Source: a virus. From it: a DNA stretch of 48,515 nucleotides. Below are positions 1-48,515 of this stretch, piece by piece. Where the stretch lies: the IMG/VR virus record IMGVR_UViG_3300045284_000270, positions 1 through 48,515 of that record, one strand, 5' to 3'. The notes beneath the pieces were generated by a model that made no database searches, was not told the origin of the DNA, and saw nothing but the letters and a program-made list of their open reading frames with translations. Positions within the stretch are counted from its first letter, which is position 1. Every line of letters starts with the position of its first letter. Position numbers and translations under genes: made by a program.

Positions 1-8
1 GGCCTCAT

Positions 9-371
9 ATGGACAGAACCGTCACAAGCCGTCACACCGTCACCAGGCTCAGAACAGCAGGATCGGGCAACGAACGATGGAAGGCAGCAGGTCGCAAGGT
101 CCAGTTCAAACCTGGCAGACCTGGAACGCGGCAGTGCATCAAGCAAGCACGAACCCGCGGCCGGCAATGTCGCCAGATCGCATGCAACGGATTGAGCGTG
201 TGCTGGTGGCATGGCGGTAGATTGGTCAAAATCAAGCGTGGGATGAAACGCAGAAAGGCACGACGAAATGAGCTCTGGACCAACAAAGAAGCCACCAGCG
301 CCCACGGCAGACAGAACGAGAGCGGTCCTAATGCGGGTAAAGGACGCCATGTTGGCGCTCATGGAGGATGA
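9..371 (+). CDS. Small HGG-motif (zinc-ribbon-like) phage protein
   Basis: A 120-aa basic protein. Around residues 42-69 it has two Cys pairs ending in a Trp-His-Gly-Gly motif (CIKQAR..GRQC...ACNG..VCWWHGG), followed by a Lys/Arg-rich stretch. This is the pattern of the small HGG-containing proteins common in alphaproteobacterial phages (sequences of the type C-x-A-x-TR-x-G-x-PC...C-x-x-HGG), probably a metal-binding fold of unknown function. The ATG at 9 is the only start in frame within the window, and it lies among the CCGTCAC repeats, so residues 4-13 (VTSRHTVTRL region) are repeat-encoded. The true start could be later or, if the molecule is circular, further upstream. The 3' end overlaps the next gene by 104 nt, which is unusual; one of the two may be shorter than written. 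Confidence 0.45.
   Translation: MDRTVTSRHTVTRLRTAGSGNERWKAAGRKVQFKPGRPGTRQCIKQARTRGRQCRQIACNGLSVCWWHGGRLVKIKRGMKRRKARRNELWTNKEATSAHGRQNESGPNAGKGRHVGAHGG
19..46. repeat. CCGTCAC iteron-like cluster, left end
   Basis: Three direct CCGTCAC copies start at 19, 29 and 37 (spacing 10 then 8). The whole 28-bp block repeats at 48415-48442 at the other end of the window with two mismatches. If the molecule is circular the two blocks lie about 119 bp apart and belong to one cluster; see the right-end entry. Confidence 0.75.
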
Positions 372-540
372 GGAGGCGGCGCCGACCGCGCGCGCGACCG
401 CGGCGCGGGCCCTCGCCCTGATCGAGCGGGACGCACCGGACACGTCGGCCGGCATCGCCACGCCGCTCGACCGCGCGACGATCCCGGAGATCGACGCGAT
501 GATTGCAACGGAATTGCAACGGCGGGCCGAGGAGGGGTGA
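268..540 (+). CDS. Hypothetical protein, Ala-rich helical
   Basis: A 90-aa acidic, Ala/Arg-rich protein, predicted mostly helical (residues 19-53, KDAMLALMEDEE...ARALALIERD). The start at 268 is preceded by AAAGG at suitable distance; in-frame ATGs at 331 and 349 are alternatives that would shorten the long overlap with the upstream gene. Helical small proteins of this kind include small terminase subunits, but terL lies 19 kb away, so I do not assign that function. The last codons (IATELQRR) fall on a tandem ATTGCAACGGA repeat that also occurs in the integrase gene, which encodes IATELQRS there. Confidence 0.5.
   Translation: MSSGPTKKPPAPTADRTRAVLMRVKDAMLALMEDEEAAPTARATAARALALIERDAPDTSAGIATPLDRATIPEIDAMIATELQRRAEEG
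501..522. repeat. Tandem ATTGCAACGGA 11-mers, copy 1
   Basis: Two copies of ATTGCAACGG with an 11-bp period. The same 22-bp unit occurs on the other strand at 40565-40586 inside the integrase 3' end with one mismatch, and a relative lies at 40354-40377 just upstream of the excisionase start. The 11-bp period places both copies on nearly the same DNA face, as expected of a protein-binding site. Confidence 0.6.
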
Positions 541-822
541 GATGTCGCTGTGCTGCAGCGCTATCCTCGATCTATGTCAGGATCGTGCGAGGAAGATGAT
601 GCCGCGCGCCAAGGTAGATGACCCATCGGCATGCAACACTGACGATGCGGCACCCTGGCCCCTGCCCCAACGGAAATCCGCCCCCTGGCACCCCCCGCGC
701 CGGCCGCGGAAACGGGCGCAAGGCACCCCCACAAGTTTTTCATCCTGGCGTTTTCTGTCCCATCAATCTGGCGGTGCTCGTACGAGCGTCGCCAACTTTT
801 CACCCCAGCAACGGAGACTGAC
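541..822. other. 282-bp gap without a convincing gene
   Basis: No frame here has a good start, coding character and Shine-Dalgarno together. The middle (about 640-735) is C-rich. The region ends with a clear ribosome-binding site (GGAGA, about 8 nt before the ATG at 823) for the anti-CBASS-like gene. Probably leader or regulatory sequence. Confidence 0.4.
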
Positions 823-1044
823 ATGAGCCTTGGCGAGGATCGCGTGCGAGTGAAGTTCAACCCGTCTGACGACACGATTGTGTCGGAGATCAAGCAGATG
901 TCGGCGCGTTTGATTGATGCGTGTCATGCGATGGCTGATCGGACGGACGACCCGGAGATCAAGCGCTGTCTTTCGCTTGCGATGACGCATTTTGAGGACG
1001 CGGCGATGTGGGCTGTGAAGGCGGCGACGGCGCCGAAGGACTGA
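823..1044 (+). CDS. acb2: Acb2/Tad1-family anti-CBASS cyclic-nucleotide sponge
   Basis: A 73-aa protein with the hallmarks of the Acb2/Tad1 hairpin family: an N-terminal RVRVKFNPS segment (residues 7-15), a central helix with ARLIDACHAM (28-37), and the C-terminal signature LAMTHFEDAAMWAVKAAT (52-69). Known members are small phage proteins that form hexamers and sequester cyclic di- and trinucleotides made by host CBASS (and, for Tad1 relatives, Thoeris) systems, so the effector is not activated. Length is typical. A good GGAGA ribosome-binding site precedes the ATG and the gene stands alone after a 280-bp gap, consistent with independent early expression. The family call is by recognition of the signature; ligand range cannot be read from the sequence. 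Confidence 0.82.
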   Translation: MSLGEDRVRVKFNPSDDTIVSEIKQMSARLIDACHAMADRTDDPEIKRCLSLAMTHFEDAAMWAVKAATAPKD

Positions 1045-1177
1045 GCTCGGTGATGCGGGGTACTCTCTCGGGCAGCGCGCGGCTCGGGCTGAAAGGTGGC
1101 CTGCGGTCTGCATCACCAGTCGGATCATAACGTTCAAGGCCACCGTCGCGCGCATACTTTTTCGGCTTTGTCAGCCG

Positions 1178-1208
1178 GAGTTAGCCGCAATTAGCTGGAG
1201 TTAGCTAA
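1178..1208. repeat. Three TTAGC repeats phased at 10 bp
   Basis: TTAGC occurs at 1181, 1191 and 1201, twice as GGAGTTAGC, and the last is part of the palindrome TTAGCTAA. They lie 20-40 bp upstream of the ATG at 1223. Exact 10-bp phasing suggests cooperative protein binding on one DNA face, as for an operator; no binding protein can be named. Confidence 0.4.
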
Positions 1209-1222
1209 ACCGTTGGTGGGAC

Positions 1223-1786
1223 ATGGCAATTACACCTGAGGCGTTCCAGGCCCTGCAAGCGCTGCATGACGGTGCGCGCTACAACATCATGCACACGGTT
1301 GCGCGCGAGCTCATTGATGCGGGCCTGGCCCACGCCGGCTTTGGCATATTGGAGATCACGGAGGCTGGCCGCATCTGGGTTCGCCGCGGTGTTCAGCCTG
1401 TGGCTACGCGGTCCTACATTGTTGACGACGTGAATGTTGCGAACCTGGAGCAGGTTGAGCGGCTGGACCTCGCCTCGCAGGCGACGAATGTTAACAGCCC
1501 CCCGACGTCATCGGCGCCGCTGCAGCGTGACGACAGCGCGCAGTCTGGCTGGCACCCGCCTCTTGTGCTGCCGCCCGAGGCGCCGATGGACGAGACGTCG
1601 AGCTACATCGTGCACCAAGCCAAGGAGCACCTCCCACCTGCGCCGATGACCGACACCACGCTCGCCTGGAGCCGCGATCGCGCCGTCAGAGCCGCGGGTG
1701 CCGCCTCAGGGCAGACGGATCACTGGCCGCCGCCAAATTGGCTGACCACCTTCATGGACGCTTACGAGCATGCCGGCGAACAATGA
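1223..1786 (+). CDS. Hypothetical protein with N-terminal winged-helix-like segment
   Basis: 187 aa. Residues 1-55 (FQALQALHDGARY...ARELIDAGLAHA..ILEITEAGR) look like the short winged-helix module common in phage proteins of unknown role: helix, helix, then a hydrophobic strand ending in TEAGR. The remainder is low-complexity, Pro/Ser/Ala-rich, with a hydrophilic C-terminus. No enzyme motif is visible. Only a weak GGTGGG site precedes the ATG, but the frame is open with strong codon bias and the stop overlaps the next gene by 17 nt. The TTAGC repeats just upstream may control it. Confidence 0.6.
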   Translation: MAITPEAFQALQALHDGARYNIMHTVARELIDAGLAHAGFGILEITEAGRIWVRRGVQPVATRSYIVDDVNVANLEQVERLDLASQATNVNSPPTSSAPLQRDDSAQSGWHPPLVLPPEAPMDETSSYIVHQAKEHLPPAPMTDTTLAWSRDRAVRAAGAASGQTDHWPPPNWLTTFMDAYEHAGEQ

Positions 1787-2030
1787 GACGGGGCCTCTCC
1801 TTTCGCGCGCCGCCGCAATGCGCGCCTACGACAAGCTCCCCAAGACGCTTCGCGCCGAGATCGCGAACGCGGATCGCAATTGGTCGCCGCAGTACTTTGT
1901 CGAGGCCTACGAGCTCGGCGAGCGCTGTGGCACGCTCATCCGCACCATCCGCGAGGACCAGGCGACGTCGCGTGCGAAGACTTACCGGTACTACGAATTG
2001 TACACCGACCCTGCGAGGTGGACGCGATGA
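1770..2030 (+). CDS. Hypothetical protein (possibly DUF6525-like)
   Basis: 86 aa. The core AYDKLPKTLRAEIANADRNWSP resembles the beginning of small alphaproteobacterial DUF6525 proteins (YD-x-LP-x-x-LR..NA..NW). That resemblance is my recollection of the pattern and is tentative. It overlaps the preceding gene by 17 nt and shares an ATGA stop/start with the next one (2027-2030), so the three genes from 1223 are probably cotranscribed and translationally coupled. Confidence 0.6.
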   Translation: MPANNETGPLLSRAAAMRAYDKLPKTLRAEIANADRNWSPQYFVEAYELGERCGTLIRTIREDQATSRAKTYRYYELYTDPARWTR

Positions 2031-2398
2031 AGCACATAGACACTCGGCTGTTGAACCAGGCTCGCGCCGTCAAGCTTTCGCGGGGGCGCTATGATCTGAG
2101 CAACGAGCAGATCATCCAGGTGCGCCACCTGGCGAACGCCGGCGTGCGGCTCCCTGAGATATTGGAGGCGCTCGGCTGGACCGATCGGCCGGTCAATTAC
2201 TGCCAGAAAATCCTGCGCGAGAAGTATCGGATCATTCCGAAGAGCCAGGCGCACTGTGTGCACCGTGGCGATCTGACGCCTTGGTATTGTCCGCCGAAGG
2301 AGTGGCGGCCGAAGACGAATGGCTCGAAGCTTCCGCGCTCGCGCGTCCCGATTGAGAAGAACACGATCCTGCGTTACCGGACCCGCATGAAGGTGTAG
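2027..2398 (+). CDS. Small basic helix-turn-helix protein
   Basis: 123 aa. Residues 25-52 (LSNEQIIQVRHLANAGVRLPEILEALG) fit the resolvase/terminase-type helix-turn-helix (ready-to-scan helix, turn at AGV, recognition helix EILEAL). The C-terminus is basic. The start at 2027 is set by the ATGA overlap with the upstream gene; a longer in-frame ORF from 1880 is antisense-like filler. The last 25 nt overlap the end of the convergent gene on the other strand. Likely a DNA-binding regulator. Confidence 0.6.
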   Translation: MKHIDTRLLNQARAVKLSRGRYDLSNEQIIQVRHLANAGVRLPEILEALGWTDRPVNYCQKILREKYRIIPKSQAHCVHRGDLTPWYCPPKEWRPKTNGSKLPRSRVPIEKNTILRYRTRMKV

Positions 2399-2583
2399 CG
2401 GCGCGGTCGCCTGATGGCGCGCATCACCACCCTGCCGAAGTGCCGGATCATGCCGCGTGGCCGTGCGCGGCAGACGCCGAGGCGCCTGCCGATCTCCGCA
2501 TAGCTCATCCCTTCGGCGCGCAGCAGCCAGGCGTGTTCCTGGCGGGCGAGCCAGTACTCGCGATCCTCAGCGGTGATCTTCAT
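2374..2583 (-). CDS. Small helix-turn-helix protein
   Basis: 69 aa, last gene of the minus-strand operon. Residues 23-42 (EGMSYAEIGRRLGVCRARPR) form a clear sigma-like helix-turn-helix, followed by a very basic tail. The start at 2583 forms an ATGA overlap with the stop of the upstream gene. It ends by running 25 nt into the convergent plus-strand gene. Confidence 0.6.
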   Translation of the reverse strand: MKITAEDREYWLARQEHAWLLRAEGMSYAEIGRRLGVCRARPRGMIRHFGRVVMRAIRRPRRYTFMRVR

Positions 2584-2957
2584 TTCGGCCCCACCAGGAT
2601 CACCGGCGGCATCGGGAACGCGGCGCTCCGGTGCCGCCACAGGTGCAGGCAACCGGGGTGGAAATTGACGTACTGGCTCTTCGCCGGATGGAATTGGACG
2701 ACGACCTCGTCCTCCGACCAAAACAGGTCCTTCACGAAACACATCTCGCGCCAATTTGGTGGGCGTGCCACATCGCCGATCGACACGCTGACGTGCTCCC
2801 AACCATCGGCCGGCGGATCGTCATCATCGCCGCGGCTTCCGATGATCCTCAACAGCCGCCCGTTCGGGCCCATCACCTCGAACATGCCGTAGGCACCCCA
2901 TCGGGGGTCCCCCTTCTTGCGACCAGCTTCCAACTTTTCCGGCAGCGTCTTCCTCAT
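2580..2957 (-). CDS. DUF7694-like protein
   Basis: 125 aa. The middle and end (WEHVSVS...PNWREMCFVKDLFW.EDEVVVQFHP..SQYVN.HPGCLHLW) match a small protein widespread in phages and annotated as DUF7694, with conserved MCFVKDLFW, FHP, YVN and CLHLW segments. Function is unknown. Stop and start overlap its neighbours by ATGA on both sides, showing translational coupling. Confidence 0.75.
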   Translation of the reverse strand: MRKTLPEKLEAGRKKGDPRWGAYGMFEVMGPNGRLLRIIGSRGDDDDPPADGWEHVSVSIGDVARPPNWREMCFVKDLFWSEDEVVVQFHPAKSQYVNFHPGCLHLWRHRSAAFPMPPVILVGPK

Positions 2958-3157
2958 CGGTGTTGGTCCTTGATGGCTTCGCGGGTGTCATCGAGGGTGA
3001 AGGGCTCGATGATTTCGTAGAAGGTCATGCCGTGGACACGATCGACGACCCGCAGCATGTCGAGTTTGTGCAGGCGTTTGGCGCAATCGGTGCAGGTGAG
3101 GCGCGGCTTTCCGTCGAGCATGAGGAAGGTGATTTCGATCTTCTCGTTGTCGTTCAT
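2954..3157 (-). CDS. Small hypothetical protein with Cys pair
   Basis: 67 aa with a CTDC motif (about residues 22-25) that could bind metal or form a disulfide, followed by a short helix (AKRLHKLDML). GGAG six nt before the ATG supports the start. It is coupled by ATGA overlap to the DUF7694 gene. I do not recognise a family. Confidence 0.6.
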   Translation of the reverse strand: MNDNEKIEITFLMLDGKPRLTCTDCAKRLHKLDMLRVVDRVHGMTFYEIIEPFTLDDTREAIKDQHR

Positions 3158-3214
3158 GCTATGCTCCGTCTGTTACCGGCACAGGAGCCGGCTTTGCCTA
3201 ATACCCCGTGACTT

Positions 3215-3240
3215 AGCCCCGCCTCCGCGGGGCTATTTTC
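3215..3240 (+). terminator. Rho-independent terminator, plus orientation
   Basis: Perfect 8-bp stem AGCCCCGC / GCGGGGCT (3215-3222, 3227-3234) with CTCC loop, followed by ATTTTCTC. The T-run is on the plus strand, so it would stop transcripts reading through from the early plus genes; in the minus direction it is only a hairpin inside the operon. The last 16 bases (3227-3242) recur at 3306-3321. Confidence 0.6.
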
Positions 3241-3513
3241 TCAACCGTTCACATCGTCAAGGCCGTTGGGATAGGCGCGGCGGTACAGTTCCTCATTGGA
3301 GAGGTGCGGGGCTATTTTCTCGTAGCCGAGCACGCGCCGCGCCATTGCAACCAGGTTGGTGTCGAACGTCGCCTTGGCTTCGAGCTCCTGGCAGAGCATC
3401 TCGACGGTGTCGCGCAGCATCGCGTTGCCGATGCGCAGAATGCGATTTTCCTCCATCAAGCTGGCGCGTTGATGCAGGCTGACATCGGCGATTTTTTCGG
3501 GATCGTCGCTCAT
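3241..3513 (-). CDS. Hypothetical protein with coiled-coil segment
   Basis: 90 aa. Residues 14-50 (HQRASLMEENRILRIGNAML...LCQELEAK) are predicted helical with heptad character; the C-terminus NEELYRRAYPNG is hydrophilic. The start at 3513 forms an ATGA overlap with the stop of the upstream gene, so a longer in-frame extension toward 3828 is not used. Function unknown. Confidence 0.6.
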   Translation of the reverse strand: MSDDPEKIADVSLHQRASLMEENRILRIGNAMLRDTVEMLCQELEAKATFDTNLVAMARRVLGYEKIAPHLSNEELYRRAYPNGLDDVNG

Positions 3514-3755
3514 TTGTCGGCTCCCAGTTCCTTGGCGACGGATCGCATGATTTCCTTCCAGGCGCGTGCGTGCAGCAGGGATGGCAGGGTGTCGTTGATG
3601 GATGAGATGTGTGCGGCGATGACGCGCAGGCAATTGAGGATGTCGCGGTCGAGCATCATGCGGTCGTGGAACGCGCGTTTGAGCCCCATGTTTTCCAATC
3701 GGGCGATCTGGAGTTCGGTCATCAGTGGCTTCTTGCGCTTCACCTTCTTCGGCAT
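3510..3755 (-). CDS. Small basic hypothetical protein
   Basis: 81 aa, beginning MPKKVKRKKPL and then largely helical. GGAAGG eight nt upstream of the ATG at 3755 favours this start; the ATG at 3761 would sit too close to it. It overlaps the next gene by ATGA. The basic N-terminus suggests nucleic-acid contact, but nothing specific is visible. Confidence 0.55.
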   Translation of the reverse strand: MPKKVKRKKPLMTELQIARLENMGLKRAFHDRMMLDRDILNCLRVIAAHISSINDTLPSLLHARAWKEIMRSVAKELGADK

Positions 3756-4183
3756 CTCCATGTCCTTCCCTGTTGAACTTTGCGCATGCCGTGCCTGGTG
3801 CAGACGTTGGTCTGCAGCGCGGCGACACGAAGGAGGCGGGGGCGGGCGCTTACAGTCGCCCCTACAGTTTGACGCTCGTCGCTTCGAGCGGCCCCCAGTA
3901 GTCGGGACGCCGGCGGGGCTGGGGGGCTCGATGCCGGCGCCCCGACACTGCTCGCCACCTCCTCGTGGCGAACCTCGTGGACGATCAACGGAGGTAACCT
4001 TGCTACCTCCGACCACCTCAATCGGAACGAGCTCTCGACGTCAGCGCGGCGCGCGGTGATCCCTTCGGGTACGGTTATATTTTGAGTTATATTTTTCGGC
4101 TCGATTGTAGTTGGCGCAGGCTTGGGCGTGACCACCCAGGCGAGCACCAGCGGGATCATCGCCAGGGCGAGGCTATGCTTCAT
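3740..4183 (-). CDS. Putative small exported or membrane-anchored protein
   Basis: 147 aa if the frame is used to its stop. The first 18 residues (MKHSLALAMIPLVLAWVV) are a signal peptide or signal anchor, followed by a Thr/Asn-rich stretch. The distal half is basic and of poor coding quality, so the functional product may be mostly the N-terminal 50 residues. The start at 4183 is fixed by an ATGA overlap with the upstream gene, and the end overlaps the next gene slightly. Confidence 0.45.
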   Translation of the reverse strand: MKHSLALAMIPLVLAWVVTPKPAPTTIEPKNITQNITVPEGITARRADVESSFRLRWSEVARLPPLIVHEVRHEEVASSVGAPASSPPAPPASRLLGAARSDERQTVGATVSARPRLLRVAALQTNVCTRHGMRKVQQGRTWRCRRR

Positions 4184-4521
4184 GTGTCCATGCCCAGGCG
4201 CAGACCGTGGGCGGCGAGCACGCGCTTGATGCTTTCCACGGTACTGCGTCCGACATTGTGTGCGCGCAGTAGCTCGGCTTCGGTCAACCCCACCAGGTCG
4301 CGCACGGTTTTGACGGGGACGTCGACCAACTCGCCCTCTCCGATCTTCCAGCATTTGAGGTGGTGGACGCGCGCGGTGATGAGGGGACCGAAGTCTATTT
4401 CGCGCAGCGGCGTGTCGAGGAAGGCGTCATCGATTATCGGCTCCTGCTTACCTCTGAGCCGTTCGATCTCGGCGATGGCTTCGCGGGTTGTTGCGCGCAG
4501 GCGTTCGATGATGTCGGTCAT
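4180..4521 (-). CDS. RNA polymerase alpha C-terminal-domain-like protein
   Basis: 113 aa. Residues 39-111 resemble the RpoA C-terminal domain: LREIDFGPLITARVHHLKCWKI, a short insertion, then TVRDLVGLTEAELLRAHNVG, GRSTVESIKRVLAAHG and LRLGM. In RpoA the equivalent segments are the DNA- and activator-contacting helix, then DLV..TE.ELL...N.G, the helix-hairpin-helix region, and GL.LGM. Residues 1-27 are a charged helix unlike RpoA; the alpha N-terminal dimerisation domain is absent. A free alpha-CTD could compete for activators, bind UP elements or redirect host polymerase (inference). It is the second gene of the minus operon, coupled at both ends by ATGA overlaps, directly downstream of a strong promoter, which fits early expression. 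Confidence 0.72.
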   Translation of the reverse strand: MTDIIERLRATTREAIAEIERLRGKQEPIIDDAFLDTPLREIDFGPLITARVHHLKCWKIGEGELVDVPVKTVRDLVGLTEAELLRAHNVGRSTVESIKRVLAAHGLRLGMDT

Positions 4522-4748
4522 TTGAACGTCACCCCTTTGCCGTGCCGCCACTCGAAGCAGGTGCAATCCATGTTGTCGGTGATGATGATCCTGGCGACCA
4601 TGCCGTTCCGGCCGCCGACGCTGTCGCTCAGGTGTTTTGCGAGCAGCACGGCGTGCTCGGCGTCGAGGTCTTCACCCTCGTGCGTCGAGTAGCCGTCTTT
4701 GTCGAACCAATAGACTGAGAAGCGCTCGGGCTCCCGATCACTGTTCAA
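4518..4748 (-). CDS. First gene of minus operon, hypothetical; TTG start
   Basis: 76 aa from a TTG at 4748. The start is chosen because AGGGAGGTGG lies six nt upstream of the TTG and because the operon promoter's predicted start point (about 4769) lies downstream of the alternative GTG at 4790. The product is acidic and mixed alpha/beta (FSVYWFDKDGYS, then an ALA-rich helix, then VARIIITDN). No family recognised. Confidence 0.6.
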   Translation of the reverse strand: MNSDREPERFSVYWFDKDGYSTHEGEDLDAEHAVLLAKHLSDSVGGRNGMVARIIITDNMDCTCFEWRHGKGVTFK

Positions 4749-4775
4749 GGTGACCACCTCCCTGACGGACTTCAG

Positions 4776-4804
4776 ATTAGCTGAACTCACCTCTCGCTTG
4801 TCAA
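4776..4804 (-). promoter_or_regulatory. Sigma70-type promoter of the minus operon
   Basis: On the minus strand TTGACA (4804-4799) is followed after 17 bp by GCTAAT (4781-4776): a perfect -35 and a 4/6 -10 at ideal spacing. A strong Shine-Dalgarno and TTG start follow within about 30 nt. Confidence 0.6.
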
Positions 4805-4825
4805 ATCACGGATTGTGGTTATACG
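4798..4825 (+). promoter_or_regulatory. Candidate promoter for the giant fibre gene
   Basis: TTGTCA (4798-4803), 16-bp spacer, TATACG (4820-4825) on the plus strand. Its -35 box physically overlaps that of the divergent minus promoter, so the two would exclude each other. Weaker match than the minus promoter. Confidence 0.35.
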
Positions 4826-4899
4826 GTTCCCGTCGCTCGCAACGCCGCCGGCACGGCCACCCTGCACCTGGGTCCCCACAAGGTGCTCTCCATCCACAG

Positions 4900-7800
4900 A
4901 TGGCGAACCTGCGCCGCCCGACGCGCGAGTTTTCATTTTCAAATCATCAGCGACTGCAGCCGAATGCTGCCCCGCCAGGCAACGAGCTTGACGGCATGCT
5001 GCATGATTTGCGCGAGGCGATCGTCTCGACGCAGGAGGCGCTCGCCGAGCTCAGGCGGGACGACGGTCAGCTTCGCAACAACCTGGTGGGGCCGGATCAA
5101 TTAAGATCCGATCTGCGCGGCACGCTGATCGGCGATATTGCGAAGGTCACGGACGCGCTGACAAATCAGGTGCGCGATGCGATTGCTTCACAGACTATTA
5201 CAATTCATGACGTTAATCTTTTGGCGAAAGACGCCGAGGCCGCAGCAATATCCGCGCAGCAATGGCTGGCGCAGGTCAAACAAATTGAGAGCCACCTCGT
5301 CGAAGTCACGACGCGCACCGAGGTCACCAGCCAGGCGATAGCCACCACCGTCACCGACACCGAGAACTGGTACAACTACTCCAAGGCTCAAGCCGACAAC
5401 GCCATCAAGGCGAAGGAAGAGGCGCTCGCCTGGGCTGAGTTCCTGGCCGGCCCGGTGGTTTCAGGCCCCGATGCGCCGGCCTACATCTCGCAGTCGGCCT
5501 GGCCGCATGGGCTGTTCTACCAGCCGATTGACGGTGCCGGCGGGCTCGGCGGCCTGTGGTCGGCCAAGTGGTGGGCGGTTCGCGCCCAGCAAATTGTCGG
5601 CTGGATGACCTCGCTTTATCTCGGCGCCTGGGATCACCCCCCGATGCCTGGCGAGGTGAACCCCGACACCGGGCAGGTGGTGCCGAACCCGATCCCGCCA
5701 GGATCGATGTACTTCAACACCACGAACAACAAATTGTACGTGTGGACCGGCGAGATATGGGTCACGCCGTTCAGTCTCACCGGCGGCGTCACCTCCCGCT
5801 TTGCCTACAAGGCGACCGCCGGCCAGACGGTTTTTTCAGGCGTCGACCTCTTCGGCAACGAGCCCGAGACGGAGGACGACACCGAGCACGACGTTCATGT
5901 GAACGGTGTGAAGCTTTCCCGCGACTATGGCACCGGTGTCGGCGACTACACCGTCAACAACACCACCGCGACCCTCACGCTGCTCTTCCCGGTCACGGCA
6001 GACAGCATCGTCCAATGGGACATCCTGGTCAGCGCGGATGACTTGCGGCCCGGTGCTGCCGTCATTTTCAAGATTGATCCGATCCCGGTCGACGGCATCA
6101 CCATGACGTTCACGCTCACCTACATGAGCGGGACGATGTCGCCGTACATCACCAAGCCGGTCGAGCTCCTGGTGTTCGTCGACGGTGTCGCGCAGGAGCC
6201 CTACGTCGATTTCACCGCGATCAACGACACCATCACGTTCTTCTCACCCCCTGGCGCGACCTCGCGCGTGTGGATGGAATATTTCCGCTCGGGCGACCTG
6301 ACCGCGCTCGTCGCCGATGTCCCGCCAGCACCGGTGATCGTCTTGTCGGAGAACCGCGTTCCTGAGAACGCCGCCGTCAACACCACGGTCGGCACCCTCT
6401 CGATGATCAACCCACACACCGGCTCGCCGGTCTACACGCTCACCGATGACGCCGGCGGCAAGTTCAAGGTGGTCGGCAACGCGATCCAGGTCGCGGGCGC
6501 GCTCGATTTCGAGACCGCGGTCAGCCACAGCATCACCATCCAGGCGACCGGCGTCACGCCGGCCGCGGCGCCGCGCACGCTCTCGATCGTTGTCCTCGAC
6601 GTCCCCGAGGGCATCATCGGCGACATCGTCCTGGTCGGGAGCTCGGTTGCCGAGGACGCGATCATCGGCATGACCATCGGCACGCTGTCGGTGCTCAACG
6701 TCACCGGCACACCGACCTTCAGCCTGCTCAACGATGCCGGCGGCAAATTCTTCGTCTCAGGCGCCAGCCTGCGCGTGGCCGCGCCGCTGCCAGGCCCCGG
6801 CACCTACCTGATCGTGGTGGCGGTCACCGGCGTGCTGCCGGAAACCGCGGCCGAGGCCTTCGTCATCACCGTGACGCCGGCCGCGGGCGCCGGCGTGATC
6901 AACCTCACCGGCTCGTCCATCCCAGAGAGCGCAACACCTGGCACCACTGTCGGCACGCTCAACGTCACTGGCACCTCAGGCACGCCGGTCTACACCCTGG
7001 TGGAGAACCCTGGCGGCAAGTTCGCCATCAATTCCGGCAACCTCTTGCAGGTGGCCGGCACGCTCGACTTCGAGACGCAGCCCACGATCGTCATCACGGT
7101 CGCCGTCGGCGGCGTGTCGCCGCCGGCGCCGGCGAAAGAGTTCACCATCCACATCACCTACGTTGACACGCTGGCTCCGACCATCACGAGCGCCTCGACG
7201 GTCAGCAACGCCGAGAACACCGTGCTGGCGCACGCGCTCACCGCGGACGAGGCGATCTCGACCTGGGCGATCGTCGGCGGCGTGGATCAAACGCGCTTTG
7301 AGATTTCCGGCAGCACGCTGCGCTGGCTCTCCAACGGCACCAAAGACTTCGAGCTCCCGAACGACAGCGATGCCAACAACCAGTACATCGTCCAGGTCCG
7401 CGCCGCCGATCCAGCCGGCAATGTGAGCTCGACCCAGACCATCACGGTGACCGTCACCGATGTCTTCGAGGTGTCATGGGCCGACTTCGCCGGCGGCTCC
7501 AACACCAACATGACGATCTCGGACGCCAACCTGGGCCTGCGCATCGCGTCGGCCGTCAACGCAATGGCGGTCGCGAGCGCGCACTGGAAGCACACCGGCA
7601 AACGATATTTTGAGGTCAGCGTCCCGGACAGCGGCGCCAACGGCGATCACATCGGCCTGGCGATCGAGGGCGCCACCATTGCCCAGATCGGCGCGAGCGC
7701 GGACCCGGTCTACGGGTTCTTCGGGATCGGCACCGGCTCGGGCGCGTTCTTCGTCGCCGGCTACTCGAGCCTGGGCGCCAACAACCTGGGCCAGCTTGCG

Positions 7801-10800
7801 ACCGGCGATGTGGTCTGCTTTGCGGTCGATCTCGACAACGGCGTCTTCTGGGCACGCAAGTCCACCGGCAACTGGGACAACGACGCCACGCACAATCCCG
7901 CCACCGGTGTCGGCGGCTTCGCGATGGACTACGTCTCGCAGGCGCGCGTGGCCCCAATGGGCTACTGCATCGCTTCCTCGTTTATCGGCGGCTCGAAGTG
8001 GCTGTTTAATTTTGGGCAGAACGCCTTCGTCGCCGCAGTGCCGGCTGGCTTCGAGGCCGGCTGGAGCGCTGGCGCCGAGACTGCGATCGGACATCCGACC
8101 TGGGGCCGGCTGCAGACGATCGCCACCAACTACGGCGCCAACGTCTCGACCTACATCGAGAAGGGCGAGCGCTTCTTCGGCAAGGTGGTGAACACCGGCG
8201 GCAACGAGGTCGTGCATGTTGGACTGAATAATTTCAAGCTCGATGGCGCCGGCAAGTTCTACGTCGAGTTCTTCGGTTACCAGTTCAGCGGCAACGCCCA
8301 ATTTGGCATCATGACCGGTGACGCCGCGGCCGGCACCGTCGCGTCGAGTTTCCAGAGTGCCTCGTTGGTTAAGACGGACGGCCCGATCTGGAGCAACGAT
8401 GTCAACACCGGACTGACGCTCGGGGCGATCGGCTCGCTGTCCGTCAGCATGGCGGTCGACCGGGTCAATCGCAAAGTCTGGTTCCGCTACAACGGTGGCA
8501 ACTGGAACGGCCAGGCGATCGGCCTGCAGGACCCCGCCAACAATATCGGCGGCGTCTCGATCAGCAACTACAACGCCAAGACGATGGGCCCCTTCATGGG
8601 CACCGGCAACTCGTTTGCCGGTCAACGTGTTGTCATCAACACCGGACATCGGCCGTTCAAGTTTTCAGTGCCATCTGGCTTCACCGCAGGCTGGCCGATC
8701 GCGCCGCTCGATGTCACGGGCCCGGTGTTCTCGTCGGCAACGGCGGTCGCCAACAAGGAGTACGAGCTCCTGGCGCACACGCTCGTCACCAACGAGACCG
8801 CCACCTTCACGCTGGTTGGCGGTGCCGACCAGGCGCGCTTCGAGCTCTCGGGCTCGACGCTGCGCTGGCTCAGCAACGGCACCAAGACGTTTGCCTCGCC
8901 GAACGATGCCGATTTGAACAACACCTACATCGTCACGGTGCGCGCGGCCGACCTCTTCGGCAACACCACCGATCAGACCATCACCGTCACGGTGAGCGCA
9001 CAGACCTGGGCCGATTTTGCCGGCGGGACGATCGCCAACACCACGCTCTCGGACGGCAACCTGGGCATCGCACCGAGCTCGGGCGTGTTCGTGGTCGCGG
9101 TCGCGTCGACTGCCTACAAGAAGAGCGGCAAGTATTATTTCGAGTGCGTGCGCACCGATGCCGGCGCCAACGGCGAACTGATGGGCGTCATCGCGCAGGG
9201 CTACGACTTCAACCGCGTGACCAATGCGGCCGGCGAGGTTGGTCACTGCATCGGCATCACCGCGGGTGGCGGCATGATCGGGCGCGGTTCGCCCTCATGG
9301 GCCGCGCTCACCGCGTTTGCCGAAGGCGAGCGCGTGTCGCTTGCGGTCGACCTCGACAACTGGCGTTTCTGGGCGCGCAAACAGGGCGGCAACTGGAACA
9401 ACAACGCATCGGCTAATCCTGCCACCAATGTCGGCGGGATGGACATCAGCTACCTGAACTCCACCGTGCTGGCGCCGTTCGGCATGTTCCACCAGAACAG
9501 CTTCACCTTCACGGCGAAGTGGAATTATAATTTTGGTCAGGCAGCTTTCACCTACGCGGTGCCGGCGGGCTTCATGCCTGGCTGGCCGACCGGCAACCAC
9601 ACTGCGACCGGACACCCGACCTACGCCCATCTGACCTATATCGACGCACCGACTACGGCCGGCTGGATCGAGCCTGGCGGGCAACTCTTCGCCAAGCCTG
9701 GCAGCGCTACTGTCACGGTTCGCCCCGACCTCTCGCAATTCCGCAACACCGGTCAATACTACGTCGAGTTTGAGTGGGCATCGGCGCCGACAAGCGGTGC
9801 GGATGGTCCTGGCTTCATGTGCCACGACGCGCTGCCTGGTGACGTGTCCTACATCCTGTCGAGCGCCGGCGCCGCAGTCGCCAAGAACGGCGCGATCTGG
9901 AGCAACGACGTCGATACCGGCTTGACGATTGGCGCGCGTGCCGCGGGCGACATCATCGGTGCGGCGATCGACTTCACCAACAAGAAGGTCTGGTTCCGTG
10001 TTGCGCCGAGCGGCAACTGGAACGGCCAGGCGATCGGCTCGCAGAACCCTGCGAGCAACATCGGTGGCGCCAGCATCAGTCTCTATGCGGCCAAGGCAAT
10101 GGGCCCGATCATCTCGAGCTACAGCTATCCTGGCCCGATCAACCTGTTGAACCTGGGCGAACGCACCTTCTCCGGTGCGGTGCCGGCCGGCTTCACCAGC
10201 GGGTGGCCGAAGGTCGCTGACCCAGGCCCGCCGACCATGACTTCAGCCACGAGCGTCTCCAACGGCGAAGGCGTGCTGCTCGCCCACACGCTCACCGCAA
10301 ATCAGTTTGCCACCTTCGCGATCGTCGGCGGCACCGACCAGGCTAAATTTGAAATCAGCGGTCAGACCCTGCGCTGGCTCGCCAATGGCGCAAAAGACTT
10401 TGAGGCGCCTGACGACAGTGATGCAAACAACACCTACCAGGTGATTGTCCGTGCGACGAACCTGTTCGGCGGTGTCTCGTCCGACCAGACGATCACCGTC
10501 ACGGTCACCGACGTCACCTTCGAGGTGGTCTGGCGCGGCTCGGCCATCGATGCGACTGCGAAGACCACCTACACCTACACCGGGGTGCCGATCGGCCCAG
10601 CAGATGCAAATCGCCGCGTCATCGTCGGCACGACCGCCTATGGCGGCAACTGGGTCCCGGTCGCGTCGATGACCGTCAACGGCATCGCCGCCGAGCGTGC
10701 AAGCTCGTTCCAGTACGTCTCAACCAGCGAGGTTTGGTTTGTCCAGGAGCCGAGCGCCGCCACCACTGCGACCATCGTTGTCACCTTTGTCAGCGGACAC

Positions 10801-11907
10801 ACGGCAAGCAGCATCGGCGTCTGGACGGTCAACAGCGACCTCGCGGTGGTCGGGCGCGGCGGCGTGGTCACCTCGACCACGGCAAACGCGAGCAACGGGC
10901 CGATCAACTCAGCGTTCCCAGGCTTCCTGGTCGCGTGCGGTCAGGGTCAGGGTGGCACCTTCACGGTGCGCAATATGGTCACTGATGCGACCCTGACTTC
11001 GGGCGCCGCGAACATCAAATATGCGCACACCTCAACGGGCGCCGGTCCCACAACGGTCGGTATGGATGGCGCCGGCGGCACGAGCTCGCACTGGATGGCG
11101 GTCGCCTTCACGCCGCGCGGCGCCGCGGGACCGCTCGATGCGACACCGCCGTCTGGCGCCTGGTCGATGAGCCGCAGCCTGCTCTCCAGATATGCCGGCC
11201 CGTCCTACGAGCTCACCAGCGGCGCAATCAGTGAGATTATCCAGCAGCAGGTCGCGATCTCGGTCACCTGTCGAAATGCCGAGCCAGGGCGCTGCGGTAA
11301 TCTCTCCGACTACAATGTTGTTGCTCAGCGGCCCGCGCTGACCACCTACGGCGTGAACTCGCGCGCAGCAGCCGACTTCGACGGCACCGACGACTACCTC
11401 ACCGGCTGGACCGACAGCGTCATCATGACGACCACCACGCTCTATGCGGTCGTTGTTGCCTCGTTCGACACCGCCAACTTTGCGCTCAACGCCTCCAACC
11501 CGAACGCCGGCAATGCGCTGTTCTCAAACGCTGCCGCGTACTACGGCGTGTTTGGTAACGACAGCGCTGGTGCGAAGCGGGTGTATGGCACCGTACATGA
11601 TGGTGCCGCGCGCTCTCCTGCGTTCTCGACGCTGCCGCTCAACACGGTCCAGGTCTATGCGCTCCGACACGAGGGTGGCCTGCTCTACATCAGCATCAAC
11701 GGAGGTGCCGAGGTTTCGGTCGCGTGTGGCGCCAGGCCAAACGTGACTAACCTTTTCCGTGTCGGTTGGTCGATCGCCGCTAACGGAAAATTCGACGGCA
11801 AGCTGCTTGAGTATGCGGTGTGGGGCACGACCGGCAATCCGATCCCGAACAGCACGCAGCGGGCAGCGATCATCGCCGAGCTCAAGACCTATCACGGAAT
11901 ACCGTAA
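4900..11907 (+). CDS. Giant modular tail fibre (cadherin-like, SPRY-like, lectin domains)
   Basis: 2335 aa, about 14% of the window. The start MANLRRPTREFSFSNHQ is typical of fibre proteins that attach to podovirus tails; the in-frame extension to 4750 is non-coding filler. Order by approximate residue: 1-170 helical attachment and shaft; 300-470 beta-rich repeats; 480-575, 574-665 and 666-755 three cadherin-like repeats (VPENA..TTVGTLS type); 758-855 a further cadherin-like unit; 860-1057 and 1060-1266 two SPRY-like domains; 1271-1365 cadherin-like; 1368-1564 and 1568-1769 two more SPRY-like domains; 1773-1874 cadherin-like; 1874-2077 beta domain; 2085-2335 concanavalin/LamG-like domain (DFDGTDDYL...LYISINGG...LLEYAVWG). 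It should sit outside the particle and bind host surface glycans or proteins. The cadherin-SPRY-SPRY block is duplicated. Domain names are by pattern. Confidence 0.85.
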   Translation: MANLRRPTREFSFSNHQRLQPNAAPPGNELDGMLHDLREAIVSTQEALAELRRDDGQLRNNLVGPDQLRSDLRGTLIGDIAKVTDALTNQVRDAIASQTITIHDVNLLAKDAEAAAISAQQWLAQVKQIESHLVEVTTRTEVTSQAIATTVTDTENWYNYSKAQADNAIKAKEEALAWAEFLAGPVVSGPDAPAYISQSAWPHGLFYQPIDGAGGLGGLWSAKWWAVRAQQIVGWMTSLYLGAWDHPPMPGEVNPDTGQVVPNPIPPGSMYFNTTNNKLYVWTGEIWVTPFSLTGGVTSRFAYKATAGQTVFSGVDLFGNEPETEDDTEHDVHVNGVKLSRDYGTGVGDYTVNNTTATLTLLFPVTADSIVQWDILVSADDLRPGAAVIFKIDPIPVDGITMTFTLTYMSGTMSPYITKPVELLVFVDGVAQEPYVDFTAINDTITFFSPPGATSRVWMEYFRSGDLTALVADVPPAPVIVLSENRVPENAAVNTTVGTLSMINPHTGSPVYTLTDDAGGKFKVVGNAIQVAGALDFETAVSHSITIQATGVTPAAAPRTLSIVVLDVPEGIIGDIVLVGSSVAEDAIIGMTIGTLSVLNVTGTPTFSLLNDAGGKFFVSGASLRVAAPLPGPGTYLIVVAVTGVLPETAAEAFVITVTPAAGAGVINLTGSSIPESATPGTTVGTLNVTGTSGTPVYTLVENPGGKFAINSGNLLQVAGTLDFETQPTIVITVAVGGVSPPAPAKEFTIHITYVDTLAPTITSASTVSNAENTVLAHALTADEAISTWAIVGGVDQTRFEISGSTLRWLSNGTKDFELPNDSDANNQYIVQVRAADPAGNVSSTQTITVTVTDVFEVSWADFAGGSNTNMTISDANLGLRIASAVNAMAVASAHWKHTGKRYFEVSVPDSGANGDHIGLAIEGATIAQIGASADPVYGFFGIGTGSGAFFVAGYSSLGANNLGQLATGDVVCFAVDLDNGVFWARKSTGNWDNDATHNPATGVGGFAMDYVSQARVAPMGYCIASSFIGGSKWLFNFGQNAFVAAVPAGFEAGWSAGAETAIGHPTWGRLQTIATNYGANVSTYIEKGERFFGKVVNTGGNEVVHVGLNNFKLDGAGKFYVEFFGYQFSGNAQFGIMTGDAAAGTVASSFQSASLVKTDGPIWSNDVNTGLTLGAIGSLSVSMAVDRVNRKVWFRYNGGNWNGQAIGLQDPANNIGGVSISNYNAKTMGPFMGTGNSFAGQRVVINTGHRPFKFSVPSGFTAGWPIAPLDVTGPVFSSATAVANKEYELLAHTLVTNETATFTLVGGADQARFELSGSTLRWLSNGTKTFASPNDADLNNTYIVTVRAADLFGNTTDQTITVTVSAQTWADFAGGTIANTTLSDGNLGIAPSSGVFVVAVASTAYKKSGKYYFECVRTDAGANGELMGVIAQGYDFNRVTNAAGEVGHCIGITAGGGMIGRGSPSWAALTAFAEGERVSLAVDLDNWRFWARKQGGNWNNNASANPATNVGGMDISYLNSTVLAPFGMFHQNSFTFTAKWNYNFGQAAFTYAVPAGFMPGWPTGNHTATGHPTYAHLTYIDAPTTAGWIEPGGQLFAKPGSATVTVRPDLSQFRNTGQYYVEFEWASAPTSGADGPGFMCHDALPGDVSYILSSAGAAVAKNGAIWSNDVDTGLTIGARAAGDIIGAAIDFTNKKVWFRVAPSGNWNGQAIGSQNPASNIGGASISLYAAKAMGPIISSYSYPGPINLLNLGERTFSGAVPAGFTSGWPKVADPGPPTMTSATSVSNGEGVLLAHTLTANQFATFAIVGGTDQAKFEISGQTLRWLANGAKDFEAPDDSDANNTYQVIVRATNLFGGVSSDQTITVTVTDVTFEVVWRGSAIDATAKTTYTYTGVPIGPADANRRVIVGTTAYGGNWVPVASMTVNGIAAERASSFQYVSTSEVWFVQEPSAATTATIVVTFVSGHTASSIGVWTVNSDLAVVGRGGVVTSTTANASNGPINSAFPGFLVACGQGQGGTFTVRNMVTDATLTSGAANIKYAHTSTGAGPTTVGMDGAGGTSSHWMAVAFTPRGAAGPLDATPPSGAWSMSRSLLSRYAGPSYELTSGAISEIIQQQVAISVTCRNAEPGRCGNLSDYNVVAQRPALTTYGVNSRAAADFDGTDDYLTGWTDSVIMTTTTLYAVVVASFDTANFALNASNPNAGNALFSNAAAYYGVFGNDSAGAKRVYGTVHDGAARSPAFSTLPLNTVQVYALRHEGGLLYISINGGAEVSVACGARPNVTNLFRVGWSIAANGKFDGKLLEYAVWGTTGNPIPNSTQRAAIIAELKTYHGIP

Positions 11908-12122
11908 TGACCACACAAGCCGCGCGCGTCTCGCTCTGGGTGCCGACCACCACGCCGACTGTCGGTGCTGTGATCAAAACGGACAGCGCGCCGGCCGGCG
12001 CCCAGGCGCCGATCGCAACCAGCTTCCTCGACCTCGTTGCAACACGCGAAGGAGAAACAGATGGCGGTCCACCAAGTAGCAGCGGGCGAGCAGATGCTCG
12101 TAGTCGGCCCAGCAAGGGTTGA
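11907..12122 (+). CDS. Small hypothetical protein after the fibre gene
   Basis: 71 aa, starting in a TAATG overlap with the fibre stop. Thr/Ala/Pro-rich with no motif. Its last 20 codons overlap the next gene, which has a strong ribosome-binding site, so the C-terminal part has poor coding support. Could be a small particle protein or a spurious frame. Confidence 0.4.
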   Translation: MTTQAARVSLWVPTTTPTVGAVIKTDSAPAGAQAPIATSFLDLVATREGETDGGPPSSSGRADARSRPSKG

Positions 12123-12483
12123 TATCAAGGGTGCGACCTACGAGGAGCATTTCAAGGTCAAGCCGTTCAGCCTGCCGAAGGCGCCGACGCTCACCTCGCT
12201 GACGCCTAACACCGCGGTGATCGGTGATCCGATGGTCACGATGGAGGTGCGTGGCACCGACTTCATCGAGGAGAGCGTCATCGTGTTCAACGGCGGCGAG
12301 GAAGCGACGACGTTCGTCGACAAAACCAAGCTCACCACCGGCGTCAATCCAGAGACTGCGAGCGTGCCTGGCAGCTACCCGGTCCTGGTGCGCACGTTCA
12401 GCCACGAGACTGAGCCGCAATTTTTCAGCTTCACCGAGGCGGGAGCCCAAGGGACACGACGCACGGGCCCCATGAAGAGGTGA
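12061..12483 (+). CDS. Ig-like (IPT/TIG-type) virion-associated protein
   Basis: 140 aa. Residues 42-127 (PTLTSLTPNTAVIGDPMVTMEVRG to EPQFFSFTEA) have the IPT/TIG pattern: PxxxSLxPxxAxxGxxxxxxxxxGxxF at the start, SVPGSYPVLVRT in the later strands, and a final F-x-F-x-x. Such domains decorate phage heads and fibres and bind surfaces weakly. AAGGAG seven nt before the ATG at 12061 sets the start. A related domain is found two genes downstream. Confidence 0.65.
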   Translation: MAVHQVAAGEQMLVVGPARVDIKGATYEEHFKVKPFSLPKAPTLTSLTPNTAVIGDPMVTMEVRGTDFIEESVIVFNGGEEATTFVDKTKLTTGVNPETASVPGSYPVLVRTFSHETEPQFFSFTEAGAQGTRRTGPMKR

Positions 12484-12487
12484 AGCT

Positions 12488-12925
12488 ATGCCGAAGAAGG
12501 CAAAGAAGAAGCTTCTGCAGAAGATGCAGAACAAGAGGGACGTGGCACGACAACACAAGCAGAGGAGGAAGACGAAGATGAGCAAGCATGACGACGAAGA
12601 GAACGCCAAGCGAGCCAAGCACGATGAGGAGCAGCGCGCCAAGAAAGCGGCCGATCAGCGCGCCAAGCAGCACGCCGCCGATGAGGACCCCGTTGGCGTG
12701 CAAGTCCATCAGCGGACTGACAAGCCGGCGGAAGAATTGATGTCGACGCCGGAGGTGTCGCCGGCGCCGAACCCGCCGAGCCCGCCCGGTGGCGAGATGA
12801 TCGGCGAGCCGACCGTGCTCGTGCCGCACAGCGAGCCCGCCGAGCAATCGCTGAAGGAACAGCGCCCGACCAACCCTGGACCAGGCGAGCGTCAACGCCT
12901 GACCGATGAGGACCGCCAACGCTGA
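12488..12925 (+). CDS. Highly charged low-complexity protein
   Basis: 145 aa. Residues 1-70 are almost entirely Lys/Arg/Asp/Glu/Ala/Gln (MPKKAKKKLLQ, then DEENAKRAKHDEEQ), probably a long charged helix. The remainder is Pro/Glu/Ser-rich and disordered. AGAGGTGA precedes the ATG. Its stop overlaps the next start (TGATG). Placed between two Ig-like proteins; a linker or scaffold role in the adsorption apparatus is possible but unproven. Confidence 0.55.
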   Translation: MPKKAKKKLLQKMQNKRDVARQHKQRRKTKMSKHDDEENAKRAKHDEEQRAKKAADQRAKQHAADEDPVGVQVHQRTDKPAEELMSTPEVSPAPNPPSPPGGEMIGEPTVLVPHSEPAEQSLKEQRPTNPGPGERQRLTDEDRQR

Positions 12926-13461
12926 TGCAACGCGGCAACCGACCTTGGTTACCAGGCAGCATGCCGATGCCCGAGCCGTTCGCCGATTGGACGGGCTCGG
13001 GTACGGTGTCGGCTGGCGCGCGTGCGATGCCCGAGCAGCAGGCCACGAGCGGGAGGGAGCCGGTGCCGCCTGGGCTCTATACCAAGGGCAAGCCGCAGAA
13101 CATCGTCAACGCGCTCTACTCGTGTCTTGAAGGCGAGAACAAGCAGGACGAGGAGCGCGCGCGTTGGTTCGCAACCAATGAGCCGCCGCCCGCGCCGCCG
13201 GTGGTGCCGACACCGGTGATCACGGTCCTGGTGCCGCCTGACGCGGTTGCGAGCGGCACCGCGCCGATCTCGCTGCAGGTGAGCGGCTCAAACTTCCAGG
13301 AAGTGAGCAAGGTTTGGTTCAACGGCGTGGTGATGCCGACCATGTACTACACCGGCGCCAAGCTGGTCGCCGAGGTGCAGAAGCTCGCCATCGGCTACTA
13401 CCCGGTCATCGTGAAGACCGGCGACCAGGTGAGCAACACAGTCCAATTCAGGTTTAGGTGA
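12925..13461 (+). CDS. Protein with C-terminal IPT/TIG-like domain
   Basis: 178 aa. The N-terminal 90 residues are Pro/Gly-rich. Residues 95-178 (VPTPVITVLVPPDAVASGTAPISLQVSG, SKVWFNGVVM, IGYYPVIVKT, NTVQFRF) form an IPT/TIG-like Ig domain similar in layout to the protein at 12061. ATG overlaps the preceding stop. Probably a minor surface protein of the particle. Confidence 0.6.
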   Translation: MQRGNRPWLPGSMPMPEPFADWTGSGTVSAGARAMPEQQATSGREPVPPGLYTKGKPQNIVNALYSCLEGENKQDEERARWFATNEPPPAPPVVPTPVITVLVPPDAVASGTAPISLQVSGSNFQEVSKVWFNGVVMPTMYYTGAKLVAEVQKLAIGYYPVIVKTGDQVSNTVQFRFR

Positions 13462-13462
13462 C

Positions 13463-15304
13463 ATGGCCTCGACCGTCAGGCACGTCGGCTTCCACAACGC
13501 AGCGATATCGTTTCCGCTGCTTGAGCGGCGCTCGATCGCGGTCAACACCGCCAACCTGCAGATCGCTGTCGGCAACGAGCAGACCGGCGCGTCGACCGGC
13601 GTGGCGCTGCCGCTGCTCGCGATCCGCTACTACACGACCAGTGCGCAGTACGTCACCGGCGACTTCGTGATCTACAGCGGACAAATCTACAAAGCGATCA
13701 CCACCATCACACCTGGCGCGTTTAATCCTGCGCAGTGGGTCGGCATGACCGATGGCGGGCAATTCTTGCTGCGTGATGGCACGCGCGAGATGTTTGGCAA
13801 CCTGGAGATCGAGAAGCCAGGCGCGAGCCTGGTGCTCAACGCGATCGGCGCCTCGCAGGCCGATGTGTGGTTCAGGCGCGATGGTTTGACCCGCTGGCTC
13901 ATCCGCTCGAAGGAAACGCCCGAAGTCGACTTCATCATCGCGCGGTTTGATGATGGCGGCTTCGTCATCGACGTGCCGCTGACTATCAGTCGATCGACCG
14001 GCCGCCTCAGCGTGTTGACCAACCCCACGCTGCCGCTCGAACTCGCGCCGAAGCAGTACGTCGACAACCTGGTCGCCACTCTGGTGACCGACACCAGCGG
14101 CTTCGTGCATAAGGCCGGCGACACGATGACCGGCGGCCTGATCGTGCCGGTGCTCACCATCAGGAACGGATCGTTTGCGGACCTGAATTATCAAGCCGGC
14201 GGGCCTACCCGCTGGCTCGCGCGCGGTGCGGACGCAGGCGGCTCCAACTACGAGCTCCATCACTACGACAACGCCGGCAATTATCTCGGCGCGGCCCTGG
14301 TGCTCGACAACTCGAACGGCAATGCGTTCTTCCAGCGTGATGTTGTTGCGGCCGGCGTGCTCAAGGCTACGCCTGGCATGCAATTCGGCAGCGCCGCGCC
14401 GACCGGTGTTTATGGCGACGGCACCAACGTCGCGATCCGCACCTATGGCAATAACAGCATCTATTTCCAGGGGGCGAACGGCACCAACAGCTACGGCTAC
14501 ATCAACTACGATGGGCTGCACATCGACGGGAATATCGACGCGCGCTATCTGACCGCGACCTGGGGCGACGGACTGCGCAACAGCGTGCCGGCCGGCAACT
14601 ATGCGCGCACGCAGTACACCGTCGCGGGTGCGCGGCAGTGGACCACCGGCGTGTTCCCCGATGGGCGCTACGTGATCCAGGACGAGAGCGCCGGTCTCTG
14701 GCGCTTCATCATCAATCTCGATGGCAGTTGCGAGTTTAACGGCCCGCTGCGGGTCAATGGATCGGTCACGGCAACCAGCTTTAGCGGACCTGGTATTGGC
14801 GGCGGCCCCTTAACCGGCAACGTCGAGGGTGCGCAATACATCGATTTCGCGTTTCCCGGTGACACCTGGGACTATAGCGCCCGCATCATCGTCACCACCC
14901 CGTCCCCAGGCAGCGCGGGGCACAGCAAGGCGACGTTCTACACCGACGAGCTCACGATCACCGGCAACCTGAAGGTCAATGGCTCGATCGATGCGGTGAG
15001 TGGCACCGGCATCGCCGGTTACACGGGCTACAAGTGCCGTCCTGGTGTGACCGGTGGCAACCCGGCATTTTTCCCCGGCGGCTTCACTCCCGGTGCGTTC
15101 AACGTGGTCTGGCCCTACTTTGGACCGGTGCCGGGTGGCACGGCTCAACTCTGGATCGATGATTTCCAAGCTGGGGTCATCGCACCAATGTCGGTGACCG
15201 TCGCGGAGGTGCGCAAGGAGGTTGATCCGCTCATCGACGCGCTCACGCAGAGGCTGGAAGCGGCACTGGAGCGCATCGCAGCGCTCGAAGCGAGGCTCGC
15301 ATGA
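13463..15304 (+). CDS. Second tail fibre or spike with CBM5/12-like module
   Basis: 613 aa. Residues 58-95 (SAQYVTGDFVIYSGQIYKAI...FNPAQWVGM) match the carbohydrate-binding module family 5/12 pattern (Y-x-x-G-D-x-V...G-x-x-Y-x-A...P-x-x-x-x-x-W). Fibre-type beta repeats follow (KQYVDNLV, AGDTMTGGL, WLARGADAGGSNYELHHYDN). The last 30 residues are a coiled coil (DALTQRLEAALERIAALEARLA region), suggesting trimerisation. No S74 chaperone domain is visible. It likely binds host polysaccharide. Its stop overlaps the start of the lipoprotein gene (ATGA). Confidence 0.75.
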   Translation: MASTVRHVGFHNAAISFPLLERRSIAVNTANLQIAVGNEQTGASTGVALPLLAIRYYTTSAQYVTGDFVIYSGQIYKAITTITPGAFNPAQWVGMTDGGQFLLRDGTREMFGNLEIEKPGASLVLNAIGASQADVWFRRDGLTRWLIRSKETPEVDFIIARFDDGGFVIDVPLTISRSTGRLSVLTNPTLPLELAPKQYVDNLVATLVTDTSGFVHKAGDTMTGGLIVPVLTIRNGSFADLNYQAGGPTRWLARGADAGGSNYELHHYDNAGNYLGAALVLDNSNGNAFFQRDVVAAGVLKATPGMQFGSAAPTGVYGDGTNVAIRTYGNNSIYFQGANGTNSYGYINYDGLHIDGNIDARYLTATWGDGLRNSVPAGNYARTQYTVAGARQWTTGVFPDGRYVIQDESAGLWRFIINLDGSCEFNGPLRVNGSVTATSFSGPGIGGGPLTGNVEGAQYIDFAFPGDTWDYSARIIVTTPSPGSAGHSKATFYTDELTITGNLKVNGSIDAVSGTGIAGYTGYKCRPGVTGGNPAFFPGGFTPGAFNVVWPYFGPVPGGTAQLWIDDFQAGVIAPMSVTVAEVRKEVDPLIDALTQRLEAALERIAALEARLA

Positions 15305-15549
15305 TCCGCGCAATCCTGCTGTCACTGCTGCTGTCGGGCTGCGCCTGGTTCGGCACCGGCTACGGCTACGGCCCCAGGGCCGTCGATCCCTATGCCGCCA
15401 CGGTGTACGGCGTGCCCGATGCCCAGATCGTGGTGCGTCAGCCCGAGCTATACACGCGCAACGAGATCGATGCGCTCAACGCGGAGATCACTTGCCGCGC
15501 GCTGGCGCGCAACACGCTGCAAGCTGCACGATGCGGAGTGAGGAGATAG
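15301..15549 (+). CDS. Small lipoprotein (possible outer spanin)
   Basis: 82 aa. MIRAILLSLLLSGC is a textbook lipoprotein signal with lipobox LSGC, so the mature 69-residue protein would be lipidated at Cys14. The remainder contains a Tyr/Gly stretch and a short helix (RNEIDALNAEITCRALARN). The position before a two-TM holin-like gene suggests a lysis cassette in which this acts as an Rz1-like outer spanin, but no inner-spanin partner is visible, so a superinfection-exclusion lipoprotein is an alternative. Confidence 0.55.
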   Translation: MIRAILLSLLLSGCAWFGTGYGYGPRAVDPYAATVYGVPDAQIVVRQPELYTRNEIDALNAEITCRALARNTLQAARCGVRR

Positions 15550-15552
15550 ACA

Positions 15553-15768
15553 ATGATTGGGCTCGCGATACAAATCCTCTGGCTGCTACTGGGCGTCATC
15601 GTCCTCTTAGGTGTGCTCTGGCTTGTCTTCTATGCGCTTGCCAACTTCGGCGTGGTGGTCCCGGAGAACATCAAGAAGGGCATATACCTGGTCGTGTTGA
15701 TCCTCATCATCATTGCCGGCCTGACGTTGTTGGCAGGGGGCAATTTGCGCGTGCCTACCTTTCACTGA
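15553..15768 (+). CDS. Two-transmembrane protein, holin candidate
   Basis: 71 aa with two transmembrane helices: about residues 5-31 (ILWLLLGVIVLLGVLWLVFYA) and 42-62 (GIYLVVLILIIIAGLTLLAGG), separated by a short loop with VPENIKK. Size and topology fit small phage holins and also a family of small membrane proteins of unknown role. It follows the lipoprotein gene by 3 nt. Lysis function is inferred from topology and neighbourhood. Confidence 0.5.
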   Translation: MIGLAIQILWLLLGVIVLLGVLWLVFYALANFGVVVPENIKKGIYLVVLILIIIAGLTLLAGGNLRVPTFH

Positions 15769-15838
15769 GGAGAGCCAGGTCGATCCGTTGCCGCCTTATC
15801 CGCCGGCACCGCCACCGATCTGCAAAGGATGTTGAACG

Positions 15839-18427
15839 ATGGCAGGTGAAGAGCTCGGCAACAGTATGGTCACCGCGCAGACCATGCAGCCTGACTTCCA
15901 GCGCTACCTCGCCTGGCTGAAGGCGAACGGCGGTGTGGTGCCGCCGCATATGCAGCAGCAGCCGCAACAGCCGCCAACACCGCTCGGCACTCCGAATACG
16001 ACCGGGCGCGTCGACCTCAGTGTGCCGCCGCAACCCGAGCCGCCGGTGGCGCCGGTGCCGCAACTGAGCAAGCTCAATCGCATCGCGGGTGCTATCGGGT
16101 CAGGCATTGCCAACCTCCCTGTGGCTATGCGCCAGGCCTCCGACGCGCAAGTCGCGGGACCCTCGACCGAGGGCAACCAGGTCGGCCAGGCATACGGCGA
16201 TGTTGTGCTCGCAGGCGTGCCGGCGCGCCTGCCGTTTGGTGCGCTACCGGCGCAAGCCGCCCTGCGCGGCGGCGAGCTCGCCGCCAATGCTCGGCGCGGC
16301 GGCAGGCGCCCGATCTACACCACCGAGAAACCGCCGGTGGAAGCGGCGCCGGCGAAGAGCCACAACATGCCGCCCGAGGAACTGCCGATCGAGCGCGCAC
16401 CCTCGCGCGGCTATCAGCCGACCGAGCAGCGTGCCGTCGAGAGCATGGCCGGCGAAGGGCCAGCACCCGAGCCCACCGTGCCGGTGCCCGAGGCGCCGGC
16501 GTCATTGCAGGAAGCGGTGACGACAGCGCGCCAGAGCTTCAAGGGGAAGAACACTGCAATTGCCAAGAGCGGCCTGCGCGACATGGACCTGCCAAGCGCG
16601 ATCCAGGCAGTGCGCGCGAACCCGCACCTGCAGGCGCGCGAGCCTGACGGCTCGTTCGTCGGCGCGCCGCGGCACATCAAGGACCAGGCCACCCTCGACG
16701 CGCAGCGCGCGCAGTTCGACGAGGCGGTGCGGATCGGCTCCATGATCGGCGGCGATAAGTGGTACGACGAGGGCCGCAAGGTGGTGAGTGAGCTCACCCG
16801 CGGCGAGCCGAAAGCGGGAAGCTTCCTGGCCGGCTCGCTCGGTGTGACGTCAGCGCAGGCAACGCCCGAGACGAACCTGGGCTTCGAGCTCCAGGGTCAT
16901 AACGCCTGGGAGATGGGCGAGCCGCGCGACATCGTCCGCACCGGCGCGTCAGCACGCAACCTCAACCGCGCGCGCGATCTCGGCACCAATCCGCAGACCG
17001 GTTTGAAGACCGGCGTGTACCAGGAGAACCTCGACCCCTCGAAACCGTGGACGACCGGCGGAACCAACGACATCTGGCACGCGCGTGCTCTCGGTTACAC
17101 GGACGAGAAGGGCAAGCCGTGGGACAAAGCGCTGAGCGGGAAGCAGCACGCCTGGATGGACGCCGAGACGATCGACGCAGTCAGACGCGCTAACGAGCGC
17201 GGGGATGGCGGGCGCAAGGATTGGAAGTCGCACGAGATACAGGCGGCGGCGTGGGTGGGTAAGAAGGCGATGGCGATCCAGGCCGAGAACCCTGGCATGT
17301 CCATCCAGGACGCGCTGAAGGAAGCGCAGGCCGGCTATCGCGAGAGTGTCGACAAGCACACCGCTTTCGGCACCTACGATCACATACCCGGTGCTGCGAC
17401 CGGTCACCTGCCAGGCGTGCAGGCGGATCAAGCGAAGCGTCAGGCCTACACCGCGGACCCCGCGTCGAACTACAAGGACAAGCAGGGCTACGACATCTTC
17501 TACAAAGCGCTCAACCCGCGCGAGCGACCGGGCCTGGACACGACGAGCGTCTATCAGAGCAAGGTGCCAGGCGCGCCGCTTGAGGTCGGCACCGGCGGCA
17601 CCGCACGCCCGCTCGCGAGCCTCAAGGGCAAGACCGGCAAGCGCACCTGGGATCAGCCGAGCGAAGACATGCTCACGATGGCGGAAGGCACGCGCGCCTA
17701 TGTCGGCGGGCAGGAGATGGGCGCCGCCTCGATGCTGTTCCCCGACAATCAGTCGGGCGCACGGCGCAGCGTTGCGTTCAAGACGCCGAGCGGTCAGCTA
17801 ACGCCGCAGCAGGTCGCGGACCTCAAGGCGGCCGGCGAGAAGTACGGCGTGCCCGATGTCGTTCACCTGGGCGAGCAGGGCTACCTCACCCGCTTTGGTG
17901 ACGCCGGCGCCGAGGGTGCCACCGACCTGCGCGGCCTGCGTGAAGGGATAGAAGGCGGCAACGTCAAAGGTCAGCCAGGCGTGAAGGGGCCGGCCACGCT
18001 CGCCGACCAGATGCGCAGCATCGTCCAGGGCGCCGATCCGGCGCGCACCGACGTGCGCTCGACTGCGGTCGACTATTCCAACCAATGGAAAGAGGGACAC
18101 GGCTCGGGCGCAGTCACGGCCAAGCTGCGCGAGGTGCTGCGCGACAACCCGCTCATCATCGACAAGCTTGATGCTTCACCGGAGATACGGGCAAACGCTC
18201 TCGCACAGTTGGAGCGCGACGAGAGGATAGCGGCACAGACCGGTGACCCGGTGCGCGTCGATCTGCAGAACGCGCGCCGGCTCATTCACGCGGAGGGCTT
18301 CCGCGGGCTGTTCAATGCGCTCGATGCCGGAAAGATCGCGCTGCCTACGACGCTGCTCGCCGCTTACCTGCCACAGCTTCTGGGTGGTCAACAGCAGCCC
18401 TCAGGCGGCGGCGGGACGGGGCTGTAG
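15839..18427 (+). CDS. Large virion-associated protein
   Basis: 862 aa, hydrophilic. Residues 1-210 are Pro/Ala/Gln-rich. Residues 225-560 contain a conserved-looking globular part (KNTAIAKSGLRDM, GDKWYDEGRKVVSELT, NIWHARALGY-type segment TNDIWHARALGYTDEKG, GKQHAWMDAETIDAVRRA, WKSHEIQAAAWVGKKAMA), of a kind seen in large structural or ejected proteins of podovirus-like phages, where it is annotated as DUF7178 (tentative). The C-terminus has a helical domain and a Gly/Gln tail. AAAGGA nine nt upstream supports the start. No catalytic motif recognised. Confidence 0.6.
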   Translation: MAGEELGNSMVTAQTMQPDFQRYLAWLKANGGVVPPHMQQQPQQPPTPLGTPNTTGRVDLSVPPQPEPPVAPVPQLSKLNRIAGAIGSGIANLPVAMRQASDAQVAGPSTEGNQVGQAYGDVVLAGVPARLPFGALPAQAALRGGELAANARRGGRRPIYTTEKPPVEAAPAKSHNMPPEELPIERAPSRGYQPTEQRAVESMAGEGPAPEPTVPVPEAPASLQEAVTTARQSFKGKNTAIAKSGLRDMDLPSAIQAVRANPHLQAREPDGSFVGAPRHIKDQATLDAQRAQFDEAVRIGSMIGGDKWYDEGRKVVSELTRGEPKAGSFLAGSLGVTSAQATPETNLGFELQGHNAWEMGEPRDIVRTGASARNLNRARDLGTNPQTGLKTGVYQENLDPSKPWTTGGTNDIWHARALGYTDEKGKPWDKALSGKQHAWMDAETIDAVRRANERGDGGRKDWKSHEIQAAAWVGKKAMAIQAENPGMSIQDALKEAQAGYRESVDKHTAFGTYDHIPGAATGHLPGVQADQAKRQAYTADPASNYKDKQGYDIFYKALNPRERPGLDTTSVYQSKVPGAPLEVGTGGTARPLASLKGKTGKRTWDQPSEDMLTMAEGTRAYVGGQEMGAASMLFPDNQSGARRSVAFKTPSGQLTPQQVADLKAAGEKYGVPDVVHLGEQGYLTRFGDAGAEGATDLRGLREGIEGGNVKGQPGVKGPATLADQMRSIVQGADPARTDVRSTAVDYSNQWKEGHGSGAVTAKLREVLRDNPLIIDKLDASPEIRANALAQLERDERIAAQTGDPVRVDLQNARRLIHAEGFRGLFNALDAGKIALPTTLLAAYLPQLLGGQQQPSGGGGTGL

Positions 18428-18767
18428 CATGACGGCGGCTCACCATCACATGCGTGGCATTGCCGACAGCGCGATACCAAGCCTTCGCGATCGCAGGATC
18501 GGGAGGCCATGTCTCACCCTCGATCAGCCACCAATTGTCGGGGTACAGACGCTCGGCGCGCTTGCGCTCTTTGTCGCTGAAGGGCGGCACCGGCTCGTTC
18601 GCCAGGTTCAGGCGATCGCGCTCGGACATCGTCTCTTCAGTGATCCAGCCTTTCGCCAGCCGGTGATGCACGCTGTCCGCTGCATACGCAGCCTTCATGC
18701 GCTCTTCAAACGGTGTGTAGGGCTCCTTGACCCAGAAGCCTGGGCCCTTTCCGCACTTAATCTTCAT
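18345..18767 (-). CDS. Antisense hypothetical gene inside the late operon
   Basis: 140 aa on the opposite strand to all flanking late genes. The first 110 residues look like a genuine soluble protein (GFWVKEPYTPFEERMKAAY, TEETMSERDRLNLANEPVP, DNWWLIEGETWPPD). The last 30 overlap the 3' end of the preceding gene in antisense and are basic filler. GGTGG lies five nt before the ATG at 18767. It may be an independently expressed cargo (moron-like) gene; function unknown. Confidence 0.5.
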   Translation of the reverse strand: MKIKCGKGPGFWVKEPYTPFEERMKAAYAADSVHHRLAKGWITEETMSERDRLNLANEPVPPFSDKERKRAERLYPDNWWLIEGETWPPDPAIAKAWYRAVGNATHVMVSRRHATAPSRRRLRAAVDHPEAVAGKRRAAS

Positions 18768-18819
18768 CATGACCACCATGAGTTTAGGAAACCTGAACTC
18801 GTACCATTGGAGGCACGCT

Positions 18820-19062
18820 ATGGCAACTGACCCCACCATCCCCGTAACCCCGCCGCCGGCAGCACCGCCGACGCAGGATAACTACGACCACCACACCTCG
18901 CCGGCGCAGGCCGATGTCACGCAGACACCGCTCGTGAGGGTGCCGGTCAAGAACGTGGCGCGCGAGATCACCGGCGCGATCCGCCCCAAGATCACCGTCC
19001 CCATGCATGTCACTAAGCACCCGAACCCGGTCGGCCGGCCGCGCGGCCCGAGGGGTGGCTGA
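18820..19062 (+). CDS. Small Pro-rich hypothetical protein
   Basis: 80 aa, Pro/Thr-rich with a central segment VRVPVKNVAREITGAIRPKI and a basic C-terminus (RPRGPRGG). TTGGAGG six nt before the ATG is a strong ribosome-binding site. Stop overlaps the next start (TGATG). First gene of the packaging cluster; a small-terminase-like role cannot be shown. Confidence 0.55.
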   Translation: MATDPTIPVTPPPAAPPTQDNYDHHTSPAQADVTQTPLVRVPVKNVAREITGAIRPKITVPMHVTKHPNPVGRPRGPRGG

Positions 19063-19205
19063 TGGCACGGTTGATAGCCTGGCTGTGCAGACGGTTCTCG
19101 CCGGTAGAGGAGCCGGCCTGGGATGTGGTGATTGATGGGCAAGACCCGTCGATCGGCGGCATCGATCGCACACCCGTGACCTGGTGGAAAAACCCGCATG
19201 TTTGA
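19062..19205 (+). CDS. 47-aa hypothetical protein before terL
   Basis: A very short gene: MARLIAWLCRRFSPVEEP, then DVVIDGQDPSIGG and TPVTWWKNPHV. It starts in the stop of the previous gene and overlaps the start of terL by 8 nt, so it fills the gap exactly and is probably translated by coupling. It is too short to assign; amphipathic N-terminus. Confidence 0.5.
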   Translation: MARLIAWLCRRFSPVEEPAWDVVIDGQDPSIGGIDRTPVTWWKNPHV

Positions 19206-20763
19206 CGATCGCCTCCTGCTTCTGCTCAAGCGCAAGCGCGCCATCCTCCTGGCGCGGCAGGAGCTCGTCGCGTTCACGCAATTGATGATGTCGGACCCCG
19301 AGCACCCCGAGGACCCCGACAAGACGCTCTACGATGCGCAGAAGTTTCATCGCGTCATGGGTACTGCGCTCGAAGAGGTCGAGAGTGGCAACGATCGCCG
19401 CCTGATGATGAGCCTGGGGCCGCGCTTCGGAAAGACGACGCTCGCAGTCACGATGTTTGCCGCCTGGTACATCGGCAAGCACCCCGAGCGCTCGATCATT
19501 GTCGCGACCTACAACGAAACCTACTCGTGGGACCTGGGGCGCAACATCCAACGTGTGATGCGCCTGCCGCAGTACCGGCAGGTCTTTCCCGAGCTCGAAA
19601 TCAAGATGCGCGCCGATGCGGTCGATCGCCTTGAGACGACCAAGGGCGGCGTCATCTTCGCGGTCGGCCGCGGGAGCTCGATCACCGGTCGCGGCGCCCA
19701 CCTCATCCTGCTCGACGATCCGATCAAGGATCGCAAGGAGGCCGACAGCCCGCTCATCCGCGACAGTCTGTGGACCTGGTACACGCAGGTGCTGCGCTCA
19801 CGCTTGATGACCAAGAAGGGCGCGATCGTCATCATTCAAACGCGATGGACCGAGGACGACCTGGTCGGCCGGCTCGTCGATCCGATGAACCCCTACTTTA
19901 CGAAGGAAGAGGCGAGCCTCTGGCGCAAGATCGATCTGCCGGCGATCGCCGAAGAAGACGACATACTCGGCCGCAAGCCCGGTGAGGCGCTGTGGCCGGC
20001 GCGCTTCGACGAAGCCTATCTCGAAGAAATCCGCATCACCGACGCGCGCGGTTTTGCTGCGCTCTATCAGGGCCGGCCGGCGCCGAAGGAAGGCGCGTTC
20101 TTCCGCGCATCGGATCTTATTTTGTACAGCGCGATGAGCCAGCTTCCGCACACGGACACCATGCGCTTCTACGGCGCGTGCGATCTCGCGGTGTCGCTCG
20201 ACCAGAAGGCCGACAAGACTTGCTTGATGGTGGTCGGTGTCGACGAGAACGATCACATCTGGATCATGAACGACGTTGTGTGGGAGCGCATGGAGAGCAA
20301 GGCCGCGGTCGAGAGCATGGTCGGCCTGATGGGCAAGTACAAACCGCAAATGTGGTGGGGTGAGAAGGGTCAGCTAACCCGATCGATCAAGCCGTTCCTG
20401 ATGAAGCGCATGTTTGAGCGGCGCGTGTTTTGCGCGCTCGACGAGGTCACGCCGAGCCAGGACAAGACGCAGCGCGCACAGGCGATCCAGGCGCGCAGCG
20501 CGATGGGCATGGTGCATTTTCCCAGTTTCCCCCGGTGGTGGCCCGAGGCGCACGACCAGATTTTGAAATTCCCGCACGCCTCGAAGGATGACTTCGTCGA
20601 CACCCTCGCGATCGTCGGGCTCGGGCTTTCCAAGATGCGACCGCGGCAGCGGCAGAAACCGATCGTGGTGCCGCAGGCGGGGACGTTCCGCGAGATGCTC
20701 GCGCAGTCGCGCCAGCAGAAAGAGCGCGAGCGGTATGAGCGAAGCATGAAGGGTTGGCTGTAA
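19198..20763 (+). CDS. terL: Terminase large subunit
   Basis: 521 aa, normal size. ATPase: Walker A at 74-80 (GPRFGKT), Walker B at about 170-174 (ILLDD), coupling motif at 213-221 (IQTRWTEDD). C-terminal RNase-H-like nuclease (Terminase_6C type): DLAVSLDQKADKT with D329 as first acidic residue, and KDDFVDTLA at 463-471 with D465 and D468. It drives ATP-dependent packaging of DNA into the prohead through the portal encoded next, and cuts the concatemer. The start at 19198 gives an 8-nt overlap with the small gene upstream. No small terminase subunit is recognisable nearby. Confidence 0.93.
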   Translation: MFDDRLLLLLKRKRAILLARQELVAFTQLMMSDPEHPEDPDKTLYDAQKFHRVMGTALEEVESGNDRRLMMSLGPRFGKTTLAVTMFAAWYIGKHPERSIIVATYNETYSWDLGRNIQRVMRLPQYRQVFPELEIKMRADAVDRLETTKGGVIFAVGRGSSITGRGAHLILLDDPIKDRKEADSPLIRDSLWTWYTQVLRSRLMTKKGAIVIIQTRWTEDDLVGRLVDPMNPYFTKEEASLWRKIDLPAIAEEDDILGRKPGEALWPARFDEAYLEEIRITDARGFAALYQGRPAPKEGAFFRASDLILYSAMSQLPHTDTMRFYGACDLAVSLDQKADKTCLMVVGVDENDHIWIMNDVVWERMESKAAVESMVGLMGKYKPQMWWGEKGQLTRSIKPFLMKRMFERRVFCALDEVTPSQDKTQRAQAIQARSAMGMVHFPSFPRWWPEAHDQILKFPHASKDDFVDTLAIVGLGLSKMRPRQRQKPIVVPQAGTFREMLAQSRQQKERERYERSMKGWL

Positions 20764-23402
20764 TGTCGATGATGGATGGCATGGGCCCGCCGGATTTTGA
20801 TGACGACGACATGATGGGCTTACCCGGTGTCGACCAATTGATGGACGCCGATCGTCCTGACGCGATCCCGCGCGACAAGCCCGAGGTCACCGATCAGCGC
20901 AAAGCACTCATCACGGCTTGGACTGGTCGCGTGAAGAGCGCGAAGACCCGCTGGGACAAAGCCTACAAGCGCATGATCAGCGACGAGGAGTTCTGCTACG
21001 GCAAGCAATGGCCTGAGAGGGGCGGCACGGAGTATGTCGCGAACCTCACGCTGAGATTGGTCAGCCAGAAGACCGCGTTTTTGTACGCCAAGAACCCGAA
21101 GGCGGTCGCACGCCGGCGCGAGCGCATCAACAACACCTCATGGGACGGCAAGCAGTCGACGCTCGACGCGCTGCTGAAGAGCGGCGCGATGATGATGCAG
21201 AGCATGCCAGGGATGATGCCTGGCGGAATGCCACCGGGCGGCATTGGCCCCGCCGGTATGTTGCCTGGTGGAATGCCTCCTGGGGGCGGCCCACCCGGCA
21301 CGCCTCCAGGAGCGCCGCCTGGCGCGCCGCCTGGCATGAACGGTGGCGCACCTCCTGGCATGGGCCCCCCTGGCATGGGCGCGCCGCCTGGCATGAACGG
21401 TGGTGGGCCCCCGCCTGGCATGATGGGCGCAGTGACTACCGGTGTGCTCGGCGCGTTAGGTCCGCTGCTCGGCACCGGTGGCGGCGGGCTCCCTGGCGCA
21501 GGCGGCGGATCACTCCCCGCTGGCTTTCCAGGTCAGGGAGCCCCCGCCGGCGTTCCAGGCCTGCCGCCTGGCGGCGACCTGCCGGCCGCGATGGGCGCGC
21601 TCGGTCAGTCGGTCGGCATGCCGATCAATCCGATGATGGCGACCGCGGTCGCGAGCGGCATCGACATTGCGACCGATGCGGCGCGCGTGAAGCGCGAGAA
21701 CGAGCAACTCGACAAGCTCGGGCGCACGCTTGAGCTCCTGTACCAGTACCAGGTCAACGAGCAGGTCCACCCGTTTAAGGGGATGATGAAAAAGGTGGTG
21801 CGCCGCGCGGTCACCTGCGGTGTCGGCTACGTCAAGCTCGGCTTCGAGCGCGTGATGGAGAGCCGGCCCGATATGGAGAAGGGCATCGCTGATGCTGCCG
21901 AGCGGCTCTCGACGCTGGAGCGCTTAGCAGCCGACCAGGCCGACGAGATCACCGATGAGAACGACAAAGAGGCAGAGCAACTACGCCTCTTGATCCAGGA
22001 CATGGCGCGATCGACCGAGATGGTCGCGCGCGAGGGACTGACGTTCGACTATCCATTGTCGACGCGCATCATCCCGGACCAGAAATGCCTCGACCTCAAG
22101 AATTTCCTGGGCGCCGATTGGGTGGCCGAAGAGTTCATCCTGTCGACCAACGAGATCGAGGAAGTCTACGGTGTCGACGTGCGCAATCGCTGCATGAACT
22201 ATGCGCGCTCCGACATCAACGGACCCGATCCGGTTGCGATGATGCGTGAGTGGAGCTCGGGCAGCTACTCGGATGGTCAGGGGTGGGGCGATCGCGACGA
22301 AAGCTTCGGCTGCGTGTGGCAAATCTACTCGCGCAAGGACGGGCTCGTGTACGAGATATGCGACGGCTACGAAGACTTCCTGCGCGAGCCGGCCAGCCCT
22401 GAGATTTACAACGAGCGCTTTTACCCTTGGTACGCACTGGTGCTCAACGAATGCGAAAACGAGCGCGAGCTCTTCCCGCCGAGCGACGTCGGCCTCATCC
22501 GCGATCAGCAGATGGAGTACAACAAGTGCCGCGAAGCGCTGAAGGAACATCGCTTTGCAGCGCGTCCGTTCACCGCTGTCGGCGGCGGCGTGATGGACGA
22601 CGAGGAGAAGAGGAAGATTTCCAATCGCAGGGCGAACGACCTCATCGAGCTCGCGGCATTGCAGCCAAATCAGGAAATCAAAAACGTGCTGCAGGCCTAC
22701 GCCGGCGCCGGCATTGACCCAAATTTGTACGAGGTAAATCCCGTCTACGAGGACATCCTGCGCACGACCGGCATTCAAGAGGCGAACCTGGGCGGCACCA
22801 GCGACAGCACCGCCACGCAGGCTCAAATCGCCGAGGGCTCGCGTCAGACATCGATGGGCAGCAACATCGATGACCTCAACGATCTGCTCACGCAACTCGC
22901 GCGCAACGGCGGGCAGATACTGCTGCGCGAGATGAGCCTGCCGAGCGTGCAGAAGATCGTCGGCATCGGCGCGGTGTGGCCCGAGCTCTCGCGCGAGGAG
23001 ATCGCCAACGAGGTGCTGCTTGAGATCGAGGCGGGCAGCATGGGCCGGCCGAACCAGGCGCAAGAGGTCGCCGCGGCGCAGCGGCTCTATCCGCTGCTCA
23101 TCCAGCTACCCGGCATCAACCCGGAGTTTCTCGCCAAGGAGCTCATCCGCCGGCTCGACGATCGCTTGGACCTGACGCAAGCGTTCATGTCGCAGATGCC
23201 ATCGATCGTCGCGATGAACTCGATGGCGCAGGGCGCAGCGCCTGGCGCAGGCATTCCGGCCGGCGCCGGCCAGGGCCCGCAGGGCGCAGCCAATGCGGAG
23301 AAGCCTGGTGCACCAGCACCAGAAGGACCGCCCGATCAAACCGGGCAGCTAACCGGTGCACCACCTCCAGGCGCCTCGCCGGCGCCGCAGACGTTGCAGT
23401 GA
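20763..23402 (+). CDS. Portal protein with Gly/Pro/Met-rich insertion
   Basis: 879 aa from the ATG that overlaps the terL stop (TAATG), with GAAGGG upstream; a TTG at 20754 is possible. N-terminal residues 55-140 (RWDKAYKRMISDEEFCYGKQWP, YVANLTLRLVSQKTAFLYAKNP) and the central and C-terminal parts (FKGMMKKVVRRAVTCGVGYVK, DYPLSTRIIPDQKCLDL, RFYPWYALVLNECENERELFPPSDVGL, RDQQMEYNKCREALKEHR) are portal-like, of the large P22/podovirus type. Residues about 146-280 are a collagen-like PPGM/PGG insertion, which explains part of the extra length. The C-terminus is Pro/Ala/Gly-rich. It forms the dodecameric DNA gate at one head vertex. Confidence 0.88.
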   Translation: MSMMDGMGPPDFDDDDMMGLPGVDQLMDADRPDAIPRDKPEVTDQRKALITAWTGRVKSAKTRWDKAYKRMISDEEFCYGKQWPERGGTEYVANLTLRLVSQKTAFLYAKNPKAVARRRERINNTSWDGKQSTLDALLKSGAMMMQSMPGMMPGGMPPGGIGPAGMLPGGMPPGGGPPGTPPGAPPGAPPGMNGGAPPGMGPPGMGAPPGMNGGGPPPGMMGAVTTGVLGALGPLLGTGGGGLPGAGGGSLPAGFPGQGAPAGVPGLPPGGDLPAAMGALGQSVGMPINPMMATAVASGIDIATDAARVKRENEQLDKLGRTLELLYQYQVNEQVHPFKGMMKKVVRRAVTCGVGYVKLGFERVMESRPDMEKGIADAAERLSTLERLAADQADEITDENDKEAEQLRLLIQDMARSTEMVAREGLTFDYPLSTRIIPDQKCLDLKNFLGADWVAEEFILSTNEIEEVYGVDVRNRCMNYARSDINGPDPVAMMREWSSGSYSDGQGWGDRDESFGCVWQIYSRKDGLVYEICDGYEDFLREPASPEIYNERFYPWYALVLNECENERELFPPSDVGLIRDQQMEYNKCREALKEHRFAARPFTAVGGGVMDDEEKRKISNRRANDLIELAALQPNQEIKNVLQAYAGAGIDPNLYEVNPVYEDILRTTGIQEANLGGTSDSTATQAQIAEGSRQTSMGSNIDDLNDLLTQLARNGGQILLREMSLPSVQKIVGIGAVWPELSREEIANEVLLEIEAGSMGRPNQAQEVAAAQRLYPLLIQLPGINPEFLAKELIRRLDDRLDLTQAFMSQMPSIVAMNSMAQGAAPGAGIPAGAGQGPQGAANAEKPGAPAPEGPPDQTGQLTGAPPPGASPAPQTLQ

Positions 23403-23797
23403 TGGACGGGCTCGGCGACATCCTCGCGTCCACCCTCACGCCAGGGCCGAGCCCCTACGCGCAGCCTGGCGCTGCGCCGACGCAGCTAGGTCCGCTCGAC
23501 GAAATGGCTTTCCGACAATGGGTTGCGCAGAACCAGGTGCCGTTTGACCCCAACAGGTCCGGTCAGGATTACGACATGCGCGGCTTCTACCAAGGTGTGC
23601 AGCAACAGCAGCCGCGCGCGACGAGCGCGATCAATCCGAACGACCAGCGCATGCACTACCCCGACTATTGGAAGATGCCGACGCATCAGACGTTCTCGCA
23701 AGACAGCAAGTGGGCATTGCCGGTGGCGCCACGCTGGAACGAGCTCGACCAGCTTGTGTCACCAGGTGGTCGGATCTTATTTGACGAGCGCCGCTAG
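23402..23797 (+). CDS. Small conserved head-associated protein
   Basis: 131 aa, starting in the portal stop (TGATG). The pattern DYDMRGFYQG, MHYPDYWKMPTHQTFSQDSKWA and GGRILFDE resembles a small conserved protein found between portal and scaffold in many podovirus-like phages (DYD-x-RG ... H-x-x-D-x-x-K-x-P-x-H). Function unknown, probably in the head. Confidence 0.65.
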   Translation: MDGLGDILASTLTPGPSPYAQPGAAPTQLGPLDEMAFRQWVAQNQVPFDPNRSGQDYDMRGFYQGVQQQQPRATSAINPNDQRMHYPDYWKMPTHQTFSQDSKWALPVAPRWNELDQLVSPGGRILFDERR

Positions 23798-23891
23798 CGC
23801 CTTAATCATTCAGCTAATCTGAGCTCATATAATCTGAAATATCCGCGGTTCCCGAATGGGTGTATGGCCCAAATCGGGAGACACACGGGTA
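23798..23891 (+). promoter_or_regulatory. AT-rich gap before scaffold and coat; possible promoter
   Basis: A 94-bp AT-rich gap in an otherwise overlapping GC-rich operon, with a perfect TATAAT at 23828-23833. No good -35 box lies 16-18 bp upstream. It could give extra transcription of scaffold and coat, which are needed in many copies. Evidence is limited to the -10 box and base composition. Confidence 0.3.
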
Positions 23892-25016
23892 ATGTCTGAC
23901 GTCGACTACGCTGAACGGACATCAGTTCCTGATCTTGCAGTGCCGCCTTTGCCTGCAGATGCACCGGCGCCCGCTCCCTCCCAACCCTCACACGCTGAAG
24001 ACGCGCCTTCGCAAGCGCAACCCGAACCTTCCGGCGAACCCGCTCAGTCACTCCTGGAGGCTATGCAGTCGGCTGTTCCCGAACTGCAAAAACCAACCGA
24101 CCAGGGGGACGATGACGGTCAAGGTGCTTCGCCAGCACCCGCTGCACAAAGGGATCGACAAGCTGACCGCTCCGAGGACGTTGATGATGACGGCACGTTG
24201 CCGGATGAAATCACGCCCGAGGAGATGGCTAAGTATGCGCAAAGTGCGAAGCGGCGAATAAGGAAGCTCTGGCACCAACGGCGCGCACTGCGCATGGAGG
24301 TCCAGCGGCTCAAAACCTTAGAACCGCAAGCGCAGGCGGCTGACAGCGTTTCAACCTTCCTTCGTGAGAACGACATCAGCCGTGAGGACTTCCTGCACGG
24401 GCTCAACGTCATGCGCGAGATCAGGCGCGGCAACTTCGCCGCGGCTCGCGCAGGTCTGGAGCCCTATTGGAACCTGATCGAACAGTACATGGGCAATCAG
24501 TTGCCCCCGGACCTGCAAGAAGCAGTGCGCCAGGGACAGATGACGACCCAGGCTGCGGTGGCTTTCTCCAAGGAGCGCATGGATCGCGCGATGCTGGAGA
24601 ACAGGCACCAGCGAACGCAGCAGGTCGCTGCAAATCAGCAGCAGTACTATCAGCAACAGCAGGAAGCAGCGCGTGTGCATGCTTTAGCCGATGCCATTGC
24701 GAACGAGGTTAACACCTGGGAACGCACGGTCTGGCAGCACGATCCTAATTACGCAGCGAAGGCAGACGCTGTCAGGCATACGATGTTGGCTGTGATTGCA
24801 GAACAAGGCAAACCACAGTCAGTGGCACACGGGATCGCCATCGCTCGCGAGGCGTATAGACGTGTGAACGAGTGGAAAACCTCGTGGGCGCCTCCCAAGC
24901 GTCCGACATCGCGTGGTCCTAGCAGCACAGGTCGAACCTCAGGCGCTGCGCCGGAAGCCAAATCCATTCACGAGATCGTTCAACGGGCTCGGGAGACTTT
25001 CGCGCACGCCTCATAG
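23892..25016 (+). CDS. Scaffolding protein
   Basis: 374 aa, directly before the coat gene as expected. N-terminal 100 residues are acidic and Pro/Ala-rich, disordered. A charged helix follows (KYAQSAKRRIRKLWHQRRALRMEVQRL, residues about 118-143), then a long helical region with Gln repeats (NQQQYYQQQQEAA) and a basic C-terminus of the kind that contacts coat. It would guide prohead assembly and leave before DNA fills the head. Start MSDVDYAERT chosen over an in-frame ATG at 23856 because the latter has no better site. Confidence 0.7.
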   Translation: MSDVDYAERTSVPDLAVPPLPADAPAPAPSQPSHAEDAPSQAQPEPSGEPAQSLLEAMQSAVPELQKPTDQGDDDGQGASPAPAAQRDRQADRSEDVDDDGTLPDEITPEEMAKYAQSAKRRIRKLWHQRRALRMEVQRLKTLEPQAQAADSVSTFLRENDISREDFLHGLNVMREIRRGNFAAARAGLEPYWNLIEQYMGNQLPPDLQEAVRQGQMTTQAAVAFSKERMDRAMLENRHQRTQQVAANQQQYYQQQQEAARVHALADAIANEVNTWERTVWQHDPNYAAKADAVRHTMLAVIAEQGKPQSVAHGIAIAREAYRRVNEWKTSWAPPKRPTSRGPSSTGRTSGAAPEAKSIHEIVQRARETFAHAS

Positions 25017-25034
25017 CTGTGTGAGGCTACGTAA

Positions 25035-26150
25035 ATGCCTACCTACACCGCGCCACTCCTTAATCATGTGGCGACAGCCGCATTGGACTGGTGGTTTAAC
25101 AAAGGCTCAGCTTTTAAACAGGCGATCCAGGAGAAACCCCTGCTCGCCATGATGGAGAGCAAGGCCAAGACGTTTCCCGGTGGCAAAGGCGACATCGTGA
25201 TCTCCGTAAAAGGTGATTACGGCAACACCGCTGCACCGGGCACGAACGACAAGCTCGTCGGCTACCAACTCGACGACACCGTCAACTACTACACGCCTGC
25301 CAACCTCGCGCAGGCGCGCTTCCCCTGGAAGGAGCACCACATCGGTCTGACGATGACGCACTCCGAATTGAAAACGGATGGCATCAGCGTTGTCGACACG
25401 AATGGTGAAGACACCTCCGAGCACAGCGGTCGTGACGACACTGTGTTGGTGGGCTTGCTGCAGGACGCGCTCGAAGACATCTCCGAGCGTTACGCCGTCT
25501 CCATGAACGAGCTCCTCTGGACCAACGGCACCGGTGACGCGAAAGCGCTCGCCGGCATGGCGGCGCTCGTCACCGATGCACCTGGTTCCGGCACCGTCGC
25601 CGGCATCGATCGGGCGCTTAAACCCTGGTGGCGCAACCGCGCCTACACGAGCGCGATGCAAACCGCGATTGGCGTCACACCTGCTCTTGCAGGATGGGGT
25701 GGCGCTCCGATCACGGCGGCAGCGGCGAACGGCGGCGCTCTCATCACGGTGCTGCAGAAGGAATACCGACAACTGACCCGGTACGGCGGCAAGCCGAACA
25801 CGGGCCTGTGCGGTTCTGACTGGCTCGCCGCGATCGAGATGGAGCTCCGCGCGAACGGCAACTACTCCATGCAAGGCTTCTCGCAGGGCAAGGACGTTGC
25901 GGTCGGGTCCATTTCGTACATGGGCACGACGTTTGAGTATGACCCCACGCTCGACACGCTCGGAAAATCCAAGCGCTGTTACTGGTGGGACAATCGCGAC
26001 ATCTACCTCGTGAAAATGCAGGACGAGTGGCGGCACCAACACAGCCCCGCCCGGCCTCCCGACAAGTACGTGCTGTACCGCGGCATCACCTCCACCGGTC
26101 AGCTTTGTGCGCGTCGGCTCAACTCAGCCGTTGTGATCGACATCGCTTGA
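25035..26150 (+). CDS. Major capsid protein
   Basis: 371 aa, immediately after the scaffold. It has the mixed alpha/beta composition of a HK97-fold coat (LDWWFNKGSAFKQAIQEKPLLAMM, FPWKEHHIGLTMTHSELKTDGI, DALEDISERYAVSMNELLWTNG, YMGTTFEYDPTLD, LVKMQDEWRHQHSPARPPDKYV). The spine-helix candidate is about residues 136-158. Identification rests on position, size and composition plus resemblance to coats of tubular-tailed podoviruses. A strong hairpin follows the stop. Confidence 0.82.
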   Translation: MPTYTAPLLNHVATAALDWWFNKGSAFKQAIQEKPLLAMMESKAKTFPGGKGDIVISVKGDYGNTAAPGTNDKLVGYQLDDTVNYYTPANLAQARFPWKEHHIGLTMTHSELKTDGISVVDTNGEDTSEHSGRDDTVLVGLLQDALEDISERYAVSMNELLWTNGTGDAKALAGMAALVTDAPGSGTVAGIDRALKPWWRNRAYTSAMQTAIGVTPALAGWGGAPITAAAANGGALITVLQKEYRQLTRYGGKPNTGLCGSDWLAAIEMELRANGNYSMQGFSQGKDVAVGSISYMGTTFEYDPTLDTLGKSKRCYWWDNRDIYLVKMQDEWRHQHSPARPPDKYVLYRGITSTGQLCARRLNSAVVIDIA

Positions 26151-26171
26151 TCACGTTCTCCATCGGCTGAC

Positions 26172-26208
26172 GCCGCCAGGAGGGGTGCCTTCCCGCTCTC
26201 CTGGCGGC
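26172..26208 (+). terminator. Hairpin after the coat gene
   Basis: Perfect 11-bp stem GCCGCCAGGAG / CTCCTGGCGGC with a 15-nt loop and no T-tract. It could be a leaky terminator, or an mRNA-stabilising or processing hairpin that raises coat message over downstream genes. A second perfect palindrome, TTAATCC-AA-GGATTAA (26214-26229), lies just before the next gene. Confidence 0.5.
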
Positions 26209-26235
26209 ACAGCCTTAATCCAAGGATTAACACGC

Positions 26236-26691
26236 ATGAAAATGCACTACTGCACCTGCAGGATTAACCTTGCAGGGCAAGGCTTCCATATCCTCGACAT
26301 CCTCGCGACCGAGCCAATGTCATGGCCCGAAATCCAATTGATGATGTCGATGCACGGTGACGAGAATATCTACGGCATTAAGCCGATCGCGACCGTCGAC
26401 ACCTCGCCGATGGAAGAGAAGCGGCGCCTGATGGGAAAATATCGCGGGCAGCAAGCGCTCATCGAGCGCGTGTTCCCCGGTCGCACCCCGCAGATGGACT
26501 TGCTGATGCCTGGCGAGCTCGACACTCAGCCGGCCGCGGACGAGTACGGCATCGTCCTGACGCAGTCGCCGCCATCCGCCGACCATGACGACGACGAGCC
26601 AGGCGGCAGCAAAGAGCCGCCGATCGGGCCCGCGGTATTTGGTCCAGCGAGGGTTCGCCGCTCGATCGACGGTCCAGTTGGAGCACCGTAG
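26236..26691 (+). CDS. Hypothetical protein between coat and tail adaptor
   Basis: 151 aa. N-terminal 60 residues are folded-looking (MKMHYCTCRINLAGQGFHILDIL, PMSWPEIQLMMSMHGDENIYGIKPIATV); the remainder is hydrophilic and Pro/Asp-rich. AAGGA eight nt before the ATG at 26236 sets the start; the frame is open upstream to 26185 across the hairpin. The position suggests a head completion or neck protein. Confidence 0.6.
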   Translation: MKMHYCTCRINLAGQGFHILDILATEPMSWPEIQLMMSMHGDENIYGIKPIATVDTSPMEEKRRLMGKYRGQQALIERVFPGRTPQMDLLMPGELDTQPAADEYGIVLTQSPPSADHDDDEPGGSKEPPIGPAVFGPARVRRSIDGPVGAP

Positions 26692-27438
26692 ATGCCGATC
26701 GGCGTCACGCTCAACCAATTGCGCACAGACCTGCGTTCCGAAACGGGGCAGAGCCTCAACTATCTGCTCCACGGAACGCAGAGCCAGCAGTCGCAGGACA
26801 TGATCCTGGATCGCCAACAGCGCGAGCTCTGGGACGCCTATCAGTGGCCGCACTTGCGCATCTGGCAAGACATGACGCTGTCGAGCGGCCAGGCCGACTA
26901 CAACTATCCGGCCGTGCTCCCCCTCGACCAAATCAGCCGCATCAACCTCGCGCAGAGTGGCACCTCGCGATGGTCGACGCTCAGCTACGGCATCAGCCCG
27001 ACCGACATCCCGCCAGGCGGGGCGCCGGCCGGCACACCGAGGCAGTGGGCGAACAAGGTCGCGTTCACCAGCGGCACCAGCGTGGTCAATCCGACCGGCA
27101 TGATGTTCACGCTGCTGCCGGTGCCAAACATGGAAGGCATGATCATCCGCATCGACGGTCAGGCACCATGCACCTCGCTCGTTTCCGACACCTCAACGTG
27201 CGTCATCGACAGCAAGGCGATCGTGCTGTTCGCCGCCGCTGAAATCCTCGCAACGCAAAAATCGGAGAGCGCCGCGCTCAAGCTCACCAAGGCGCAAAAC
27301 TATTTGCGCCGGCTGCTCATCAACAACGGCTCCGACAAGCGCGCCAACTACAACATGGGTGGCACCTACAAGCGCGTCGATCACCTGGCCTATCGGCCAT
27401 ACTCAGGGGTGGCGGGGATCGACTACATTCCCTCCTGA
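26692..27438 (+). CDS. Tail tubular protein A-like adaptor (T7 gp11 type)
   Basis: 248 aa, starting directly at the previous stop. N-terminal helices (LNQLRTDLRSETGQS, DMILDRQQRELWDAYQWP), central beta segment (DYNYPAVLPLDQISRINLAQ), and C-terminal helices with KAIVLFAAAEILATQKSESAALKLTKAQNYL. This layout and the position before a nozzle protein fit the podovirus adaptor that forms the ring between portal and tail. Confidence 0.75.
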   Translation: MPIGVTLNQLRTDLRSETGQSLNYLLHGTQSQQSQDMILDRQQRELWDAYQWPHLRIWQDMTLSSGQADYNYPAVLPLDQISRINLAQSGTSRWSTLSYGISPTDIPPGGAPAGTPRQWANKVAFTSGTSVVNPTGMMFTLLPVPNMEGMIIRIDGQAPCTSLVSDTSTCVIDSKAIVLFAAAEILATQKSESAALKLTKAQNYLRRLLINNGSDKRANYNMGGTYKRVDHLAYRPYSGVAGIDYIPS

Positions 27439-27444
27439 GATGCC

Positions 27445-29655
27445 ATGCCATATTTCACCATTGAACATTTTGCGGCCGGCCTCGACCTCCGACGCTCACC
27501 GTTGACGGCGCCGTCAGGCACGCTGCGCAAGCTGGTCAATTGCCATGTCTCGGCAGGCGGCGAGATCGAGAAACGCTACGGCTTCCAGTTAGTCGCCAAC
27601 GTCGACCCGCTGAGCCGCGGCCTCATCGAGTGGAACGGCCAGCTTTACGTGTTCAAGCTGGACACGAGCGGCAACTATTATCCGAGCGCGACTGTGCCGG
27701 CGAACACGCCGCCGCCGGCGAGCACCGTTCCTGGATGGGGCATCGGCACCATCAACCTGCAGGCAATGTCTGCAAGCGATGCGCCGATCACCGAGGTGTA
27801 CGATTACGACATCTACGCCGGCAATGTCTTCGCCATCACCTATCACGCCGGCTCGGCCGATCCTGAGAACGTGCGCCGCTTCTACGGTAACAAATATCTC
27901 AAGCCGGTCGCCAACACGCAGCCTCAAAACCTGCATTTCGATCCGACCACAGCAACGAACGTGGCTTTGTCCAACAATAATCTGACGATGAAGCAAACCG
28001 TTGCCACTGGAGACAACGGAGCAAAGGGGACCACCACACAAACAACCGGCAAATATTATTTTGAGATCAAGGTGGACACGGTAAGCGGCGCGTCCAGTGC
28101 GATGGGCCTGCTTTCAGCAGCAGGCACCTACGGCAATCTTGTGGCCGGCACTAATTCCGTTTCGGTACGCAAGGCCACCGGCAACATCTGGAGCAACGGG
28201 GCTGACACCACCAAAACATTGGGTGCGTTTGCCAACGGTGATGTTCTGGGGGTCGCGATCGATCTGACCGCGCACTTGGTCTGGGTTCGTAAAAATGCCG
28301 GCAACTGGAACAACGATGCTGCTGCGGCGCCGGCAACGGGCATAGGCGGGATCGTGGTCCAGACCGCGGCTCACGCGCCCTCTGCAGTCTGTTCTGGCGG
28401 CGCAATCAACGACGGGTTCACCGCTAATTTTGGCGCCACGACCTTCGCCAATGCTGCGCCCTCTAGTTTTGGTTTTTGGCCGCAGTCTGACACCGTCTAT
28501 TCAAGCACCAACGGCATTCTGGGTCAGTACTGTCGGACCTACAAAGACAAGATGTACGTGGTCGAGGGCCGCTATCTCGGCTCGTCCGCGGTCGGCAAAC
28601 CTGATTGGTGGGTGAATGTCCCGGAGACTGAACCGCCGACCGGCGTGAAGACCGCAGGCTTCTTCGTCAATGACCTGTCCGTGCAGGACAGCGACATGAC
28701 CTACAACACCGCGTTGGAGGTTTACTATGACAAGCTCGCCATCATGGGCAAAGCCGCAACGCAGCTTTGGAGCGTCGATCCTGATCCTACCAAGGATCAA
28801 TACAACTCGACGCTACGCGGCACCGGAACGATCGCCTGGCGCAGCGTCCTGCAGTACGGCAGCGGTGACGTGCTCTTCCTCGCGGCCGACGGCATCAGAT
28901 CACTGCGAGCCCGCGACAGTTCACTCGCTGCATCAGTATCGGATGTCGGCTCGCCGATCGATCCGCTGATCCAAGACTTGCACCAGGAGTGGGGCGAGTA
29001 CTCGATGAGCCAGGCGATCTCGATCGTGCAGCCGATCACAGGTCGCGTGTGGGTGATCATCCCGCTCGCGCGTGATCAGGAGACGGGTGTGGTGAGCTCG
29101 CGCATTTTTGTACTGAGCGCGTTCCCAGGTCCGAAGATTTCCGCCTGGTCGGAGTATCGCCCCACGTTCAATGCGGTCGCCGCCTGCACGCACAACAACC
29201 GCATTGTGCTGCGCGACGATCAGCACCGTGTCTGGGTCTACGGGCGCATGGAGGACACGACCAACCCCGCGCTGCTCTATGACGCCTCGCCGGTCGAGGT
29301 GGTCATCCCTTTTCACGGCGGCGACGATCCCGCCACCGAGAAGCGCTACTTCGGCATCGATGCGGCGTGCGAGGGGGATTGGGAGGTCTATGCGTCCTAT
29401 CAGCCGAGCAACATCCCCCCCTATGCCTCACCGGAATACGACGCAGAGGATCGGATCGGCACGCTGACCGGCGCGAGCTACGAGCATGGACGCTTCGCGA
29501 TGGAGGGCACCTCGACGCACCTCTCGCTGCGACTGCGCTCGGGCAAGGCTGGCGGCGTGTATGGCGGCGTTACCTATCCCTTCACACCAGGCACCACCGG
29601 CAAGAAGGTGCTTAGCAACCTGACCGTTCACTACCGAATGGCATCAGCAGGATGA
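27445..29655 (+). CDS. Tail tubular protein B-like nozzle with inserted SPRY-like domain
   Basis: 736 aa. Opens with MPYFTIEHFAAGLDLRRSP...GTLRKLVNCHVSAGGEIEKRYG, the usual start of tail tubular protein B (T7 gp12) relatives, and later has the beta-propeller segments YCRTYKDKMYVVEGR, KLAIMGKAATQLWSVDPDP, LRGTGTIAWRSVLQYGSGDVLFLAADGIRSL. Between residues about 157 and 352 the nozzle fold is interrupted by a SPRY-like domain (GKYYFEIKVDTVSG, NIWSNGADTTKTLGAFANGDVLGVAIDL, VWVRKNAGNWNND, NFGATTFANAAP) closely resembling those of the giant fibre. It forms the tail nozzle, and the insert would display a lectin on it. Its stop overlaps the next start. Confidence 0.85.
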   Translation: MPYFTIEHFAAGLDLRRSPLTAPSGTLRKLVNCHVSAGGEIEKRYGFQLVANVDPLSRGLIEWNGQLYVFKLDTSGNYYPSATVPANTPPPASTVPGWGIGTINLQAMSASDAPITEVYDYDIYAGNVFAITYHAGSADPENVRRFYGNKYLKPVANTQPQNLHFDPTTATNVALSNNNLTMKQTVATGDNGAKGTTTQTTGKYYFEIKVDTVSGASSAMGLLSAAGTYGNLVAGTNSVSVRKATGNIWSNGADTTKTLGAFANGDVLGVAIDLTAHLVWVRKNAGNWNNDAAAAPATGIGGIVVQTAAHAPSAVCSGGAINDGFTANFGATTFANAAPSSFGFWPQSDTVYSSTNGILGQYCRTYKDKMYVVEGRYLGSSAVGKPDWWVNVPETEPPTGVKTAGFFVNDLSVQDSDMTYNTALEVYYDKLAIMGKAATQLWSVDPDPTKDQYNSTLRGTGTIAWRSVLQYGSGDVLFLAADGIRSLRARDSSLAASVSDVGSPIDPLIQDLHQEWGEYSMSQAISIVQPITGRVWVIIPLARDQETGVVSSRIFVLSAFPGPKISAWSEYRPTFNAVAACTHNNRIVLRDDQHRVWVYGRMEDTTNPALLYDASPVEVVIPFHGGDDPATEKRYFGIDAACEGDWEVYASYQPSNIPPYASPEYDAEDRIGTLTGASYEHGRFAMEGTSTHLSLRLRSGKAGGVYGGVTYPFTPGTTGKKVLSNLTVHYRMASAG

Positions 29656-30191
29656 AAATAGAACGCGCCACCGTGCAGGATGTCCGGTTTGTCGCAGACA
29701 ACATGCGCGAGCTCGACCGGCGCGAGCTCACCGCGACCGGCTGCGATTTTGCCACGCTCCCCGAGCGCGTCATGGCCGGCAGCGTGTTCGTGTTTGCCGC
29801 GATCGATGACTTCCAGATGCCGCACGCGATCTGGGGCCTGCAGGTCGGGGCGCGCCAGGGGATCGGTCACGGCTTCGCGTTTGGCACCAAGCACTGGGGC
29901 AAGGCGCTACCGGCGATCCTGAAGAACATTAAAGACTTCGTGCTGCCGTTCCTGTTGCAGAACGGCTTTCACCGTGTCGAGTGTCTGGCGCTCGCGCACC
30001 GCAAAGACGTCGAGCGCTTCCTGGAATTGATCGGCGCCTATCCCGAGGCGACACTGAGCCAGTGGGGCGCGGGCGGCGAAGACTTCACCGCGTACCGATG
30101 GCTGGCTGACGAATACCGCGTTCAGAAACGGTTGGAAGATGAATATCGCGCTGAGAAACGTCAGACGTTCGACCGACACGTCTCACATTGA
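29652..30191 (+). CDS. GNAT-fold phage protein (T7 gp13-like)
   Basis: 179 aa. MKIERATVQDVRFVADNMRELDRREL, a hydrophobic beta centre (VFVFAAIDDFQMPHAIWGLQ), then a helix and NGFHRVECLALAHRKDVERFLELIGAYPEA. This is the acetyltransferase-like fold of the T7 gp13 group, in which the acetyl-CoA loop is degenerate, so catalysis is doubtful. Found typically between tail tube and internal virion genes, as here. The C-terminal 17 codons overlap the next gene. Confidence 0.7.
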   Translation: MKIERATVQDVRFVADNMRELDRRELTATGCDFATLPERVMAGSVFVFAAIDDFQMPHAIWGLQVGARQGIGHGFAFGTKHWGKALPAILKNIKDFVLPFLLQNGFHRVECLALAHRKDVERFLELIGAYPEATLSQWGAGGEDFTAYRWLADEYRVQKRLEDEYRAEKRQTFDRHVSH

Positions 30192-30666
30192 GATCAGGCG
30201 GGCCGAGCTCAAGCATGTGCCCAGGCTCGCGCGCCTGTTTGGCGAGTATTTCTATGAGACGCAGTGGGGCGTCTTCCTGACGTTCGACGAACAAAAATGC
30301 ATCGCGCGGCTGAGCCAGCTTGTGAGCCAAGAGTACACGCCGCACCTGGTCGCGCTTGACGGTGACGAGATCGTCGGCGTGATGTCGTGGCACTACGATC
30401 TGCAATACACCGTCGAGCCGATCGCGGTGATGGACGAGACGTTCGTGCTGCCGCAGTACCGGAGCTCGGACCTGGGCCGCAAGCTGGTCGGGATCGCGCT
30501 GCACATCGCGGCCAAGCACCGCGCGCCGGTGATGAACTTCCCGATCGCATCGGGCCTGCCGTCGACGAAGACGCTGACGAACATGCTGAAGAAATTTGGC
30601 GGCGAAATCTGTGGCGTGATCGTGCGCTGCATACCGCAGGAGGAACCCTATGGGCGGAAAAGGTGA
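30139..30666 (+). CDS. GNAT-family acetyltransferase-like protein
   Basis: 175 aa. Residues 18-60 give the first GNAT strand and helices (EIRRAELKHVPRLARLFGEYF), then VALDGDEIVGVMSWHYD, then VMDETFVLPQYRSSDLGRKLVGIALHIAAKH. YRSSDLGRKLV corresponds to the acetyl-CoA pyrophosphate loop (R/Q-x-x-G-x-G/A), in better shape than in the preceding gene though not canonical. It overlaps the previous gene by 53 nt and the next by 17 nt. Two adjacent GNAT-like genes suggest old duplication or paired function. Confidence 0.7.
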   Translation: MNIALRNVRRSTDTSHIEIRRAELKHVPRLARLFGEYFYETQWGVFLTFDEQKCIARLSQLVSQEYTPHLVALDGDEIVGVMSWHYDLQYTVEPIAVMDETFVLPQYRSSDLGRKLVGIALHIAAKHRAPVMNFPIASGLPSTKTLTNMLKKFGGEICGVIVRCIPQEEPYGRKR

Positions 30667-31033
30667 CGAAGGCGGAAGCAACGACGACCAGATGAGGGCG
30701 ATGAACGTCCGCAACATCGAGGCGCAGCAGCTTGCCGCGAAGCAGGGCACGCAGAAGGAGGCTGCTGCCGAGCCGGTGAAGGACGCCGCCGCGGCGAAAG
30801 AAACGCCGGTGGTGGACGAGAAGACGCAACTGGCGCCCGAGGCGGTCGTGCCTGGCTCGGAGAACCTCACCGGGCTCGGCGATGCGATGGTGGGAGGCCT
30901 GAAGACAGGAACCGAGCAAATTGCCGACCAGACGGCGCGCGTTGGCGCAAACCCGCAGACCTATGGCGTGCCGTTCGATCCGTACACCGGCACCTACCAG
31001 GGACAGGGACCGTACACCGGCGGGAGTGTGTGA
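30650..31033 (+). CDS. MGGKG protein 1, internal or minor virion protein
   Basis: 127 aa, Gln/Ala/Glu-rich, hydrophilic, probably largely disordered, starting MGGKGDEGG. AGGAGG six nt before the ATG is a strong site. It shares the first five residues MGGKG with the next two genes. Position before the gp14-like gene suggests a particle protein. Confidence 0.6.
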   Translation: MGGKGDEGGSNDDQMRAMNVRNIEAQQLAAKQGTQKEAAAEPVKDAAAAKETPVVDEKTQLAPEAVVPGSENLTGLGDAMVGGLKTGTEQIADQTARVGANPQTYGVPFDPYTGTYQGQGPYTGGSV

Positions 31034-31395
31034 TGGGTGGCAAGGGCAGTGCGTCGAACGTGATGCACCAGGACTACGGGCAATACGGCAGCACTGACCC
31101 TGGCAAGGGCGGGTTCATCTATACGGCCACCGGCACGACGACGCCCCCGAAGGACGAGACGAAAAAGAAGGAAGAGCCAGCGAAGGGAACGCCGATCACC
31201 GAGGACCCGAGCAAGGCCGGCGCGGAGACGGTCAAGCCCGACGCGCAGATACAGCCATATGCGCCACCCGGGTGGGGCAATTATCCGACGACAAACACCA
31301 ACCTGTCGCCGCTCGGCGACGTGATGGTGAGCGGCATGCAAGCAACGCCAGGCAAGCCTGGCCCAACGGCGCCCAACTACGTCGGGCAAGTGTAG
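31033..31395 (+). CDS. MGGKG protein 2
   Basis: 120 aa starting MGGKGSASNVMHQDYGQYG, with Lys/Glu/Pro-rich middle and a C-terminus (SPLGDVMVSGMQATPGKPG) similar to one in the preceding protein (LTGLGDAMVGGLKTG). The two therefore look like diverged duplicates. ATG overlaps the previous stop (TGATG); the GTG at 31030 is less likely. Confidence 0.6.
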   Translation: MGGKGSASNVMHQDYGQYGSTDPGKGGFIYTATGTTTPPKDETKKKEEPAKGTPITEDPSKAGAETVKPDAQIQPYAPPGWGNYPTTNTNLSPLGDVMVSGMQATPGKPGPTAPNYVGQV

Positions 31396-31404
31396 GAGAC
31401 GACG

Positions 31405-32424
31405 ATGGGTGGCAAGGGCGCGCAGCCGCAAAACAATCAGATGGTGGCCTTTGAAATGGAGCAGGCCGCGAAGGCTGACCGCAAAGAAGCCGAACGCCAG
31501 GCGCGTCTCGACAAGGGCATGAAGTCCATCAGCGAGACGTTTCACGGCAAGGAGATTATGAAAGACCAGCCCGCAAAAATTGATGCGAAATCGTTGACCG
31601 GGTTAACGGGTGATCTGACCGGACAGATCGTCAGTGGTCCAGGCAGTGTTGGCACCGGTCAGACCGGCCAGATTGGCGACACCGGCTGGACCTATCGGGT
31701 CAGTGCGCTGCCTGCCGGTCATATGTCTGGCATGGCCGGCTATAATATGTACGAGGCCCTGGACCCGCAGGGCACCGTGCATGCTGCGCGCTTCACGCTC
31801 CCGGAGCTCGTGCAAGACATCGCCGGCATGGACTACATGAAGCCGACCGGCACCGGTCAGTTTGAAGCGGACCCGTTCGCGCCGATCAAAGACAAATACA
31901 AATCGAGCCTCACCGATCTGCACAAGGCGAACATCAGCAAAACCTACAACAAGGCTTTGGACGAAACTATTTTCGCCACCGCACGCGCCGGCCAGCGAGG
32001 CAGCACGACTGCGCGCGATGCGCTCGCCGACATCGGCGGCGCCAACTACGTGGCGCAGCCTGACGGCACCTTCAAAGAGGTCGACTACGGTCAATACGGT
32101 GACGCGAAAACCAAGATGGTTGGCGACATCGACAAGTCGCTCGGCGATCTCAACACGCAAATCCAGAGCGCGGAGGACAGTGCGGAAAACCAACTCTACA
32201 TGACCGAGGACCCAGAGAAGGCAGCGAACGCTGCCAAGCAACTTGCCGCCAACATCCCCGCGGTCCCGCAGTACAACAGCTTGGGTGATCTCTTTAAGCC
32301 GCTCGTGATCGGCGCCACAGGTTTCTACAGCGGCTATCAGGGACAGAACTCGCTCAACAACGCAGGCTTCCCGACGAGCAAGTCGCCGTTTGGTTCAGGC
32401 TCAGCAAAAGAGAGCAGCAGCTAA
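31405..32424 (+). CDS. MGGKG protein 3, internal virion protein
   Basis: 339 aa starting MGGKGAQPQ, then a charged helix (MEQAAKADRKEAERQARLDKG). The middle (GWTYRVSALPAGHMSGMAGYNMYEALDPQG, FTLPELVQDIAGMDY) looks folded. Then helical stretches (DKYKSSLTDLHKANISKTYNKAL; DIDKSLGDLNTQIQSAEDSAENQLY). The C-terminus is SG/S-rich. Located beside the gp14-like gene, so probably ejected with the genome or part of the inner core. Confidence 0.6.
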   Translation: MGGKGAQPQNNQMVAFEMEQAAKADRKEAERQARLDKGMKSISETFHGKEIMKDQPAKIDAKSLTGLTGDLTGQIVSGPGSVGTGQTGQIGDTGWTYRVSALPAGHMSGMAGYNMYEALDPQGTVHAARFTLPELVQDIAGMDYMKPTGTGQFEADPFAPIKDKYKSSLTDLHKANISKTYNKALDETIFATARAGQRGSTTARDALADIGGANYVAQPDGTFKEVDYGQYGDAKTKMVGDIDKSLGDLNTQIQSAEDSAENQLYMTEDPEKAANAAKQLAANIPAVPQYNSLGDLFKPLVIGATGFYSGYQGQNSLNNAGFPTSKSPFGSGSAKESSS

Positions 32425-33098
32425 TGTGTGATCCCATTGGCATGATCGGGCTCGCGTTCTCCATCGGCTCACAAGTGATGCAGATGCAGGCGCAGCAGGA
32501 CGTCATGCATAAGCAACAGCAAGCCAATGACGAGTGGCTTGCCTATCAGCGTTTCAAGGCCGATCAATTCGAGAAACGCAACGAGGCGAAACGCCAGCGG
32601 GCCGACGCTGCGCGCGTGAAGACGCTCGGCGAGCTCGAGGCGCCCAAGCAGCGGGCAGCGCAAGAGGAGGAGCAGGGGCGCCTCGAAGGCGAGATGATGC
32701 CGACCGTTGACGCGAAGACGGCACAAAGCGCGCAGAGCATCGGTGACCAGATACTCGGCGGTGCCGGCGCGAAGGTCGAGCAGCACTACGCGGACGCGCT
32801 CACCGATGCGACACGCAGCGCACGCGAGCGCATGAAAGACCTCGCCACCGTGGCGTCGACCACCGGCTCGCAATTCGGTTTGGCGAACCGCGCCAACTCG
32901 CTGCTCGGCGAGAGCCAGGACACGATCAAGCTGATGGGCGACGAACGTCAGGGGGATCTGATTGCATACGGCGTGGCTAAGGCGGTGGAGCCGGTGAAGT
33001 ACGCAGTAGGCAGCGGCGCCGGCGCTGCAGGCGGCATTGCGCAAGGGCTCGCAGGCCTCGCCGGCAACAGGCTCGGCTCTGCTGCGGCACAAGTGTAG
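32424..33098 (+). CDS. Internal virion protein B-like (T7 gp14 type)
   Basis: 224 aa. Starts MCDPIGMIGLAFSIGSQVMQMQAQQDV: a Cys at position 2, a hydrophobic Gly-rich helix, then a long Gln/Glu/Arg helix and an Ala/Gly-rich end (GSGAGAAGGIAQGLAGLAG). This is the pattern of gp14-type proteins (MC...AI..G.QA...A), which form the outer-membrane pore of the podovirus ejectosome. TAATG overlap with the previous gene. Confidence 0.72.
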   Translation: MCDPIGMIGLAFSIGSQVMQMQAQQDVMHKQQQANDEWLAYQRFKADQFEKRNEAKRQRADAARVKTLGELEAPKQRAAQEEEQGRLEGEMMPTVDAKTAQSAQSIGDQILGGAGAKVEQHYADALTDATRSARERMKDLATVASTTGSQFGLANRANSLLGESQDTIKLMGDERQGDLIAYGVAKAVEPVKYAVGSGAGAAGGIAQGLAGLAGNRLGSAAAQV

Positions 33099-33107
33099 GA
33101 GGCGAAC

Positions 33108-34781
33108 GTGGCTGCGATGACGATGGACGATGGTGGGTGGGGCGCGATCGCAAGCAACTTTGCGAACGCACTGTCGACCGATGCGCTGAAGCAGTCGCAA
33201 ATCTACGTGCATGGCGCGCAGTACAAGAAGCTGCTGCTCGATGCCGAAGAGAAGAAGCGGCAGATGGACGCCGTGAAGGCGTCGATCGATAACTACCCGA
33301 GCCTGGTGCCGACGTTTCCCGAGGGGCCTGCAGCACCTGGTCGCCAGGCTCAGCTTGATGCCGTGCGCAAGCAGCAGATACTCGACAACGCCGCGTCATC
33401 GAACCTGGCGAAGAGCGCCGAGGACTACACCAAGGGTGTCTTCGGCACACGCGCTGCTGCTTCGATCGCCGGCGGCATACCGCAGTCGCAGTCTCAGCAG
33501 GACGTGATCCAAACCTATCTGAGCGGCAGCGGCATGAGCCTGCCGAACTATGCGGCCACGCCACACACCTATCAGCCGATGGACGCATCGGGCTCGCCGG
33601 TCGGTGCGCCGATCACCTCGCGCCGCATGCCCGAGGGACCGGCTGCTCTCGCCTCGCCGGTGAAGCCTGGTCCGACCAACCCGTTCGAGAACGCCGCATC
33701 GGCCGACCAGCGGCTGCTTGCGATGTCGCAGAAGGCACAGGCCGATCTTGCGGCCGGAAGACCTTCAACCTTGACCCAGGCCGAGGTCGAGGAGGCCGCG
33801 GTCCATCTGCAGAACCGTCACGGTGTGAAGATCGCGCAAGGCAAAGGCGCCGATGGCGCGACGACACTGACCGCAACGCGCGAGAACCCATATCCCGAGC
33901 AGTACAATCCGCTCGTCGAAGAGGTCGCGAAGCTAAACTGGTGGAGGGCTGAGCGTGCTGCCGCCGCCAGAGAAGGCCGGCCGATGGCGACGGCAATGCC
34001 GGCGTTCGTTCCGCCGGCCGCGCTGCCTCCTCCTGATGCGCGCACGGGTGGGCTGGTTGGTGCGCCTGTTGCGCCGGCTGCTGCAGCACCTGGTGCAGCC
34101 GCACCGCCCCCCGTAGCACCGCCGACTGTCGGAGGCCTCCCGGTCGGCGCCAATGCCGCGGCGCCGGTGCAGATCGCGGCGGGTGACGCGACACCGCTGC
34201 GCAAAGAGTTCACCGATCTCTATCCGGTGAAAAATTATTATCAGGCTGTCACGCCCTACAAACAGTTCGTCGCCAACATCAAGGTCGGCACGCCGCAAGC
34301 CGACGTGGCGATGATCTACAACCTCGCAAAGATGCTCGACCCGCAGAGCGTGGTCCGCGAGGGGGAGATGGTCATCTGGAGTAAAGCCGGTGGGCCATTT
34401 GAGCGGGTTAAGGGGCTCATCGATAATCTTACCGCCAGTAAGGCAAAGCTGACGCCAGACATCCGCGCCAAGCTTGCCGATATGGGCGAGCGCGTGATGA
34501 GTGAATATCACGGGGCGTTCAAGGACGCCGCGGACCACTACACCGAGCTCGCACAGAGCTATGGCATTCCACCTGAGAAGGTCGTGCCGAAGGTCCCCGA
34601 CGACATACTGCGGATCGATCGCAAGACAATCTCGTCGATCACGCCGGCGGGCCCAGGTCCGAAGGGCGCGCCTGAGAAATCATCGCTCACGACAGCGCCG
34701 GCCGCGGCGCCTGCAGGTGCGCGCCCATCAGGTCGGACAATTCGCGTGCGGCCGGATGGAACGATCGAGGACGTGCCATGA
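33108..34781 (+). CDS. Internal virion/ejection protein
   Basis: 557 aa from a GTG: AGGAGG lies exactly five nt before the GTG at 33108, whereas the ATG at 33117 would be 14 nt away. N-terminus helical (KKLLLDAEEKKRQMDAVKAS), centre Pro/Ala-rich, then a compact domain at residues about 365-490 (FTDLYPVKNYYQAVTPYKQFVANI, MIYNLAKMLDPQSVVREGEMVIW, YHGAFKDAADHYTELAQSYG). I associate that domain with internal or ejected proteins of podovirus-like phages. C-terminus Ala/Pro-rich. The last four nt overlap the next gene. Confidence 0.65.
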   Translation: MAAMTMDDGGWGAIASNFANALSTDALKQSQIYVHGAQYKKLLLDAEEKKRQMDAVKASIDNYPSLVPTFPEGPAAPGRQAQLDAVRKQQILDNAASSNLAKSAEDYTKGVFGTRAAASIAGGIPQSQSQQDVIQTYLSGSGMSLPNYAATPHTYQPMDASGSPVGAPITSRRMPEGPAALASPVKPGPTNPFENAASADQRLLAMSQKAQADLAAGRPSTLTQAEVEEAAVHLQNRHGVKIAQGKGADGATTLTATRENPYPEQYNPLVEEVAKLNWWRAERAAAAREGRPMATAMPAFVPPAALPPPDARTGGLVGAPVAPAAAAPGAAAPPPVAPPTVGGLPVGANAAAPVQIAAGDATPLRKEFTDLYPVKNYYQAVTPYKQFVANIKVGTPQADVAMIYNLAKMLDPQSVVREGEMVIWSKAGGPFERVKGLIDNLTASKAKLTPDIRAKLADMGERVMSEYHGAFKDAADHYTELAQSYGIPPEKVVPKVPDDILRIDRKTISSITPAGPGPKGAPEKSSLTTAPAAAPAGARPSGRTIRVRPDGTIEDVP

Positions 34782-36739
34782 ACCTGCAATTGTCCGATGG
34801 CACGACGATGCAGATACCGGACGATGCCACGCCGGAAGCGATCCGCAATTATTCTGCGCGCGGTGAGGCGCACATCAAGGCGAACCCCGCGCCGGCGGCG
34901 CAGAAGGACAGCCCATACAACGTCGCCGGCGACAATGATCCTTACAGCGGAAACAACACTGCGCGACGGTGGGTGCGCAATGTCGTAACCGGTATTCCCG
35001 ACCTGGCGATCGGTGGCGTGAACCTGGCTTTGTCAGACGAAAACCGCATTCCGTCCCTGGGGCAAAAATATGCCCAGGCGTTCGACATCCCCGAGCTCCC
35101 CCCGGACGCAAGCTACGGGCGCCACATTGGCGAGGGTGTGCTCGCAGCCGCACCGTTTGGGGCCGCCGGTGCCGTGCGCGAAGGTATCGCAGCCGCACCC
35201 GGTGTCGTGAGCCGCATTCTCCCAGCAGCCAAAGAGCTTCTGAAAAACACCGTGCTGCCGACCGTGACCTCTGACGCCGGCGCGCGTGTCGGCGGTGCGA
35301 TCGGCGGCGAGAAGGGGGCCTATATCGGTGGCCTGCTCGGCGGTGCTGCACCGAGCGGTAAGCCGCTCGCTGAGAACCTGGTGCAGCGTCACTATACCGG
35401 CAAGGGTGATGCGAACGCTCCCGCGATCGCAGCCGCGGCCGAGCGGCTCGGCATCGAGCCAACCGCCGGCGCGCTCGGCAACTACGACATCCAGAAACGC
35501 GAGAACGCGCTCGCGGCGAACTACCCGCAAGGACTTGGTAGCCAAGCCGCGCGCGAGCAGCAGCGCGTCCGTAATCAGATGACCGGCGCCGGCGAGGACA
35601 TCGCTCAACAGCGTGGCGCCACCGGCGCGAGCGTGGCCCAGGTCGGCGAGGACATCCGCGGCGCGACGACCGATCGCCTACAGGCCGACCGCGACTATTC
35701 GAGCGCCGGCCAGGAGAACCTGCAGCGCACGGTCGGTGATGCCACGCAGGTGCCGGTGACAGACATCATCACCACAGCAGTCCAAGGGATGAGCTCGCCG
35801 AACGCCACGGTGCCGATGCGCAATAGCCTGCGCTTCCGCCTGGAGAACCAACTCTACCCGCTGATCAATCGCCACCCCGATGGCACGCCGATCCTCGACG
35901 CGAACGGCAATGCGACGGTCCCGTATGGCGCGCTGAAAGGATGGCGCAGCGACCTGGGCCGATCGTTTGAGCAAGGCAATTTCCCGCGAGCGCGCGAGCT
36001 CTACGAGCCTGCGACCAATGCGATGGGTGACGCAGCACAGCAGGCCGGCGTTCCGCGCGGTGACTTCAATGCGGTGCAATCCTTCACCCGCGGTGTCGAG
36101 GGACCAGGCGGGCTCGCCGAGCGCGTGGCGCCCTACGACAAGGAGCCTGGCGCGGCTTACAACTACACGCTCGAAGGTGGACTGAAGAACCCCGATCGCG
36201 TCCAGACATTCGCCAACGAGACTGCCGGCGATCCGCGCCAGGCGAGCGTCTTCGGAAACTTCCTGGAGCAGAAGGTCGGCGACACGCTCGGCACCAACAG
36301 CGCGCAGGGCCCGAACAAGTTTGCGCAATTCGTCGAGAACGCGGACCCGCGCGCTCTCGACACGATCGCGGGCCCGCAGGCGCAGCCGGTGCGCGATCTC
36401 GGTACGCTCGCGCGCGGCGTCAACGTGCCGACAAGCCAGCGAGGGCTGAGCACCTCAACGGCCGGCGTGGCTCGCGATGCTACTGGCAAGCTCCTCAGCG
36501 CAGGAGTGCTTCATCAGCTTTTCTCCGCAATTGACCCAGCACTTGGGCCGGCAGGTGCGGGGCTCGGCTATTTTGCGAAGCCTGCGCTTGCGTGGGCTGA
36601 GAACCGCATGATGCAAAGCGATGCCGCCAAGCGCGGCCTCATCGGAGCTCCGATGCAGCATCAGCCGATGAGCATGTCCGAGCTCGTGCGTATCTTGAAC
36701 ATCATCGGCCAGAGCCAGCGATCGCAGGAGGCGCAGTGA
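34778..36739 (+). CDS. Large internal virion/ejection protein
   Basis: 653 aa. Residues 1-30 (LSDGTTMQIPDDATPEAIRNY) resemble a small strand-helix module often found at the front of such proteins. Residues 55-220 contain Ala/Gly-rich hydrophobic helices (GVLAAAPFGAAGAVREGIAAAPG, VGGAIGGEKGAYIGGLLGGAAP) that could insert in membrane on ejection. The middle and end are helical. No catalytic motif. Second of the long ejection-type genes; overlaps neighbours at both ends by 1-4 nt. Confidence 0.6.
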   Translation: MNLQLSDGTTMQIPDDATPEAIRNYSARGEAHIKANPAPAAQKDSPYNVAGDNDPYSGNNTARRWVRNVVTGIPDLAIGGVNLALSDENRIPSLGQKYAQAFDIPELPPDASYGRHIGEGVLAAAPFGAAGAVREGIAAAPGVVSRILPAAKELLKNTVLPTVTSDAGARVGGAIGGEKGAYIGGLLGGAAPSGKPLAENLVQRHYTGKGDANAPAIAAAAERLGIEPTAGALGNYDIQKRENALAANYPQGLGSQAAREQQRVRNQMTGAGEDIAQQRGATGASVAQVGEDIRGATTDRLQADRDYSSAGQENLQRTVGDATQVPVTDIITTAVQGMSSPNATVPMRNSLRFRLENQLYPLINRHPDGTPILDANGNATVPYGALKGWRSDLGRSFEQGNFPRARELYEPATNAMGDAAQQAGVPRGDFNAVQSFTRGVEGPGGLAERVAPYDKEPGAAYNYTLEGGLKNPDRVQTFANETAGDPRQASVFGNFLEQKVGDTLGTNSAQGPNKFAQFVENADPRALDTIAGPQAQPVRDLGTLARGVNVPTSQRGLSTSTAGVARDATGKLLSAGVLHQLFSAIDPALGPAGAGLGYFAKPALAWAENRMMQSDAAKRGLIGAPMQHQPMSMSELVRILNIIGQSQRSQEAQ

Positions 36740-39456
36740 TGCCAACGCTCAGCGACTACCTGCTCGATCGCAACAAGCGGCTGCGCGCCAGGAACGCGAT
36801 CGATCCCGCCAAGGGTGCGGACATCCTCGACAGCATGCGCGCGGCTTTCGGCAACCCAGACGGCACGCTCAAGCCGCTTGGAAGTATGGTGAAGGGCGAG
36901 CCGGGGTCGGAGCCATCGGGCGAGCCATCGTCACGGATGATGGGAAGCAGGAAGGGCAAGACGAAGTGGCCGAAGGTGGACTTCGCCGAGAACGATCCCG
37001 TGAAGCAACTCTGGCAGCAGAAGGGTGCGGAGATATACGGGGGCGCGGACACTGGTTTTGCAAATGCGGATGGCACGCTCAAACCGCTGCCAACGTCGAC
37101 TGCTGCGAGCAGCAATGCGCCGCGGGAGAGCAGTGCTCGAAAGTTTCACGGAGAGAGCAGCTATCCGCCGCGACCGCCTGGCAATGTGCCGACCGGCATT
37201 CCCGAAGGCCTGGACCCGAAGGCGCGCAGCTATGCGGCGAGCATGCTCAAAGAATTTCCAGGCATACCGATCACCTCAGGCCACCGCGATGCTGCCGAGA
37301 ACGCGCGCGTTGGTGGAGCTCGAGGATCGCAGCATATGGGTGGCAAGGCGATCGACATCTCGCTGCAAGGCCTCACCGAGACGCAGAAGGCTGCGGTGAT
37401 TGATCACGCGCTCGCAAACGGCGCGAAGGGCATCGGCTACTACCCGAACAGCGACAGCGCGCACATTGATTTTCGCGCGGGTGGCAATGCTGCCTGGGGA
37501 CCAAACTACTCGCGCTCCTCGCTCGGCGAGACGCCTGGATGGTTTCAGCAGCGCGCGTTTGCTCACCTTCGCGGTGATGCTCCACCTGCGGCGCCGGCGG
37601 CATCATCGCGCCCACCGCCATCAGGCAGCGTGACGAACGCACGGGGTGCGCCGATCGATAGCTCCGGTGCGATGGCAAAGCTGCAGTCGCTCGGCTTCAA
37701 CGAAGCGCAGAGCAAAGCACTCGTCGGCAACATGATGGCCGAGAGCTCGCTGCGCCCCGCCAACTACAACACGAAGGAAGGCGCCTATGGGCTGATGCAG
37801 TGGCGCGGCGAGCGCTTCAATCAGCTTCAAGAATTTGCGCAGCAGAAGGGCACCTCGTGGCGCGATGCGAACACGCAATTGGAGTTCGTTGCGCATGAGA
37901 TGAAGAACAACCCATACGAGGCGCAGCAGTCGCAACGCTTCCTGGCTGCGACGACCGTCCAGGACGCCAACGCAGGCCTCAAGGACTACATCCGCTATGG
38001 CGACGGCTCCGATAGCCGGCGCCTCGCCTATGCGGAGCGCGTGCAGGCGCCTGCCGGCAACGTGCTGAAGGCCGCGGTGACAGACGGGCCCCTGGCGGCG
38101 ATCGAGAACGCCATCAAGGTCCCGACCGCGCAGGCCTCGCAGGCGACAGCGCGGTCCTACGCGCCCACCGGCGCACAAGCAGGGCCCCCGGTGCAGACGC
38201 TCCCGAACGGCGCCGGCTTCATCAAGAACCCTGACGGCTCGGTGCAGCTAGCACCTCGACCGGCCGCAGCACCGCCGGCAGCACCTGGGCCAGGCATACC
38301 GGAGTTCCAGGGTCCCTTCCCAGGCGCCGGCAACATCGGGCGCACCCCCACCGAAACCAATGTCGCCGGCGTGTTGCCTCACCCTGACATGGCTGGCCCG
38401 AACTCCGAGAGCGCCATCCGATCGTTCGCCCAGGGCGCGCAGCCTGGTGCGCCCCCGCCTGGCTGGACGCCGCCGCCGGCTCAGTCCGAGCCACTGCGCC
38501 TCACGGTGCAGAAGACAAGCCCACCGGTGGCGCCGCAGCCCTCGCCGGTAGCCCAGGCACCCCGACCTCCGCAAAGCGTGCCAGCGGGCGGCGCAGCCCC
38601 GGCAATGGGCCGCTCCAAGCTCGCCCAGCAGATCATGGATAGCTGGTTGCCTCACCCTTCCGGGGGCGAGCTCACGACCTTCCGCGAGCCGGCAACCGGC
38701 AACGAGATCATCACCGGCTCGATCGGCGGGCAGTCGATCTACCGCAACCTGGGGCGCACCCAGGGACAGCAGACCCAGGCGCCGGCTTCGCTCAAGCAGG
38801 CAGTGCAGCAGGCAGTCGCCCCGCCTCCGCAACCGGCAGCGCCACCGCTCCATCCGATGGAGCACCCGCTCCCCAGGCCGCGGCCGGCGGATGAGCCGTT
38901 CATCTCGCCCAGAAACACCCCCGGCGAGCGCTCGGTCGACACCTTGCCGGTCGACCTATGGCGGGGAACGGGCCAGGCGCCGCAGATTGACCTGGGGACG
39001 ACCACCTACCCCAGGACGACGCCGCCGCCGTTCCCAGGGCCACGGGGCGAGCTCCCTGGGCCTCCTGGTGGCCTCGCGCAGGCAGGCGTCACGCCGCAAA
39101 CGCCACCCCCGTTGTCAGGACCGGTTCCAGGGGCCCCAGGCCTGGGGGACCTGATGGCGCGTCCAGCCTTCCCAGGGCCGCGCGGGAGCCCCGCGGTGAA
39201 CCCAGCGGCGATGATCCCGAGCACCTCTGGACCCGGTGCCTTGGTGGGGCCGGCGCCGGCACAGGCAGCACCTGCGCTCACACCGCCCCCGCCCCCGCCG
39301 CAGGCGTTCCTGCCGCCGCAGCTTCAGTGGTGGCAGCAGCCAGGCGCCTACGGTGGCGGCATGGGTGGTGGTGGGTTCAGCGGCTTCGGTGGCTTCGGGA
39401 GCGGCGACTTCGGCGGCTCGGGCTTCGCCGGCCTGGGCGGCTTCGGCGGCATGTAG
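36739..39456 (+). CDS. Virion peptidoglycan hydrolase: M15 peptidase plus tail-lysozyme domains
   Basis: 905 aa; AGGAGG seven nt before the ATG sets the start. Residues about 160-250 are an M15-type D,D-peptidase domain: SGHRDAAEN, then H199-x6-D206 (QHMGGKAIDI) and H242 (HIDF), the zinc ligands. Residues about 310-430 match the phage tail lysozyme (Phage_lysozyme2) pattern: LGFNEAQSKALVGNMMAESSL with E335 as likely catalytic Glu, then YGLMQWRGER and LEFVAHEM. From about 445 to the end the protein is Pro-rich and ends in a Gly/Phe repeat. It probably degrades the cell wall during DNA entry; no separate endolysin was seen, so it may also help lysis. Confidence 0.82.
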   Translation: MPTLSDYLLDRNKRLRARNAIDPAKGADILDSMRAAFGNPDGTLKPLGSMVKGEPGSEPSGEPSSRMMGSRKGKTKWPKVDFAENDPVKQLWQQKGAEIYGGADTGFANADGTLKPLPTSTAASSNAPRESSARKFHGESSYPPRPPGNVPTGIPEGLDPKARSYAASMLKEFPGIPITSGHRDAAENARVGGARGSQHMGGKAIDISLQGLTETQKAAVIDHALANGAKGIGYYPNSDSAHIDFRAGGNAAWGPNYSRSSLGETPGWFQQRAFAHLRGDAPPAAPAASSRPPPSGSVTNARGAPIDSSGAMAKLQSLGFNEAQSKALVGNMMAESSLRPANYNTKEGAYGLMQWRGERFNQLQEFAQQKGTSWRDANTQLEFVAHEMKNNPYEAQQSQRFLAATTVQDANAGLKDYIRYGDGSDSRRLAYAERVQAPAGNVLKAAVTDGPLAAIENAIKVPTAQASQATARSYAPTGAQAGPPVQTLPNGAGFIKNPDGSVQLAPRPAAAPPAAPGPGIPEFQGPFPGAGNIGRTPTETNVAGVLPHPDMAGPNSESAIRSFAQGAQPGAPPPGWTPPPAQSEPLRLTVQKTSPPVAPQPSPVAQAPRPPQSVPAGGAAPAMGRSKLAQQIMDSWLPHPSGGELTTFREPATGNEIITGSIGGQSIYRNLGRTQGQQTQAPASLKQAVQQAVAPPPQPAAPPLHPMEHPLPRPRPADEPFISPRNTPGERSVDTLPVDLWRGTGQAPQIDLGTTTYPRTTPPPFPGPRGELPGPPGGLAQAGVTPQTPPPLSGPVPGAPGLGDLMARPAFPGPRGSPAVNPAAMIPSTSGPGALVGPAPAQAAPALTPPPPPPQAFLPPQLQWWQQPGAYGGGMGGGGFSGFGGFGSGDFGGSGFAGLGGFGGM

Positions 39457-39459
39457 AAA

Positions 39460-39477
39460 GGGCCCCTTTCGGGGCCC
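39460..39477. terminator. Hairpin between convergent operons
   Basis: Seven-bp GC stem (GGGCCCC-type left arm 39460-39466, right arm 39471-39477) with a TTTC loop, right after the last late gene and before the end of the minus-strand operon. The minus strand continues CCCTTTC. Likely a shared terminator for both directions. Confidence 0.55.
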
Positions 39478-39481
39478 CGTC

Positions 39482-39706
39482 TCACCAGATGTGCTTGGGG
39501 TTGACCCCAGCTTTGATTTGGAAGGTTCGCCACCGCGCGTTGGCGCGGAAGTTCGCGATGCGGTGCAGCTTGGCGATGACATCCTTGTCGGTGATGCCGT
39601 GGTCATCGGCCACCTGCTTCACGGCGTCTCGCTCGTTGCCGCAGAAATCGCGGGTGGTGATGACTGCATCGATCGCCTGATCGATGATGTTGGCGGGGAT
39701 GAACAT
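39482..39706 (-). CDS. Hypothetical protein with HTH-like helices
   Basis: 74 aa: MFIPANIIDQAIDAVITTRDFCGNERDAVKQVADDHGITDKDVIAKLHRIANFR..., fully helical, with a helix-turn-helix-like segment VKQVADDHGITDKDVIAKL. AGGAGGG six nt before the ATG sets the start. Last gene of the integration/recombination operon. Function unknown. Confidence 0.6.
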   Translation of the reverse strand: MFIPANIIDQAIDAVITTRDFCGNERDAVKQVADDHGITDKDVIAKLHRIANFRANARWRTFQIKAGVNPKHIW

Positions 39707-39708
39707 TG

Positions 39709-39870
39709 TTAGCCCTCCTGGTTGGCTTGGTGGATCGCGTCGGCGAGCAGGTTGCCGTCCTCGACGGTCAGCATGCAACGGGACATCGGGTGGGCGCGCT
39801 CGTAGGCGCGAAGCTTCTGTGCATTCTTGAGGGTGGGGGCGGCGCGGTAGGCGAGAAGCAGCTTGGTCAT
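39709..39870 (-). CDS. 53-aa hypothetical protein with hairpin leader
   Basis: 53 aa: MTKLLLAYRAAPTLKNAQKLRAYERAHPMSRCML, then VEDGNLLADAIHQA. Start at 39870 has GGAG at good distance inside the shared CAGGAGCC box and the leader hairpin. An in-frame ATG at 39936 would add MAHHYERRG..., a start shared in form with the gene at 41788. No family recognised. Confidence 0.55.
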   Translation of the reverse strand: MTKLLLAYRAAPTLKNAQKLRAYERAHPMSRCMLTVEDGNLLADAIHQANQEG

Positions 39871-39888
39871 CGGAGGCTCCTGTTTCTG

Positions 39889-39907
39889 GCCGGCGACCAC
39901 CGCCGGC
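39889..39907 (-). promoter_or_regulatory. Leader hairpin 1 (loop GGTGGTC)
   Basis: Minus strand: GCCGGC stem, GGTGGTC, GCCGGC, then 18 nt to the ATG containing CAGGAGCC. Loop and Shine-Dalgarno box are identical to those before integrase and the gene at 41788, while the stem sequence differs. Confidence 0.55.
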
Positions 39908-39965
39908 AGACCCCTTCTCTCATAGTGGTGTGCCATAGTCAACAGGGTGGTCTGTGGAAAAGCGA

Positions 39966-40004
39966 AGGCCCCACCGAGGAGCCCGCTAGGGATCGGTGAG
40001 GCCT
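39966..40004. terminator. Inverted repeat downstream of excisionase
   Basis: AGGCCCCACCGA (39966-39977) and TCGGTGAGGCCT (39993-40004) form a 12-bp stem with one mismatch and a 15-nt loop. Not followed by a T-run on either strand; it may weaken read-through between excisionase and the two small genes. Confidence 0.35.
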
Positions 40005-40018
40005 AAGGGAACCTTAAC

Positions 40019-40037
40019 AGCGTTGGTGGTCAACGCT
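40019..40037 (-). other. Hairpin with complementary loop at excisionase 3' end
   Basis: On the minus strand the stem AGCGTT / AACGCT encloses GACCACC, the exact complement of the GGTGGTC loop in the three leader hairpins. It spans the last codons and stop of the excisionase gene. Could be that gene's terminator hairpin, or a partner in loop-loop pairing. Confidence 0.5.
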
Positions 40038-40338
40038 GAGGCTTACGCGGCTCCGCTTTCGCTATAGCGCGATCCCGCCGGCGGATGAAAGCACGGATGT
40101 CGGACACCCGGTAGTAGGGCGTCTCATCGGGCGGGCAGCGGGTGATCTTGGGGCCGGTCCCCTTCTTGGCCCAGAGCTCCGCGGTGGGGATCGCGATCCC
40201 CACCCAGGCGCACATTCCGTGGCGGGTCAGCAGGTAGCTGGCCTGCATCGTGTTGGGGGCAAAGGTGAGCTCGGGGCGCGAGCGCGAGGGGCGCTTCCAA
40301 CCCGGCTTGTGGCGATCGACGTTGCGGTCCTTGGGCAT
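40030..40338 (-). CDS. xis: Excisionase-like winged-helix protein
   Basis: 102 aa. Basic N-terminus (MPKDRNVDRHKPGWKRPSRSR), then a MerR/AlpA/Xis-type segment: LLTRHGMCAWVGIAIPTAELWAKKGTGPKITRC, TPYYRVSDIRAFIRRRD. That is the helix, turn, W-x-x-x-G-x-GP wing and final YRVSDI..FI helix usual in recombination directionality factors. Location just downstream of integrase on the same strand supports the role: it would bend att DNA and favour excision. GGGGTG four nt before the ATG at 40338 selects the start; the frame is open to 40407. Confidence 0.7.
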   Translation of the reverse strand: MPKDRNVDRHKPGWKRPSRSRPELTFAPNTMQASYLLTRHGMCAWVGIAIPTAELWAKKGTGPKITRCPPDETPYYRVSDIRAFIRRRDRAIAKAEPRKPQR

Positions 40339-40522
40339 ATGGCACCCCATATCCTCGTTGCAATCTCGTTGCAATTCTTGACCGAAACTAACCGTTTTGG
40401 GGCTCATTTAACCGTTCCTTCGTGTGTCGTGTGGGAGGTGAGAAGTGCCTGTGCCACAGGGGTTTCTGGGGGTTTTGCGAGATGGTTTTCGGTTCGCGTC
40501 ACAATCCACAAGGACTTTCTAG
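40339..40522. other. Gap between excisionase start and integrase end; possible attP
   Basis: 184 bp without a gene. It contains a pair of ATTGCAACG repeats (40354-40377), a pair of TAACCGTT direct repeats about 20 bp apart near 40390-40420, and GGTTCG followed by CAATCC near 40490-40510. The place is reasonable for attP, but no tRNA-like core is clear. Confidence 0.35.
40354..40377. repeat. Tandem ATTGCAACGAG 11-mers, copy 2
   Basis: Two minus-strand ATTGCAACG copies with 11-bp period just upstream of the excisionase ATG, matching the arrangement at 501-522 and 40565-40586. Probable protein-binding site. Confidence 0.5.
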
Positions 40523-41734
40523 TTATCGCTGTGCCGCAATGAGTTTCAGGGGTGGTGTGAGGCTCCGTTGCAATTCGGTTGCAATCTTTTCGGCGAGCGC
40601 GTCCTTGGCCTCGCCGACCTCAACGTCGGTCACCTTGGCGTAGTGCTTCAGCGTGATGGCGATAGAAGCGTGATTGAGAGCGCGGCTGACGTTCTCGATG
40701 CGGACGCCGGCGCGCAACATCCAGGTGGCCGCGGTGTGGCGCAGCGTGTGGATGGTGACGCCCTCGATGCCGAGCTTGGTCACCACGTTGTTGAACGCCA
40801 CCCGCAGCGTTGCGTAGTCGAGCGGATAGCGCTCGCCGCGGACGTGGCTGCAGAGGTCTTCCTTCGTGATGCGGTGGATGAAGGTCTGGGTCCGCTGCGA
40901 CACGAACGTGAACACGCGATCGGTCTTTGCCGGCGCGCCACCCTGGTGCTGGTGCTGGCGGCGCAGGATCGCGAGCTCGGCCTTGCCGAGCGTCTCGATC
41001 GAGCGCTTGCCGCCCTTCGTGCGCAGACGCATCGTCGGGTGTGCCATATCGAAGTCAACCTGCTCCCAGGTCAGGCTGAGTATCTCGTCGATGCGCTTTG
41101 CGCTCGCGAGCGCGAACCAGATCACGTCATGCAGGTCGGGGCGCAGCGCGGTGAGGATCGCGTTGAGCTCGTCCTTGGTCAGCACCCTGATCTCGTGCTC
41201 GTCGGTCTTCAGCGCGAGGTCGCCCCAACGGATCGGCGCGATCGGTGCCGCGTGATGCAGGTTGGCATAGTTGAGGATTGCCGCGAACGTGTGCAGCGTA
41301 TTGTTGACGGTGCTGTCCTTCACCTTGCGGGTGCCGTTCACTGCGCAGAAGCGCTCGGTGTCGCGGCGCGCCTCGCGCACGCGAATGATGAGCGGCGCCT
41401 TGATGTCCTGCAGCAGAGTGTTCTCGCCGACCGCATCGCGCAGCCAGGTGATCACCTCAGGGCGCGGCTTGGCGTTATGGCGATCGCGCTCGTTCGCCCA
41501 GATGGCGCAAGCCTGGCCGAAGGTCATCGGGGTGAGGCCGAGCGCGACGTGATGCTTGGCCTGGCCGAGCACCTCTGCCTTGCGCGCGGCTGCGAAGGCT
41601 TCCGCCTTCTTGCGATCGGTGAGCAGCGTCTCGCCTGAGTACTGCTTGCCGTTGACGTTGAAGCGGTACAGCCAGGGGAGATCAGCGCCGCGGCGCTGCA
41701 CCAGCTTGCCGGTGAGGATGGGGGCTTTGCTCAT
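40523..41734 (-). CDS. int: Tyrosine recombinase integrase
   Basis: 403 aa. N-terminal arm-binding domain (residues 1-65, with beta strands around LYRFNVNGKQYSGETL), core-binding helices 70-170, catalytic domain 180-385. Catalytic set: R214 (ASAKRIDEILSLTW), K240 or K243 (RTKGGKRS), H329 and R332 (HTLRHTAATWML), H355 (LNHASIAI) and nucleophile Y365 (TLKHYAKV). It catalyses integration into the host chromosome, with the excisionase for the reverse. The start at 41734 has AGGAG six nt upstream; an in-frame extension to 41893 is not used. The C-terminal codons IATELQR carry an ATTGCAACGGA tandem repeat. A leader hairpin (41755-41777) precedes it. Confidence 0.92.
   Translation of the reverse strand: MSKAPILTGKLVQRRGADLPWLYRFNVNGKQYSGETLLTDRKKAEAFAAARKAEVLGQAKHHVALGLTPMTFGQACAIWANERDRHNAKPRPEVITWLRDAVGENTLLQDIKAPLIIRVREARRDTERFCAVNGTRKVKDSTVNNTLHTFAAILNYANLHHAAPIAPIRWGDLALKTDEHEIRVLTKDELNAILTALRPDLHDVIWFALASAKRIDEILSLTWEQVDFDMAHPTMRLRTKGGKRSIETLGKAELAILRRQHQHQGGAPAKTDRVFTFVSQRTQTFIHRITKEDLCSHVRGERYPLDYATLRVAFNNVVTKLGIEGVTIHTLRHTAATWMLRAGVRIENVSRALNHASIAITLKHYAKVTDVEVGEAKDALAEKIATELQRSLTPPLKLIAAQR
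40565..40586. repeat. Tandem ATTGCAACGGA 11-mers, copy 3
   Basis: Lies in the 3' end of the integrase gene, minus strand, 21 of 22 bases identical to 501-522. Flanks are unrelated, so the similarity is confined to the unit. Confidence 0.6.
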
Positions 41735-41754
41735 GACGGGCTCCTGAGAGAGTT

Positions 41755-41777
41755 GGGGCCCCGACCACCGGGGCCCC
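41755..41777 (-). promoter_or_regulatory. Leader hairpin 2, before integrase (loop GGTGGTC)
   Basis: Minus strand: GGGGCCCC, GGTGGTC, GGGGCCCC, then 20 nt to the integrase ATG with CAGGAGCC. The strongest stem of the set. It sits between the stop of the upstream gene and integrase, so it could also attenuate transcription, but it lacks a U-run. Confidence 0.6.
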
Positions 41778-41787
41778 GCTGTGAGGG

Positions 41788-42096
41788 TTAGAATATCTTC
41801 GGGAAGCGCTGGGCCAGGAGCGCCGGCCCCTCCTTGATCTTGCCCGCCTTGATGTCGGCGACACGCTGGTCGGCCTTCAGTTCGAGCGCGCACTGCATGT
41901 CGCGGAGCGCCTCCGCGCGCTGCGCACGCTTCTCCTCGAACTCAGCGGCATTGTGCTCGTCGAGGATGGTGTCCTTGGCGAACAGAAAGTCATCGGCCTC
42001 GCCCGCGCCGTAGCCGAGGCGTTCGAGTTGGATCAGTGCATACTCGTAGCTGCACCGGGCGGCGAGGTAGTCACGCTTGATCTGGTTGTCAGTCAT
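41788..42096 (-). CDS. Helical hypothetical protein
   Basis: 102 aa, strongly charged and helical (YLAARCSYEYALIQLERLGYGAGEADDFLFAKD, then AAEFEEKRAQRAEALRDMQCALELKADQRVADIKAGKIKEG). AGGAG six nt before the ATG at 42096 sets the start; an in-frame ATG at 42150 gives an alternative MAHH... N-terminus. Cotranscribed with integrase. Function unknown. Confidence 0.6.
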   Translation of the reverse strand: MTDNQIKRDYLAARCSYEYALIQLERLGYGAGEADDFLFAKDTILDEHNAAEFEEKRAQRAEALRDMQCALELKADQRVADIKAGKIKEGPALLAQRFPKIF

Positions 42097-42377
42097 CTGA
42101 GGCTCCTGTTTTCGGGCCCGACCACCGGGCCACTGCGCATGGTGTGCCATATCCTGGCGACCTCGTCAACACCGAAGTAGCGCCGCTCGCCTGGCCCCCT
42201 AAACCCCTTGTGGCGCCATGCTATTTTGCCGGCATCGCAGAGGCCGCGCAGCGTCGAGTGATGCATGCCGAGCAGCCTTGCGGTCGCCGGCAGGCTCAGC
42301 AGGGTGCGATCAGCGAAGGCCTCGCGCACACGATCAGGCAGGTCATCCAGCCGGGGCTTCGGGTTCATGATCGGCAT
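42093..42377 (-). CDS. MerR/AlpA-like DNA-binding protein
   Basis: 94 aa. LSLPATARLLGMHHSTLRGLCDAGKIAWRH, then RRYFGVDEVARIWHTM: helix-turn-helix plus wing and final helix, the layout of excisionases and phage DNA-binding regulators. The C-terminal codons pass through leader hairpin 3. ATGA overlap with the next gene. No clear Shine-Dalgarno; ATGs at 42377 and 42368 both possible, the first slightly favoured by GGTG upstream. Confidence 0.6.
   Translation of the reverse strand: MPIMNPKPRLDDLPDRVREAFADRTLLSLPATARLLGMHHSTLRGLCDAGKIAWRHKGFRGPGERRYFGVDEVARIWHTMRSGPVVGPENRSLR
42115..42131 (-). promoter_or_regulatory. Leader hairpin 3 (loop GGTGGTC)
   Basis: Minus strand: GGCCC, GGTGGTC, GGGCC, then 18 nt to the ATG at 42096 containing CAGGAGCC. 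Inside the end of the upstream reading frame. Confidence 0.5.
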
Positions 42378-42606
42378 CGGCGGGCACCAGAGGGAGTTGG
42401 GTTTGCGTGAGCCTGGGCGGCATGCCGCACTGGCGGCGATAGTCGTTCACGATCGCGCGCATGATGGAGAGGCGCACCGCCGCGGTCCTGATGGCGATGC
42501 GCGGCGGCACCTCGCCGAGCCATCGCGGATAATACTTCTCGCGGATGTCGAGCTCGCGCTCGGCTTCACGCAGCTTGTCGATGATGGTGATGGGTTCATC
42601 AGGCAT
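42343..42606 (-). CDS. Hypothetical protein
   Basis: 87 aa: MPDEPITIIDKLREAERELDIREKYYPRWLGE, then RIAIRTAAVRLSIMRAIVNDYRRQ. Similar short helical proteins, with a leading helix EREL.MR...YP..V..G..., are frequent in phage recombination operons, without known role. The start overlaps the previous gene by 8 nt, and the 3' end overlaps the start of the next by about 35 nt. Confidence 0.6.
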   Translation of the reverse strand: MPDEPITIIDKLREAERELDIREKYYPRWLGEVPPRIAIRTAAVRLSIMRAIVNDYRRQCGMPPRLTQTQLPLVPADADHEPEAPAG

Positions 42607-42811
42607 TGTCGTAGTCCTTCCTGACGTGAGCGAATAACCTGTCGAAGCGTTCCCACACAGCGAGCGCGCCGGCTTTGTAGGCGTGCTCCATCTGCCCGAT
42701 GCAGTGCCAGTCAAGCTTCTCTTCGGGCAGCAATGCTTTGAAGCTTTGCCAACCGAGATCGTCGAGCTTTCTGGCTGCGTCCATCGGGAACGTCGGCGGG
42801 CTTGCGTCCAT
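42599..42811 (-). CDS. Hypothetical protein
   Basis: 70 aa: DAARKLDDLGWQSFKALLPEEKLDWHCIGQMEHAYKAGALAVWERF. AGGAGGAG before the ATG sets the start well. Its first 100 nt overlap the 3' end of the helix-turn-helix gene upstream in another frame, an unusually long overlap for this operon. Confidence 0.55.
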   Translation of the reverse strand: MDASPPTFPMDAARKLDDLGWQSFKALLPEEKLDWHCIGQMEHAYKAGALAVWERFDRLFAHVRKDYDNA

Positions 42812-42974
42812 GTCGCGTCTCCTCCTGCTTGCGCTTGTAGGCCTGCATGATGGCGCGATCGTTCCACGACATCGGGTAGTACTGGACCGGCACCGGCAGC
42901 TTTTTCTCCTTCACGCGGCGCATCACGGTGTGGCGCGAGATGCCAAACAGCGTGGCGATTTCCTGCAGGGTCAT
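42711..42974 (-). CDS. Helix-turn-helix protein
   Basis: 87 aa. Residues 1-26 (MTLQEIATLFGISRHTVMRRVKEKKL) are a clean helix-turn-helix of the excisionase/AraC-like short type, then VQYYPMSWNDRAIMQAYKRKQEE and a basic tail. Coupled to recT by an ATGA overlap. Likely a regulator of the operon. The basic tail overlaps the next gene, so it may be less conserved. Confidence 0.6.
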   Translation of the reverse strand: MTLQEIATLFGISRHTVMRRVKEKKLPVPVQYYPMSWNDRAIMQAYKRKQEETRHGRKPADVPDGRSQKARRSRLAKLQSIAARREA

Positions 42975-43936
42975 GGCTGCGCGTCCTTCTGTCCCTCGAA
43001 GACGGCGCGTATCAACTGGACGGCGTTGCGCACGCCGCCATACGTCTTCGGTGCAGTGTCGTTGAGCGCGCCCAGCGTCTCGCTGTTTGAACTGACCCAG
43101 CTATCGATCTCGTCGAGCGACATCGAGGCGCGCACCAGGCCGACGAACTGCTCGCACCACAGGCGCAAGGCTTCTCGGTTTGCCTCCTCGTTTTCCTTCG
43201 TGTTGGCGATGAGCGCGGGCGGCTCCAGGGTGTAGGGCTCCTCGCGTGTGCGTGCGACCGGCTTGGCGATCGCGGGCTTCACTTCCGCGGCCGGCGGCTT
43301 GGGCCTGAGCGCTGCCGTGCCTTGCTCGCCGATGCCGTCCTTCGGCGGATCGTCCTTCGGCGTCACGTCCTTCAGGTTCTCCAGGTTCCTGATGTACTCC
43401 TCCGCTTCGTCATCAAACATCAGGCCGAGCAGCACCTCAGGCAGATGGCGCCGGCCCCAGATGCGCGCGCCCGCATAGGCGAGCATCTGGTCGGGCGTCT
43501 TGGTCCAGTACTCGTTGCCGGTCTTTGCCTCCGCGACGTAGAGCGTGAGAATGCGCGGGCTCGTCTCGCCTTGCACACGACCGCGCACCACGACATGGCG
43601 ATCGTCGAGGTCTTCGTCGCCGTTGTCCTTCGGCTGGCCCTGGAAGTATTCAAAGTTCAAACGCTCGGCGAGATAGCCCGACGAGTTGAGCATCGCCTGC
43701 ACCATCTTGCCGCTGTAGAACAGGCGGTTTTTGATGAGGCTGCACTCCCAGATCGTCGAGTAGAAATCGAAGCCGAAGCGCATGCAGATCGAGAGCACGT
43801 TGAAGCAATCGGCAGGCGACTTCTGAAACACGGACGGGATGGTGCGCGATGCGGATAGCTGCGTGGCGAGTTGCATCATCGCAGTCGCTTCGGTGGGTAG
43901 CTGCAGCCGCGGCTGCGTGATGGTGAGAGCGTTCAT
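42971..43936 (-). CDS. recT: RecT-family single-strand annealing protein
   Basis: 321 aa. Residues about 30-180 carry the RecT/Bet-type core: SRTIPSVFQKSPADCFNVLSICMRFGFDFYSTIWECSLIKNRLFYSGKMVQAML, VVVRGRVQG, and WTKTPDQMLAYAGARIWGRRHLPEVLLGLMFDDE, where the last segment is the usual family hallmark. It anneals complementary single strands exposed by the neighbouring YqaJ exonuclease. C-terminus Pro/Lys-rich then helical. GGGAGAAG before the ATG at 43936 sets the start. A structured RNA region lies in its leader. Confidence 0.78.
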   Translation of the reverse strand: MNALTITQPRLQLPTEATAMMQLATQLSASRTIPSVFQKSPADCFNVLSICMRFGFDFYSTIWECSLIKNRLFYSGKMVQAMLNSSGYLAERLNFEYFQGQPKDNGDEDLDDRHVVVRGRVQGETSPRILTLYVAEAKTGNEYWTKTPDQMLAYAGARIWGRRHLPEVLLGLMFDDEAEEYIRNLENLKDVTPKDDPPKDGIGEQGTAALRPKPPAAEVKPAIAKPVARTREEPYTLEPPALIANTKENEEANREALRLWCEQFVGLVRASMSLDEIDSWVSSNSETLGALNDTAPKTYGGVRNAVQLIRAVFEGQKDAQP

Positions 43937-44129
43937 TGCGTCTTCTCCCTGATTAGTGCCTGGCAGGCGCGTGAATAGGGCCGTCGCCCCGACACGACCG
44001 ACGCGCATGCAGCGCCGCTCCGTCCTGCCAAACATGCTCGGAGAGCACATCTCTGTGATTTGAAATTCAATGCACTGGGTCCACGCCTGCGTGTCCACAC
44101 CCAGCATGCCGGGTGGTTGAACAGCGTTG

Positions 44130-44219
44130 AGAACCCAAGGGGGAAGCAACGCCCCCGCCTATTTCCCCGAAGGGTATTTTATTTGGCGGGCCACCCGACA
44201 AAGGTAGCCCTTGGGTTCT
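44130..44219 (-). ncRNA. Structured RNA element in the recT leader
   Basis: Minus-strand RNA of 90 nt. Outer stem is a perfect 12-bp pairing (AGAACCCAAGGG with CCCTTGGGTTCT). Inside, CCCGCC pairs with GGCGGG and encloses an A-rich internal loop and a CCC-TTCG-GGG tetraloop hairpin. The UUCG loop has the stable orientation only on the minus strand, which is the coding strand here. A competing hairpin (GGGGG / CCCCC) overlaps the right arm, so two states are possible. Riboswitch-like regulator, RNA stabiliser or independent small RNA cannot be told apart. No known Rfam class recognised. Confidence 0.5.
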
Positions 44220-44224
44220 GGCGA

Positions 44225-44260
44225 AACCGCGCCGACTGTGTTCAAGCAGGCAGTGCGGTT
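44225..44260 (-). other. Second hairpin in the recT leader
   Basis: AACCGC (44225-44230) pairs with GCGGTT (44255-44260), and ACTG (44235-44238) with CAGT (44251-44254), leaving a 4-nt bulge on one side. It lies between the stop of the exonuclease gene and the larger structured RNA and may form part of it. Confidence 0.4.
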
Positions 44261-44294
44261 GTGGGTTTAGCTCCAGATGTGTGGGCTGTCTACG

Positions 44295-45098
44295 TCATCG
44301 GATCTTCTCCCGTGTGGTGATGGCGCCGCTCTTCGAGCGTGTCACTGACATGCCGCCGTAGGTGACGGTGCCGACGTCATTGGGCATCATCTCCTTGATG
44401 GATTTTTTCGCGTCCTCGTGCAGCCTGTGCTCGTGTTTGGTTTCCGACCATTGCCGCATCTGCGCGATCATCAGCGGTCCCCAGTTGGGCATCGGCACGA
44501 CCATCGCGAGGTCGATCGACTTCCAGAGATTGGGCGGCACGAGCTCGGGCAGCGGGCCGTTCGGCGGCGTGTAGGTTTCGCAGGCCAATTGGAACGAGCA
44601 CATGCGCGCCCACACTTCGGCCTCGTAGGCCTCGTCGAACGTGATCTCGTGGCACTCCAGGCTGGCCCAGCGCAGCATGGCGAGTATGCCGCGCGATGCG
44701 CCGCGGCAGCGCATCTGCACCAGCACCTGCGGCGTGTACCACTTGATGTCCGCGAGCCGATCGCCCTCCCAGGGATTGAGCGTCTTGGCTTCGATCACGG
44801 CATCGTCGAAGGCGCGATAGCCGTCGAGCGTGCAGGATATTGAGGGAAGAGTTGGGTGTTTGACGAAGCGCTGCTGCTCGGTGATCTCGCCGACCTTGGC
44901 GCATTGTCTGATGATCACCGGCTCGCATGCCTTGCCGACCTGGACCGCGAGGTTGTCGGAGAAATCTTCCGGGGGGATTTGTCCGGTGCGCTCCTGCCAG
45001 AGCTTGAAGAGGTCGCCGGCGGTGCCGTTCACGATGACCGGCGCCTGTGATGCGGTGGTCATGAACTCGCGCAATGGCGAGAGGTGTGCGTCGGACAT
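44295..45098 (-). CDS. YqaJ-type viral recombinase exonuclease
   Basis: 267 aa. PD-(D/E)XK nuclease of the YqaJ/lambda-exonuclease kind: E59 in QVGKACEPVI, D92 in SCTLDGYRAF, E103-A-K105 in AVIEAKTLNPW, and YTPQVLVQM with Q124 and Q128. It resects double-stranded DNA ends for the RecT annealase in the same operon. Start at 45098 chosen as the first ATG before the conserved part; the Shine-Dalgarno is poor, and a TTG at 45152 is an alternative. First gene of the minus operon after the divergent regulatory region. Confidence 0.82.
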   Translation of the reverse strand: MSDAHLSPLREFMTTASQAPVIVNGTAGDLFKLWQERTGQIPPEDFSDNLAVQVGKACEPVIIRQCAKVGEITEQQRFVKHPTLPSISCTLDGYRAFDDAVIEAKTLNPWEGDRLADIKWYTPQVLVQMRCRGASRGILAMLRWASLECHEITFDEAYEAEVWARMCSFQLACETYTPPNGPLPELVPPNLWKSIDLAMVVPMPNWGPLMIAQMRQWSETKHEHRLHEDAKKSIKEMMPNDVGTVTYGGMSVTRSKSGAITTREKIR

Positions 45099-45593
45099 AG
45101 CTGCGCAACCCCGGTGGAGAGGGACGTTCTCGGCGATTTCCGTGGCTTCCAATTCCCAGGGGGCCGGTCGAAACGGGTCTTGAGGTGGCCCATGATTAGC
45201 GCGCGTCTAGTCCCCGCGCCGCGAGCTACACTGGCTCGCAAACTTTCAACGCATCAAAACTACGATCGTTCAGAAAATTGGTCAATCACGCTTGACAATC
45301 GTCAACCGCGCGGTTTCGGCCTCTTGACACTGCCCCTGTTCTCTCGGTAGTCGCGCCAAGAGCGGGACAACCTGCGTGTCAGAATTGTGAACAACGGGTT
45401 CCCGGTGCAACTTGGCACCGTTCCACGCAGGGTAGGGTTGTCCACAGCATTTGTGCCTGTGCGACAGTACTTTCTGACATCGCTGCAAGAATATTTTCAG
45501 AGCATGCACACGAGCGCGCGTCGGTAATCGGTGCCGGCAATTCAAAAATATACGTGTTGCCCGTGCCCCTAAAGCTTCCATTTATGGAGCGCC
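45099..45593. promoter_or_regulatory. Divergent control region with operator-like palindromes
   Basis: 495 bp without a gene between the recombination operon (minus) and replication operon (plus). It holds GTCAA/TTGAC half-sites at 45282-45286, 45292-45296 and 45301-45305; a TTGACA at 45323-45328; a palindrome CGGTGC-aacttg-GCACCG at 45403-45420; a DnaA-box-like TTGTCCACA at 45438-45446 (8 of 9 to TTATCCACA); and AT-rich stretches at 45488-45500 and 45540-45555. This is the natural place for the lysis/lysogeny switch. No complete CI-type repressor is adjacent. Confidence 0.5.
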
Positions 45594-45872
45594 ATGACCG
45601 ATGCTCATGGCTTTCCCGAATATCAGGTGCTGACAGACTTCGAGGACGTGATCATCGTTCTCGGTGGCGTTGTGGCAGTCGCCAGGCTGCTTGAGCGCAG
45701 CGCAAGCGGTGTGTGCAATTGGCGCAATAACGGCGCGCGCTTCCCTGCCGCGTTCTTCCCGCTGATCCAGAGCGCGCTGCAGGAGAAGAAGTTTCTCGCC
45801 AGCAAGAAGCTCTTCACCTTCATCACCAGGCAACCCGAGGGGGACACTCCTCCGATCGTCGATGTCGCGTGA
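45594..45872 (+). CDS. Cro/YdaS-like regulator
   Basis: 92 aa. GGVVAVARLLERSASGVCNWRNNGARFPAAFFPLIQSAL matches the Cro/YdaS-type helix-turn-helix (G-x-x-x-x-AR-x-L-x-x-S-x-x-x-V-x-x-WR...FP), the tryptophan-arginine pair ending the recognition helix. First gene downstream of the palindrome-rich control region, with GGAG four nt before the ATG. Probably binds there and sets the developmental switch. Confidence 0.68.
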   Translation: MTDAHGFPEYQVLTDFEDVIIVLGGVVAVARLLERSASGVCNWRNNGARFPAAFFPLIQSALQEKKFLASKKLFTFITRQPEGDTPPIVDVA

Positions 45873-45878
45873 GGCAGC

Positions 45879-46298
45879 ATGACGACGTGGCGACAGTTCA
45901 ATCTGTTCAAGGGACCGCGCCAGCACGGTGACCTGCCGCCGTCACCGAAAGAGTTCAACATCCACGTCGCGATCGTCAAAGCGCTCAAGGTGAGCATCAG
46001 CAAGCAGTGGATATACTTTCACGTACCCAACGGTGAGAAGCGCGACCCGGTCACGGCAGCGCGCCTCAAGGCGATGGGCACCATGCCAGGCATGCCCGAC
46101 CTGATGTTCATCGGACCAGGTCCCGCGGTGTTCTGCCTGGAGCTCAAGCGCGACAACAATCGGATGAGCGAAGCGCAGGTCGCGATGCACGCGCACCTGA
46201 TGGCATGCGGCTGCGAGTACCTCTGCACCAACAGCTACGACGAGGCGCTCGCAACCCTGAAGTCGCTCGGCATCGTGCGCGCAACGGTGAGCGCATGA
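45879..46298 (+). CDS. VRR-NUC domain nuclease
   Basis: 139 aa, typical stand-alone phage VRR-NUC length. E25 in the first helix, HVPNGEKRDPVTAARLKAMGTMPGMPDLMF with D74, then CLELKR with E88 and K90, and EAQ (Q100) in the last helix. The PGMPDL and ELK motifs are diagnostic of this PD-(D/E)XK family, which cuts branched DNA or acts in replication/recombination. Cotranscribed with the regulator upstream. Confidence 0.85.
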   Translation: MTTWRQFNLFKGPRQHGDLPPSPKEFNIHVAIVKALKVSISKQWIYFHVPNGEKRDPVTAARLKAMGTMPGMPDLMFIGPGPAVFCLELKRDNNRMSEAQVAMHAHLMACGCEYLCTNSYDEALATLKSLGIVRATVSA

Positions 46299-46600
46299 GC
46301 ATACGCGCGCTGCAGGAACAGATCGGCGCGATCGAGAAGGTGCTGATCAAGCACTACGTCAAGCGCAAGTGGTTGCGCTCTGCCGTGATCCAGACGCACG
46401 AGCACACGCGCTGCCAGGAGTATCGATCGGGCCCGATGCTGGTGGTGACCGGCTATGAGCGCGGCGGTGCGCAGACGCGCTTCGGGTTGTTCGCCGAATT
46501 GGATGTGTTGAACGCCAGCCTGGCGCCCCTGGTGAAGCGCAAGCGCGAGCTCGAAAAGGACATTGAGGCGATCGCGGACGCCGCCAAGGAGGCCGCATGA
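46295..46600 (+). CDS. Hypothetical protein with C-terminal coiled coil
   Basis: 101 aa. N-terminal helix (IRALQEQIGAIEKVLIKHYVKRKWLR), central beta segment (MLVVTGYERGGAQTRFGLFAELDVLN), C-terminal helix with heptads (LVKRKRELEKDIEAIADAAKEA). ATGA overlaps with both neighbours. Not recognised. Confidence 0.6.
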   Translation: MSIRALQEQIGAIEKVLIKHYVKRKWLRSAVIQTHEHTRCQEYRSGPMLVVTGYERGGAQTRFGLFAELDVLNASLAPLVKRKRELEKDIEAIADAAKEAA

Positions 46601-47100
46601 ACGACATCGTGCTCGACGTGCTCGACGAGATCGCGAAAGCGCGCAATGGCAACTACGCCTCAACGCGCGACTACACCAAGAGGCGCGATCACATTGGCCT
46701 CGCAGGCGAGATCACGCTTGGCGACAGGTATGGTCTGCCGGTCAGGCTGGTCGACATGCCAGAGGGTGATGGCGGCATCGACTTCACGGTGCCGCTCCTG
46801 TTCACGATCGACGTGAAGACCACGCCGGCAAGCAACCCTGGTCACCTGCTCGTCGAAGAGAACCAGGTGGTGGCCGATATCTACGTGGCGGCGCGCTACA
46901 AGACCTGCGCGACAGACGCCGAGCTCATCGGATGGGAATGGGCGAGCGCAGTGCGCGCAGCAGAGGTGCGTCCCTGGAACGGCGTGCCGCACCATCAGAT
47001 GGTGATGTTGACGCGCGATGAGGGCGGCAAGCTGCGTCCGATGTCCGAGCTCGACAAGCGCATGGCGGTGCTGCGCCCTTTCTTCGCGAAGCAGGAGTGA
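46597..47100 (+). CDS. PD-(D/E)XK nuclease-like protein
   Basis: 167 aa. DGGIDFTVPLLFTIDVKTTP gives a restriction-fold core, D62 then D72-V-K74, with a preceding helix E38 (AGEITLGDRYGLP). Later WEWASAVRAAE is compatible with the fold. Roles as resolvase or recombination nuclease are possible. AAGGAGG four nt before the ATG, ATGA overlap upstream. It is the second nuclease in this four-gene replication block. Confidence 0.65.
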   Translation: MNDIVLDVLDEIAKARNGNYASTRDYTKRRDHIGLAGEITLGDRYGLPVRLVDMPEGDGGIDFTVPLLFTIDVKTTPASNPGHLLVEENQVVADIYVAARYKTCATDAELIGWEWASAVRAAEVRPWNGVPHHQMVMLTRDEGGKLRPMSELDKRMAVLRPFFAKQE

Positions 47101-47177
47101 AGCTGCGCATCAAGGTTGCGCCTGGTGTGAACCTGGGCGAGCTCGAGAAAATATTAGGGGAGGTTCAGATTAAATGA
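47097..47177 (+). CDS. Possible 26-aa peptide
   Basis: GTG overlapping the stop of the nuclease gene, then MKLRIKVAPGVNLGELEKILGEV and stop. Amphipathic, positively charged; no good Shine-Dalgarno. It fills the gap before the helicase, but could be fortuitous. Confidence 0.25.
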   Translation: MKLRIKVAPGVNLGELEKILGEVQIK

Positions 47178-47178
47178 A

Positions 47179-47194
47179 CGTTTCATGTGAAACA
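47179..47194. promoter_or_regulatory. parS-like palindrome
   Basis: CGTTTCATGTGAAACA differs at two of 16 positions from the ParB site TGTTTCACGTGAAACA, and keeps a perfect GTTTCA / TGAAAC inverted repeat. It lies 12 bp before the helicase start. No parA or parB gene is in the window, so any binding would be by host ParB. Confidence 0.5.
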
Positions 47195-47205
47195 GCGGGG
47201 GCGTG

Positions 47206-48462
47206 ATGGAGAACGTGATCCCGTTTGGCGATCGCAAAGGCAAGGTGTGGTGGGACCTCTGCATCAAGGGGTCCAAGGGCAAGATGATGCCCATCCACCA
47301 CAACGCCATGATCGCGCTCACGCACGATCACGACATCCGCGATGTTTTTGCGTTTGACGAGATGCTGCGTGCCAACGTGATGACGCACGAGATCGGACGC
47401 ATCGACTGCGTCGATCGGTGGGTCACCGAGAAGGATGTCGGTGATCTGTTGAAGTGGTTCCAGGCCAACGGCTTCCCAGGCATGGGCCTGGAGGTGGTCC
47501 GCTTCGCGATGAGCGGACGCGCGATGGAGAACAAGTTCCATCCCGTGAAGGATTACCTGAAGAGCCTGGTGTGGGATGGTGTGCCACGGCTGAAGACGTG
47601 GCTAAGCGTGTACCTGGGGGCCGAGCTCAATCCCTATAATGAGAACATCGGCCGCATGTTCCTGATCAGCATGGTGGCGCGCATCGCGCAGCCAGGTTGT
47701 CAGGTGGACCATATGATGGTGTTGGAGGGAGCACAGGGGATTTTGAAGAGCAGCGCGTGTCGCGTGTTGGGGGGAAGGTGGTTTTCTGATGCCCTGCCCG
47801 ACATCACGAACGGCAAAGAGGCGAGCCAGCACCTGCGCGACAAGTGGATCGTCGAGGTGGCCGAAATGCACGCGCTCAATAGAGCGGAAGCGACGTTGTT
47901 GAAGAGCTTCATTAGCCGGCGCGATGAACGGTATAGGCCGAGCTATGGGAGGTTGGAGGTCCACGAGCCCAGGCAGTGCGTCTTCGTCGGCACCACAAAC
48001 CAGGATGGCTACCTGCGCGATCCGACAGGCGGGCGAAGGTTCTGGCCTGTGAAGACCGGGGTGGCAGCGCCCATCAATTTGCGGCGCCTCGAAGAGGATC
48101 GCGACATGCTCTTCGCCGAGGCCGCGCACGAGTACCTGCACGATGGACAGTGGTGGCCCGACCAGGGCCTCGAAGACCTCATCAAGCCCCACCAGGCCGA
48201 GCGATACGCCGGCGACATCTGGGAGGAGACGATCGAGCGGTACGTGACACCCCTGCACAGGGTCACCAGCGAGGAGCTCGCCATCCAGGCATTGGGCTTC
48301 AGCAAGAAAGATTTGAGGCACGAGCACTCACTCAGGATCGCCTCCATCCTGCGTGACCAGAATTGGGAACTGAAGCGCACAGGACGAACACGATGGTGGT
48401 ATCGCATCGGAAAGCCGTCACCAACCGTCACACCGTCACCAGCGGAGGACCTACCTTTTTAG
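47206..48462 (+). CDS. VapE-type replicative helicase/ATPase
   Basis: 418 aa. VirE/VapE domain: FHPVKDYLKSLVWDGVPRL, then Walker A at 175-182 (GAQGILKS), RWFSDALPDI, Walker B region 214-220 (WIVEVAE), arginine-rich FISRRDERYRPSYGR, VFVGTTNQDGYLRDPTGGRRFWPV. This is the superfamily-3-like helicase typical of prophage replication modules. The N-terminal prim-pol domain found in many relatives is absent; none is encoded nearby, so a host primase or another protein must supply it. ATG at 47206 with GGGGG upstream; GTG at 47203 possible. The C-terminus TVTPSPAEDLPF is encoded by the CCGTCAC repeats. Confidence 0.85.
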   Translation: MENVIPFGDRKGKVWWDLCIKGSKGKMMPIHHNAMIALTHDHDIRDVFAFDEMLRANVMTHEIGRIDCVDRWVTEKDVGDLLKWFQANGFPGMGLEVVRFAMSGRAMENKFHPVKDYLKSLVWDGVPRLKTWLSVYLGAELNPYNENIGRMFLISMVARIAQPGCQVDHMMVLEGAQGILKSSACRVLGGRWFSDALPDITNGKEASQHLRDKWIVEVAEMHALNRAEATLLKSFISRRDERYRPSYGRLEVHEPRQCVFVGTTNQDGYLRDPTGGRRFWPVKTGVAAPINLRRLEEDRDMLFAEAAHEYLHDGQWWPDQGLEDLIKPHQAERYAGDIWEETIERYVTPLHRVTSEELAIQALGFSKKDLRHEHSLRIASILRDQNWELKRTGRTRWWYRIGKPSPTVTPSPAEDLPF

Positions 48463-48513
48463 CGGAAGCCGTCATGAGCCGTCACTTTGGTGACGGTGTG
48501 TCGGCTGTGACGG
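48415..48513. repeat. CCGTCAC iteron-like cluster, right end
   Basis: CCGTCAC at 48415, 48425, 48433 and 48479, CCGTCAT at 48469, and the inverse GTGACGG at 48490 and 48507. CCGTCAC-TTTG-GTGACGG (48479-48496) is a perfect 7-bp stem with 4-nt loop. Located at the end of the helicase gene and just beyond it. With the three copies at 19-43 it makes nine or more sites within about 145 bp if the ends join. Candidate replication origin or packaging site. Confidence 0.7.
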
Positions 48514-48515
48514 CT

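Follow-up and report, generated by a model that had tools for sequence, protein, structure and literature searches.

Leader hairpins with one fixed loop, and a 3' module complementary to them, at a phage integration locus: a candidate RNA switch

Why would three hairpins with the same loop stand in front of three genes of a phage, its integrase among them, and why would a fourth hairpin nearby carry the complementary loop? The question is posed by the minus strand of the window, by which we mean the whole 48,515-nucleotide stretch of viral DNA analyzed here. The arrangement looks like a built-in RNA switch of a kind not previously described in the literature that we found. The minus-strand order is an HTH gene, hairpin 1, a 102-aa gene, hairpin 2, a tyrosine integrase, an excisionase-like gene, the complementary hairpin (anti-hairpin), a terminator, hairpin 3, and a 53-aa gene, with the following features:

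42115–42131, minus strand: leader hairpin 1, GGCCCG-GUGGU-CGGGCC (6 bp including the inner G-C; covariance score 26.4 bits)
42101–42107, minus strand: Shine-Dalgarno AGGAGCC of the 102-aa gene, with predicted pairing to the terminator apex GGGCUCCU
41788–42096, minus strand: 102-aa gene (no Pfam or PHROG match; missing at this place in the relative L131)
41755–41777, minus strand: leader hairpin 2, GGGGCCCCG-GUGGU-CGGGGCCCC, intergenic, 5' of the integrase (9 bp; 31.3 bits; pairing probability 0.99)
41739–41745, minus strand: Shine-Dalgarno AGGAGCC(CG) of the integrase, forming a 9-bp complement with the terminator apex (GGAGCCCGU / GCGGGCUCC)
40523–41734, minus strand: tyrosine integrase, 403 aa (Pfam PF00589, E = 8e-26; phrog_1, E = 1e-50)
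40030–40407, minus strand: excisionase-like gene, 125 aa (weak assignment, phrog_66, E = 0.0027; homologue in relative G002)
40018–40038, minus strand: anti-hairpin, CAGCGUUG-ACCAC-CAACGCUG (8 bp; loop complementary to the leader loops)
39967–40003, minus strand: terminator-like hairpin, its apex a CCC-NNNN-GGG mini-stem plus unpaired CUCC (GGGCUCC at 39984–39978)
39926–39937, minus strand: operator-like 12-mer TATGGCACACCA, 5' of hairpin 3 (second copy at 42151–42140)
39889–39907, minus strand: leader hairpin 3, GCCGGCG-GUGGU-CGCCGGC, 5' of the 53-aa gene (7 bp; 27.8 bits; pairing probability 0.99)
39875–39881, minus strand: Shine-Dalgarno AGGAGCC of the 53-aa gene
39709–39870, minus strand: 53-aa gene (no family match in Pfam or PHROG)

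All three leader hairpins present an identical G-GUGGU-C loop on differing stems, and each is followed by AGGAGCC (starting at 42107, 41745, and 39881 on the minus strand) and then by an ATG, at hairpin-to-ATG distances of 18, 20, and 18 nt for hairpins 1, 2, and 3. The hairpins, their common loop, the Shine-Dalgarno motifs, and the start codons all lie where the original prediction had placed them. It had also set a fourth hairpin with the complementary loop over the stop of an excisionase gene; the loop and its position are right, but the hairpin is one pair longer than proposed (40038–40018), and the excisionase identity is a weak PHROG match.

Four GUGGU hairpins of at least 6 bp occur in the whole window, where 0–1 would be expected. 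Among 300 dinucleotide shuffles of the window, 291 contained no such hairpin and 9 contained one, and permuting the flanks of the window's 117 real GUGGU sites gave a mean of 0.15 hairpins (maximum 3). The word GGTGGTC alone is not rare in the window (29 copies against 7 expected), and the signal therefore lies in pairing and position. Hairpins 2 and 3 and the anti-hairpin are predicted to form with a probability of about 0.99. Hairpin 1 shares sequence with the tail of the HTH ORF that precedes it, where GGCCCGGTGGTCGGGCCC can also be read as Gly-Pro-Val-Val-Gly-Pro. It is not the minimum-energy fold of its full leader, a point against a role in RNA pairing: at equilibrium, a rival fold that pairs its own Shine-Dalgarno is favored (−17.5 versus −14.7 kcal/mol), and this competing fold arises once the Shine-Dalgarno has been made.

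We found relatives by searching a viral collection for the loop together with AGGAGCC. Two are real relatives, L026 (record G001) and L131 (record G002), sharing most genes with the window at approximately 50–75% amino-acid identity. The same loop stands on other stems at three leaders in G001 and two in G002, and in a survey of 7,242 SD-ATG sites, mostly from viral loci, the window, G001, and G002 were the only phages with the GGTGGTC loop at more than one leader. This pattern of a fixed loop on differing stems, within the phage and in two relatives, supports the view that the leader hairpins act like RNA features; the original prediction had argued for RNA function from stems that vary while staying paired, and the relatives bear that argument out. 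Loss of the loop or of stem pairing in related phages had been named as evidence against it. The closest relatives keep both, but the distant relatives Rhizobium phage RHph_N65 and Microcystis phage Mae-Yong1326-1, when searched for the element, proved to be without it. Judged by a structural gene, annotated in Mae-Yong1326-1 as a packaged-DNA stabilization protein, those two are the closest isolated phages. Close prophage relatives were absent from 397 genomes searched by integrase and from 385 searched by the structural gene resembling this protein, and no close relatives were found on plasmids.

The two relatives differ at the integrase itself. The G002 enzyme is 60% identical to that of the window, and its gene follows the leader directly, the 102-aa gene being absent; the hairpin and the 102-aa gene therefore behave as a module. 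The G001 integrase has no BLASTP similarity to the window integrase, yet it has the same leader and the same 3' module, both of which have thus survived replacement of the integrase gene. In this relative, the 3' module follows the different integrase with no excisionase recognized in between, and it therefore looks like a 3'-end module of the integrase transcript rather than an excisionase matter. The earlier suggestion that pairing specifically links excisionase and integrase levels is not supported on this evidence.

The 3' module is built alike in all three phages. The int/xis region ends with a hairpin whose loop contains ACCAC, followed by GTTAAG, nine bases, and a strong terminator-like hairpin whose apex is CCC-NNNN-GGG and then unpaired CUCC. 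In the window, the anti-hairpin contains the TGA stop of the excisionase-like ORF, and the anti-hairpin and terminator region (39960–40050) has a folding z of −5.0. The anti-hairpin is kept in place in both relatives, with an altered, interrupted stem in G001. This conservation makes the loop-loop pairing envisaged in the original prediction credible. When 2.9 million viral contigs were scanned independently with a pattern for this module, the matches were confined to the two relatives and L645. The L645 match falls by chance in coding DNA that has no leaders, and we rejected it as a fourth example. We found no clear promoter-like site in the region for a separate 3'-end RNA.

A second complementarity, new here and missed in the first reading, connects the same two partners. 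At the terminator apex, GGGCUCC is the complement of GGAGCC(C), the ribosome-binding site of the hairpin leaders. The motif GGAGCC is present at 7 of 8 hairpin-led starts, compared with 7 of about 120 other GGAG starts, and the anti-Shine-Dalgarno sequence of 16S rRNA makes no demand for GCC. When the interaction between leader and module was predicted, Shine-Dalgarno:GGGCUCC and GUGGU:ACCAC were the two best sites in nearly every leader. The two scored leaders of the window ranked 1 and 2 among 95 starts, and the single scored leader of G002 ranked 1 among 43; specificity was weaker in G001, where the leaders ranked 2, 7, and 11 among 82. One leader in the window and one in G002 were left out of this ranking because the start of a longer ORF displaced theirs.

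Our best, and still tentative, model is that RNA from the 3' end of the integration operon pairs with both the loop and the Shine-Dalgarno of several leaders and represses them. It builds on the observed anatomy, on loops kept with changing stems in three phages, on both complementarities, and on the survival of integrase replacement; from these we infer RNA production, stability, pairing in trans, and repression. In the mRNA leader of each controlled gene, the GUGGU loop, closed by G-C, would be exposed, with the Shine-Dalgarno AGGAGCC behind it. Two hairpins would form at the 3' end of the int/xis transcript, either in a separate small RNA or within the mRNA. The first would expose ACCAC and kiss the leader loop, and the terminator hairpin would expose GGGCUCC and pair with the Shine-Dalgarno. 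Together, the two contacts would keep ribosomes off several phage leaders, that of the integrase itself among them. The main weakness of this model is that loop/anti-loop covariation cannot be seen, because the loop never changes among the three phages, which form one family. The order of the two contacts also differs from that of a simple antisense duplex, which speaks against the model.

Several known systems share parts of this design. In the account of OxyS-fhlA given in PMC2946933, citing Argaman and Altuvia 2000, OxyS makes two kissing stem-loop contacts, and one of these is with the ribosome-binding site. The likeness to that account lies in one RNA with two stem-loop contacts, predicted in our case, one at the ribosome-binding site. 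As described there, OxyS is a stand-alone host RNA whose second contact is in the coding sequence, whereas we propose a phage RNA, the 3'-terminal part of an int/xis transcript, with both predicted contacts 5' of the ATG and one loop that would serve several leaders. EcpR1, an RNA of Sinorhizobium meliloti, acts in trans and uses a strongly conserved loop to repress its target mRNAs (PMC4414408). It offers a precedent for loop-mediated repression in rhizobia, but it is host-encoded, has cell-cycle targets, and is unrelated in sequence.

The closest layout is that of the SAS and ESAS elements of Cluster K mycobacteriophages, where a conserved ribosome-binding-site motif, GGGATAGGAGCCC, which contains AGGAGCC, precedes several unrelated genes, and half of the SAS sites have an inverted-repeat element just upstream (PMC3203893). 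SAS-like motifs also occur in Microbacterium phages (PMC7302621). The layout is similar in that a ribosome-binding-site motif has an inverted repeat upstream, but the window leaders share only AGGAGCC with the SAS 13-mer GGGATAGGAGCCC, the preceding bases being different. ESAS elements are 17-bp imperfect inverted repeats with conserved sequence and a variable spacer, whereas here the arms vary and still pair and the loop is fixed. The Cluster K authors found RNA pairing in ESAS to be poorly supported and favored DNA-binding proteins (PMC3203893); in our phages, by contrast, a complementary module exists. Rfam gave no matches in the window at the gathering score and only weak sub-threshold matches in the region. 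The GNRA-like boxB loop of a lambda-type nut site is absent, the loop being GUGGU. The element was undescribed in the literature searched, which comprised open-license papers, and of the 1,256 papers returned for the loop sequence, the 40 listed looked like chance primer or adapter matches.

The leader hairpin occurs more widely, in phages unrelated to the window, which the first reading had missed. Among viral contigs with CGGTGGTCGS-AGGAG-ATG, at least 5 extra stem pairs were present in 13 of 76, compared with 0.93 expected (0 of 2000 permutations). When the test was restricted to sites outside forward ORFs, at least 4 extra pairs were present in 9 of 28, compared with 1.5 expected (0 of 5000 permutations); first-pass pattern matches such as L297 and L367 lie inside forward ORFs and were dropped from this stricter test. 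Covariation counts on alignment A2 were not taken as proof, since its rows had been chosen for their stems, and we relied on permutation tests instead. The genes behind the clear GGUGGUC leaders include a RecE-like exonuclease (L302), exonuclease VIII (L285), and genes with no assigned function. Most of these unrelated phages lack the GCC extension, and the six complete or nearly complete records inspected (G003, G010, G011, G012, G016, and G022) showed no anti-hairpin. The loop may therefore also serve a role that is independent of this partner; that another purpose must be possible also counts against the RNA-pairing model. On this distribution, the leader hairpin is a feature of phages that occurs in two settings or more, with the anti-module belonging to the window's family.

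The main rival explanation is that the GUGGU loop beside the Shine-Dalgarno is recognized by an RNA-binding protein of the phage or the host, which represses or activates translation, the anti-hairpin being a decoy or being read on the other strand. Binding of the loop by a protein had also been raised in the original prediction and stays a possible, if rather unlikely, candidate. A constant pentaloop on freely varying stems is what one typically sees in hairpins bound by proteins, and phage translational operators, such as those for MS2 coat protein and T4 RegA and gp43, are fixed-loop hairpins beside a Shine-Dalgarno. The same loop is enriched at leaders of many unrelated phages that seemingly lack the anti-hairpin, and another phage (G778) has many fixed-loop leaders and no anti-loop hairpin that we could see. 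What sets our case apart from those operators is that no such protein was found, that several genes carry the element, and that an anti-hairpin is present. Pfam and PHROG searches of the neighboring genes yielded no candidate RNA-binding protein, and this explanation leaves both the conserved anti-hairpin and the GCC extension matching the terminator apex unaccounted for. Host genes do not seem to be preceded by the hairpin either: the inspected matches of a covariance search of 398 Pseudomonadota genomes were essentially all coding, mostly Ala-Val-Val-Ala codons, and host-wide use was rejected.

It is improbable that the hairpin is purely structural, protecting the mRNA 5' end or isolating the start from upstream translation, with the loop as a stable cap and the complementary hairpin a coincidence. 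The hairpin does lie just 3' of promoter-like sequence in L026, L285, L299, L327, L294, and L100, and in phage SS2019XI it follows the major capsid gene, where relatives have terminator-like hairpins with other loops. Hairpin 2 of the window, however, is internal to the transcript, the GUGGU-type loop is uncommon among hairpins generally (3 of 459 pentaloop hairpins), and two control loops (the reversed complement and the 16S complement) showed no enrichment in the leader-hairpin flank test of viral contigs. We consider it very unlikely that the inverted repeats act as DNA, bound by a repressor, integrase, or excisionase, or marking module boundaries. The repeats flank the integration module with one copy inverted, the 102-aa gene module is absent in L131, and the operator-like 12-mer, which has a counterpart in G002 (GTGGCACACCAC, 5' of the leader), lies close to two repeats; yet a DNA operator would show the reverse of the free stem and fixed unpaired loop seen here, and the repeats hold a constant position with respect to the Shine-Dalgarno and ATG and are oriented with the gene. 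We give next to no credence to the idea that the loop attracts ribosomes by pairing with the 16S rRNA 3' tail (GAUCACC). GGUGGUC can pair with this tail if one G-U pair is included, but the perfect complement GGTGATC was not enriched in leader hairpins (0 versus 0.43 expected), and we rejected the idea.

If pairing by the 3'-end RNA is correct, a temperate phage would control its integrase and companion genes by an RNA code of its own, consisting of a shared leader loop plus an anti-loop and an anti-Shine-Dalgarno in one 3'-end RNA. This would place an extra post-transcriptional layer on the integration decision. Looking across the SD-ATG survey for loops shared within one record, we found two further designs, both behind repeated promoter-like sequence: the loop GGGTCGCC in 5 copies in G779, and the loop GAGAGCGAC at about 30 leaders over 127 kb in G778. 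A broader conjecture, which we hold to be doubtful, is that phages widely use loop-coded leader hairpins (a phage-specific fixed loop on free stems, 5' of the ribosome-binding site) to mark genes for joint post-transcriptional control, and that the window's family reads this code with an RNA derived from the end of its integration operon, which carries the anti-loop and anti-Shine-Dalgarno. Pairing by the 3'-end RNA, if correct, would also yield a simple sequence rule for finding phage regulons (a constant loop, a variable stem, and a fixed distance to the start codon), as the examples of about 30 and 5 copies suggest.

At hairpin 1 of the window, RNA and coding constraint coincide. A helix-turn-helix (HTH) ORF begins upstream of the hairpin and reads through it as GPVVGP; in L131, from a related phage (G002) with the same leader design, APVVGA is read at the end of this ORF. 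Identical 12-mers precede hairpins 1 and 3, and a further GGTGGTC lies beside the terminator.

42093-42377, minus strand: HTH ORF
42151-42140, minus strand: TATGGCACACCA, ahead of hairpin 1
39937-39926, minus strand: TATGGCACACCA, ahead of hairpin 3
39946-39952, plus strand: GGTGGTC between ACAG and CTGT arms, just outside the terminator

At the place matching the 12-mer, L026, from another related phage, has palindromes (GTGCC-N4-GGCAC) and L131 has GTGGCACACCAC; all of these are possibly repressor operators. The arm-flanked plus-strand GGTGGTC was not seen in G002.

In Pseudomonas phage vB_Pae-SS2019XI (L271, 7378-7400) and two related records (L304 and L309), a 10-bp hairpin capped by GGUGGUC separates the major capsid gene from the one that follows it. 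More distant Casjensviridae phages have hairpins at this position too, with other loops. L299 and L327 share similar promoter-like sequences (TTGACA ... GTGCTAG) directly upstream of GGGCG-GUGGU-CGCCC, with ATAGGAGA after the hairpin and a short gene downstream.

Loop GAGAGCGAC is common to hairpins ahead of about 30 gene starts in the 127-kb record IMGVR_UViG_2932604667_000002 (G778, L676-L682), where no anti-loop hairpin was seen. Its stems vary in part with pairing maintained (e.g., TAGGCCCG/CGGGCCTA), and a repeated TTAAATACCGGTAC element lies upstream of most hairpin-led starts. IMGVR_UViG_3300004481_000056 (G779, L683-L685) has GGGTCGCC in five leaders with differing stems, a promoter-like repeat (GTAACGGTTCTGCTAGGCT) upstream of the hairpins, and GGAAGCG or a close variant 3' of them, followed by a Shine-Dalgarno sequence.
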